From an uncultured bacterium (GTDB lineage Bacteria; Verrucomicrobiota; Kiritimatiellia; CAIKKV01): a stretch of DNA of 64,000 nucleotides. The notes beneath the pieces were generated by a model. That model ran no database searches. It was not told the DNA's origin and saw only the letters and a list, made by a program, of their open reading frames with translations. The DNA lies in contig CALHRZ010000012.1 of the NCBI GenBank assembly GCA_938038445.1, forward strand, positions 124,001 through 188,000. Direction: 5' to 3'. Shown piece after piece: positions 1-64,000 of this stretch. Both the position numbers and the translations under genes were made by a program. Within the stretch, counting starts at the first letter, position 1. Each line of letters begins with the position of its first letter.

Positions 1-1115
1 AAATCCACATCCCGAGCCAGCGGAACCGACCGGGCGTGAATTTTCAAAATCGCCTCCCGTCCCTCCAGCGAAGGAAGATCCAGCACGATTTGACGGTCAA
101 ACCGGCCCGGACGTTGAAGGGCCGGATCGAGCACATCCGGCCGGTTTGTCGCGGCCATGACAATTAAACCCTCCCGCGTATCCATCCCGTCCATCTCCAC
201 CAGCAGCGCATTCAAGGTCTGCTCCCGCTCGTCATGCCCCCCGCCAATTCCGCTGAAGCGGCTCCGCCCCACCGCGTCAATTTCATCAATGAAAATAATG
301 CACGGTGCAGCCCGCTTCGCCTGTTCGAACATGTCCCGCACGCGGCTCGCGCCAACCCCTACGAACATTTCAACAAAATCCGAGCCGCTAATGCTGAAAA
401 AAGGCACACCCGCCTCCCCCGCAATGGCCTTCGCCAACAGCGTTTTCCCCGTTCCCGGCGGCCCCACCATGAGTACACCCCGCGGAATGCGCCCACCGAG
501 TTTCTGAAACTTTTTGGGATCCTTGAGAAAGTCAATAATCTCGACGACCTCCTCCTTCGCCTCGTCAATCCCCGCCACATCCTTGAACGTCACTTTGTTC
601 CGATCCTGGGTCAACAAACGGGCGCGGCTCTTGCCAAAACTCAAGGCCCCCTGCCCCATGGAACGCATCTGCCGAGAAAACAGAAACCACAAAAGGCCAA
701 GAAAAAGAAGAATGGGTAATGCATTGGAAAAAATCATCAGCAGGAACTGAGAGGACCGACGATAGGTAAAGGCTACCCGATTTTCCAAAAGCAACGGCGC
801 CAGATCCAGATCGCTCGTCAACAGAATATCCACCCGCAACCGACGCAAATCCTTGGCGGTCGCCAGAATATACTGCCGGCCCGACATGTCCTCCTGCACA
901 ATCTCAGCCTCTGCCACCTCTCCCTTCTGAACCATTTCCACAAAGGAGGAATAAGGAATCGGCATCGCCTGATTCTGAACCCGGTCATACACCTGGTAGA
1001 GGCTGAAGAGCAGCGTGAGAATCACCAGCCAAATCAAGGCATACCGAAAGACGGGCGAAGGACCCTCCGTCTCCGAAGGGCGACGAGGACTGTTTTTCAG
1101 ATCGTTCGAATCCAT
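1..1115 (-). CDS. ftsH: ATP-dependent zinc metalloprotease FtsH (N-terminal part; C-terminus runs off the left edge)
   Basis: Manual minus-strand translation from ATG at 1115: two N-terminal TM segments, [82 protein letters not shown]. Confidence 0.96.
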
Positions 1116-1146
1116 CGGCTGCTCATCTTCCGTTTAAATAAACGCT

Positions 1147-2616
1147 TCATTTTACACCGCCTCCCTCTCGCGATGCAACGGATTCCTTCGACAACCGCTC
1201 CATTTCCAACGACCAGGAGGCCGCCCGGGAAGAGGCAACGCGCCAGTCGTAGGCCGGTGGACCTCCGGCGATCCAAAGAATGGAATCCCCACGGACAAGA
1301 AGCGGGATGCGGGATCGGACCGGCCGGGGAATCCGGGCATCCGTCCACACATCTTGAAGCTTCTTCGTGCATCCTTCGCCCACCGCAATTCGATCCCCCG
1401 GCCTCCACCCTCGCAAGAACAGCAGTGCCCCTCTTCCCGCTCTGAGTTTTGCCCTATTCACATAAACCCGGCAGGGAAACCGCCCCAACCCCGGTTCGAT
1501 TGGGTCCGGATACCCCCTGGCCGGCAAAACCCGCACACAAATCCCCCAGTCGGAAATCACCGTCTCTCCCGGAACCCGAATCGGGAAAGCCGGAAGTGGT
1601 CGAGTCAAAGCTTCCTCGCCCTCCGGTGGTATCAGTTCCCACATCCCATAGGAAATCCTGAGACCCCACCCCCCGCCCACCTCGATAACTCCCGATCCCC
1701 CTCTTTGGCCCATCCGGGATTCCATTCGCTCGATCAATCCATAATCCAGCACCGATTCCGGAACACCGGCCCGCTGAAGCCACAACCTCCAGACCCGGCG
1801 CCGAAGCGCCAGGGGCATGTTCGCCAAACGGTCCGACTCCAACCGATCGCACCCCGCACGCTTCAAGGCTCTCTCCGTAATGCCATCCAGCCATCGCTCC
1901 TCTTCCTGGAAAATCCGCGCCATCCGAAGACAAACATCCCGAATCGCCGGATTGTACCGCCGCTCAAGCATCGGGAGCAGTTCGTGGCGAATCCGATTCC
2001 GTAATATGGTTCGATCCTGGTTCGACCGATCCTCCCTCCATCTCTCGCCTAAAGAATGCAAGTACGATTCAACCCCTCGCCGCGTAACAGCCAGAAGGGG
2101 GCGAACCACGGGAACGCCAAAAACCTCGGCCTGCACCGCCATCCCCGCCAAACCACGGGGTCCCGCACCCCGCAGCAGTTTCAAAAGAACTGTCTCAACC
2201 TGGTCGTCCGCCGTATGGGCCAAAGCCACCTTCAAAAAACCATGCTGTTCCCGCATTTCGCGGAAAAAACGGTATCGAGCCTCGCGCGCCGCCATTTCAA
2301 GCGAAAGCCCCTTCGACCGTGCCTCCGCCCCTACATCCGCATGGCCCACCACATAGGGCACTCCGAGCCGTTCGCTTACCAAGCAGACAAAACGGGCATC
2401 GTCGTCCGCTTCAGGGCCGCGCAGACCATGATGGAGATGCAGCACCAGGACGTTAAAATCCCTCCGCCGGCTCAGCCGGATCAACCCGTGAAGAAGGGCC
2501 ATCGAATCCGACCCTCCCGAAACGCCAACAGCAATCGTTTCTCCCTCTGGAAAGAGGCCGTAACGGCGATCCGCCTCCTCCAACATTCGTTCCAATTCAG
2601 GAGGATCTGTTCGCAT
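1147..2616 (-). CDS. tilS: tRNA(Ile)-lysidine synthase TilS
   Basis: PP-loop motif VGVSGGSDSMALLHGL; HLHHGLRGPEAD; start trimmed to MRTDPPEL at 2616. Confidence 0.93.
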   Translation of the reverse strand: MRTDPPELERMLEEADRRYGLFPEGETIAVGVSGGSDSMALLHGLIRLSRRRDFNVLVLHLHHGLRGPEADDDARFVCLVSERLGVPYVVGHADVGAEARSKGLSLEMAAREARYRFFREMREQHGFLKVALAHTADDQVETVLLKLLRGAGPRGLAGMAVQAEVFGVPVVRPLLAVTRRGVESYLHSLGERWREDRSNQDRTILRNRIRHELLPMLERRYNPAIRDVCLRMARIFQEEERWLDGITERALKRAGCDRLESDRLANMPLALRRRVWRLWLQRAGVPESVLDYGLIERMESRMGQRGGSGVIEVGGGWGLRISYGMWELIPPEGEEALTRPLPAFPIRVPGETVISDWGICVRVLPARGYPDPIEPGLGRFPCRVYVNRAKLRAGRGALLFLRGWRPGDRIAVGEGCTKKLQDVWTDARIPRPVRSRIPLLVRGDSILWIAGGPPAYDWRVASSRAASWSLEMERLSKESVASREGGGVK

Positions 2617-2645
2617 CCGCTTGTTTTCGCGGCCAGAATCGGAGT

Positions 2646-3923
2646 TCAGGAAGGCGGCGCAAGCCGCCGAACGCCCCCCAAATACGGCGCCAGCACCTCG
2701 GGTAAGACCACGCTGCCGTCCTCTTGCTGGCCGTTTTCCAAAATCGCCACAACCAGCCGTGCCAGCGCAACACCAGACCCATTCAGCGTGTGCACAAACT
2801 CCGGTTTTCCATCCGCTCGACGGTAACGAATGTTGGCCCGGCGTGCCTGGAAGTCCTCGAAATTGCTGCAGGATGACACTTCCAGCCATCCCCGCTGGCC
2901 CGGAGACCAGAGCTCTAGATCATAGCACTTGGCCGCCGCAAAACTGATGTCCCCCGCACAAAGCGCCACCACACGGTAAGGGAGTTCAAGACGGCGAAGA
3001 ACGTCCTCCGCATCGGCGGTCAACGTTTCAAGCTCCTCATAAGACCGCCCCGGCTCGACGAATTTGACCAACTCCACCTTGTCAAATTGATGGACACGAA
3101 TCAGGCCGCGCGTTTCCCGCCCTGCCGCTCCCGCTTCCCGACGGAAACAAGGCGTATAGGCCGTCAGTTTGATCGGAAGTGGACCTTCAATGATTTCCTC
3201 CCGATAGAGATTCGTCACCGGCACTTCGGCCGTCGGAATCAACCAGAGATCATCGGTCGCCACGCGATACATGTCCTCGGCCATCCGCGGCAACTGCCCT
3301 GTCCCCGTCATGGCCGCCGTATTGACGACGAAAGGAGGAGACACTTCTATATAACCATGTTCTTGCGTGTGCAAATCAAGCATAAACTGGATCAGCGCCC
3401 GCTCCAGGCGGGCGCCTGGCCCGATATATATAGGAAAACCTGCCCCGCTGATCTTGGCACCCCGCGGAAAATCGAAAAGCCCCAGCCGTTCTCCTAGCTC
3501 CAGATGAGTCCGGGGAGAAAATGAAAATTGGCGGATCATTCCCCACTCCCGTACCACGCGGTTGTCAGCCGACGACCGACCATCGGGCGTGCTAGCATGA
3601 GGAAGATTCGGAACCCGCAACAGCGCCTCCCTCAACCCCGTCTCGACCTCGCGAAGCGACCTCTCAAGCAGGGCAATCCGATCGCCAACCTGCCGCATTT
3701 CGTTCTGCTCGCCTGTGGTGTCCACCCCCTCGCGCTTTCGCCGCGCAATTTCCTTTGATACGGAATTGAGCTGCCGCCGCAAGCCTTCCGCCTCGCGAAG
3801 AATCTCCCGCCGACGCTCATCGGCCTCCATCACCGCCGCCAACAAAGAAGGATCGGCTCCTCGGCGTTCCAGCCCCCCACGAACCTCCTCAGGGTTTTCG
3901 CGAATCCGTCGCATATCCAACAT
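2646..3923 (-). CDS. serS: Serine--tRNA ligase
   Basis: MLDMRRIRENPEEV N-term, TAEVPVTNLYREEI, FRREAGAAGRETRGLIRVHQFDKVELVKF, LNGSGVALARLVVAILEN; start trimmed to 3923. Confidence 0.97.
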   Translation of the reverse strand: MLDMRRIRENPEEVRGGLERRGADPSLLAAVMEADERRREILREAEGLRRQLNSVSKEIARRKREGVDTTGEQNEMRQVGDRIALLERSLREVETGLREALLRVPNLPHASTPDGRSSADNRVVREWGMIRQFSFSPRTHLELGERLGLFDFPRGAKISGAGFPIYIGPGARLERALIQFMLDLHTQEHGYIEVSPPFVVNTAAMTGTGQLPRMAEDMYRVATDDLWLIPTAEVPVTNLYREEIIEGPLPIKLTAYTPCFRREAGAAGRETRGLIRVHQFDKVELVKFVEPGRSYEELETLTADAEDVLRRLELPYRVVALCAGDISFAAAKCYDLELWSPGQRGWLEVSSCSNFEDFQARRANIRYRRADGKPEFVHTLNGSGVALARLVVAILENGQQEDGSVVLPEVLAPYLGGVRRLAPPS

Positions 3924-4043
3924 GGCCAAACTCCTCCGTCGTCTTCCCCTTGCCGCCCTTCCGGGGACTATACGCCAAGACAACATCATATGCAATCGCC
4001 GAGCGCCCAAAATTTTCAATAGGCAAAAAGAACATAAGGGGCT

Positions 4044-4049
4044 TATAAT
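4044..4049 (+). promoter_or_regulatory. Candidate -10 box (TATAAT) upstream of thioredoxin gene
   Basis: Perfect TATAAT 29 nt before ATG; -35 match is poor. Confidence 0.4.
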
Positions 4050-4077
4050 GACGGTAAAAATGTTTAGGAGGCCCCTC

Positions 4078-4401
4078 ATGAGCAACGTCCAGGAGATTAC
4101 CGCCGCCCAGTTTGACCAGCAAGTCCGTCAGTCCCCGATTCCCGTCGTCGCCGACTTTTTCGCTACCTGGTGCCCACCCTGCAAGGCGCTGGCCCCAATT
4201 CTCGACCGACTTGCCGGTCAATACGCCGAAAAAATCCGGTTCGTCAAAATCAACACGGACGAGGCTCCCGATCTGGCGGCCGAGTTCGGTATACGAGGAA
4301 TTCCGACTTTGCTCTTCTTTAAAGGCGGAAAAGTCGTTCAAACTCTCGTCGGACTGCGCAGCGAAACAGAACTCAAGGCCGCCTTCGATTCTCTCGTCTG
4401 A
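4078..4401 (+). CDS. trxA: Thioredoxin with CPPC active site
   Basis: ADFFATWCPPCKALAPILDRLA, IRGIPTLLFFKGGK; SD TTAGGAGG upstream; start trimmed from ORF 3715..4401. Confidence 0.93.
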   Translation: MSNVQEITAAQFDQQVRQSPIPVVADFFATWCPPCKALAPILDRLAGQYAEKIRFVKINTDEAPDLAAEFGIRGIPTLLFFKGGKVVQTLVGLRSETELKAAFDSLV

Positions 4402-4848
4402 TTAGACCCCAACGGTCAGAACGCCCCCACCCACCGTAAGGGATTGGATCTTCATTTCGAGGGGCGGTGTCATATAAACCCGCCATAAAACCGGCTCAAG
4501 AACCAGCGAAGCTCCTTCAACCCGGACTCCTTTCTGGCGTGCAACAGCCTTTGCGAGCCCTTCCAGCAATAGGGACCGAACCCATTGGCCAGAAAACCCC
4601 GCCGTACGCACTCCTTCCAACCCGAAACGGATTTCCCCTTCCGCCGTAACGGACGGACGCCAGAGGGCGGAAACCGATAGGACGCCTGCAAGCGGAAGAC
4701 GCACCAAGGCGTCTGTCCGAACAATGCCCTCCTCAAATACGATTCGAAAGTCGTCAATCTTCGTCCCAAAAAGCGGGGTCAGAAACCGCAAGGCCAACGC
4801 GGTTGCCTCCGATTCGTTCGCCCGGAGCAAAAGGCGCTCGATTTTCAC
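4402..4848 (-). CDS. Hypothetical protein
   Basis: Open frame with start overlapping the end of the ACT-domain gene; GTG start at 4848 is a guess. Confidence 0.6.
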
Positions 4849-5276
4849 AAGGAATAAACGGTAGCGGGATCGAGAACGGAAACCCCCGCTTTCCAAAAGA
4901 CTTCAAGAGCCCGGTCGGTATCTTCGAAGCGAAAAACCAACACGGCCTTGTCTGTGGCCTTCTCGACAAAAGCGTACATATACTCCACGTTCAATTCCGC
5001 CTTTTCCAAAACGCCCAACACTTCCGCCAATCCGCCCGGTTTATCCGACACTTCAACCGCTATGACTTCAGTAACGCTGACCGTGTGCCCTGTGGAACGG
5101 AGAAGAGACAGCGCGCGATCCACATCGTTCACGATCAGCCGAAGAATTCCGAAATCCGAGGTGTCGGCCAGCGAAAGAGCCCGGATATTGATGCCGCCCT
5201 GCCCCAGTATCCGCGCTACCTCCGCCAAGCGTCCCGCCCGATTTTCCATGAAAAGAGAAATCTGCCTGACTTTCAT
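4845..5276 (-). CDS. Tandem ACT-domain amino-acid-binding protein
   Basis: [38 protein letters not shown] followed by a second ACT repeat [27 protein letters not shown]; sits next to paaK. Confidence 0.9.
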
Positions 5277-5302
5277 GCCCGTATCCTCCCCGATTCGCCG
5301 CC

Positions 5303-6610
5303 TCATGCTTTGCGATCCACAAAGACCACGCGCTGCACTTTTCCCGCCGCTCGTTCAAGCGTGCGAGGCTCGACCAGCGTTATTTTGGCATGCAAACCGA
5401 GCACGCTGTAAACATCCGCCGCAATACGGGACCGCAAAGATTCCAATTTGCGAATCTCGTCGGAGAACAAACGCTCATTGACCTCCACCTTGATCTCCAG
5501 ATCGGCCATCACACCCGTCCGATCCACTACGATTAAGTAGTTTGGTTCCACGTGCTCGATGCGCATCAGAACACTCTCGATCTGCGACGGAAACACATTC
5601 ACGCCGCGAATGATCAGCATATCGTCCGTCCGACCCGACAACCGCGCAATCCGACGAAAGGTCCGGCCGCAAGGACAGGGCGCAGAATCCATTTTCGTAA
5701 TGTCCCGAGTGCGATACCTCAACAGCGGGATCGTCTCCCGCGTCAGGCAGGTCAGCACTAACTCGCCGTACGTGCCATCCGGTACCGGCCGGCATGTCTT
5801 AGGATCAATGATCTCGGGATAAAAATGATCCTCAAAAACATGCAGGCCGGCCTGTTCTAGACATTCCCCTGCAACGCCGGGTCCGATCACTTCACTGAGT
5901 CCGTAAATGTCCAACGCTTTGAGACCCAAACGCATTTCAATCTGCCGCCGCATCTCTTCCGTCCATGGCTCAGCGCCAAAAAATCCCGCTTTGAGCTTTA
6001 ACAACCGAAGATCCATTCCCTCTTCGTGCGCCACCTCGGCGATTTGCAAGGCATAAGAGGGGGTACAGGCCAAAAGCGTCGTCCCAAAATCCTGCATCAA
6101 CATCAATTGTTTCTTCGTGTTTCCACCGGACATGGGAATCACCGTTGCACCCAATCGCTCACCCCCGTAATGAAGCCCAAGGCCGCCGGTAAACAAACCG
6201 TACCCATAGGCCACCTGCAAAACGTCTTTCGCAGTGCCTCCCCCACAGGCCAGCAACCGCGCACAGCAGTCGGCCCAAAGGTCTATGTCGGCGCGCGTGT
6301 AACCAACCACGGTCGGTTTCCCCGTCGTGCCGGACGATGCATGTAAACGGATTACGTTGTCAAGGGGTTCCGCGAACAGACCGAAGGGATACTCGGCGCG
6401 AAAGTCATCCTTGACCGTAAAGGGAAGCTTCGTAATGTCTTCAATCCCCCGAATGTCGTCTGGGTTCAGCCCAGCAGAACTCAGCTTCCGTCGGTAAAGG
6501 GGGACCCGTTCGTATGCCCTCCTAACGGTCTGACGCAACCGTTCGCTCTGTCTCTCTCGCCGTTGATCAGGCGGCTCGCATTCCAATTCCTTTTGAAAAT
6601 ATAGGATCAC
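5303..6610 (-). CDS. paaK: Phenylacetate--CoA ligase family protein
   Basis: [70 protein letters not shown]. Confidence 0.95.
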
Positions 6611-6623
6611 CGCCTCAGGACTC

Positions 6624-7994
6624 CTAAAACCAGTATGAAAGCTCCCAGCGCGCCCAATAGCCCGTTTCCCGTTCCGGTCGGTAGTAGTCGCCCGGGTTCA
6701 ATACCTCCCCGGCCAATTGCATGGTCAAACGGTCGACCGCTCCCACCATGCCTCGGGCAAGCGTCGCATCAAACATCATGCCCGCATAAAGCCCGCGCTC
6801 CCGGCCCTCTCCTGGGCCGTTCTTCTCTTGGGCAAGCGCTTGACCCACCAACGCCCTCACTTTGGCCTCTTTAAACGGAAGAGTAATCGTCGCACCCAGA
6901 TAGGGGAAAATCAGATTGGACCACCATCCAGCTCCCTCCGCATCATATGTGTAAATCATGAGATCACCTCCAATCCCAACCTGGGGATACCGCCCCCACA
7001 ACGGATCCCATCTTTCCAAATGATCGGTCTTGGCTCGATCCGCTGAATAAAGCAAAACGCCGGCCGAAAGCTGGGGTTTGGCCGGCGTTTCTTGCATCAG
7101 TGAAAACTTCAAAATCCCCTCACCCATATAGGCGAAGAGTTGAGACTCACCCCGTGTCCCCCCTTGCACCGCGCCTTCAAGACTGGCTGAAACAATGTCC
7201 CCAAACTTTGGCATCAACCTAGCCCCGACGGTATGAATGTCCGCGGGAGGTACAACCATATCCCCATTCCGCCATGCGTGCTCCCGCTTGTATATATAGT
7301 ACTCTTCCGTTCCTAGGGAAGGGGTAAGCGTATGCGCGGCGTAAAAGATAAACCCCGATTCGACCGCATCATTGTATCCTTTTGTGTATCCCACCAGATC
7401 GCGATCCTGATCGTTCAGAACGAGAGTCCCATCGGAACGGTTGTAAATTCCAATCGCGTCAATCTGAGTTCCTCGCGTCTTGTAGGTCGCCCGAATCGCA
7501 TCGAAAAAGATCGTCCGGGACGCATCCTTCGGTGTTCCTTCGAATATCAATCGGCCATTGCCAAACGGCTTTCCCGGTCCTGCCATGAGATCCTGGCGCC
7601 CAATTCGAAGCGACAATGCTTCGTTCGGAAGTAATCGTTGAATCTGAAGATACAGATTGTCCACAACGATTTCATCGGGAAATTCCCAATCTTTGTTGCT
7701 GTCCGGCTTCAGATACTCCCGAAATTCGTTGGCAAGCCGGCCATAAAGGCTTACCTGAGGATCCAATTCCACTTCCACATAAAGTTGGGTCCGCAAGCGG
7801 ATGAAATTGTTGGCACCCCCACGCGTCACACCAGGGGGATCCGCAATAATCGGCAAATCATCAAACGCCTCCTGCCTTAGACGAAATTGCCCACCGCCGC
7901 TCCATTTCGGCAAAAAAGAAAACCCACCCTCTTCCTGCGAGAAAAGCGGAGTTGCGATCAGAACTGTTACGAAGAGAACTGTTGCTTTTTCCAC
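6624..7994 (-). CDS. Outer-membrane beta-barrel protein, alginate-export/porin-like
   Basis: Signal peptide; FRLRQEAFDD...NNFIRLRTQLYVEVELDPQVSLYGRLANEFREY; C-terminal aromatic ending ...LSYWF. Confidence 0.75.
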   Translation of the reverse strand: MEKATVLFVTVLIATPLFSQEEGGFSFLPKWSGGGQFRLRQEAFDDLPIIADPPGVTRGGANNFIRLRTQLYVEVELDPQVSLYGRLANEFREYLKPDSNKDWEFPDEIVVDNLYLQIQRLLPNEALSLRIGRQDLMAGPGKPFGNGRLIFEGTPKDASRTIFFDAIRATYKTRGTQIDAIGIYNRSDGTLVLNDQDRDLVGYTKGYNDAVESGFIFYAAHTLTPSLGTEEYYIYKREHAWRNGDMVVPPADIHTVGARLMPKFGDIVSASLEGAVQGGTRGESQLFAYMGEGILKFSLMQETPAKPQLSAGVLLYSADRAKTDHLERWDPLWGRYPQVGIGGDLMIYTYDAEGAGWWSNLIFPYLGATITLPFKEAKVRALVGQALAQEKNGPGEGRERGLYAGMMFDATLARGMVGAVDRLTMQLAGEVLNPGDYYRPERETGYWARWELSYWF

Positions 7995-8077
7995 GATTTC
8001 CTCCCATGTCTTGACTGCCAGTAAACCCGCCTTCGGTAAATTACAAAATGGTCAAAACATGCGTCAAACGTTTTCGT

Positions 8078-8117
8078 AAAAAAAAAAACGGGCCGAGGGT
8101 TTTTGACCTCGGCCCGT
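8078..8117 (-). terminator. Rho-independent terminator downstream of the 8138-9604 gene
   Basis: Perfect inverted repeat ACGGGCCGAGG-gtttttga-CCTCGGCCCGT with an A-run on the + strand (U-tract on the minus transcript). Confidence 0.92.
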
Positions 8118-8137
8118 TCGCGTGATTGGTTTATCCC

Positions 8138-9604
8138 TTAGGGATACGGGATGACGATCTTGAAGAACTTCTTCGCTGCTCCCTGAGGATCAATCTCTAC
8201 GTTTTTGATCCCAGCGGATTTGGCTTCCTGCGCCACGTTCGAGTATACACCGTCCACCACATCCGCCGCATGAATTTGATAATCCACCTGAGCCCCGTCA
8301 TCCGAGCCCTCAAAGGTCAAGATAACATTTCCATTCGTGTCAATTGCTACCGCATCAATCTTCAGATACGACTCGTCATCATTCGGATCGGTGCCCGCAA
8401 TCGCTTCGTCAAGATTGGAGAACCCATCCCCATCCGCGTCATCCGCATAAGCATCCTCAAATGTTTCATAATCGCCTCCTGGCCCGATCGTAAACGATCC
8501 GGTGATCCATTCAGCAGGCGTATCCGGAACAACCGCAAACAACGCTGTTACATTCGTGCCATATTGCGCGGCTTGTTCATAAGATACCGACCATGTTTGC
8601 GCAGTGACTGTTTGAGTTGTATTGGTGTAAATCTGGGTGCTTCCAACAAGCAACCCACTTACATACACATCCACTCCCGGTGTCGTTTCGAGAAGGAAAT
8701 TCTGAGGCGATCCGGAAACAATTACTACAGCGCCACTTGGAGTGATGCTTCCATAGGCAAGATTCTGAGAAGCTGCAACCACTTCCAATTGCGCCGGGCC
8801 ACCCCCATATGGGTCCTCATCCGTTATTACCACGTCATCCAACGTCCCAATCCCCATTCCGACAAGGGCATTCATTCCAAAGATATTATCAGGCTGTGAT
8901 GAGCTCTTCATTTTGAACCAAGGACCATCTTCGGTATAGTTATTGACACCGACCCGAGTGTATCCATTCGCATGCGACAAATTCGTTGCGTTCACCCATA
9001 CCTTAAACATCGAATCGCCATCGTTATGTGCCCCTAAGACGGTATAATCTTGAAGAATCGTGACCCGGACCCATGAGTTCGAATCATAGGTGACATCCGT
9101 CCATTTGGATGTAACCCAATTCCCACCTTCCCCATGTAACAGGTTGAAGTAGCCGTTTGTGTCGAAGAAAAAGGCTAAACGGGAATTTGGGTCAACGGAA
9201 GCCAAGAGGCTCGTATCTTCCAACTGCCCGGGGAGCAGAACAAAATCAACAAAAAACGCTTGATCTTCAATGTTGCTGTCTTGCGCGTTGATATGGTTCG
9301 TTACGCTCCCATCAAAATACACCGCTTTCGTGCTTCCACCCGTTTCGCTCGGCATTCCAAAGCCAGGATTCCCAACGGTCGAGTTTGTAATGTAGGCAAC
9401 ACCATTATTGGTATCAGCCGACCAGCTTCCATAGCCTGGAGCAACAGGGTGCCCTGAATCACCCGCTCCCAACAAAGAGGTTCCTAACGCAATCTCTTCA
9501 AATGTCCATACCCCAAATCCAGCATTCGTAACCTGACTTTGGGCACTGATGGCAACTCCCATTGCCGCAGCCGCTACCATTATCCATGCTTTTTTCATCT
9601 TCAT
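8138..9604 (-). CDS. Secreted protein with LamG-like N-terminal region, bacterial repeat and DxDxDG-type Ca-binding segment
   Basis: Signal peptide MKMKKAWIMVAAAAMGVAISAQSQ; DADGDGFSNLDEAIAGTDPNDDESYLKI; C-term ...KKFFKIVIPYP; SD GGGAGGG before ATG at 9604. Confidence 0.8.
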   Translation of the reverse strand: MKMKKAWIMVAAAAMGVAISAQSQVTNAGFGVWTFEEIALGTSLLGAGDSGHPVAPGYGSWSADTNNGVAYITNSTVGNPGFGMPSETGGSTKAVYFDGSVTNHINAQDSNIEDQAFFVDFVLLPGQLEDTSLLASVDPNSRLAFFFDTNGYFNLLHGEGGNWVTSKWTDVTYDSNSWVRVTILQDYTVLGAHNDGDSMFKVWVNATNLSHANGYTRVGVNNYTEDGPWFKMKSSSQPDNIFGMNALVGMGIGTLDDVVITDEDPYGGGPAQLEVVAASQNLAYGSITPSGAVVIVSGSPQNFLLETTPGVDVYVSGLLVGSTQIYTNTTQTVTAQTWSVSYEQAAQYGTNVTALFAVVPDTPAEWITGSFTIGPGGDYETFEDAYADDADGDGFSNLDEAIAGTDPNDDESYLKIDAVAIDTNGNVILTFEGSDDGAQVDYQIHAADVVDGVYSNVAQEAKSAGIKNVEIDPQGAAKKFFKIVIPYP

Positions 9605-9669
9605 CTCTTTACCCTCCCAAGCGTCCATAATGGTCGTTCTTTTCAAAATATTCCCCAGTTCCACTATTG

Positions 9670-9698
9670 AAGATATCATGCCGGAACAGCTCTGTCAA
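9670..9698 (-). promoter_or_regulatory. Candidate sigma70-type promoter TTGACA-N17-TATCTT
   Basis: Minus-strand TTGACA (9693-9698), 17-nt spacer, TATCTT (9670-9675), upstream of the 8138-9604 gene. Confidence 0.6.
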
Positions 9699-9715
9699 CG
9701 CACTACACAAAATTT

Positions 9716-10225
9716 TTACTTTTTTCCAAAGAATGTATCCCAATAACACAAAAATTTGCCTGGATGCGCAATCTTCCATTCCTTCTGCCCGCTCACAAAC
9801 TGAAGATATTCGGCCACTGTGGTCGCTTGCCCCCATGCCCAGTGCTCATCAGCCGCAATCGCCGATTCGGCCAGACAGGCAAACTCCATCCAACCGCTTG
9901 ATCGCCCAAGATCAAGAGGCGCAAAGGACACCGTATCATATCCTTTTAAATTAAGAATCGTTTCCATTTCTGGCGCGAACCGGAATACCTTTGTAATATG
10001 AGGGAATGCAGTCACAAAACCGATCCCATCCAACCCGCTCTCCTTCAGCCGCCGCTCTGCCGCGTCAAAGGAAAACCCGCAGCGCTTCCACTCATACCTT
10101 TCCGGTTCCGATCGTCCGATAATACTAATGTAATAAACCTTGAAAAACGAAACTCCGTCCGCCATTTCAATACAACGAAACGCATCCAAAATCGCGTGAT
10201 ATGGCTTGCACGGCTGAACGTTCAT
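9716..10225 (-). CDS. Hypothetical protein
   Basis: 169-aa ORF with no recognised domain. Confidence 0.65.
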   Translation of the reverse strand: MNVQPCKPYHAILDAFRCIEMADGVSFFKVYYISIIGRSEPERYEWKRCGFSFDAAERRLKESGLDGIGFVTAFPHITKVFRFAPEMETILNLKGYDTVSFAPLDLGRSSGWMEFACLAESAIAADEHWAWGQATTVAEYLQFVSGQKEWKIAHPGKFLCYWDTFFGKK

Positions 10226-10245
10226 TAAACCCTCCCGCTCCCCGT

Positions 10246-10488
10246 CTAATCCGTCCCACCCCGACAGAATTCAGCAGCGGGACATCGCCCCGAACAACTC
10301 CCACCGCCTTTGCAGACCGGTTCCCCTAACTCCCCTCCCTGACCTTTCGTGGGCGCAAAGGGCGAAAATTGCTTCTCCACCCGCCGGCGGCCGCAAAAAG
10401 GACATGCCGGCGCCGGTTCGGCCAACCGCCGATGAAGATGGTCAAAGCTTCGCCCACACGAGCGGCAGCGATATTCATAAATCGGCAT
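10246..10488 (-). CDS. FmdB-family zinc ribbon protein
   Basis: MPIYEYRCRSCGRSFDHLHRR...CPFCGRRRVEKQFS. Confidence 0.9.
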   Translation of the reverse strand: MPIYEYRCRSCGRSFDHLHRRLAEPAPACPFCGRRRVEKQFSPFAPTKGQGGELGEPVCKGGGSCSGRCPAAEFCRGGTD

Positions 10489-12457
10489 CGGGTTTCATCT
10501 CCTTTTCTATCCATTGTAATTCGCGTTCGAATTTCTGTCGAGCTCGATCCGCTTCATCAGCCACCTTCTCCCACCGAATCGTCGCCGCCTCCAGTTCAGC
10601 CTGTAGTTCCCTTAGCCTTCGCCCCCCCCGCGCCTTCTCGTCGGTTGACCCCGCCAAAAGACTCTCCAACAACGCCTTCTGTTCCCGCTCAAGCCGTTCC
10701 ACCTCTTCCTCGGCCACCGCAACGGCCTCTTCCAACGGCCGCCGAATCAGGCTATACCTTTGAACAACCTCCGCCCTTCGGCGCCTTCGGCGTTCGCTGC
10801 GTGAATCGCTCCCCCGACTCTCTTCCCCGACCAAGCCGTCCCGCCCGGTCCGTTCCCTCCACTCCGCATACTCGTCATAGGTTCCTGGATATTCCCGCAC
10901 ACCCTCCGCCTCCAGCGCCAAAACCTTCGCTTGGACCCGCCGAACAAACTCAATGTCATGGCTGACCAGAAGCAAAGTCCCTTGAAAAGCCCCTAACGCC
11001 TCCTCCAACGCCTCCCGAGCCGGTATGTCCAAATGCGTCGTCGGCTCATCCAAAACCAGCAGATTGGCGGGGCGGGCCAACAGCCGAGCTAACCCCAGAC
11101 GCACCCGCTCGCCTCCGCTCAAAACCGCGGTCCGTTTCTCTCCTTCCCCACCGCGAAAACCGAGACTTCCAAGCAAAGCCCGCAGATCCGCCTCCCCACG
11201 ATCCGATGCAACAGCCCGCACCGTCTCATACACACTCCACGCCGGATCAAACGTCTCCTCAAAGTCCTGCGAGAGATAGCCGGGCATGACCCGTGCCCCA
11301 AGCTGAACGCGCCCTTCCAATGGTTGCAGTCTACCCGCCACAATCCGCAACAACGTGCTCTTCCCCGCTCCGTTCGGACCAATCAGTACCCACCGTTCCC
11401 CCCGCCGGACCTGCCAATCCACACCCCGAAAAACCCAACGTGCCCCGTCGTAAGAGTGCCCCACCCCTTCCATCCGTACCGCAATCTCACCAGACCCCGG
11501 CGCTGGGGGAAGTCGGAACCGAACCGACCTGAGCCAGTCGCCCGGCACCGCCGATTCTTCCTGCATCCGCTTAAGCTGCTTCTCTTTGCTGGCCGCCTGG
11601 GATGACTTGGAACTCGTCGCTTTGAACCGCTCAATAAACCGCTCCAGCCGCCGCCGCTCCCGATCCCGGTTCCGGGCCGCCGCCCTCGCCTGTTCCAATC
11701 GTCGCTCCCGCTCCCTCCGATACGCGTCATAACCCCCTCGATACCGCATGACCTCCCCATCCCACACTTCCAACGTCTCCTCCGCCAAGGCATTCAGCAA
11801 AAACCGATCATGGGAAATCAAAAGAAGCGTGCCGCGAAAGGATTTCAATACCCCCTGAAGCCATTCAACCGCGGGAATGTCCAAATAGTTGGAAGGCTCA
11901 TCCAACAAAAGCAGGTCGGGCCCTGCCGCAACCGCCCGGGCCAGCTCGGCCCGCATTCTCCACCCCCCGCTGAACGCCGCGAAAGGGCGTCCAAAGTCCT
12001 TGTCCGAAAAGGCAAGACCACTTAATGCCGTTTCCGCCCGATTCCGCCGTCCATAACCCCCCTCCTGTTCAAACCGACTCTGCAATTCCCCAAGCCGCCT
12101 CATCACCCCCTCGCGCGCCTCGACCGCCGTTTCGTGAAGTCGAGCATCCAAAGCCCTAATCTCGCGCTCCATCGCCTCCAAATCCGGTCGCCCACTCTGA
12201 GCAAAAGCCAACAACGTCTCATCCGCTCCAGAAGCCGCCGGAATTTGCCGAACCCAGCCCAACCGAACATTCGAAGCAACCCGGACCCGACCGGCATCCG
12301 GAGTCATTTCTCCCGCAATCAACGCAAATAAAGTGGATTTACCGGAACCGTTCGGCCCCACCACCCCCAACCGCTCGCACGCCTCGACGCGAAAGGAAAC
12401 GTTCCGCAACAGGACCCGCCCCCCGAGCTGCTTCTCAACTTGATCAAACTCGATCAC
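10475..12457 (-). CDS. ABC-F family ATP-binding protein
   Basis: Two ABC modules (GPNGSGKSTL, FSGGWRMRAELARA, LLLDEPSNYLD; GPNGAGKSTLLRI, LSGGERVRLGLARL, LVLDEPTTHLD), coiled-coil C-term; GTG start overlaps preceding stop. Confidence 0.95.
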   Translation of the reverse strand: MIEFDQVEKQLGGRVLLRNVSFRVEACERLGVVGPNGSGKSTLFALIAGEMTPDAGRVRVASNVRLGWVRQIPAASGADETLLAFAQSGRPDLEAMEREIRALDARLHETAVEAREGVMRRLGELQSRFEQEGGYGRRNRAETALSGLAFSDKDFGRPFAAFSGGWRMRAELARAVAAGPDLLLLDEPSNYLDIPAVEWLQGVLKSFRGTLLLISHDRFLLNALAEETLEVWDGEVMRYRGGYDAYRRERERRLEQARAAARNRDRERRRLERFIERFKATSSKSSQAASKEKQLKRMQEESAVPGDWLRSVRFRLPPAPGSGEIAVRMEGVGHSYDGARWVFRGVDWQVRRGERWVLIGPNGAGKSTLLRIVAGRLQPLEGRVQLGARVMPGYLSQDFEETFDPAWSVYETVRAVASDRGEADLRALLGSLGFRGGEGEKRTAVLSGGERVRLGLARLLARPANLLVLDEPTTHLDIPAREALEEALGAFQGTLLLVSHDIEFVRRVQAKVLALEAEGVREYPGTYDEYAEWRERTGRDGLVGEESRGSDSRSERRRRRRAEVVQRYSLIRRPLEEAVAVAEEEVERLEREQKALLESLLAGSTDEKARGGRRLRELQAELEAATIRWEKVADEADRARQKFERELQWIEKEMKPDADL

Positions 12458-13431
12458 GACACCACCACCCGCCAAAGGGCCGCCCACAGGGGCAGCGTGA
12501 CCGTGCACGTGAAATATAAAATCATCAGGAGCGCCCCGGTCTGCTGCGCGTCGCCGCCATACTTGCGCACCTGAAGCGCCAAGGCCGTCGCCGGCGGGGA
12601 GGCCGCCTGAATCACAAGAAAATCGCCAAGCTCCGGATGGACGTGCACGCCCCACCAGGCGGTCAGGACCGCCAGCACCGTCACCAGGAGAGCCGGTAAG
12701 AGTACCAGCTTGACCAGAAGGGCCCGACCCGCATCGAAAAACGTGGGTAGCCGCCGCAAGGAAACTCCTCCTACCGTCGCCCCCAACACAAACGTCGCCA
12801 GGGGAACCGTCGCGCTCCCCAACAGGTCGGCCGTCTCAAGCACTAACGATGGAATCCACCGGCTCGCCAAAAGAAATGCCCCCATAACACCCAGCACGTT
12901 CGCCACAAAGGGAGGCGTAACAAATCCCCGCCAACCGCCCGACCAGGAACTTCCTGCCTCCGCGGTCAATACCTTCCCCACGCTCCACAGAAACGGACTG
13001 TAACCCAAAATGAAAAGGAAACAGTACATCGCAAACCGGTCAAACCGATCGGTTTCGGGATAGATGATCCGCCCGATCGGCAAGGACATGTAGGCCGCAT
13101 TCTGCAGGCTGCTCATCGCCAACAGCAGCTTTTTGTTCCGCCAGTCCCGACGAAACAACAGCCGAGCCATCAATAGGCCGGTCATACTCAACCCCACCCC
13201 CAGCAGCGGCAACCCATACCACCCCGGAGTATGCCACGGGTTGAACTGGCGAACCAAATTGGCGAAAATCATACACGGCAACAATACATGGACGGTTACG
13301 GCCGCCAAAGCACGAACCTGATCGTCCAGTACCCATTTTCTCCTCACCAATATCCCCGCCGCCAAAGCAATAAGTAGAATCTGCCCCATGGCCCGGGCCA
13401 TCAGCCCGAACGTCTGCCAAAAAATTCCCAT
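12454..13431 (-). CDS. AEC (auxin efflux carrier) family transporter
   Basis: Multi-TM; AAVTVHVLLPCMIFANLVRQF; C-terminal IQAASPPATALALQVRKYGGD. Confidence 0.88.
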   Translation of the reverse strand: MGIFWQTFGLMARAMGQILLIALAAGILVRRKWVLDDQVRALAAVTVHVLLPCMIFANLVRQFNPWHTPGWYGLPLLGVGLSMTGLLMARLLFRRDWRNKKLLLAMSSLQNAAYMSLPIGRIIYPETDRFDRFAMYCFLFILGYSPFLWSVGKVLTAEAGSSWSGGWRGFVTPPFVANVLGVMGAFLLASRWIPSLVLETADLLGSATVPLATFVLGATVGGVSLRRLPTFFDAGRALLVKLVLLPALLVTVLAVLTAWWGVHVHPELGDFLVIQAASPPATALALQVRKYGGDAQQTGALLMILYFTCTVTLPLWAALWRVVVS

Positions 13432-13541
13432 CTAAACCCTCCGGAAAAGAGCGGTATTGTAAAAAAACCCCAATGCCCCGTCAAAACCTTCTGCGTCTCA
13501 GACTTGCGCACGCCCTCCTCAAAGCCCTATGATAAACAGAT

Positions 13542-15134
13542 ATGAAACAATCCCCCCTTCAGTGGGTGCCCTTGTCACTCCTGCTCGTTCTGGCTCTCGC
13601 AACCCTGATCGCCCGATACCAATCCTCACGCCCTCCCATAAAACCACCCCTCCTTGCAGCCCCCCAAAAACAAACGCCCCCCGACTTTCGGGATTCGGAG
13701 TCTCAGGCCGAACCGACCGAAAACTCCCTCGACAAGGAAATCCCCCCCTGGCGAAAAGCCAACCTGAACCGCATCGCGCAACAGCTTCAGCTAGACCAGG
13801 AGGCCGCGCAACACAACCCCGACCTCTTCGTGCGGCGGGGGCTCTTCGCCGACCGTAAGAATCGACAAGTCCGCCTCTACGCAGAGGCGATCGCTCTCGA
13901 TCCGCGCGCGGAATTGGAGTTCTTTATCATTCCGGAACAGAGCGGGCATGATTACGAAGCGCTGGCCGTCTCCTTCGCCCAGCCCAGCGCCATCCACGAA
14001 GCGCTCGAATTCATCGGACTCCCAGCCGGCCGACCCGTCTCCACCCGCTACCACTGCTACTGGCCTAAAGGCGAACGCGTTCATATCGTGTTCGAATGGA
14101 CGCCTCCCTCCCTTGCCGGCGAACCGACCGGCCAACTCAATGTTCATGCGGAAGAACTTCTCTATGATACCGTCCTCCACCGCACCCTCCCCATCCGCGG
14201 ATTCGTTTTCACCGGCTCGCGATTTGTTCCCCACCCCCAGAATCCCGCTCAACAAGTTTACGCCGCAGACCTTTTCGGCCCGAATTCCATCGCTTCTGCC
14301 TATAACGATCCGGAAACCGTCCTCGATGTCCCCCACCAGGCCGGCAAAAGCGCCATGTACGGCCGCCAGTTCGCGAATCCCGAATACCGGTTCGAAAAAG
14401 GACAGCTCATCACCATCCTGCTCGAACCCGAATATCCTCCCCATCGCCGCCGAGTACACGACCTCACCCTTCGTCTCACACCTCCCGAGGATCCCCGTTC
14501 CAATGCCCCCCCCCTCCTTCACTTCGAATCCCCCGACGGGACAATTCTCCTCCCCAATGCCCAACCCGAACAGGCCGCCGCCTTTCTCCAGACGCTCGCT
14601 GCCCAGGGTCAAGATGCCTTCGTACTCTTTAAGCCCGACCCCCGTCTAACGCTCGAACAGGTCCAGCTCGCCTGCGCCTGGCTCGACCTCATGGAACAGT
14701 CCAGCCTGCTTCGCGTGGAACCGCCTCCGGCCGGACATCCTTACTACCGCGCCTTCCTCCCTGAAGAACGTTTTCGAGCCCGCAGCAACTGGATCGTCAA
14801 ACCCCGCGAGCTTCACTTTCTCCCCAAAGCCGTCCCGACACCACACCCCAAGGCTTATCTGACCGTTGTCACCGAGCATTGGGAAAAAGATCGCGAAGAA
14901 CCTTCACTCGCCATATCCCAAGATGCGATCGAATCGCCCGAAACCCTCGCGCGACGCCTCGCCGAACTGCCCCGCGAAACATCCGTCCTACTCCTCTTCG
15001 CCCCCCCTGATTTGCCGCTGGCCCATTTGCTTCCCTTTGTACTTGCCGCTGAATCCACCCACCCAATTGTGTGGATCTTTCCCGAGGCATTCCCCTTGGA
15101 AACTCCCCACTCACCCTGGAAATCCCCCCCATGA
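13542..15134 (+). CDS. Membrane-anchored/secreted protein with YdjY-like region
   Basis: N-terminal hydrophobic segment; LEFFIIPEQSGHDYEALAVSFAQPSAIHEALEFIGLPAGRPVSTRYHCYWPKG resembles YdjY domains. Confidence 0.7.
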   Translation: MKQSPLQWVPLSLLLVLALATLIARYQSSRPPIKPPLLAAPQKQTPPDFRDSESQAEPTENSLDKEIPPWRKANLNRIAQQLQLDQEAAQHNPDLFVRRGLFADRKNRQVRLYAEAIALDPRAELEFFIIPEQSGHDYEALAVSFAQPSAIHEALEFIGLPAGRPVSTRYHCYWPKGERVHIVFEWTPPSLAGEPTGQLNVHAEELLYDTVLHRTLPIRGFVFTGSRFVPHPQNPAQQVYAADLFGPNSIASAYNDPETVLDVPHQAGKSAMYGRQFANPEYRFEKGQLITILLEPEYPPHRRRVHDLTLRLTPPEDPRSNAPPLLHFESPDGTILLPNAQPEQAAAFLQTLAAQGQDAFVLFKPDPRLTLEQVQLACAWLDLMEQSSLLRVEPPPAGHPYYRAFLPEERFRARSNWIVKPRELHFLPKAVPTPHPKAYLTVVTEHWEKDREEPSLAISQDAIESPETLARRLAELPRETSVLLLFAPPDLPLAHLLPFVLAAESTHPIVWIFPEAFPLETPHSPWKSPP

Positions 15135-17548
15135 CTGCAAACCTCCTGTTCGGCACCTTTCTCCTCCTTTCCGCCGCAGCTCCCCGCCCTGACGACTCCC
15201 CACCGGTCTTCCTCTTCGCCACCGCCTCGCAAGCTCCCTCGATCTACTTCTACGCGCACGACGCCGAATTGACCGAGATAAAAAAGAAGACGATGAACGC
15301 TTTCGATTTGCGTATCCATCGCTACGCCGGAATTCAGGAAGCAGCCCGCCTCGCGTCCGAAACACTGCAAAAAATGACCGGCTGCCGTCCCGACGAGATC
15401 CCGGTTGCGCGCCCCGAAGACGTGGATCGCACAGTGCCAGGCCTCGTTCTCGGAACCCTCGCGCACGATCTGGGAGTTGCCATGGAAACCAACTCCCCCT
15501 CTCGGGACGGCTTCCGATACAAAACCCTACCCCCCCTGGTGCTCATTGCCGGCGAATCCGATCGGGGCGTTTTCCACGGTCTCTGCGCCTTCCTCGAGTC
15601 CCTCGGCTGCGGATGGTATACCCCCGGCGAGGTCGGAGAAGTCATTCCCAACCGAAGCCGCGTCACGGTCCGTTCCGACCTCGACGTCACGGAAACCAGC
15701 CCCGCCCTTCACCGGGAATACTGGGGCTACGGGGAATGGGCCGTAAAAAACAAAGGATTGGCCAGTGCCGGCAATTTCCGGCACGCGTGGGGAAATCTCC
15801 TCCCGAAAGAGCTATTTGCCGAAAAACCCGAACTGTTCGCCCTTTTCCGCGGAAAACGCTCACCCCGCCAACTCTGTACCTCCAATCCCGAAACGGTTCA
15901 GCGGGCAGCCGAAACACTCTTGCGATGGATGGAGGAACGGCCAAATGAAACCGTTTTCGAATGCGGACCCAGCGACGGAGGCGGGCTCTGCGAGTGCCCG
16001 GAGTGCGCTAAATTGTTCACGGAAGGCTATGTCGAACCCTCCAGCGGTCTGCCCTCCTACAGCGACCTCGTGCTGAAATTCGCCAATGACCTGGCCGCCA
16101 TCACAAGCCGAAAATATCCCGATAAACTCCTCGGGTTCTATATCTACAGCGATTACTCCCGCCCCCCCCTCAAAGTCCACGACATCCACCCCAACGTCTT
16201 CCCCATGATGGCCCCCATCCGCCGCTGCCGACTGCACGGCCCCGGCAATCCCATCTGCCCCTCCCAAATACTCTGGCAAGAGGAAATCCACGCGTGGGGA
16301 GCCATGACCCGAAACCTCGGCTTCTACCCCTATAATTTCAACCTCGCGGATACCCTCATCCCCTGGACCAAAATAGACACCTTTCGCCGGTTGGCAGACG
16401 AAATTAAACGCCTCCGCCTCGACCGTCTCGCCTTCACCTGCGAATCCATCAACTCCTGGGCCATGTACGCCCCCCATCTCTACCTCAGCGCCCGGTTCAT
16501 GTGGAACCCCTGCCTGGACATCGAGGAAACCATGGAGCGCTTTTATCAGGGTTTCTATGCGGAAGCTGCCGCGCCCATGAAACGTTATTGGACCCGACTC
16601 GACGAAACCTACGCGCGCACCCCCTCCCATACAGGCAGTTTCTACGGGATGCACCATGTCTGGACGCCGGAACTGGTCGCCGCCTGCCGAAAGGACTTCG
16701 ATGAGGCGCGGCAATCGGCCCGAACCCCTCGCGTCAGACAGGCCGTGGAAATGACCGCCTCCGGCTTCCGCTGCGCGGAACTCTTCCTCGAAATCCGCCG
16801 GCATATCGGCCAGTTCGACTTTCTGAAAGCCAAGGCCGTTCAGGACGAACTGCTCGCTCACGTGGAAGCAATGGGAACCAATTACCCCGAATGGGCCAGC
16901 AGCCGCTACTCCAAATCCTATTATCTCTCGTTCCTCGGCCGCAGCGTCGAAAAAACCGCGTCGACCCTCGCCGCCGGCGGACGCCTCCTCGTCCGCTTCC
17001 CCGACCGCTGGAAAGCCCGAAAAGATGAAACGGGCAAAGGAATCGCGGAAGGATGGGGAAACCCCGATTGGGACGACAACGCTTGGGAAGAGTTGGCGAC
17101 GTTTACAAAAAGCTGGGATGACCAAGGGCTCGGATGGTACCACGGCGACCTCTGGTACCGCATCCGTTTTGACCTCCCCGCCGAGGAAATCCAAGGAGAT
17201 CTGCGCCTGTTTTTCATGGGCTTCGACCATAATGTGGACGTCTGGCTTAACGGGGAGCGCCTGCCCCGAGGCTTCGATGAAAAGGGAGATCCGCTGCGAT
17301 CGCCGGAAGGCGAAATCCTCTACGGCCAAACTGGCTTCATGCGGCCCGCGGAATTCACGCGCATGCAGGAAAAACTCAGAGCCGGCCAAAACGTGCTGGC
17401 GGTCCGCTGTTCGGCCGGCAGCCTGGCGGAACTGGGTACGGGCGGCCTGATGATGCCCGTCTTCCTTTACCGCGCTCCCGCAAGCCTCCCGCAAAAACCT
17501 GCGGAACCCCCGACTCCCTCGGACCGCCCGCCGGTGTATGAAATGTAA
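15131..17548 (+). CDS. DUF4838 domain-containing, glycoside-hydrolase-like protein
   Basis: SDRGVFHGLCAFLESLGCGWYTPGEVGEVIPNRSRV; CGPSDGGGLCECPECAKL; FFMGFDHNVDVWLNGERLP beta-sandwich; ATGA overlap with upstream gene. Confidence 0.85.
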   Translation: MTANLLFGTFLLLSAAAPRPDDSPPVFLFATASQAPSIYFYAHDAELTEIKKKTMNAFDLRIHRYAGIQEAARLASETLQKMTGCRPDEIPVARPEDVDRTVPGLVLGTLAHDLGVAMETNSPSRDGFRYKTLPPLVLIAGESDRGVFHGLCAFLESLGCGWYTPGEVGEVIPNRSRVTVRSDLDVTETSPALHREYWGYGEWAVKNKGLASAGNFRHAWGNLLPKELFAEKPELFALFRGKRSPRQLCTSNPETVQRAAETLLRWMEERPNETVFECGPSDGGGLCECPECAKLFTEGYVEPSSGLPSYSDLVLKFANDLAAITSRKYPDKLLGFYIYSDYSRPPLKVHDIHPNVFPMMAPIRRCRLHGPGNPICPSQILWQEEIHAWGAMTRNLGFYPYNFNLADTLIPWTKIDTFRRLADEIKRLRLDRLAFTCESINSWAMYAPHLYLSARFMWNPCLDIEETMERFYQGFYAEAAAPMKRYWTRLDETYARTPSHTGSFYGMHHVWTPELVAACRKDFDEARQSARTPRVRQAVEMTASGFRCAELFLEIRRHIGQFDFLKAKAVQDELLAHVEAMGTNYPEWASSRYSKSYYLSFLGRSVEKTASTLAAGGRLLVRFPDRWKARKDETGKGIAEGWGNPDWDDNAWEELATFTKSWDDQGLGWYHGDLWYRIRFDLPAEEIQGDLRLFFMGFDHNVDVWLNGERLPRGFDEKGDPLRSPEGEILYGQTGFMRPAEFTRMQEKLRAGQNVLAVRCSAGSLAELGTGGLMMPVFLYRAPASLPQKPAEPPTPSDRPPVYEM

Positions 17549-17574
17549 CCCATCTCCCCCCCATAAAACATACC

Positions 17575-19044
17575 ATGGCACATCCGTTTCCCAACTTCGT
17601 GTATATCCTGGCCGATGACATGGGCTACGGCGATCTCTCCTGCCTTAATCCCAACTCCAAAATCCACACCGTCCATCTCGACGCGCTCGCCGCCGATGGA
17701 ATGATCTTTCAAAATGCCCACTCCAGTTCCGCCGTCTGCACGCCCTCCCGCTACAGCCTCCTCACCGGCCGATACAACTGGCGTTCCCGCCTCAAACAAG
17801 GCGTCCTCTGGGGATACAGCGCCCCGCTCATCGAGCCGGACCGAATGACCGTGCCCTCTCTTCTCCGCTCGCTGGGTTATGCCACAGGTTGCGTCGGAAA
17901 ATGGCACCTGGGATGGACCTGGGCACAGAACAGAACAACGCCGGAGCAGGTCGACTTTTCAAAGCCGATCCAGAATGGCCCCCTCTCCGCGGGCTTCGAC
18001 TATTTCTTCGGCATCAGCGCTTCCCTGGATATGCCCCCTTACGTCTACGTGGAAAATGATCGCCCCACCGCAGTGCCCGAACAAACCGTTCCGGCACGCG
18101 ACGGAAAAGCGTTCTGGCGGGAAGGACCCGTCGCGCCGGATTTCCGCTTCGAAGAAGTTCTCGACCGCTTTACGGAAAAAGCCTGCGAGTGGATCGCCCA
18201 ACAAACCGAGCGCAAACGCCCCTTCTTTCTCTATTTTCCCCTCAGCGCACCCCATACCCCTATTTTGCCCGCCCCCCGATTCCAGGGAAAATCCGGCACA
18301 AATGAATACGGCGATTTCTGCCTCCATGTGGACGACGTGGTGGGCCGGATTGCCGCGCTGCTGAACCATCTGGGAATCGCTGAAAATACCCTCATCGCGT
18401 TCGCCGCGGATAACGGCTGTTCCCCTATGGCCGATTTCGCTGAACTGGCCCGCATCGGCCACCACCCCAGTTATGTGTTCCGCGGCCATAAGGCCGATAT
18501 TTACGAAGGCGGCCACCGAATCCCTTTCCTCGTCCGGTGGCCCGCCCGCATCCCAAGCGGCAGCGTGTGCCGCGAAACAGTATGCCTGAGCGATCTGTTG
18601 GCCACCTGCGCGGACCTTCTCAAGGTCTCCCTCCCCCCCAACGCGGGCGAAGACAGCCTGAGCCTCCTCCCCCTCTGGGAGAAAACACCTTCCCTGCGCC
18701 CCATTCGCGAAGCCACGGTTCACCACTCGGTGGACGGCTCGTTCGCCATCCGAAAAGGACGGTGGAAACTGGAATTGTGCCCAGGCTCAGGAGGCTGGAG
18801 CCACCCGCGGCCAGGTCCGGAATGTGAAGGGCTTCCCTCCGTCCAGCTCTACGACCTCGAGGCCGACGTTGGAGAACGACGCAATCTCCAGGCCGAACAT
18901 CCGGAGATCGTCGGAGAACTCACGACCCTGATGACCCGCTACGTGGAACAGGGGCGCAGCACGCCGGGCCCCCGCCAACCTAACACGGGACCCGACCGCT
19001 GGCCGCAGCTTTGGTGGATGCTCGATCAGGCCGCTCGCGCCTGA
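17575..19044 (+). CDS. Sulfatase (arylsulfatase family)
   Basis: NFVYILADDMGYGDLSC; formylglycine signature AVCTPSRYSLLTGR; VGKWHLGW. Confidence 0.95.
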   Translation: MAHPFPNFVYILADDMGYGDLSCLNPNSKIHTVHLDALAADGMIFQNAHSSSAVCTPSRYSLLTGRYNWRSRLKQGVLWGYSAPLIEPDRMTVPSLLRSLGYATGCVGKWHLGWTWAQNRTTPEQVDFSKPIQNGPLSAGFDYFFGISASLDMPPYVYVENDRPTAVPEQTVPARDGKAFWREGPVAPDFRFEEVLDRFTEKACEWIAQQTERKRPFFLYFPLSAPHTPILPAPRFQGKSGTNEYGDFCLHVDDVVGRIAALLNHLGIAENTLIAFAADNGCSPMADFAELARIGHHPSYVFRGHKADIYEGGHRIPFLVRWPARIPSGSVCRETVCLSDLLATCADLLKVSLPPNAGEDSLSLLPLWEKTPSLRPIREATVHHSVDGSFAIRKGRWKLELCPGSGGWSHPRPGPECEGLPSVQLYDLEADVGERRNLQAEHPEIVGELTTLMTRYVEQGRSTPGPRQPNTGPDRWPQLWWMLDQAARA

Positions 19045-19046
19045 CC

Positions 19047-20291
19047 CTACGGCTCTCGAAGCGCCAAGTGACGAACCGCTTCTTCCGCCGTCCGATAGTA
19101 CCCCGGTACGACCGACAGCAACCCCTCATGATCGAGATTCACCGCGACCACCCATTCGCCCGATTCGATGACCTGCCCTTTCCGAAACAAAGCCGCTGAG
19201 CCGTCCAACACCCAAAGCAAAGGATCGGAAAGAAAATCCCCAAACCCCGGCGCCAGTTCCATGGAAGCTTGACGCAGCGCTTCGCGAGAGGTCAATCCCG
19301 TCGGGGTTTCTCCCCGCCGAGGCGGGGTGGGCGTTGAGGACAGCCGCACGACGGTCTGCCCCGCCCGATCTTTCCGAATCTCCACGACTTCATACCGCAG
19401 ACCAGAAGGAAAAGGCAGCAGAAAAAACCAACCCCGCGTTCCGTGGCGAAGCCCCCGCGCTCGCAAGGAGGCGATCAACGCCTCCCGAGCAGCGCCTTCT
19501 GTTCCCCACTTTTCCCAATCCTCTGCCGTCAACCCATATCGACGGAGCCAACCCGACTGCTCCACCTGAGCCCGAGCCGCTGCCACGGCCCGCACCGCTT
19601 CCTGCCGCGCTGTCTCCGAAGGGTCAGGCGCCACTTCCCCGGGCGGAGCCGCCGTCACCACGAGGACCACCGGTCCCGGCGCGGCCGGCGGAGGCGCGAG
19701 CGCCCGAAGCAGCAGCTGATACCGCGCAAGCGCCTTCGCCGGGGAAAAAACCCGCCCCGTACCCTCGCAAACGGAACAAGCCGTCCAATACCCTTTCGCC
19801 CCTCGACAGACCGGACATTTCCCCGGCGCGTCCGGACAGTGCATGCACTTTACCTCCCGAGGTTGAAGAAGCCCATGCACAGTCTGAATGCCGGACCCTT
19901 TGCAAATCGGACATAACCCAGTGCCCCCACACCGCGGACATGGAATGAATACCCGCCCGTTCTGGCATTCAGGACATGGATCTCCAATCTGGTCGAGGGA
20001 TAATTCCGCCAACAACGGATTGCCGGTAAACCGCCCAAGAACGGCTGTTCGAAACGCCATTCCTTCCTCCCGATGGCCCAACGCCAACCGCCCAAGCGTA
20101 TAGAGCACACTCAATTGACACTGCCGCTCCCGATCGGTAACCCCTGAAATCGCCGCCCGCAACTGGTTCAGCTGGATGGCATTCTCCGGATGAGCCCGAA
20201 GCGCCTGAAGTATCCCCTCGACCTCCGTCTGCGCATGAACCCCTGTCAACGTCCAAACAGCAAAAAAACCGCTCAGAACAATCCGCCACAT
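19047..20291 (-). CDS. Secreted protein with DnaJ-type CxxCxGxG zinc-finger array
   Basis: Signal peptide ...SGFFAVWTLTGVHAQ; CPECQNG, CPRCGGTG, CPICKGSG, CMHC, CPVCRGAKG, CSVCEGTG. Confidence 0.8.
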   Translation of the reverse strand: MWRIVLSGFFAVWTLTGVHAQTEVEGILQALRAHPENAIQLNQLRAAISGVTDRERQCQLSVLYTLGRLALGHREEGMAFRTAVLGRFTGNPLLAELSLDQIGDPCPECQNGRVFIPCPRCGGTGLCPICKGSGIQTVHGLLQPREVKCMHCPDAPGKCPVCRGAKGYWTACSVCEGTGRVFSPAKALARYQLLLRALAPPPAAPGPVVLVVTAAPPGEVAPDPSETARQEAVRAVAAARAQVEQSGWLRRYGLTAEDWEKWGTEGAAREALIASLRARGLRHGTRGWFFLLPFPSGLRYEVVEIRKDRAGQTVVRLSSTPTPPRRGETPTGLTSREALRQASMELAPGFGDFLSDPLLWVLDGSAALFRKGQVIESGEWVVAVNLDHEGLLSVVPGYYRTAEEAVRHLALREP

Positions 20292-20323
20292 ACGGCCTCC
20301 ATCTCTCTATCGTAACACACGGA

Positions 20324-20863
20324 TTACGAATCGAACATCTTTCTCCACCGTTTCGCCCCGTGCATCAGAAGCCCTACCGCACCCGCAAACGCCAATTCAT
20401 TCGCCAGCGTAACAAGATGCCGAGCGGCAAACCAGCCTTCCGACCAGTGGAACCCCTCAAAAAGTAAAAACGGTGCCCGATACCGCAGCCCCGAAAAAGG
20501 CCAGAACAGCATGATCCCCCGCCCCGCCGACGTCCAATCCATCAGCAGATGAATCCCCACCGCTGTCCACGAAAGTATAAGCGCACGCCTCCACCCCCGG
20601 ACGCCACACCGCCAAAGCGCCGCGGCCCCCGCCAACCCTACCCCCACGGCGAAGAGGAGGCTGTGCGTAAACTGATTGTGCCAACGACCCAAATCCCCCC
20701 CCCAGAGAATCGGGAGCGCATCCACGTCGGCCGCAAACGAAAGGGCCAGCACCACCGGAAACAAACCTCGCCGCCGAATGCGGGAAACATCCGGGGAAAT
20801 CCAGCTTGTCCCCCATCCCGTAAGGGCAATCGCCGCCACCGTATGGGCAATCGGGGAAGGCAT
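20324..20863 (-). CDS. Membrane-bound metal-dependent hydrolase (YdjM/DUF457-like)
   Basis: MPSPIAHTVAAIAL; DVDALPILWG...HNQFTHSLLFA; IHLLMDWTSAGRGIMLFWPFS. Confidence 0.8.
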   Translation of the reverse strand: MPSPIAHTVAAIALTGWGTSWISPDVSRIRRRGLFPVVLALSFAADVDALPILWGGDLGRWHNQFTHSLLFAVGVGLAGAAALWRCGVRGWRRALILSWTAVGIHLLMDWTSAGRGIMLFWPFSGLRYRAPFLLFEGFHWSEGWFAARHLVTLANELAFAGAVGLLMHGAKRWRKMFDS

Positions 20864-20868
20864 GCCGG

Positions 20869-30979: not shown

Positions 30980-31005
30980 TAAAAAAACCACCGCCCGGGC
31001 GGTGG
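30980..31005 (-). terminator. Rho-independent terminator-like hairpin in the leader of cimA
   Basis: 18-bp perfect palindrome CCACCGCCCGGGCGGTGG followed by T7 on the minus transcript. Confidence 0.8.
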
Positions 31006-31024
31006 AATGGCCTCTCAAACAATT

Positions 31025-31054
31025 AGCATAAAATAAACCCTCATCCCACGTCAA
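31025..31054 (-). promoter_or_regulatory. Candidate promoter TTGACG-N18-TATGCT
   Basis: Minus strand; lies just upstream of the hairpin and the cimA start. Confidence 0.45.
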
Positions 31055-31062
31055 CGCTTGGA

Positions 31063-32589
31063 TCACAACCGCACCATGCGAAGAACTCGCTTCGGCACGG
31101 TCCATTTGGCCCATTCCTTGCGAAAACGCCGCCTCGCTCGGGCCGCACGCCGTTTCCAAAATCGAATGGACGCTTCGGCCGCCGGTCCCATATCCCTCAT
31201 CCGTCCCACTGCGGTGACGGCATCCTGATGTTCGCCCAGTAGATCCTGAAACCTCGCCAAATCCTTTCGAAGATCGCGAAAGGATTTGTCCAACAACGGC
31301 TCAAAAAATTCCAATCCATACCGAAGCCGTTTGAGCGCAATACGAACCCGATGATACCGATCAGGCGGAGAATCGCGACTGAGTCTCTTGGCACACCGAA
31401 ACACCTTTCGAAACTGCTCCTTCAATCGGTGGAACGCTTCTTGCCCCACGGGACGATCGGCCGCAGACCCGTCCGCCACCGGCCAACAGCCTTTGGCTTC
31501 CCAACATTTCACCCGCTTCAAAAAAAACTGAAACCGACGGGAGAAAAGAGCCAGACACGCTTCCCTTCGCGCCCTTTCGCCTCGCTCCCGAACTATTTTT
31601 TCCAACTTCTCCCACCCCCTTTCCCGCTCTCCCCGTTCCTTCAAGTCGCTCCACGAGCCGAGCAAAACGTCCCAATCCCGCGCATGCCCCGTAACATGCC
31701 CAATCCATTGGAGATCGGCCTTGAGATCGAGGACCAGGGCTTCCGGCAAAGCCTCTTGCCACCACCCCAAGGCGCTTCGCAGCCGTCGGACCGACACCCG
31801 CAGGGCATGCAGGCGTTCCGGATCCAACCCCAACTGGGCCGCCGGAGTATGCCAGAGAAGCAAAGCCATCAAACGACCCATAACCCGCTGGGCGGCCCGT
31901 CCATAGGTGTCCCTTTCCTGAATCCGCCATGCGCGCTTCTCCGCGAACTGCGGAACTTTCTCGCCGAGAAGCGCCAGCCCTCCCTCGAACTTGGACCGTT
32001 CAGAAGGGGAAAATCCGTCTTGAGACCGAAAAATACGAGCAAACTTCCCGAATCTTTTTTGGCTCCCCGTTATCCGCTCAACCTCAAACCGCAAACCCGC
32101 ACAACTCCGGCCGCCAGCCGCGACCCATCGGACTCGATCCGCACTGGCCAGCCACTCGTCGCCCTCCACGGTTCGAACCCGCCAAATTCGCCGAATCTGT
32201 TCCACCCGAAACAGGAGATGAAGTCGCCGGCGGCCTAAGAGGGGACGGACCCGTTCCGCAACCTGGGAATCGGGAAACGCGAGCGGAAACCGCAAGGCAA
32301 TACCCCGTACCCGCTCCGTCCACTCAGTGCGGGTCGCAAGGCCCTTCCGAATCGGGTTCAGCGCTTTAAGAGTCACCTCCATCGTGCGGCCGGTCCGGCG
32401 CAGGCGGCAGGCAACACCGGCTCGCATCAAACGACGATCGGAGGTATCCACATAAAAATCCTCGACACGGCGAAGGGTCGGCCTGGAAAGGAACACGGCC
32501 TCTTCGCGGAGCAAGCCGGGAACGCGCTCCAGATCCTCAACAGAGGCAACGGCAAAAACCGCTTCCACCTCCTGAACAGAAGAACTCAC
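31063..32589 (-). CDS. CYTH and CHAD domain-containing protein
   Basis: CYTH: VEAVFAVASVEDLERV...RRVEDFYVDTSDRRLMRAGVACRLRRTG; CHAD: LHALRVSVRRLRSALGWWQ, YHRVRIALKRLRYGLEFFEP, RFQDLLGEHQDAV; GTG start. Confidence 0.92.
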   Translation of the reverse strand: MSSSVQEVEAVFAVASVEDLERVPGLLREEAVFLSRPTLRRVEDFYVDTSDRRLMRAGVACRLRRTGRTMEVTLKALNPIRKGLATRTEWTERVRGIALRFPLAFPDSQVAERVRPLLGRRRLHLLFRVEQIRRIWRVRTVEGDEWLASADRVRWVAAGGRSCAGLRFEVERITGSQKRFGKFARIFRSQDGFSPSERSKFEGGLALLGEKVPQFAEKRAWRIQERDTYGRAAQRVMGRLMALLLWHTPAAQLGLDPERLHALRVSVRRLRSALGWWQEALPEALVLDLKADLQWIGHVTGHARDWDVLLGSWSDLKERGERERGWEKLEKIVRERGERARREACLALFSRRFQFFLKRVKCWEAKGCWPVADGSAADRPVGQEAFHRLKEQFRKVFRCAKRLSRDSPPDRYHRVRIALKRLRYGLEFFEPLLDKSFRDLRKDLARFQDLLGEHQDAVTAVGRMRDMGPAAEASIRFWKRRAARARRRFRKEWAKWTVPKRVLRMVRL

Positions 32590-33107
32590 GCTTCCTCCTT
32601 CTCCGCACCGCCACGGCCGCGAATGAGCCGAAGGCTTCCAGGAGGAAAGAGAGCGCACAGACGGCTGCGCCCCCTGCGGCAAGTCCGATCAGTTTCAATC
32701 CAGCAGACCCCGGCGCGTTTGAGAGAAATTTTCAACCTCCCGTCCGAGGTGAGCAATGCGGCCGCCAAACAACCCAAATCGGGTTCATGTCCCACCAGCA
32801 TCAGCGCCTCTTCTTTGCGAGTGCGAAGCCATCGAAGAAGTTCGGAGGTTGAAGTTCCAGGCCGAAGTTCACCGCACGACATGACGGCAGGATCGCTATT
32901 TAAAACCCGCCCCGCGATTTCTGCGGTTTCTTGGGCCCTTCGGAGCGGGCTCGAAAAAATCGTAATACCCGAAACACCCAACGCACGAAGACCCTCAAGC
33001 GCCTTTCGGGTTTTTCTCCCTCCCTCCTTCGTCAACGCTCGATCGTCATCCGAACACCCATTACGGAGTTCTTCGGCGATTCCATGGCGAAGCAAGTAAA
33101 GTTTCAT
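32586..33107 (-). CDS. sixA: Phosphohistidine phosphatase SixA
   Basis: MKLYLLRHGIAEE; FSSPLRRAQETAEI; MLVGHEPDLG. Confidence 0.92.
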   Translation of the reverse strand: MKLYLLRHGIAEELRNGCSDDDRALTKEGGRKTRKALEGLRALGVSGITIFSSPLRRAQETAEIAGRVLNSDPAVMSCGELRPGTSTSELLRWLRTRKEEALMLVGHEPDLGCLAAALLTSDGRLKISLKRAGVCWIETDRTCRRGRSRLCALFPPGSLRLIRGRGGAEKEEA

Positions 33108-33545
33108 CACGCTCCACCTCCCCATTCCGGTAGGTTATCCCCTTTTTTCGTTTTCAACAATCACGGAAAAGTGGAGATGGAAATCCTGGCCGGGAGGCAA
33201 AAGGAGAATCAAGGGAAGGGAGATGATCGGATGAGAGTCAAGGGAGATCGTCTGCCCCCAAGAAAGCTGAGAAACGGACGTTGTTCAAGAATACGTTCGA
33301 ACTTCAGTTCCTGTGGATTTCGTTTCGATTTTCACCTCCGGAGAGTGTCAGGCCGATGTCGAAAGCCGCTGATAACCCCCGTTTCCCGATAGCGCCCGGC
33401 ACAGCGTGGCGGAACTTCGTAACCGAAACCTCCCATTCGCGGCAGTTCCGGCAGCCTTTCGCTGAACTCTCATCCTGAAGAAAAACACCCACAGACGAAC
33501 TGTGCCCTCGACCCGCCCGGTTCATTCAAGGCTCTTCGAGACCCG

Positions 33546-36500
33546 TTATCGGATAAGCAGCAGGGTCCCCCGTCTCATAACATCCACAAACCGGACCGTT
33601 CCAGGATCGCCGCTCTGCCAACCAATCCCGCCCGGGACACGCGCGATTCCTTCGAAACGGGCAAAGGGCGTGAGCTGGACCCACTCGGCCGCAGCCGGGG
33701 GGAATTGACCCGTTAGAAAACTCTCTTGAACTTCGATCGGAACATTGCGCCATAGGGCGATCCGTCCCCCTCCTCCACCCCCACCGTGGGTCGTTCCCGC
33801 ATCGCCTCCGGCCGCAGAGAGAAGCCCACTTGCCGCAACCCGAATATCACGGGCGACGAGAAGAATTCCGCCACCAGCCCCCCCGCCCATGTTGCCACCA
33901 TGACGGGCGCCATCGGCATTGAAATGGCCGTCCACTTGAATCAAACCTGTCGCTTCAATCCAAATAACCCCCCCTCCATTCCCACCGGTGTTCCCACCGC
34001 CGCTCCCCGGCCAATAGGGGGCCAGTATGATTCCATTGGTCGGACCTCCTGCTCCGCCGGCGCTGTGATTTCCCCCCTTTCCTCCATACCCACCGCCGCT
34101 TCCCCGTCCCGAGCCGCCAATCACCCCTTTCCCCGGTCCGGCGTTGATCTGAAATCCCCGGCCCACCGCAAAAAATCCGCCGCCTGGATGAATCCTCGCG
34201 GAATTTACCTTGAATTTTGGCGAACCCCCATTCGTTTGATGAGAATAAGGAATAATCCATCCGTTCGTTTCCACAACAAGATCCCCTTGGACCTCAACAA
34301 TCGCACCCGCCGCCCCATAAGGGGTATTGGTCTGGGCAGAATAGACCTCCAAACGCCCGCCGGGGAGCACCCGCAAATCACCGCCGATATCGAGCTGCGG
34401 AGCTAGGCTTCCATTGATAGCGCCAACCCCAAGCAAACTGTTGGTCAAAATCGTCAAATCATTTTGCACCACGAGGCGGAAACCGTCTTCCGCCAAAAGA
34501 AAGGAATTATTGCTGACCACCAAGGCAGAAACCGTCCAGGTGGTAAAACCCTGGGCAAAAAGATGAAGGTCGCGAAACTGGTCGGCGCCCAGGACCGTTG
34601 AAAGAAGGCCGGTATTGGAAAGCCACAGCGTTCCATCACGAGCCACAAACTGCCACGTATTGGAAACAACTCCCTCAAACATGCCGTTGCCCCGTCGAGC
34701 CTGAAAACGGGGAGAAACCAAATTGTCATAACTCTGGACATGGAGGGCGATCCGCCCACCGCCTCCGCCTCCACCAAGAGTGCCGGAACCATCGCCGCCG
34801 TTGACCATGAAGAGTGGCGAAATGCCCGACAAGGTCTCACATTTCAACAAAATCGCGCCGCCGGCTCCGCCGCCCATATTGCCCCCCAGAAGGCCATTGG
34901 CGTTGAGAATACCTGAAATGTCCGCGTGAACAGCGTGGAGGGCGATCACGCCCCCGCCGAACGCGTAGAGCGATCCCCCTCCGCTTCCCGGCAGCATGGG
35001 CTGACTTAATGATCCGTTGGTTGGACCTCCCAAAACATACGTGTCTGTCCATCCCCCCCATCCCCCATGACCGCCGCCGGACCCACGGCTCCCTCCACTG
35101 ACCCCCGCGCCCGATCCAGATAAGCCCGCATACCCACAGCCTTGGGCGTAAAAGGATCCCCCCGCGCTGATCGTCAAATTGGTGGCGAAAAAACAGACCG
35201 ATCCGCCGTTCGTCCAATGAGAATAAGGGACAACACGGGAGTTCGCCGCAATATGCATTTCATTGCTGATCCGAACCTCCGCGCCGAAACCATCCAATAA
35301 CTCCGACGCGAGCCCGCTGAACACCGAAAACAGGCCGGCATTGGTGATCACCAGCCGATCCCCGACCACCAACCGGAAAGGCGAATCTCCCATGATCTCG
35401 CCAATCCCCGCTTGAGCATTTGTGCCGATTCGCCAATCCCCCCAAACGGTCATCTGTAAACCCGGCGTGGCAAACAAAAGACGGTTATGCTCGATCGTCA
35501 GCGATTCCACAGCCCAATTGGTTACATCGCGAAAATAGAGGGCCACTCGATCAAACCGATTCGAGGGAGGAACAGAGGTCACATAATCGCCGTTGGGAAG
35601 GGAAAGCGTGCCCCACCCGCTTGCGCGAAACCATCCCCGGTTTGCAGGATCACCGTCCCCCCAACCGACGCCCGGAGCCGTGGAAAAACGGATCGCGCAG
35701 TTCCCATCCAAATCCTGGTAGTCCACCGCGATCCGTCCTCCCCCGCCACCACCGGCATTCGCGCCGCCGTTCCCACCGTTCGCCGACAACAACCCATTGG
35801 TGGTCCCCGCCAAAATCCCACACCGAAGAAAGATCGCCCCGCCGGAGCCGCCTCCTCCATAACTGTTCGACGCATTCGCGCCGCGTACCGTCACCACGCC
35901 TCGCACGTCCGCCGTTCCCGACGCTTCAATCCATATCACGCCGCCGCCGGCTCCGCCTGAACTCCCGTCAGCGCCTCCGCTCCCCGGAGTCATCGGTTGG
36001 TGGACCGAACCATTCGTTCCCCCGCCGGGCCCTTGATCGCCCCAGCCTCCCTTTCCCCCATGCCCACCCCCTCCCCAGCGACCCGTGACCGACCCAGCGC
36101 CAGGACCTTGGGCCCTCAGATACCCTTTCCCATCTGCGCCCACACGGCCCCCGGAAATAAGCATAAAATTGGTGCAGACAATCCACACCCGATTGCTCAT
36201 GTCATTGGTCCAAAAAGGACCGGCAACCGTCACGATCGCATTAGACTGGATGGTGACATTGTCGGCGATAAGCCGCGTCGTCCAGTTGGTGAAAATAAGC
36301 GTTCCCCCGCTGATCACAAAAGAAGCGAGCAGCGGAGTCTCGCTTGATAGCAGGACCTCCGACGCCGGGCCGATGGACACATCGTCACCCGCCGAAGGCA
36401 ATACATTAGCGCCCCCCGCGTTGGTCCAATTGATGGCGTTTTCCCAAGTTCCTGTCCCACCTCGCCAAAATAAGGCATCAGCCCGAACCGTCAATGTCAC

Positions 36501-36557
36501 CCCCAGCCACAACCCAAGCCCCCCCCCAACGCTTAAGCAGGATGGTCGCTTCATCAC
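33546..36557 (-). CDS. Large secreted Gly-rich repeat protein with three tandem modules and C-terminal RGTLLLIR tail
   Basis: N-terminal hydrophobic segment then WRGGTGTWENAINWTN; three repeats of GGGxGGxGG...TNGS/I...PGSGG...GGGVIWIEA...GGGAGGxILL...GGGGGGRIAL. Confidence 0.85.
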   Translation of the reverse strand: MMKRPSCLSVGGGLGLWLGVTLTVRADALFWRGGTGTWENAINWTNAGGANVLPSAGDDVSIGPASEVLLSSETPLLASFVISGGTLIFTNWTTRLIADNVTIQSNAIVTVAGPFWTNDMSNRVWIVCTNFMLISGGRVGADGKGYLRAQGPGAGSVTGRWGGGGHGGKGGWGDQGPGGGTNGSVHQPMTPGSGGADGSSGGAGGGVIWIEASGTADVRGVVTVRGANASNSYGGGGSGGAIFLRCGILAGTTNGLLSANGGNGGANAGGGGGGRIAVDYQDLDGNCAIRFSTAPGVGWGDGDPANRGWFRASGWGTLSLPNGDYVTSVPPSNRFDRVALYFRDVTNWAVESLTIEHNRLLFATPGLQMTVWGDWRIGTNAQAGIGEIMGDSPFRLVVGDRLVITNAGLFSVFSGLASELLDGFGAEVRISNEMHIAANSRVVPYSHWTNGGSVCFFATNLTISAGGSFYAQGCGYAGLSGSGAGVSGGSRGSGGGHGGWGGWTDTYVLGGPTNGSLSQPMLPGSGGGSLYAFGGGVIALHAVHADISGILNANGLLGGNMGGGAGGAILLKCETLSGISPLFMVNGGDGSGTLGGGGGGGRIALHVQSYDNLVSPRFQARRGNGMFEGVVSNTWQFVARDGTLWLSNTGLLSTVLGADQFRDLHLFAQGFTTWTVSALVVSNNSFLLAEDGFRLVVQNDLTILTNSLLGVGAINGSLAPQLDIGGDLRVLPGGRLEVYSAQTNTPYGAAGAIVEVQGDLVVETNGWIIPYSHQTNGGSPKFKVNSARIHPGGGFFAVGRGFQINAGPGKGVIGGSGRGSGGGYGGKGGNHSAGGAGGPTNGIILAPYWPGSGGGNTGGNGGGVIWIEATGLIQVDGHFNADGARHGGNMGGGAGGGILLVARDIRVAASGLLSAAGGDAGTTHGGGGGGGRIALWRNVPIEVQESFLTGQFPPAAAEWVQLTPFARFEGIARVPGGIGWQSGDPGTVRFVDVMRRGTLLLIR

Positions 36558-36721
36558 ACGCCTCTTCGTTTAATGCGGCATTAGCGCAAGCCCTTCCGGT
36601 TGTCAAACAAACGTTTTCGATCTCTCGAGCCCGGCCGACAGACCCAAAAATCCGAATTCTAAACGGCCACCGAAAGGAACCGGCCGTGCAAATTCCCTCC
36701 TTCGGACCGCAAAACAACCGA

Positions 36722-39700
36722 TTATCGCAGCACAATCACGTCCACCGGCAAGGGCACCGTGCAGGCAATCTCCACGGTATTCCCGTTTCGCCTCCACCTC
36801 AAGGGACCGGCCAATGCGCCGAACACTTCCGAAACTTTCCTGTCGGTCTCAACGCGCAAAACGGCCTCCGCCCCATGCCGCTCACTGAAATCGCTCAAGC
36901 ACACCGCCAGTCCCGCAGCATGCTCCACCAAAATCGCCTCCGTCAATGGTTCCGAAAACCAAACCCGACCCCTTCCCGCACCCGCCGCCGCCGGCTTCTC
37001 GATCAACGCACGCCGTGCCGCTTGATAGCCCGTCGGTTTCCGATTCGAGTCGAGCGGTGCGTTTTGCCGATAGAGATGTCCCAACATCACCCCAAACAGA
37101 ATCGCCCGACCCCGCCCTAGCTCGCGCAGCACAACGCCCGCGCCCCCATCGCGGAATCGGCCCAGCACCGCCACCCCTTCAAGAGGATCCAACACCACCT
37201 TCGGCCCCACCACAGGAACAGTAAGAGACGGCGTCCAAGGAGTATCCTCGAGCCGTAGTTCATCGATCGGCTCATGCCCCGAGATTTCCGCAGGAGCGAA
37301 ACTCCCTTGCGAAAGTCCCGTAATCCGCTGCCGCGCCCCAAATAAATGCGCCGCCTCTTCCAACGGATCATCAAACTCATCATAAAGTCCTGTCCCCGCT
37401 TCCGCGATCAAAACGCCGCCATTCTCAACCCAATCGCCCAACGCCCGCAGACCCGCTCGTCTCATGTTAAGCCCTTGGACAAATACAACCCGATACGGCG
37501 CCAACCCTTCCGCAGTCAGGTCCTCTTCGATGATCACATCCGCCGGCAGATGGGAATGCATCAGCGCAAGATAAAGCAGCAAACGGTTGAAATGCGCCCC
37601 CGCCCAGGATCCCCTCCAGAATTCCTGCGTTTGATTGTATAAGACCGCAATGCGAGCCGGCTCCCGCCGACCCTCGGCCAGGATCCGATCGGCCGGACTG
37701 ATCGCCCGGGCAACCCGCCCGATCTGGGGATAAACCGCCGGAATGTGGCTCCAAGTGTCCACCGCCCCCCGGGTGTATTCGGGCCCCCAATCGTAAAAGT
37801 AAAGCAGCGTATGGCCCCGCGCCGCGAGCATCATGGCCTTGCGGTCTACCGATCCCGTCCGCCCCACAATGAAAAACCCCTTCGGCAACCCCCGCTTCCG
37901 TGCCGCGCATTCGACAAGGGCACCATAATAACCGACCGTCTGCACGCCGGCCATTCCTTCCCCACCCAGCCAGTCCTCCCCCCACGCCAACCCAACGCCC
38001 TCGCCCCGCGCCAGCGCAAACCAGTCGGATCCAAACATTTTTCCCGCATGCATGAAGGACCCCGGCGTGTAATTGCACCAGGTAACCGCATTCGGAAAAA
38101 CCCTCCGGATCGCACGACTGTAGCGGGCATAATAGTGGTCGCTCAGTGCCCAATGAAAGAGCCGGCTGAAATAGAACGCGCGCCGCTGAAGACGGCCGGC
38201 ATCCGGCGGCAGCTCATCTAAACAGGGGACCTCACTCCAGTCGGATACCCCAAACAGTTCGAGCCCAACCCCCCGTTCGGCCGCCCGTTCGCGAAGAAAC
38301 GCTTCAAACGCCGCCCGCACATCGGATAGACCATTCACAAACGGCGCGGAGGAAACCGGCCCAATTTCATCGCCCATCTTGACATACTCAACCCGTTCGG
38401 GAACCGGCAGGGGCACCTCTTCCGCCTCCTCGGCACCCGCCTCCAATACCCTTCCGCTGGAGGCGGCCCGTCGTGCCAACGACTGCCTCAGAGCCGTTTC
38501 AACTGTCCGCTCAAAAGTAGGATCAAGCGGATCATGGGTCCCCGACGCATGACCAGGCGACTGGTAATAAGCAAATCCGCCCGGATGCAGCCCATACCGT
38601 TCGGCCCATTCTCCCGCCACCGGCACCAGCCAGTTGAAACCCAGCCGACGCAGTTGGGGAATCAACTCGTCCCAGACCGCCGGCGATGCGCCACACCCCG
38701 TCATGAACTTGATCCGAGAAGGCAGAACCGCTGCCTCGTCAAACCCCGCCTCCCGAATCGCCTCATAAACCGGTGCCAGCATTTCCGATTCATTGCGAAA
38801 GAACCGAACATAATCCGCCGCCCGAACCCCCCAAACCGCCGACACCGCATTCGAGCCCGACTCGACGCGATACGTCCGATGATCGGTCGGCAGGGAATAA
38901 ACCGTCCGCCCACCCCAAACAGGACACCGAATCGCGCGAAGAATCGCATGAGCGTCGGGCCGCCACGCCCATTCGACTTCAACCGTTCCGCCTACCACTC
39001 GCCGCCCGGATACGGCATCCGTCACGGTCAGCAGATCGGTACAGTAGGGGCCTGTGCTGGTCATCGCCTCCGTGGCATCCGTCCAACCCGACCACGTCCC
39101 GACGGGAATCTCCATCTTCCCCTCCTCACTCCGAATCTCCCCGACCGCCCCATAATGCAGCCGCCGAGGAAAATCCGGGCGGTAGTGATACCACTGATAA
39201 CGGATGAAACTCTTGAAACGTACGAACTTCGTTCTTTCATCTCCCCCCACATACCGGTAACGCAGGTAATGACGGGTCAGAGTATTGGCCTCCCGCTCGA
39301 TGTGGCGAGAGGGCCGAAACGTGCGGCTCCGGGTGAGGAACAACGCTTCAACAAGGGGTTTCGAGCCTTCCATAACCTCCACCGCAAACCGGGTCGCCCC
39401 CGCTTTCATGGGAATTTCTTTAAATTCCCATACGACGGAAGGACCCGTGAACGGCAGTTCGCGTTCGGCTTCAGTCTCGAACCGAACCGGCTGTTGTTCC
39501 TCGATCCTGCTGCCGGGAATGGATTCCCACTCGAGGTTCCCAAATTCGAACGTTCCCTCATTGACGCCTGAAAGCACCACGCGAAAAGGGTGGCGGGAAC
39601 CGCGCAACGCCGCATACGAAATCCAAACGCGCCAGGTGTCCTCCTCCGGTACAGCCACCCAGGAAAAAATGGGCGGGGGCTCCGGAACGGCGGGAACCGC

Positions 39701-40018
39701 GCCAAGCCGTTGAGGATACGCCTGCCCCTGCATGATGTTGCCGTATTCGTTCTGCCCGGCCATCGGGGCGGTCCTCCACCCATATGTGCGGCCGCTCTCC
39801 CTGCGCCGCGGATCGGCCGGTTCCACGCCTTCCCATTGGCTCATCAACGTCAGGTGGCTCGACCGAAGACGGTCATAGTCGGTCGTTCCCTTCTTCAGGT
39901 CCCGGGCCAGGTCCGCGAGCAGAGCATCGTCCTTGCCGCCGAGCAGTTCATCAAAAGCGTTCACCTGGCCGGCAAACAGAACGCATAACAGAAACCATTC
40001 AAGGAAGCGGAAGCGCAT
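36722..40018 (-). CDS. Large secreted hypothetical protein, GH42-trimerization/glutamine-amidotransferase-like C-terminal region
   Basis: Signal peptide MRFRFLEWFLLCVLFAGQVNA; VVFVQGLNMRRAGLRALGDWVENGGVLIAEAGTGLYDEFDDP; catalytic assignment not certain. Confidence 0.65.
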   Translation of the reverse strand: MRFRFLEWFLLCVLFAGQVNAFDELLGGKDDALLADLARDLKKGTTDYDRLRSSHLTLMSQWEGVEPADPRRRESGRTYGWRTAPMAGQNEYGNIMQGQAYPQRLGAVPAVPEPPPIFSWVAVPEEDTWRVWISYAALRGSRHPFRVVLSGVNEGTFEFGNLEWESIPGSRIEEQQPVRFETEAERELPFTGPSVVWEFKEIPMKAGATRFAVEVMEGSKPLVEALFLTRSRTFRPSRHIEREANTLTRHYLRYRYVGGDERTKFVRFKSFIRYQWYHYRPDFPRRLHYGAVGEIRSEEGKMEIPVGTWSGWTDATEAMTSTGPYCTDLLTVTDAVSGRRVVGGTVEVEWAWRPDAHAILRAIRCPVWGGRTVYSLPTDHRTYRVESGSNAVSAVWGVRAADYVRFFRNESEMLAPVYEAIREAGFDEAAVLPSRIKFMTGCGASPAVWDELIPQLRRLGFNWLVPVAGEWAERYGLHPGGFAYYQSPGHASGTHDPLDPTFERTVETALRQSLARRAASSGRVLEAGAEEAEEVPLPVPERVEYVKMGDEIGPVSSAPFVNGLSDVRAAFEAFLRERAAERGVGLELFGVSDWSEVPCLDELPPDAGRLQRRAFYFSRLFHWALSDHYYARYSRAIRRVFPNAVTWCNYTPGSFMHAGKMFGSDWFALARGEGVGLAWGEDWLGGEGMAGVQTVGYYGALVECAARKRGLPKGFFIVGRTGSVDRKAMMLAARGHTLLYFYDWGPEYTRGAVDTWSHIPAVYPQIGRVARAISPADRILAEGRREPARIAVLYNQTQEFWRGSWAGAHFNRLLLYLALMHSHLPADVIIEEDLTAEGLAPYRVVFVQGLNMRRAGLRALGDWVENGGVLIAEAGTGLYDEFDDPLEEAAHLFGARQRITGLSQGSFAPAEISGHEPIDELRLEDTPWTPSLTVPVVGPKVVLDPLEGVAVLGRFRDGGAGVVLRELGRGRAILFGVMLGHLYRQNAPLDSNRKPTGYQAARRALIEKPAAAGAGRGRVWFSEPLTEAILVEHAAGLAVCLSDFSERHGAEAVLRVETDRKVSEVFGALAGPLRWRRNGNTVEIACTVPLPVDVIVLR

Positions 40019-41816
40019 AGACAAACCCTTCGTCATCCGCCGTCAACACCAGCGTCCCCCGTTCCACCGTCAGAGGATCGCCCGTCTGCCACTCGGCCGG
40101 CGCCTCACGGGCGATCAAAAGACCATCGCGAAGCAAGGCGCCGAAGTGCATCTCCCGCAAAGGAGCCGTCTCGGGCAGTCGGAGTAAAACAAGCCGCCCC
40201 CGGCGTCCGGTCCAAACCGCAAGGGAGTCGGATACCACAGCAAATCCCGCGGCGGGTTCGCCGGCCCGCCATTCTGCAGTCCATGAACCCGTCGCGACCT
40301 CCAGCCGACCTACCCAACCCGAGCGGTCAGCCGCAAGCAAGGATCCCCCCACGCCGTATAGTCCTCCCGCCAGCAGGGTGTCCGGCGCCTGGACCCGCCA
40401 ACGCCGCTCTCCCTCGCGCGCACCGAAAGCCATCAGCACCCCTTCCCGCGAGGTCCCGATCAGCAAATCCCCATCAAGAAACAAAGGACCGATCCACCGT
40501 GCGGACTCCAACGCGCGCCAAACCTCGTGCCCATCGCTTTCTCGCCAGCAGACCATTTCGCCGGCTTCATTCCCCGCCCACACCCACCCATCGCGGACCG
40601 TCGGCCCTGCCGTCCATTCCCCCGCCCCCCGCGCGCTCCAAACGGTTTCGTTTCTCTTTCCGCCAATGGCCTTGAGCGTCTCGCCCTCGGCCACAAACAC
40701 CTGATCCTCCCTCCCCCTCGCTACGCTCCATGGCCACAACCCCGATGCGGCGGAACCCCGGCTCCCAACCCCCGTTTCGATATGAATGCGCTCATAGCTC
40801 GGCTGATATTGGAAAAGGAGAGCGCCGCCATCCGCTTCCACGCGAAACCCATACCGCGGTCTGTACCGTTCCGGCTTCGGCCGTTCCCAACGACGAACTC
40901 CTTCCACTACGCTCCAGCATTCAAGTGCACCGTTTTGGTCCAAATAAATTCGGTCCTCTCGCCACCCGAGCAAATCGCCCCCCGCCGGATTGAGCGCCAT
41001 AAATAAAATGCGTTCATCCCCCCACTGAATGGCAGCACGTAACATCCGTTCCAGGTACCCGAATAGAGATTCACGATGCGCCCGCGCCGCCACCCTCCGG
41101 ACGGCTCCCCGCCCGTCGCGCATCTCGAGCGCTAACCGATACCCCTCCGGCAGCCGAGCCCCCCGTAGGGTCAAGTCCTGTTCGGCTTGACCCCGAACCG
41201 GCTGGAATCCTTGTCGCAGGGCCGCCGCAACAAAAAGCGCCCGCATTCCTTCCCGCTCAGCAGGCGTCAAGGACATCCCTTCGAGGTTCTCCGCCTCCCC
41301 CATCCGAAGGGAAACCGGGCAACCAACGGTTCCGGAAAGGAGGCGATTCGACCACGCACGCCCAAAATCAGCCGCCAGTTCGATCCCCGCATTTCGGTCA
41401 ATCTGCCGATCGCCCGGTGGAATGTTTTCCGGATAGATACCCTGGGTATCATACTGCCGGGCCGGCCGACGGACTGCTACCGCAGGATCACCCGCTGCAT
41501 TAAAACCAAAGGCCAGCCAATCCGTCCGCGCGCCAAAATGGACCGCCACCAGCGCAATCTTTTCTTGCGGTTTTCCTTCCGGCAGCGGATCGTCCCACAA
41601 AGCCCGAGGAAGGGATTTTTCTTCTCGCGCCGCAAAGCCGGAACGGCCATCAAGTCGACTGATAAAGGCCGCTGCGCCCGCCCGCAGATCGCGCTGGGCA
41701 ACCTCTGCCCCCACGGAGAAAAGAGATACGCGAAATGCGGCAGGTTCCTCGGCACCTTGCACCCCGAGAAAGCCGAAAAAAGGCGCCAGAAGAACAAAAC
41801 GTCTCAATCGGTTCAT
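39999..41816 (-). CDS. Secreted PQQ-binding-like beta-propeller repeat protein
   Basis: Signal peptide; repeats such as DGWVWAGNEAGEMVCWRESDGHEVWRA and LDGDLLIGTSREGVLMAFGAREGERRWRV. Confidence 0.8.
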   Translation of the reverse strand: MNRLRRFVLLAPFFGFLGVQGAEEPAAFRVSLFSVGAEVAQRDLRAGAAAFISRLDGRSGFAAREEKSLPRALWDDPLPEGKPQEKIALVAVHFGARTDWLAFGFNAAGDPAVAVRRPARQYDTQGIYPENIPPGDRQIDRNAGIELAADFGRAWSNRLLSGTVGCPVSLRMGEAENLEGMSLTPAEREGMRALFVAAALRQGFQPVRGQAEQDLTLRGARLPEGYRLALEMRDGRGAVRRVAARAHRESLFGYLERMLRAAIQWGDERILFMALNPAGGDLLGWREDRIYLDQNGALECWSVVEGVRRWERPKPERYRPRYGFRVEADGGALLFQYQPSYERIHIETGVGSRGSAASGLWPWSVARGREDQVFVAEGETLKAIGGKRNETVWSARGAGEWTAGPTVRDGWVWAGNEAGEMVCWRESDGHEVWRALESARWIGPLFLDGDLLIGTSREGVLMAFGAREGERRWRVQAPDTLLAGGLYGVGGSLLAADRSGWVGRLEVATGSWTAEWRAGEPAAGFAVVSDSLAVWTGRRGRLVLLRLPETAPLREMHFGALLRDGLLIAREAPAEWQTGDPLTVERGTLVLTADDEGFVYALPLP

Positions 41817-43120
41817 CCTTCGATCCGGCGAGGGGGCTTACTCGGTGAAAGATCGTCTGGATCGTTTACCGCCGCGCCCACAGGCGCCGGCACGGGGCCA
41901 TTCAAAAGCGGATCGTTCGTCTCCCGCATCCAGCGTTCGAGACGCCCGCGCAGCTCGGACAAAATCGCCGCGCAGGCCGGATCAGCCGCCCGGTTCCGCA
42001 TCTCATGCGGATCCAGCGCAAGGTCGTAAAGCGATTCCTCCTCGTGCGTCATCTCCCCCCAACCGTGCTCCAGCATCCAGGTTTTCGAAGGGCTGTCGTC
42101 GCAGTTGCAAAGGACGGGACGCCTTCGGCCGCCGAACCGGCGGATGTACTTCCACCGTTTGGTCCGCACGGCGCGCATGGGCTCGTAGGCCGCGTGATAG
42201 GTGACCTCCGCGTACAGCGCCTCCCGGATTTCCGAGACCTTCTTTTTCAACAGCGGAACCAAGGAACGCCCCTGCACCCAGGGCGGAATTTCCAACCCCA
42301 ACAGTTCGCAAAGCGTCGGATAGAGATCCACGTGTGAAACCAGGGCATCCTCGATCCGCCCTCGTTCAAAACAATCGCTCCATTCCCCTTCCCGAGGGCC
42401 GCGCATCAAAAGCAGAACGCCAATTCCGTGATCCGTCAAATTGCACTTCATGCGCGGAAACGCAATGCCGTGGTCGGTCGTCGCAACAACCAGCGTATGC
42501 CGGTCCAACCCGTGTCGGGCCAGGGCCGCCAACACAACACCCACACGCCGATCCAGTTCGCGAGCCGCTGTTTTGAAAGCGGCCATGTCCTTCCGAATTT
42601 CGGAAACATCCGGCAGAGGGAGGGGCGGCTGGCTGTACCCCTCCATCAGATCGGAAGCCGGTGCCGGGAAGGGCCGATGGGTCAGTCCAAACCCGACGGA
42701 AAGAAAGAAGGGCCCCCGCGGGTTGGACCCGAGAAAGGCCGCCGCATCTTCCTCGGGATTTGGACTTTTGAATGTCTGCACATACCCGAGTCGCGCGCCG
42801 GCATCGGGCCCGTGCCCCTCATGCTGCACACCGCAAAGAACCGTGAGAATGCCGTTTCGTTTCAGAAACGCCGCCAGATGTTGGACAGGATCCGCCAACG
42901 AAAAACCGCGGTGTGCCAATCCGATCATTCCGCACGAATGAGGGGATTGGCCCGTCAAAAGCGCAGCCCGACTCGGGGAACACGTAGGACCGGCGCAAAA
43001 CGCCTGCCGAAAAAGAACGCCTTCCTCCGCCAGAAATTGAAGATGCGGCGTCGGAACGGCATGCCCATAAGGCTGAATATACCGCCCCGTATCGTGAGAA
43101 TGAAGGTAAAGAATGTTCAT
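41813..43120 (-). CDS. Sulfatase
   Basis: MNILYLHSHDTGRYIQPYG; formylglycine signature PTCSPSRAALLTGQ; TTDHGIAFPRMKCNLTDHGIGVLLLMRGP. Confidence 0.93.
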   Translation of the reverse strand: MNILYLHSHDTGRYIQPYGHAVPTPHLQFLAEEGVLFRQAFCAGPTCSPSRAALLTGQSPHSCGMIGLAHRGFSLADPVQHLAAFLKRNGILTVLCGVQHEGHGPDAGARLGYVQTFKSPNPEEDAAAFLGSNPRGPFFLSVGFGLTHRPFPAPASDLMEGYSQPPLPLPDVSEIRKDMAAFKTAARELDRRVGVVLAALARHGLDRHTLVVATTDHGIAFPRMKCNLTDHGIGVLLLMRGPREGEWSDCFERGRIEDALVSHVDLYPTLCELLGLEIPPWVQGRSLVPLLKKKVSEIREALYAEVTYHAAYEPMRAVRTKRWKYIRRFGGRRRPVLCNCDDSPSKTWMLEHGWGEMTHEEESLYDLALDPHEMRNRAADPACAAILSELRGRLERWMRETNDPLLNGPVPAPVGAAVNDPDDLSPSKPPRRIEG

Positions 43121-45096
43121 CGTGTTTTGCTTTTCCGGCGCCGTCCACCCTGCGAGTCGGACATCCACTGACCATAAGGAATCGGGATTTCAAACGAAGA
43201 AGCCGGAAGTCCGGTGCTTCCATAAAGATTACAGGCCGGATTGTCCGCCCAGGCATAACGAATCCATTTCGGTTCCGCAATTCGCGGCGCGCGCAACACG
43301 ATGCAATCCGCCCCTTGAATGTGCGCCTTGGCCCAGACAAAGACCCGATCGGATCCTGCAAGGGCGAATCCCACAACCGGTCGGTCCTCGGGGGTCCGCA
43401 GCCGGCGCCCGACCGGGCTGAACCGAACCACTACCCCTTCGTCGCTTTTCCAGGCTGAAACGGGAAGCGGACTGGATCCCACGAATTCCGGCTTTCCGTA
43501 GTCCAGGGCAAGCGCGCACGCGGCAAGGCGGCGGCCCACGTCCTGTTTGTTCTTCGGATGGATATCGCCCGCTTCCCCAATGTCGAGCGCTACCGCCATC
43601 CCCGTGCGAGGCACCCGCTCGAGCGTCAGCCGCTGCGCCTCCCGTAATTCGGCCCAATGACTCTCAACCGGAGTTTTCGGCCGGCTTTGGAAATTGGCCA
43701 ACTGGACGAAGTAAAAGGGAAGCTCCTCCTGCCCGAATTGGCTCCGCCAATCCCGAATGAGCGCCGGAAACAGCGTCCGATACTCGTCCGCCCGTGCGAC
43801 ATTTGATTCGCCTTGATACCAGAGAAAGCCGCGAAGAGCATAAGGGACATGCGGCGCAATCATGCCGTTATAAAGAACTGTCGGGGTGTTGGGAACGCCT
43901 TCGCCATACGTCGCAACCGGCGGAGCCGTCGGCGTCTTCCCGAAATTGCGTTCGATCCGAAACCGCCATTTCCCATCCAATCGGATCCGCTCGGAAGACG
44001 GCGCGCCAATCGGAGCAATCCACATCTGGTCGGCAGGCCCAATCATCCCCCCTTGATAGATTTCGCTGAAGACGCGAACCGCGACAACGGATCGGCCTGG
44101 CCGGACCTCGTCGCCCGACACCGTATACATCCGCGGCGTCTTCCACGCGTTCGGATCGTCCTCCATCCCATACGTACCCAAAAAACGGCCGTTGAAATAT
44201 GTGTAATCCCGCTTGTCGCATGCGCCGATGTGAAGTTCCAGGTCCCGGCCGGCCCAGGCGGCGGGAATTTCAATTTCCCGCCGAAACCAAAAGACCCCGC
44301 TGAAATCATAACCGGCGGCCTGCCATCCCGTGGGCAACTCCATCACCGGCCAGTCCGTGTCCGAAAAATCCGGCCTCTGCCATCCCTCACGCTCGCCTTC
44401 ATTCCCAGGATCTTTGGGAATGGACTGTTCCCACGCTTTGACCGCCTCCTCGATCTCTCGACGCTTCCGTTCACCCTCAGGGCCAAGGAACCGATCAAGA
44501 TTCTCAACATAGACGCGCAACGACGGTTCCCTCTGCAACCCCACCCGACTGACCCAGGCTTCGGCCACCGTCCCGCCCCAAGAACTGTGAATCAGACCGA
44601 CCGGAACTCCGAGTCGCCGGTGAATCTCCCGCCCGAAAAAGTATGCCGCGGCAGAAAATTGACCGACCGTATCCGGACTGCACACCTTCCAAACCCCCTC
44701 GACTTCCTCCCGAGGCTTCACTGTGGCAACGCGCGCCGTGTTAAACATGCGGATTCCAGGAAAACGGCTCTTCGCAATCTCCTGCTCGGCATAAAGACAG
44801 GACTGGACGACCATTCCCATGTTGGACTGACCCGAACAAAGCCAGACCTCGCCGATAAGGATGTCCCTCACCACCTGTTCCGCTGCACCGCAACGCGCCC
44901 GCAATTCGAAGGGACCACCCGCCCGCTGGGGCGGTAACACCACCCGCCATCGGCCCGACGCGTCCGCCTTCGTCCGCGCCTTGCTCCGCCCCAAGGTCAC
45001 TTCGACCGTTCCCCCCGGTTTTGCCCACCCCCAGATCGGAAGGGGTTTCTCGCGCTGCAGTACCCCATGATCCTTGAATAAACTCGCCAGTTTCAT
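43117..45096 (-). CDS. Sialate O-acetylesterase (SASA/SGNH family)
   Basis: FKDHGVLQREKPLPIWGWAKPG; GEVWLCSGQSNMGMVV; GLIHSSWGGTVAEAWVS; FLWYQGESNVARADEYRTLFPALIRDWR; DIHPKNKQDVGRRLA. Confidence 0.93.
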   Translation of the reverse strand: MKLASLFKDHGVLQREKPLPIWGWAKPGGTVEVTLGRSKARTKADASGRWRVVLPPQRAGGPFELRARCGAAEQVVRDILIGEVWLCSGQSNMGMVVQSCLYAEQEIAKSRFPGIRMFNTARVATVKPREEVEGVWKVCSPDTVGQFSAAAYFFGREIHRRLGVPVGLIHSSWGGTVAEAWVSRVGLQREPSLRVYVENLDRFLGPEGERKRREIEEAVKAWEQSIPKDPGNEGEREGWQRPDFSDTDWPVMELPTGWQAAGYDFSGVFWFRREIEIPAAWAGRDLELHIGACDKRDYTYFNGRFLGTYGMEDDPNAWKTPRMYTVSGDEVRPGRSVVAVRVFSEIYQGGMIGPADQMWIAPIGAPSSERIRLDGKWRFRIERNFGKTPTAPPVATYGEGVPNTPTVLYNGMIAPHVPYALRGFLWYQGESNVARADEYRTLFPALIRDWRSQFGQEELPFYFVQLANFQSRPKTPVESHWAELREAQRLTLERVPRTGMAVALDIGEAGDIHPKNKQDVGRRLAACALALDYGKPEFVGSSPLPVSAWKSDEGVVVRFSPVGRRLRTPEDRPVVGFALAGSDRVFVWAKAHIQGADCIVLRAPRIAEPKWIRYAWADNPACNLYGSTGLPASSFEIPIPYGQWMSDSQGGRRRKSKTR

Positions 45097-45115
45097 CGTT
45101 CCTTTTCTCCAGAGG

Positions 45116-45625
45116 TTAGAAGGATAACCGCACGGCCCCGCCTAAAAAAACGGTGTCCGTATCAAAATCCTTATCTTCTTCCTTCAAGTCCGCCCATTCA
45201 TTGAAACGATATTGGGCGGCAATTTCCAAATGAACATGGGGGAACAGTTCCCAATTCACACCCCCTTTCAAAACATAAAAGGGCTGGTCGGCAAAGGAAG
45301 AGTCGGCATACGCAATTCCGATGCCGCCCCCCACGAAAAATCCCCTTCCGATGAACAACAGCCCATGGGGCGAGTAACTGTTTTCTCCGAAACGATCGGG
45401 AAGAATGTCCACCGCGAGTTCTAACCCGAATAGAGCCGGCTGATACTGATAGGAGACGACATAAGCCAGACTGCTGCGATCCCATTCCTTGTTTTCCGGA
45501 ATATCCTTCAGTGATACCCAGTAGGTTACCCCTCCCCCCACCCGATGCATGGACTCCTCCTTGGACAGTGCCCGGGACAACAAAACCAAAAACAACATGC
45601 ACACTGCATAAATCAATCGTTTCAT
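45116..45625 (-). CDS. Putative outer-membrane beta-barrel protein
   Basis: Signal peptide MKRLIYAVCMLFLVLLSRALS; amphipathic beta strands; C-terminal ...GGAVRLSF. Confidence 0.7.
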   Translation of the reverse strand: MKRLIYAVCMLFLVLLSRALSKEESMHRVGGGVTYWVSLKDIPENKEWDRSSLAYVVSYQYQPALFGLELAVDILPDRFGENSYSPHGLLFIGRGFFVGGGIGIAYADSSFADQPFYVLKGGVNWELFPHVHLEIAAQYRFNEWADLKEEDKDFDTDTVFLGGAVRLSF

Positions 45626-45635
45626 TTTAATCCCT

Positions 45636-46577
45636 TTAGGAACGAACCTTCTGTCGCCATTTCCATAGACGCGCCAGCCCTTCCGACAGCGGTACCTCCG
45701 CCTCAAAGCCGAGAACGGCCCGCGCGCGCGCCATGTCGGCGCGCGAATGCTTCACATCCCCCGGCCGCGCTGAAGCAAAGCGGGGAACAACCTCCCGCCC
45801 TGCCGCCCGCGCAAGCACCTCGAGAAGCTCCAACAGCGTTACGGAATGCCCGGTCCCAATGTTGAATACCGCTCCTGGCTCCAGATGGGGAGCGCGGAGC
45901 GCCAGCAGATTCGCCCGCACGACATCGCCCACGTAAATAAAATCGCGGCTCTGCTCCCCATCCCCGAAAATGATGGGCGTTTCCCCGGCAACCAAAGACT
46001 CCACAAATCGGGAAATCACCCCCGAGTACATCGAACGGGGATCCTGCCGGGGTCCATAAACATTAAAGTACCGGAGAGAGGCGGTTTCCAAACCCCCCAT
46101 TCGTGCATAAGCCCGTAGGTATTGTTCGGCCGCCACCTTGGTCGCTCCATAGGGCGACTCGGGTTCAGGTACCATCGTTTCCCGCTTGGGCAGTTCCGGA
46201 TTGTTGCCATAGGCAGCCGCTGTGCCCGCCATCACCACGCGATGGACCCCCGCCGCACGAGCGGCCTCGAGAATGTTCAGCGTGCCCACCAGATTGATCT
46301 CGTGGCATTCTCTCGGCCGCTCCATGGAAAACGGCACACTGACCATCGCCGCCTCATGTAACACCCCGTCCACATCCTTCATCGCCCGAAGAACCGCCTC
46401 CCGATCCCGAACATCGGCCTCAACCCACTCAAAAGCCCCCTGCACCGACGCGAGATTCTCTCGCCGACCCGTGGACAGGTTATCCAAAACCCGCACCTCG
46501 TACCCTTTGTCCAAAAGGGCTTCAACAAGGTGAGAACCAATGAAACCCGCTCCACCCGTCACCAATACCCGCCTCAT
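45636..46577 (-). CDS. NAD-dependent epimerase (UDP-glucose 4-epimerase-like)
   Basis: [70 protein letters not shown]. Confidence 0.92.
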
Positions 46578-47680
46578 CCTCCTCTCCTCTTCCCCATCCC
46601 CAACCGTTCGCCTCCATAACATGACGCGCGGATTGGCTCCCACCACCACCGATTTTTAAGATACCACTCCACCGTCTTGCGCAGCCCACTCTCAAAGGTT
46701 TCGCGCGGCTTCCATCCCAGTTCCCCTTCAATGCGGGAAGGATCCATCGCATAACGCCGATCATGGCCGGGACGATCGGGAACAAACGTCACCAGGTCCT
46801 CATAGCGACGAACGGTTTGCGGCCCTTTGAAATCGGGATTCTGGCTCACCGGCCGTAACTCGTCCAGCAACGCGCATATCCTCTGCACAACACGCAGGTT
46901 CGTCCACTCCGAACGCCCCCCGATGGTGTAAGTCTCGCCCACACGGCCTGCTTCAAGCACCCGCCCAAGCGCCCGCGCATGGTCCTCGACAAACAGCCAG
47001 TCCCGCACATTGTCCCCCCGACCGTACAAAGGAAGCGGTTTGCCTTCCAGCGCATTGAGAATCACCAGCGGAATCAGCTTTTCGGGAAACTGGTACGGCC
47101 CGTAGTTGTTGGAACAGTTGGTCACCAGAACCGGAAGACCGTATGTAGAATGCCACGCCCGGACCAGATGGTCGCTGGCCGCCTTGCTGGCCGCATAGGG
47201 CGAATGGGGGTCGTACCGGCTCGTCTCCGAAAACGCGCCTTCGGAACTCAAAGACCCATACACCTCATCGGTCGAAACATGCAGAAAGCGGAACCGTTCC
47301 CGCCGATCGTGCAAAAGGGTTTCCCAATACGCTCGAGCCGCCTCAAGCAACGTATAAGTCCCCACAATGTTGGTTTCGATAAAGGCGGCCGGCCCGTCAA
47401 TCGAACGGTCGACATGGGATTCAGCAGCCAAATGCAAAACCGCGTCCGGTCGAAAGGAAGCGAAAATCCGACCGACCGCGTCCGAATCCGCAATATCCGC
47501 CTTTTCGAACCGATACCGGGGATTTCCCGAAACGGACCGGAGAGACCCCAAATTACCCGCATACGTCAGCTTGTCGAGATTGAGGATGAGGTGCGGCGTT
47601 TCGGCAATCAGCCAACGGATCACGGCCGATCCGATAAAGCCAGCTCCACCCGTCACCAATATACGCCGCGGTTCCTCCAT
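46574..47680 (-). CDS. rfbB: dTDP-glucose 4,6-dehydratase
   Basis: [87 protein letters not shown]. Confidence 0.96.
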
Positions 47681-47880
47681 GGGACGCCTATCATGCGCCG
47701 CCTCAGCGCAGTCGTCAAGCGGATCCGCTTGAAAGAAAGAGACCTCCTCATTGTTGTGTTCCCCCTGATGACTATTTAAACATAACGCGTTTGCCCCCTC
47801 ATCGCTCCTTACGATTCTTTTTACCTTGGTCCCTTCGCCGAGTTTACGGTAGGATATAAAAAAATCGTTCGCCGTCTCAC

Positions 47881-48396
47881 ATGCGTGATCCCGAAACTGA
47901 AAATACCTTCCGTTTTCTCGAGGAAGCCCTCACCCTTGGAATTCAGGGAATGGAGCAGGGAGAGGGCGGTCCGTTCGGCGCCGTCATTGTTCAGAACGGC
48001 TCGATCATCGCACGAGGCTGGAATCGGGTGCTGGCCACCCACGACCCCACCGCTCACGCGGAAATCGTCGCCCTCCGCCACGCAGCCGAACACCTCGGCC
48101 GCGACCGACTCGAGGACTGCATTCTCTACGCGAGTTGCGAACCCTGCCCCATGTGTATGGCCGCTCTCTACTGGGCCCAAATCCGGAAAGTTTTCTTTTC
48201 GGCCGACCGTCATGATGCCGCCGCTGCAGGCTTCGCCGACGAATTCCTTTACCAGGAACTCGTCCGACCCCCCGCCGAGCGATACATTCCGTTCATCCAT
48301 GTCCCCCTCCCCAAAAGCCAAGAACCTTTCCGGCGGTTTCTGACACGTCCCATGCCTCCTCTGTATGGTCCTCAAATTCCCTCCTCCTCGCGATGA
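47881..48396 (+). CDS. Nucleoside deaminase (guanine deaminase-like CDA fold)
   Basis: [59 protein letters not shown]. Confidence 0.93.
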
Positions 48397-51071
48397 GCTT
48401 CCCTACACGCCGCCCTCTTTTCGTTCCTCTCATCCGCGGTATTGGCCGCTGGTTGTTGCGCCGGCGCTACGTCGTAGACGTGCAAGGACTCGATGCAATC
48501 CGAAACCGAGGCCGCGCCGGCATCCTCTTCCTTCCCAATCATCCGGCGCTCATTGATCCCGTTCTCCTGCTCAGCATTTTGCATCGCGATTTCCAGCCTG
48601 CTGTTCTGGCCGACCAAGACCGGCTGCAAGGGCCTTTTCTAAGAACTCTGGCCGAATGGTTCGGCGCGTTGCCGATCCCCGACCCCACCCGGCATGGCGC
48701 CGGCATCCGCCCTGAGATCGAGCATGCCCTCCAACAATGCGCCAAATGGTTGACCGCAGGAGGAAATCTCATTTTCTACCCGTCGGGCCGCCTGCAGCGA
48801 GGCGCCCGCGAAAACCTCGGGGGGAACAGCGGCGCTTCGATCCTTCTTCAATATTGCCCCCACGCACGCGTCGTGCTCGTCCGAACCCTCGGACTCTGGG
48901 GAAGCGTCTTCTCCTGGGGACCGGGCCGACAACCCTCCCTCACCGATGGATTCCGAACCGCCATGCGCTCCGCCCTGACCGGTTTGCTCTTTTTCATTCC
49001 CCTCCGCCGAGTGAAAATCACCTTCGAAGAACACACCGCATCCCTTCCGCCTCCCACCGACAAACGAGCGCTGAACCGCTATCTGGAATCCTTCTACAAC
49101 GCGGAAGTCCAACCCAACACCTATGTCCCCTACTCGCCATTCGAAAGGAGCGGCCCCCGTTCCCTGCCGGAACCCTTCCTCGACCCCTCCCCCGCTTCGG
49201 ATAGCGATGAGGTTCCTTCGGCCGTGCGCGAGGCCGTTCTCCACAAACTCGAGGAATTAACCGGTACGCCCGCTGCCTCGATGCGGAATGAAATGGATCT
49301 GGCACGGGATTTGAACATGGACTCCCTTGCGTTGATGGAGTTCATCGCCTGGGCGGAGGACTTTTTTCATCGCCCGATCGAAAAAGCCGAGGCCATCCAC
49401 ACGGTCGGCGATCTGTTTCTCGCTGCGGCCGGTCTTCTCTCGGATATTCGCTCGGAACCGATCCCCCCCGCACCCCCCCTCTGGTTTCAACCCCGCTGCG
49501 TCCAGCCGCCGGGACTGCCCGACGGACGCTCCATTCCCGAGCTCTTCTTCCGGACGGCTTGGCAAAACCGCGAATCTCCAATCGTCGCCGACACGCTCTC
49601 CGGAGTAAAAACCTACCGCGACCTGATCCTTGCCGTCTCCCTGCTCGCCCGCCTCTTCCGATCCTGGGAAGAGGAGAAAATCGGAATCCTTCTCCCCGGT
49701 TCGGTCGCTGCCTCCGTCACAATCCTGGCCGTCCAGTCTGCCGGCAAAGTACCCGTCATGGCCAACTGGACGGTAGGTCTTGGCCCCATGCTGCATGGGC
49801 TTCAAAGGGCAGGCGTACGCCGGATGCTCACGGCGCGCCGTTTCTGGGAACGACTCCAAAGCCAATGGGAGACCACCCCCCTCGGCTTTGAAGATTCCCT
49901 CGTTTTTCTTGAAGACATCCGATCCTCCTTCTCCCCACTTGCAAAAGCCATCGCTTGGTTTCAAACGCTCCTTCCCTGGCCCCCGACCCCCCGTTCGTTC
50001 GCCCCCACCGCCGTCCTTCTCTTTACCAGCGGTTCGGAAAGCCGTCCCAAAACAGTTCCCCTGACCCACGAAAATATTTTATGGAATCTCCGGGATGTGC
50101 TGTCCCGCGTTCGCATGGAACCCTCCGACGTTCTGCTCGGCATGCTTCCGCCCTTCCATTCCTATGGCCTGAGTACGAACGTCGTGCTCCCCCTTTGCGC
50201 CGGGTTGCGTTGCGTCTATTTCCCCAATCCCACCGACGGCCGCGCCCTGGCCAAAACAGTCGCCGCCTATGGAGCCACCGTCCTCCTCACCACCCCTACC
50301 TTTCTCGCCGGTATTCTCCGAAATGCAGGTCCGGACGACCTCCGTACGCTCCGCTTGACAATCACCGGAGCCGAGAAATGCCCCGATTCGCTCTATGCCG
50401 CCTTCCAACGCCGGTGCCCCGCTGCCACGCTCCTGGAAGGTTATGGAATCACAGAATGCTCCCCCATCGTATCGCTCAACGACGAGAAGAATAACCACCC
50501 GGGGACAATCGGAAAAGTTCTCCCCAGCCTCGAATGGGCTCGTAAAGACCCGGAATCCGATGCGCCCGCAACGCCGGACCGCCCTGGACTTCTCCTCGTG
50601 CGGGGGCCGACCGTCTTCAGCGGTTATCTGGACGCGCCCCAGGCGGAACCGTTCGTCGAGTGGCAAGGAAAACGTTGGTACAACACAGGAGACTTGGTAC
50701 TGGAAAGACCAGACGGCGTTTTGCAGTTCGCTGGCCGACTCAAACGGTTTGTCAAACTCGGGGGTGAAATGATTTCACTTCCCGCAATCGAAGAAGCGCT
50801 TCAATCTGCTTTCGCCCCGCCCGACGGAAACCCGGCACCACTGGCCGTCGAAGCGACGCCGGACGAGTTAAATCCCGCGTTGGTTCTCTTCCTCGAAGGG
50901 GACCAGCCAATCACACGGGAACAGGCGAATTCCGCCCTTCGCAAGGCCGGCTTGTCTCCGCTGCATTCGATCGCTTCCGTTATCCACCTCGACGCTCTTC
51001 CCCGCCTCGGCTCCGGAAAAGTGGATTACCGCGCCTTGCGCGCTCGACTGGAACAAAGGAAGCCGGTGTGA
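48393..51071 (+). CDS. Trifunctional lysophospholipid acyltransferase - acyl carrier - AMP-dependent acyl ligase fusion (Aas-like)
   Basis: PlsC-like NHPALIDP; ACP-like DLNMDSLALMEFIAWAEDFF; AMP-binding VLLFTSGSESRPKTVPLTHENI and LEGYGITECSPIVSLN. Confidence 0.9.
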   Translation: MSFPTRRPLFVPLIRGIGRWLLRRRYVVDVQGLDAIRNRGRAGILFLPNHPALIDPVLLLSILHRDFQPAVLADQDRLQGPFLRTLAEWFGALPIPDPTRHGAGIRPEIEHALQQCAKWLTAGGNLIFYPSGRLQRGARENLGGNSGASILLQYCPHARVVLVRTLGLWGSVFSWGPGRQPSLTDGFRTAMRSALTGLLFFIPLRRVKITFEEHTASLPPPTDKRALNRYLESFYNAEVQPNTYVPYSPFERSGPRSLPEPFLDPSPASDSDEVPSAVREAVLHKLEELTGTPAASMRNEMDLARDLNMDSLALMEFIAWAEDFFHRPIEKAEAIHTVGDLFLAAAGLLSDIRSEPIPPAPPLWFQPRCVQPPGLPDGRSIPELFFRTAWQNRESPIVADTLSGVKTYRDLILAVSLLARLFRSWEEEKIGILLPGSVAASVTILAVQSAGKVPVMANWTVGLGPMLHGLQRAGVRRMLTARRFWERLQSQWETTPLGFEDSLVFLEDIRSSFSPLAKAIAWFQTLLPWPPTPRSFAPTAVLLFTSGSESRPKTVPLTHENILWNLRDVLSRVRMEPSDVLLGMLPPFHSYGLSTNVVLPLCAGLRCVYFPNPTDGRALAKTVAAYGATVLLTTPTFLAGILRNAGPDDLRTLRLTITGAEKCPDSLYAAFQRRCPAATLLEGYGITECSPIVSLNDEKNNHPGTIGKVLPSLEWARKDPESDAPATPDRPGLLLVRGPTVFSGYLDAPQAEPFVEWQGKRWYNTGDLVLERPDGVLQFAGRLKRFVKLGGEMISLPAIEEALQSAFAPPDGNPAPLAVEATPDELNPALVLFLEGDQPITREQANSALRKAGLSPLHSIASVIHLDALPRLGSGKVDYRALRARLEQRKPV

Positions 51072-52510
51072 CCGTCCCTCTTCGGCGCGCGCCCTCATCC
51101 CCCACCCCCGGAAGTTTCCGCGAACTGCTCCCCCTCGCCGCGCCCCTGATCCTCAGCACGGCCAGCCATGCGCTCATGCAATTCGCCGACCGGATGATGC
51201 TTTCCCGCCATGACCTCGTGGAAATTCAAGCCGCGTTGCCCGCCGGTCTCTTGGCATTCACTTTGACCAGTTTCTTTTTCGCCACCACCGGTTTCGTCAA
51301 CACGTTCGTCGCCCAATACCACGGCGCGAACGACCTTCGAAGCGCGGCAAGAATCACGACTCAGGGAATAATCCTCGCCCTGTCCGTTTGGCCGTTGATA
51401 ATGGGGCTCATCCTCCCGGGTCGGCTGATTCTGGAATGGAGCGGTCACCCGCCCAATGTTCTCGCGGCCGAAAAGACCTATTTTGAGCCCCTCATGCTCG
51501 GCAGCCTGGCGATTCCACTCGGTGCCGCAATCAGCGGCTACTATACCGGCCGTGGATGGACAGGACTCAATATGGCCGCCATGATCGCAGGAAACGTTGT
51601 CAATATCGTGCTCGACTACGCCTGGATTTTCGGCCGATGGGGTTTCCCCGAATGGGGAATCCGCGGTGCGGCGTGGGCCACGGTCATCGCGGGCTTCATA
51701 CCCCCGCTCTTCCTTCTCGCCCATTACTTCTCCCCATCCATGCGTCGAGCCGCATGGACCCTCGCCGAACTGCGATGGGATGGAGCGCTCCTCCGACGGC
51801 TGCTCCGCTTTGGCATGCCGGCCGGATTTCACTATTTGCTCGATACGGCGGGCTTCACCCTCTTCGTCCTCATCCTGGGCCGGATGGGCGAAGCTCCTTT
51901 GGCGGCCTCGAATATCGCCTTTAGCATCAACCACCTCTCCTTCATGCCCGTGGTCGGACTCGGAATCGCCGCCTCCATTCTGGTCGGTCACTATCAAGGA
52001 CGGGGCGACAGCGTCACGGCAGAAAAAGCAGCATGGACCACGATGAAGGCCGGTTGGATATACATGGGCGCGATGGCCATTTTATTCCTCGCAATTCCCG
52101 GCCCCCTTTTCCGGCTCTTCATTGCCGGCCACAACCCCGAATCGATGGAAAACATCCTGCGATATGCCCGCCCGATGATGGCTATGTGTGCGATCTGGGG
52201 ATTCCTTGACGCCGTTAACATCATCTTCGCTGGTGCCCTCAAAGGCGCCGGCGATACGGCCTTTGTCATGCTCTGGTCCGTCGTCATGTGTTGGGGTGTG
52301 TGGCTCGTGGGCGAATGGGTACTCATCGTTCATCTCGGCGCCGGCGTCGTGGCCGCTTGGATCTGGTTGACGGTCTATATCATCGTGCTCGGATTGGGTT
52401 TCATGGTTCGCGTCCGTTCCGGCCGCTGGAAAACCATCCAAGTCATTGAGCGTCCAATCCCTGTTCTCCCCCTGGCCTCTTCAAGCGATGCTCGCCTTCT
52501 GGTCGAATAA
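51068..52510 (+). CDS. MATE family efflux transporter
   Basis: 12-TM protein; LLPLAAPLILSTASHALMQFADRMMLSRHD; LGIAASILVGHYQGRGDSVTAEKAAWTTMK; GTG start overlapping preceding stop. Confidence 0.92.
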   Translation: MTVPLRRAPSSPTPGSFRELLPLAAPLILSTASHALMQFADRMMLSRHDLVEIQAALPAGLLAFTLTSFFFATTGFVNTFVAQYHGANDLRSAARITTQGIILALSVWPLIMGLILPGRLILEWSGHPPNVLAAEKTYFEPLMLGSLAIPLGAAISGYYTGRGWTGLNMAAMIAGNVVNIVLDYAWIFGRWGFPEWGIRGAAWATVIAGFIPPLFLLAHYFSPSMRRAAWTLAELRWDGALLRRLLRFGMPAGFHYLLDTAGFTLFVLILGRMGEAPLAASNIAFSINHLSFMPVVGLGIAASILVGHYQGRGDSVTAEKAAWTTMKAGWIYMGAMAILFLAIPGPLFRLFIAGHNPESMENILRYARPMMAMCAIWGFLDAVNIIFAGALKGAGDTAFVMLWSVVMCWGVWLVGEWVLIVHLGAGVVAAWIWLTVYIIVLGLGFMVRVRSGRWKTIQVIERPIPVLPLASSSDARLLVE

Positions 52511-52548
52511 CAGAATTCTTACGGCATACCGGCATTGAGATTTCAAGC

Positions 52549-52745
52549 TGTAGTTCCGGCACTCCGTGCCGGAAGCCTTGCCTTTCCTCCTGTTGTTCCG
52601 GCACTCCGTGCCGGAAGCCCTGCCTTTTCCTCCTGTAGTTCCGGCACTCCGTGCCGGAAGCCTTGCCTTTTCCTCTTGTAGTTCCGGCACTCCGTGCCGG
52701 AAGCCCTGCCTTTTTCTCCTGTAGTTCCGGCACTCCGCGCCGGAA
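52549..52745. repeat. Tandem array of five ~43-bp units, each carrying a REP-like palindrome
   Basis: Unit TGTAGTTCCGGCACTCCGTGCCGGAAGCC(T/C)TGCCTTTT-CCTCC; units begin at 52549, 52591, 52634, 52677, 52720. Confidence 0.95.
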
Positions 52746-52902
52746 ATCTTTATCCACTTGCCCTCCTTCCCCTCAAAGCCCACACCATAAAATACAGGGC
52801 TGATTTTCGAGCCCCTTCTCAAAATGATTTGACAACCTCATCTCTTTCCGCGCATGATGACTTGATAACGCCCATTTCAAACAGGCGGGAGAATCGAACG
52901 GC

Positions 52903-53343
52903 ATGAATATTCAAATTGCCGTCCTGTGCGATGCCGCAACCGATTATCAGGGGAAACTCAACCTCCTCGGCGCCTTCGATACTATCTTCACCCGAAAACT
53001 CCCTGCCATCCACCCGAGTTGCGCCATCGTCCTGCGGGTCGTCTTTGCCCGCGTGGAAACCGGAAAACACCGAGTCCGGATCGCCTTCGTGGACGAAGAC
53101 GGCAAACACATCCTCCAACCTTTGGAACTCCCCTTCGAAGTCACCATGCCGCCCAATGCCATCTCCGTTAGCCGCAATTTTATCGTCAACCTCCAACAAA
53201 CGCGCTTCGAACGAGCCGGCAGCTACTCCGTGGACGTCGCGTTCGACGGCCGCCACGAGGTCTCCATCCCGCTCAACGTCCTGGTCGTGAGCCCGCCGAA
53301 CAACGCCTCCGCTGCCCCCGAAGATGTCCTTCCCCCTCCCTGA
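52903..53343 (+). CDS. Conserved hypothetical protein (possibly DUF6941 family)
   Basis: MNIQIAVLCDAATDYQGKLNLLGAFDTIFTRKLPAIHPSCAIVLRV; family name from memory. Confidence 0.65.
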   Translation: MNIQIAVLCDAATDYQGKLNLLGAFDTIFTRKLPAIHPSCAIVLRVVFARVETGKHRVRIAFVDEDGKHILQPLELPFEVTMPPNAISVSRNFIVNLQQTRFERAGSYSVDVAFDGRHEVSIPLNVLVVSPPNNASAAPEDVLPPP

Positions 53344-53374
53344 ATGTCAACCTCTCAACCCAAAGGAGAATGCC

Positions 53375-54367
53375 ATGCCCAGATCCGTCACCCTATTCAC
53401 CGGCCAGTTCGCCGATATCCCCCTCGAAACACTCTGCAAAAAAGCCAAAGCCTGGGGCTATGACGGCCTCGAACTCGCCTGCTGGGGCGATCATGTCGAC
53501 GTCGCCCGCGCCGCCCGCGACCCCGCCTACGCGAAGACCCGCAAAACGATGTTGGCCGATCACGGCTTGAAACTGTTTGCCATTAGCAACCACCTCGCCG
53601 GTCAGCTGGTCTGCGATCCGAACGACGATGAGCGTTCGGATGCATTCGCACCCAAAGAATGCGCCGGAAATCCCGAAAAAAAACGGGCTTGGGCCATCCA
53701 GGCTATGAAGGATACCGCCCTCGCCGCCAAAAACATCGGCGTCAAAATCGTCAACGGCTTCACAGGATCCGGCATCTGGCACATGCTCTACAGTTTCCCG
53801 CCGGTCAGTGAAGCCCGCATCCAAAAGGGATTCGACGACTTCGCTCGACTCTGGAATCCCATTCTCGATGTCTTCGATCAGTGCGGCGTTCGGTTCGCCC
53901 TCGAAGTGCACCCAACCGAAATCGCCTTCGACATCCTCACCGCCAAACGGGCTCTCGCCGCCATCAAGAACCGAAAGTCCTTCGGCTTCAACTTCGATCC
54001 CAGCCATCTCCACTGGCAAATGGTGGATCCCGTCAAGTTTCTCAAAACCTTCGCCAACCGCATCTATCACGTGCACATGAAAGATGCCGCTCTCACCCTC
54101 GACGGAGAAAGCGGAATCCTCGCCTCCCATCTCAACTTCGGAACGCCAGGCCGCGGCTGGGATTTCCGGAGCCCGGGCCGAGGTCAGATCAAGTTCGAGG
54201 AAATCATTCGCACTTTGAACGCCATCGGTTACAACGGCCCCCTCTCCGTAGAATGGGAAGATGCCATGATGGACCGCGAACACGGCGCCGCTGAAGCCTG
54301 CGGATTCGTCAAACGCCTCGACTTCCCTAAATCGGATCGGGTCTTCGACGAAGCGTTTGGAAAATAA
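53375..54367 (+). CDS. Sugar phosphate isomerase/epimerase (xylose isomerase-like TIM barrel)
   Basis: WGYDGLELACWGDHVD; FALEVHPTEIAFD; NFDPSHLHWQMVDP; HVHMKDA; SVEWEDAMMDREHG; SD AAGGAGA. Confidence 0.93.
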   Translation: MPRSVTLFTGQFADIPLETLCKKAKAWGYDGLELACWGDHVDVARAARDPAYAKTRKTMLADHGLKLFAISNHLAGQLVCDPNDDERSDAFAPKECAGNPEKKRAWAIQAMKDTALAAKNIGVKIVNGFTGSGIWHMLYSFPPVSEARIQKGFDDFARLWNPILDVFDQCGVRFALEVHPTEIAFDILTAKRALAAIKNRKSFGFNFDPSHLHWQMVDPVKFLKTFANRIYHVHMKDAALTLDGESGILASHLNFGTPGRGWDFRSPGRGQIKFEEIIRTLNAIGYNGPLSVEWEDAMMDREHGAAEACGFVKRLDFPKSDRVFDEAFGK

Positions 54368-54379
54368 CGCCCGCCTCCA

Positions 54380-54419
54380 GAGGCCGCCGGCCCTTTTCCT
54401 GCCGGCGGCCTCTTTTTTT
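54380..54419 (+). terminator. Rho-independent terminator after the sugar isomerase/epimerase gene
   Basis: GAGGCCGCCGGC-ccttttcct-GCCGGCGGCCTC followed by a T-run. Confidence 0.93.
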
Positions 54420-54427
54420 ATTACCCC

Positions 54428-56098
54428 ATGTCGGCTCCCCTTGCACTCGCCTATAAAACAAGCCGAATCTGGCTCAACCAGGGACGCCTGCTGAAACGCG
54501 AATCGCGTTTCAAAATGCTGTTCGTCTCTCTGGTCTTCGCCGGAGTCTATTTCGGGGTCCACGCCCTCTTTCTGAACGGCTTTCGTTTCCTGGATACCCT
54601 CGGAAGCCTCGGCACGTTCATCCTCCACAGCCTCTTCGCGCTCTTTTTCCTCGGCCTCGGCCTCATGATGCTCCTTTCGGGCCTCGTCACAGCGTTCTCC
54701 ACCTTCTATGACGCCGACGAAGTCCCCTTCCTCCTCAGCAGCCCCATCCCCGTACGACACATCGCGCTGGCCCGAAGCGCCGAGGCCATTACCCTTTCCT
54801 CCTGGGCCTTCTTCTTTATTATCATCCCCTTTCTCCATGCCTTCCAACGCCACCAATCCCTCCCCCCCTGGTTCTGGGCGGCCGCTTTCGCCTTCGCCAT
54901 CCCCTTCCTGATCCTCACGGCCGGATTGGGCGCCTTCATCGCCCTGCTCGTCGGCCGATGGATGCCCACAGGAAGACGAATCCTCCAAACTGGCCTGTTC
55001 CTATCGGCCGCCGCCATCGCGCTGATTTTCCTGGCCTTTTTCCGCCAATACCGCACAGCCCCCTCCGAAGAAGCCTTCCTCCTTGCCCGCCTCGCACCCG
55101 GCCTCCGACTGGCCAACCGTCCCTGGCTCCCTTCCTGGTGGCTCTCGGAAGGGCTCATGGCACTCGCACGAGGAATGCCCATGCGAGGATTCATGCTCTG
55201 GCTGCTCCTCGCGTCTCACGCCGCCTGGATCCTGCTCGCCCTCGAGGATCTCGGTGGACTTCTGTTCTGGGACGCTTGGCAGCGAATGGCGGTCTCCTCG
55301 CAAACGCGCCGAAAATTAATCCTGTTCCTTCGCGCGGAAACCTGGACCGCCCGTATCCTACCCCACGACCTCCGCGCCCTCCTCTTCAAAGACCTCCGAA
55401 CGTTTCTCCGCGATCCCGCTCAGTGGGGACAAAGCCTGATCTTCTTCGGCCTCCTCGCGCTCTACTTCCTCAACCTGCGTCAGTTCCGTTATCACCTTCT
55501 TCCCGACCTGTGGCGCAATCTGATCGCCTTCCTCAACCTCTTCAGCGTCGCCTCCGTTCTCTGCTCCCTCTCCGCCCGCTTCGTCTATCCCCAACTCAGC
55601 CTCGAAGGCCATGGATTCTGGATCCTCTGGCTCGCCCCCACAAGCCCGCGCCGAATCCTAATCGCCAAATTCGCCTTCTCCGCTTTCGCCATGAGCCTGA
55701 TCAGCATTCTCCTCATGGCGGTTTCCTGCGCAATGTTGAATGTCACCCCCGCAATCCGCGCCGTCGCCTTCACGGTCGGCCTCGCAATTCCCATTGCCCT
55801 CTCCGCCCTCTCAACCGGCCTCGGCGCCCTCTTCCTCGACTTGCGCGAACGCAACCCCGCCGCCATCGTCTCCGGCTTCGGCGGCACCCTCAACCTCGTC
55901 TGCGGCCTCCTCTTCATGCTCGCCGCCATTCTTCCTTTCGCCTCTCTTTTCCACCTCCATCACCTCGGCCGTCTTCCGGATCGCTCCCTTTTCCAATGGC
56001 TCGCCTCCGCCCATCTCTTCCTCCTGATCGCGACCTCCCTTGCCGTCTTTTTCCCGCTCCGTCTCGGACTCCACGCCCTTGAATTTCGCGACAATTGA
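54428..56098 (+). CDS. Putative ABC exporter membrane protein (about 12 TM)
   Basis: Multi-TM; DEVPFLLSSPIPVRHIALARSAEA; HDLRALLFKDLRTFLRDPAQWGQSLIFFGLLALYFLNLR; HGFWILWLAPTSPRRILIAKF. Confidence 0.8.
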   Translation: MSAPLALAYKTSRIWLNQGRLLKRESRFKMLFVSLVFAGVYFGVHALFLNGFRFLDTLGSLGTFILHSLFALFFLGLGLMMLLSGLVTAFSTFYDADEVPFLLSSPIPVRHIALARSAEAITLSSWAFFFIIIPFLHAFQRHQSLPPWFWAAAFAFAIPFLILTAGLGAFIALLVGRWMPTGRRILQTGLFLSAAAIALIFLAFFRQYRTAPSEEAFLLARLAPGLRLANRPWLPSWWLSEGLMALARGMPMRGFMLWLLLASHAAWILLALEDLGGLLFWDAWQRMAVSSQTRRKLILFLRAETWTARILPHDLRALLFKDLRTFLRDPAQWGQSLIFFGLLALYFLNLRQFRYHLLPDLWRNLIAFLNLFSVASVLCSLSARFVYPQLSLEGHGFWILWLAPTSPRRILIAKFAFSAFAMSLISILLMAVSCAMLNVTPAIRAVAFTVGLAIPIALSALSTGLGALFLDLRERNPAAIVSGFGGTLNLVCGLLFMLAAILPFASLFHLHHLGRLPDRSLFQWLASAHLFLLIATSLAVFFPLRLGLHALEFRDN

Positions 56099-56157
56099 CC
56101 CCTTTCTCCGTTAACCCGTTGCCTCGGCTTCGAATTTCTCCCATACTATAGGGTGAT

Positions 56158-56961
56158 ATGAACCGTGGATGGGTTTGGATCCCGCTCGTCTTTCTCGCCG
56201 GCTTAATCCTCGGCGCTCTCCACCCCCGCGCCGAATTGCGCCAAACCCGAAACGAACTCGAGACCCGTAAAAAAGCGGAACAAACACCCCCTACCCAAGT
56301 CGAACGCCTCGACCGCCTTCTCCAATTGCTTCCAATGGACCCTCCGCGCGCCGACTCGCGTTCACAACGGCTCCCTGCCTCTCCCGCATCCGACACCGCT
56401 TCCGCCGACCCGGAATCCCCCCCTGCCCTTTCCCCCACGAACACCGACGCTTCCTCTGCGGAAAACCTCACTCCAGAGGAACGCCGGGCGCAGTTCGAAG
56501 CCCGCCTTAAACAAGCCGCGGAAGCTTGGCGTTTGCGGGCAGAAATCGCCCGAAATACCTTCGCCGCTCAGACCGGTTTAAACGCCACCGAACTTGCCGC
56601 CTTCGACGCCGCCATCCAAACCATGAACAGCCGGCTCGAAACCCTCTTCTCCGACCTCGCAAACCGCCTGCGCCAAGGCGAAACCATGACCCCCGAAACC
56701 GGCCTCGCCGTCCTGCACGACGCAAGCGGCATCCTCCTCGACGCCTACCAGGAACTCGATGAATCCCTCCCCCCCACCTGGCGAACCGATGCCGGCCCAA
56801 CATTCGATATCGTTCAGCAGGTGGACCCGGATGTTCTCAATCCTCTCGTGGAAGTCCGCGATGCCCTCGCCGTCCGCCCCTCCGAAACCGGAATGCCGAC
56901 TCCCCCTCGCAGAGGACCCATCCGACGGCTCTTCATGCCACCGCCGCCCTCCAACCCATGA
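56158..56961 (+). CDS. Membrane-anchored hypothetical protein
   Basis: N-terminal TM helix GWVWIPLVFLAGLILGAL followed by a helical/low-complexity soluble domain; coupled to the downstream permease. Confidence 0.75.
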   Translation: MNRGWVWIPLVFLAGLILGALHPRAELRQTRNELETRKKAEQTPPTQVERLDRLLQLLPMDPPRADSRSQRLPASPASDTASADPESPPALSPTNTDASSAENLTPEERRAQFEARLKQAAEAWRLRAEIARNTFAAQTGLNATELAAFDAAIQTMNSRLETLFSDLANRLRQGETMTPETGLAVLHDASGILLDAYQELDESLPPTWRTDAGPTFDIVQQVDPDVLNPLVEVRDALAVRPSETGMPTPPRRGPIRRLFMPPPPSNP

Positions 56962-57860
56962 GCCGCTTCTTCTTCCAATTGACGGTCCTCAGCCGTTTCG
57001 AAATCGCCGACTCCATCCGCAGCCGGCGAGCCGCTGCGGTATTCGCCCTCTATCTCGCCGCCGCCCTCCTCGGCATCAACGCCTTCGCCACGGCCCTCCA
57101 GCGCCTCGAATTGCAACTGGCCGAACTGCTCCAGACCGGACCCCTGCAACCCGGCGCCCTCGCCGACAGCCTCTGGAAATCGGCTCGCTTCCGACAGATG
57201 ATCGTCGCGCTCGTCGGCGACCGCCAAACCGCACTCAGCCTCCTCGAAATCCCCCCAATCGCCCTCCTCTACGGCTTCCTCGCTTTCTTTTATACTCCCT
57301 TCTTCGCCCTCCTCTCCTCTACACCCCGCGTCTCCACCGAGGTCTATTCCGGTTCCTGCCGATTCCTGCTCTTCCGGACCTCCCGCAGCGCGTGGATTCT
57401 CAGCAAGTTCATCGGTCAATCCGCTCTCGTCTTCCTCGCCCTCGCACTCAGCGCCGCCGCAGCTTGGACCTTGGCCCGCTTCCGCCTCGCAGGCATGAAC
57501 CCTACTTCCGCCGCATGGGGCATTGCGCTGATGACCGGTAAGGCCTGGCTTTTTTCCCTCCCCTTCGTCGCACTCGGTCTCGCCATTTCCCAATGGGTCC
57601 GCTCTCCCAATACCGCTCAAGCCGCCGGCTTTCTGGCCTGGATCGGTTCCGGCGCCCTGGCCTGGTTCGCCAAACGCTATGCCGGCGAAGGACCGCGCAT
57701 CGCCTGGGAGGCCGTCGCCCTCGCCGTCCCCCAGGGCTTTCAACTCGACCTCTGGCGCATGGAGCTTGCCCCCTTCCTTCACGCCGCCTTCTGGCTCACC
57801 GTCCTCTCCTCCGCCTATCTGGCCGCAGGCTACGCACGATTCGCCCGGAGCGACCTGTGA
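56958..57860 (+). CDS. ABC-2 type transporter permease
   Basis: VLSRFEIADSIRSRRAAAVFALYLAAALLG; multi-TM; followed directly by ATPase. Confidence 0.82.
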   Translation: MSRFFFQLTVLSRFEIADSIRSRRAAAVFALYLAAALLGINAFATALQRLELQLAELLQTGPLQPGALADSLWKSARFRQMIVALVGDRQTALSLLEIPPIALLYGFLAFFYTPFFALLSSTPRVSTEVYSGSCRFLLFRTSRSAWILSKFIGQSALVFLALALSAAAAWTLARFRLAGMNPTSAAWGIALMTGKAWLFSLPFVALGLAISQWVRSPNTAQAAGFLAWIGSGALAWFAKRYAGEGPRIAWEAVALAVPQGFQLDLWRMELAPFLHAAFWLTVLSSAYLAAGYARFARSDL

Positions 57861-58804
57861 AGTCCGCCCTCGTCTTCGATCAGGTCACCAAGTCCTACGG
57901 CTCCCGCCGCGCGTTAGACAGCCTCTCCTTCGCCATCCCCGCCGGTTCTCTCTGCGGCCTCATCGGCAGCAACGGCGCAGGCAAAACTACCGCCTTATCC
58001 CTCGCTGCCGGTCTCTTGTCCCCTGACCACGGCCAACTCGATGTGCTGGAAAACGGACCCTTCGATCCCGATCGCCACGCCGGTAAAGTTTCCCTCCTCC
58101 CGCAGGATTCCCAACTCCCCCCTGAAGCCACCGTCTGGGAACTGCTCCGTCTCTATGCCCTCCTGCAAAACGTGCCCCAACATAAGGTGGACGCCACCGT
58201 CCGCCACGCGATCCAAACAGTTCATCTGGACGATCGGCTCCACTCCCCCATCCGTACCCTCTCCCACGGCATGCGCCGCCGCGTGATGATCGCTCAAGCC
58301 TTCCTCGGAAACCCCACCCTCGTACTGCTCGACGAACCCCTCAACGGCCTCGACCCCCGCGAAGCCGCCTCGACCCGCGAACTCTTCGCCTCCTGGAAAG
58401 GCCGCGCAACCCTCGTCATTAGTTCCCATGTGCTCTCCGAACTCGAACGACTCTGCGATTTCCTCGTGATCATCGAAAACGGTCGCACCCTCCATCAAGG
58501 ACCGCTTTCCGATTGGCTCGGCCGCGGCGCCCTGCTTCTCTATGCCTTGGACGGTACACCCTTCGACCTGGAATCCCTCCAATCCGAAGCGCCAGATATC
58601 GCCATGACGCTTTCGGCCGACCGGCGCCTCCTCAAGTGCCGCTACAATGCCACACGGCTCGATGCCGCCGCCCTCAACCGTTTGATCCTTCAGCGCCTCC
58701 TGCAGGCCGGCGTCGGTATCCACGCCGTGCAACCCGGTGACACCCTCGAATCCAGTTACCTGGCCGCCGTTCCTTCGAACACTCCAAACCCCGTTTCTTC
58801 TTGA
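57857..58804 (+). CDS. ABC transporter ATP-binding protein
   Basis: LIGSNGAGKTTALSLAAGLL; LSHGMRRRVMIAQAFLGNPTLVLLDEPLNGLDP; SSHVLSELERLCD; GTG start. Confidence 0.95.
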   Translation: MKSALVFDQVTKSYGSRRALDSLSFAIPAGSLCGLIGSNGAGKTTALSLAAGLLSPDHGQLDVLENGPFDPDRHAGKVSLLPQDSQLPPEATVWELLRLYALLQNVPQHKVDATVRHAIQTVHLDDRLHSPIRTLSHGMRRRVMIAQAFLGNPTLVLLDEPLNGLDPREAASTRELFASWKGRATLVISSHVLSELERLCDFLVIIENGRTLHQGPLSDWLGRGALLLYALDGTPFDLESLQSEAPDIAMTLSADRRLLKCRYNATRLDAAALNRLILQRLLQAGVGIHAVQPGDTLESSYLAAVPSNTPNPVSS

Positions 58805-58836
58805 GTTTTCCGCCCCATCGGCCTATCGTAAATTCC

Positions 58837-59868
58837 ATGCGCACTCCCCTTAAACTCTGGCACTTGTGGCACATTCTCCGCGATTACCGCGCCGGAAAGG
58901 AAACCGTCTCCACACCCCCCATCCGCCTGTGGATCGAATCCGCCGCCCCCTGCAACCTGCGCTGTGTCATGTGTCCAAATAAAGAAATGCCCTCCACGGA
59001 AAAAGGGTTGATGTCCCTCGACCTCTTTCGGCGGATTCTCGACCAAGCGGCCCCCTTCGCCGGCGACATCTACCTCCACCACCGCGGAGAACCCCTCCTG
59101 AATCCCGCCCTGTTCGATATGTTCGCCTACGCCCGACACAAAAAAGTCCGCACCCGTGTCCATTCGAACGGAACCCTTTTGACGGCAGAACGGGCCGACC
59201 TCCTCCTCGCTTCCCCCCCCGATATGATCTCCTTCTCAATAGACGGATTCGAAAAAGAAACTTACGAACGAATCCGCGTGGGAGCCTCCTTCGAAAAAAC
59301 CCTCGACAATGTGTTCGGCTTCCTAAAACGAAAACAAACCGCCCGCGCTCGCCATCCATATGTCATCGTCGAAAAAATCCTCTTCAAAGGAAGCCACGAA
59401 TCCCCGGAAACCCGGGCCCGCGTCCAAGATCTCACCCGCCGCTTCCTCGAAGCCGGTGCCGACGAAGTCATCGAAAAAGAGGAATACGAATGGGCGGAAG
59501 GAAAACCGGCAAACATCCCACCGCCTCCCCGCACGCTTTCAAAATGCACCTTCCCCTGGTATGCCATGGTCATCCTGTGGAACGGCCTCGTTACCCCTTG
59601 CCCGCAAGATTTCTGGGGGAAAATGGTCCTGGGCGATGCCTCCAAACAGCCGCTGCTGGATATTTGGAACGGACCTGCCTACCGCGCCCTCCGAGCCGCT
59701 TACCGCGGCAACTTGGCGGATCAACCGCTCTGTCTAAACTGTGACCGCTTGCGCCGCAAAACCGTCGGCGGGCTCCCCCTGCAATATATGGCCACCTTCC
59801 TCGCCGATCACCTGCTCGGATACAATGCCCTTCGCCGTTGGATCGGAAGCGCGGAACGAAACCGATAA
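58837..59868 (+). CDS. Radical SAM/SPASM domain protein
   Basis: ESAAPCNLRCVMCPNKEM; LHHRGEPLLNPALFDM; C-terminal Cys C-TFPW...VTPC...CLNC. Confidence 0.92.
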   Translation: MRTPLKLWHLWHILRDYRAGKETVSTPPIRLWIESAAPCNLRCVMCPNKEMPSTEKGLMSLDLFRRILDQAAPFAGDIYLHHRGEPLLNPALFDMFAYARHKKVRTRVHSNGTLLTAERADLLLASPPDMISFSIDGFEKETYERIRVGASFEKTLDNVFGFLKRKQTARARHPYVIVEKILFKGSHESPETRARVQDLTRRFLEAGADEVIEKEEYEWAEGKPANIPPPPRTLSKCTFPWYAMVILWNGLVTPCPQDFWGKMVLGDASKQPLLDIWNGPAYRALRAAYRGNLADQPLCLNCDRLRRKTVGGLPLQYMATFLADHLLGYNALRRWIGSAERNR

Positions 59869-59875
59869 AAAACGA

Positions 59876-60595
59876 TCAAACGCCCCGTTCCGCCGGTGCC
59901 GTTGCAAGGCGAACGGTCGGAAACAACTTCCGAATCGCAATTCCGGCGGCCACAAATAGCAGAAGCGTCAGGACAACGGCCAAAACATAATACGCCGGAT
60001 GCGGCCGTTGCATCAGTTTTCCCCATGCCGCATAGACCAACGAAGAAGGAATCATCCCAAGCAGCGTGGCGGATAGATACGTCTTCATCTCCATGTGCAA
60101 GGCACCGGCCGTCACGTTGACCAGCCCGCAATGAGTTAACGGAAACGCCCGCAGAAAGAAAAGAAAAAGAAAACTCCGACGGTTATCCAACCGCCCCGCA
60201 GCCCTCAGCCACCGACGCCAACGAGAGCCGGACCGCCGCAGCATCCGGCGGGTCAGAAGAAAGTGGACGGTTGAGCCCAGACCGCTCGCAAAAACCCCCA
60301 ATGCCGTGCCGCACCAAATTCCATACAGGGCGCCCGCTACAAACACCATCGGCCAACGGGGAATCATAAGAAACGGCAACACAAACCCAATGCCCGCCAG
60401 CGCAAGAGGACCCCATACTCCAAGCCGCTCCACCGTCGCTTCGATGCTCGATGGAGAAAACCGTTCCTTCAGACCACGGTTATGACCCAACCATACCATG
60501 GTGAGTGCAAAGAGAAGAAAGAGGAAAAAACGAATATATCCCTTCGCAGGCGAAAGGGGTAGTTCCGCTTCTTCGCGCTTGGTGTTTCCCGTCAT
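59876..60595 (-). CDS. TVP38/TMEM64 family membrane protein
   Basis: GVWGPLALAGIGFVLPFLMIPRWPMVFVAGALYGIWCGTALGVFASGLGSTVHFLLTR; FFLRAFPLTHCGLVNVTAGALHM. Confidence 0.87.
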   Translation of the reverse strand: MTGNTKREEAELPLSPAKGYIRFFLFLLFALTMVWLGHNRGLKERFSPSSIEATVERLGVWGPLALAGIGFVLPFLMIPRWPMVFVAGALYGIWCGTALGVFASGLGSTVHFLLTRRMLRRSGSRWRRWLRAAGRLDNRRSFLFLFFLRAFPLTHCGLVNVTAGALHMEMKTYLSATLLGMIPSSLVYAAWGKLMQRPHPAYYVLAVVLTLLLFVAAGIAIRKLFPTVRLATAPAERGV

Positions 60596-60708
60596 GCCCG
60601 CCAGAATACCCGAAGCCGACCCCCCGTTCAACCTTCTCGGATTACATCCCCCACCGTTCCGCCACGCCTCGTCATCAAAAGCTGCACCAAAAACCGAACG
60701 GCTTCCGA

Positions 60709-64000: not shown

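Follow-up and report, generated by a model that had tools for sequence, protein, structure and literature searches.

About 30 otherwise unrelated, mostly exported proteins of the source bacterium, an uncultured member of the PVC class Kiritimatiellia, share one C-terminal end: Gly-Thr, four hydrophobic residues, Arg, and the stop codon. We consider it fairly probable that these seven residues serve as a minimal C-terminal signal for export or surface sorting, with a receptor in the outer membrane or the periplasm. A more specific reading, to which we give slightly less than an even chance, is that this class has an undescribed system for outer-membrane secretion or surface attachment that recognizes its substrates by the tail, with a trans-acting receptor that reads an Arg-ended seven-residue β-strand. 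The distribution of the tail shows it to be an alternative to PEP-CTERM.

Three tail genes lie in the window, that is, the whole stretch of 64,000 nucleotides analyzed (Table 1), and a signal peptide was seen by eye in each. The frame of the third (1405 aa), which begins with its signal peptide, extends beyond the end of the window. The gene for the Gly-rich protein has a GTG start; an ATG one codon later gives the N-terminus MKRPSCLSVGGGLGLWLGVTLTVRADA, a plausible signal peptide, and the C-terminal end is DPGTVRFVDVMRRGTLLLIR* (asterisk, stop). A G8 domain was detected at residues 51–107 (Pfam, E = 4.8e-7), and three GGGGGGRI blocks mark the three Gly-rich modules. The preliminary description had recognized these modules and had the protein end in RRGTLLLIR, and both are correct; its span for the tail (33546–33572) was shifted by one codon, as the peptide occupies 33549–33575 and the stop codon 33546–33548. 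At the C-terminus the predicted strand GTVRFVD is followed by the linker VMRR and then by the tail. The body is probably a β-solenoid; a Foldseek search of the Gly-rich module against the PDB gave no significant match. Directly upstream (36722–40036, minus strand) lies a gene for an exported 1104-aa protein ending in ...VPLPVDVIVLR*, which resembles the tail but has no GT and is possibly a degenerate tail or a coincidence.

Table 1. Tail genes and C-terminal elements in the window.
Feature	Position	Strand	Basis or remark
Exported, Gly-rich, strand-rich protein of 1003 aa; three modules, N-terminal G8 domain, signal peptide	33546..36557	-	ORF, Pfam, AF2
Tail RRGTLLLIR and stop	33546..33575	-	Core GTLLLIR* at 33546-33569; kept in Gly-rich homologues
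GTVRFVD (residues 986-992), last predicted folded β-strand of the body	33582..33602	-	AF2 strand 214-220; homologous PGT[IV]xF columns
Tail GTLILIR and stop, on an exported F5/8 type C (discoidin-like) protein of 349 aa (22766-23815)	22766..22789	-	
Tail GTLMIIR and stop, on a choice-of-anchor Q / DUF1565 / PKD protein	60709..60732	-	

In the 3.07-Mb source genome, GGNACNYTNNTNNTNATHMGNTRR (GTLxxIR-stop) with at most one mismatch gave 30 matches compared to none in the reversed control. All 30 were the ends of open reading frames, 29 of them plausible; the other, a 68-aa frame ending in GTLFFTR, is likely a chance match. A relaxed tail pattern gave 29 matches and again none in the control. Among 108,651 positions in the open reading frames of the window and of the stretches around the matches, 34 matches were C-terminal and two internal; since these stretches were sampled for their tails, the comparison speaks to placement at the end and not to abundance. 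We then considered the composition of 35 tails chosen by the pattern G[TSA]Φ...[RK]. Thr occupied position -6 in 32 of them, positions -4 and -2 were hydrophobic in all 35, and the last residue was always Arg and never Lys (35:0), although the pattern permits Lys. A short linker of variable sequence precedes the tail, and P, A, S, R, and K are frequent in it at positions -8 to -11. Codons differ freely among the copies of the tail, which indicates selection on the peptide rather than on the DNA.

The bodies that carry the tail are of extracellular type. They include F5/8 type C, laminin-G-like, right-handed β-helix, DUF1565/choice-of-anchor Q, PKD, and G8/Gly-rich proteins as well as proteins with the passenger repeats PATR and Chlam_PMP, while many have no Pfam match; no β-barrel of their own was detected in them. 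By a crude score, signal peptides were present in 24 of 32 tail ORFs as compared to 47 of 138 other ORFs (Fisher p = 4e-5), and inspection by eye shows an obvious signal peptide in several of the eight tail ORFs that this score missed. None was visible in the tail ORFs of loci L113, L124 (the 234-aa ORF), and L130, which are perhaps frameshifted or cut by the contig end. Short tail ORFs with no evident signal peptide were seen at L113 (360 aa), L124 (234 aa), L126 (95 aa), L129 (153 aa), and L137 (219 aa); these are possibly frameshifted or degraded tail genes.

To follow the tail through one protein family, we aligned the Gly-rich protein of the window with 11 relatives that are approximately 40% identical. 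The full 1003-aa sequence found no relatives when used as the query against genome contigs; the relatives, from metagenome bins with labels such as Lentisphaerae and PVC group, were obtained with an alignment of the module as the query. Over the 12 proteins, the tail columns had a mean identity of 0.40 and a mean BLOSUM score of +2.26, compared to 0.08 and -0.59 for the adjoining linker columns. The relatives end in GTVIILR, GTMVLVR, GTLIRLQ, GTVFLMQ, QTMMLIR, GTLFLLR, GTLIRIR, GTLFTVR, and GTIFSLH, with the more divergent TFVIIVR and GLVFVVR. The tail was absent from the closed ends of two Gly-rich homologues, one from a Doudnabacteria bin and one labelled Verrucomicrobiota, and several otherwise-labelled homologues run off their contigs so that the end is not visible.

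These results agree with the proposal, made in the preliminary description, that the tail is a modular, appended element: it occurs on at least six unrelated types of body, follows a short variable linker, and is conserved at the peptide level. The suggested comparison of tail with linker gave the scores above, and of the close, collinear but tailless homologues that would speak against the proposal we saw none, as the tail or a close variant of it was present on the Gly-rich homologues from PVC metagenome bins whose 3' ends are intact. The motif GTLxxIR describes the tail locally; the form in the relatives is broader, G-T-[LVIM]-hydrophobic-x-hydrophobic-[R/Q/H/K/N].

The tail is scattered across the class. 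Four or more relaxed matches were found in 19 of 146 genomes of the class, with a maximum of 29, and a second, phylum-wide sample added further members with 56, 23, and 20 matches. In each of 192 genomes from elsewhere in the phylum the count was three or fewer, which is the level of the reversed control. Exosortase (PF09721) is present in 133 of the 146 class genomes irrespective of the tail. In contrast, none of the 80 class genomes with at least five PEP-CTERM proteins reached four tails (maximum 3; mean 0.26 compared to 0.33 in the control), and each of the 19 tail-rich genomes had four or fewer PEP-CTERM proteins. This mutual exclusion has a Fisher p of 5e-8 over the 146 genomes when kinship is ignored.

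What follows the choice-of-anchor Q domain also differs between these genomes. In the PEP-CTERM-rich genomes the downstream end is mostly a different domain end, FYRVxVxxP*, while genomes of families f3 and f27 have variant tails such as GTVYSIR, GSVYKVR, ALMLIVR, and GMILIVN. Genomes scored with neither tag may therefore hold variants, which makes the strict count a minimum. Variant tails after this domain were seen in G002 (L094/L259), G032 (L247, L248, L282–L284), G027 (L254, L255, L278, L280), and G130 (L265); across the four genomes they comprise GTLLIIE, SLLFIVQ, GGMLLIVK, GMILIVN, GTVYSIR, GSVYKVR, GLTIIAR, GAVIQVR, ALMLIVR, and GFLLIVR. In the window itself, the product of 8140–9694 (minus strand), with a weak TSP3-repeat match, ends in ...FFKIVIPYP*. 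As this resembles FYRVxVxxP*, the source bacterium may have another kind of C-terminal end in use besides the tail.

How might such a tail act? We propose that tail proteins would first be exported via Sec, and that a periplasmic or outer-membrane receptor would then bind the tail, most likely by β-strand addition, with contacts to the fixed G-T with which the tail begins, to its hydrophobic run, and to the C-terminal Arg. Whatever the passenger, the receptor could thus bring it to a translocon in the outer membrane or to a site of surface attachment. The seven residues are β-prone and end in a free Arg. On this proposal the tail, too short to span a membrane, would be the counterpart of PEP-CTERM/exosortase in the sister families and of the type-B CTD in Bacteroidota. 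We found no receptor, protease, or translocon. A shuttle gene beside the tail genes was considered and rejected, as the recurring neighbors are LacI/GntR/AraC regulators, metabolic genes, and other ordinary genes.

PEP-CTERM (TIGR02595, with exosortase PF09721) is similar in that a short C-terminal tag is found on many unrelated Sec-exported proteins of one genome, and it dominates the sister families in which the tail is rare. However, the 35 tails have no PEP motif, no membrane-spanning helix, and no arginine or basic cluster; the tail is seven residues long compared to approximately 24, and its Arg is the very last residue. In these features the tail proteins do not match PEP-CTERM substrates; a cognate exosortase is present in the genome. 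It could be speculated that the tail is nevertheless a processing signal, and that, in the manner of exosortase or PorU, a protease or transpeptidase cleaves at Gly-Thr or close to it and couples the body to a glycan or lipid on the surface. The near-invariant G-T at a fixed position, the hydrophobic run after it, and the terminal Arg do recall, on a smaller scale, the motif-hydrophobic-basic order seen in known sorting tails, and the source genome has an exosortase; however, we regard this as unlikely, as that exosortase is the only one, an EpsI-like fusion in a polysaccharide (EPS) locus, and the single TIGR02595 match of the genome is a protein with a classical PEP-CTERM. Moreover, four hydrophobic residues are too few for a membrane span, which makes an intramembrane enzyme such as exosortase an unlikely reader. 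The fused gene lies at L200 7211–9454 within an exopolysaccharide cluster, and the one PEP-CTERM protein is encoded elsewhere on the contig.

The closest likeness in sequence is to the type-B CTD of the T9SS (TIGR04131/PF13585, CHU_C), whose last strand, near the stop, reads G-[ST]-hydrophobic-x-hydrophobic-hydrophobic-R. Examples encoded on Bacteroidota plasmids end in KGSVTILR*, KGWIEVVR*, and RGTISIIRDHH*, or, less similarly, in GSITILY* and GFVHVVK*. The tail may be convergent with this last strand or a relic of it, and the likeness suggests that several sorting signals of the outer membrane may be built around one C-terminal β-strand. Simple membership in the T9SS was rejected because neither PF13585 nor PorP/SprF (PF11751) was found in the source genome. 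One could instead suppose that a type-B CTD has been reduced to its last strand, the tail, and that export proceeds by a diverged T9SS. The pattern shared at or near the stop is consistent with this; however, we find it more doubtful than a processing signal, as the type-B CTD is a domain of 80–100 aa and only its final strand is present here. Across the 146 class genomes, PF13585 matched in two, both tail-poor, and PorP/SprF was confined to one other genus, in which four genomes had it and tail counts do not rise above background. The SprA models (TIGR04189, PF14349) matched in none, a weak negative since control genomes were also silent, and the absence of a T9SS is thus likely but not proven. 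In Flavobacterium johnsoniae all five motifs of a type-B CTD are required for secretion (PMC12618676), so a single strand should not work there.

A last alternative, about as improbable as a diverged T9SS, is that the tail is a structural cap, a final β-strand that closes or stabilizes a β-rich body and has no sorting role: the sequence is β-prone and a similar strand, PGT[IV]xF, precedes the tail in the Gly-rich proteins, but these seven residues, always equally far from the stop, are found on folds that need different caps (discoidin, LamG, β-helix), and neither restriction to the class nor exclusion of PEP-CTERM would be expected. AF2 modeling of the last 230 residues of the Gly-rich protein (last module and tail), with the 12-sequence alignment as input, also argues against a cap. 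The model (mean pLDDT 73, pTM 0.78) folds the module into strands and leaves the tail, residues 224–230, outside the fold with no secondary structure (pLDDT 67 in the last block). We therefore take the tail to be probably exposed, with moderate confidence. In the Gly-rich proteins considered by themselves, the tail could have arisen as a duplicated strand with no sorting role, as the last strand of the module begins with GTV. A single-sequence AF2 model of the discoidin protein had a pLDDT of 33 and was set aside.

Two further systems invite comparison with the sorting signal that we favor. The β-signal of the BAM complex also uses a C-terminal β-strand as an address. It typically has an aromatic last residue and belongs to a barrel, whereas the tail ends in Arg and is found on bodies of soluble type (β-helix, lectin, discoidin). 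A β-barrel-type protein in the window, with a weak Alginate_exp match, has the classical outer-membrane protein C-terminus ELSYWF*, which argues that the tail is not an ordinary β-signal. Autotransporters are similar in that some tail bodies have passenger repeats (PATR, PF12951; Chlam_PMP, PF02415); however, no autotransporter barrel was among the listed Pfam matches of these proteins, which have the tail at the C-terminus instead.

In the open-access literature that we searched, which excludes most subscription journals, we found no description of the tail or of a C-terminal sorting system in the source group, which has few cultured members. If the tail is an address tag, it would be among the shortest sorting signals known and would mark the surface proteome, approximately 30 to 56 proteins in the richest genomes. 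It would also provide a handle on the machinery through phylogenetic profiling, the approach by which PEP-CTERM led to exosortase. The richest genome seen, G327 (a class member of family f33), has 56 relaxed matches compared to two in the control and is a good starting genome for such a search. In another genome, G142:C5:95000-114900 (L139) encodes three similar tail proteins in tandem, with open frames of 664–685 aa, apparently a recent gene expansion.
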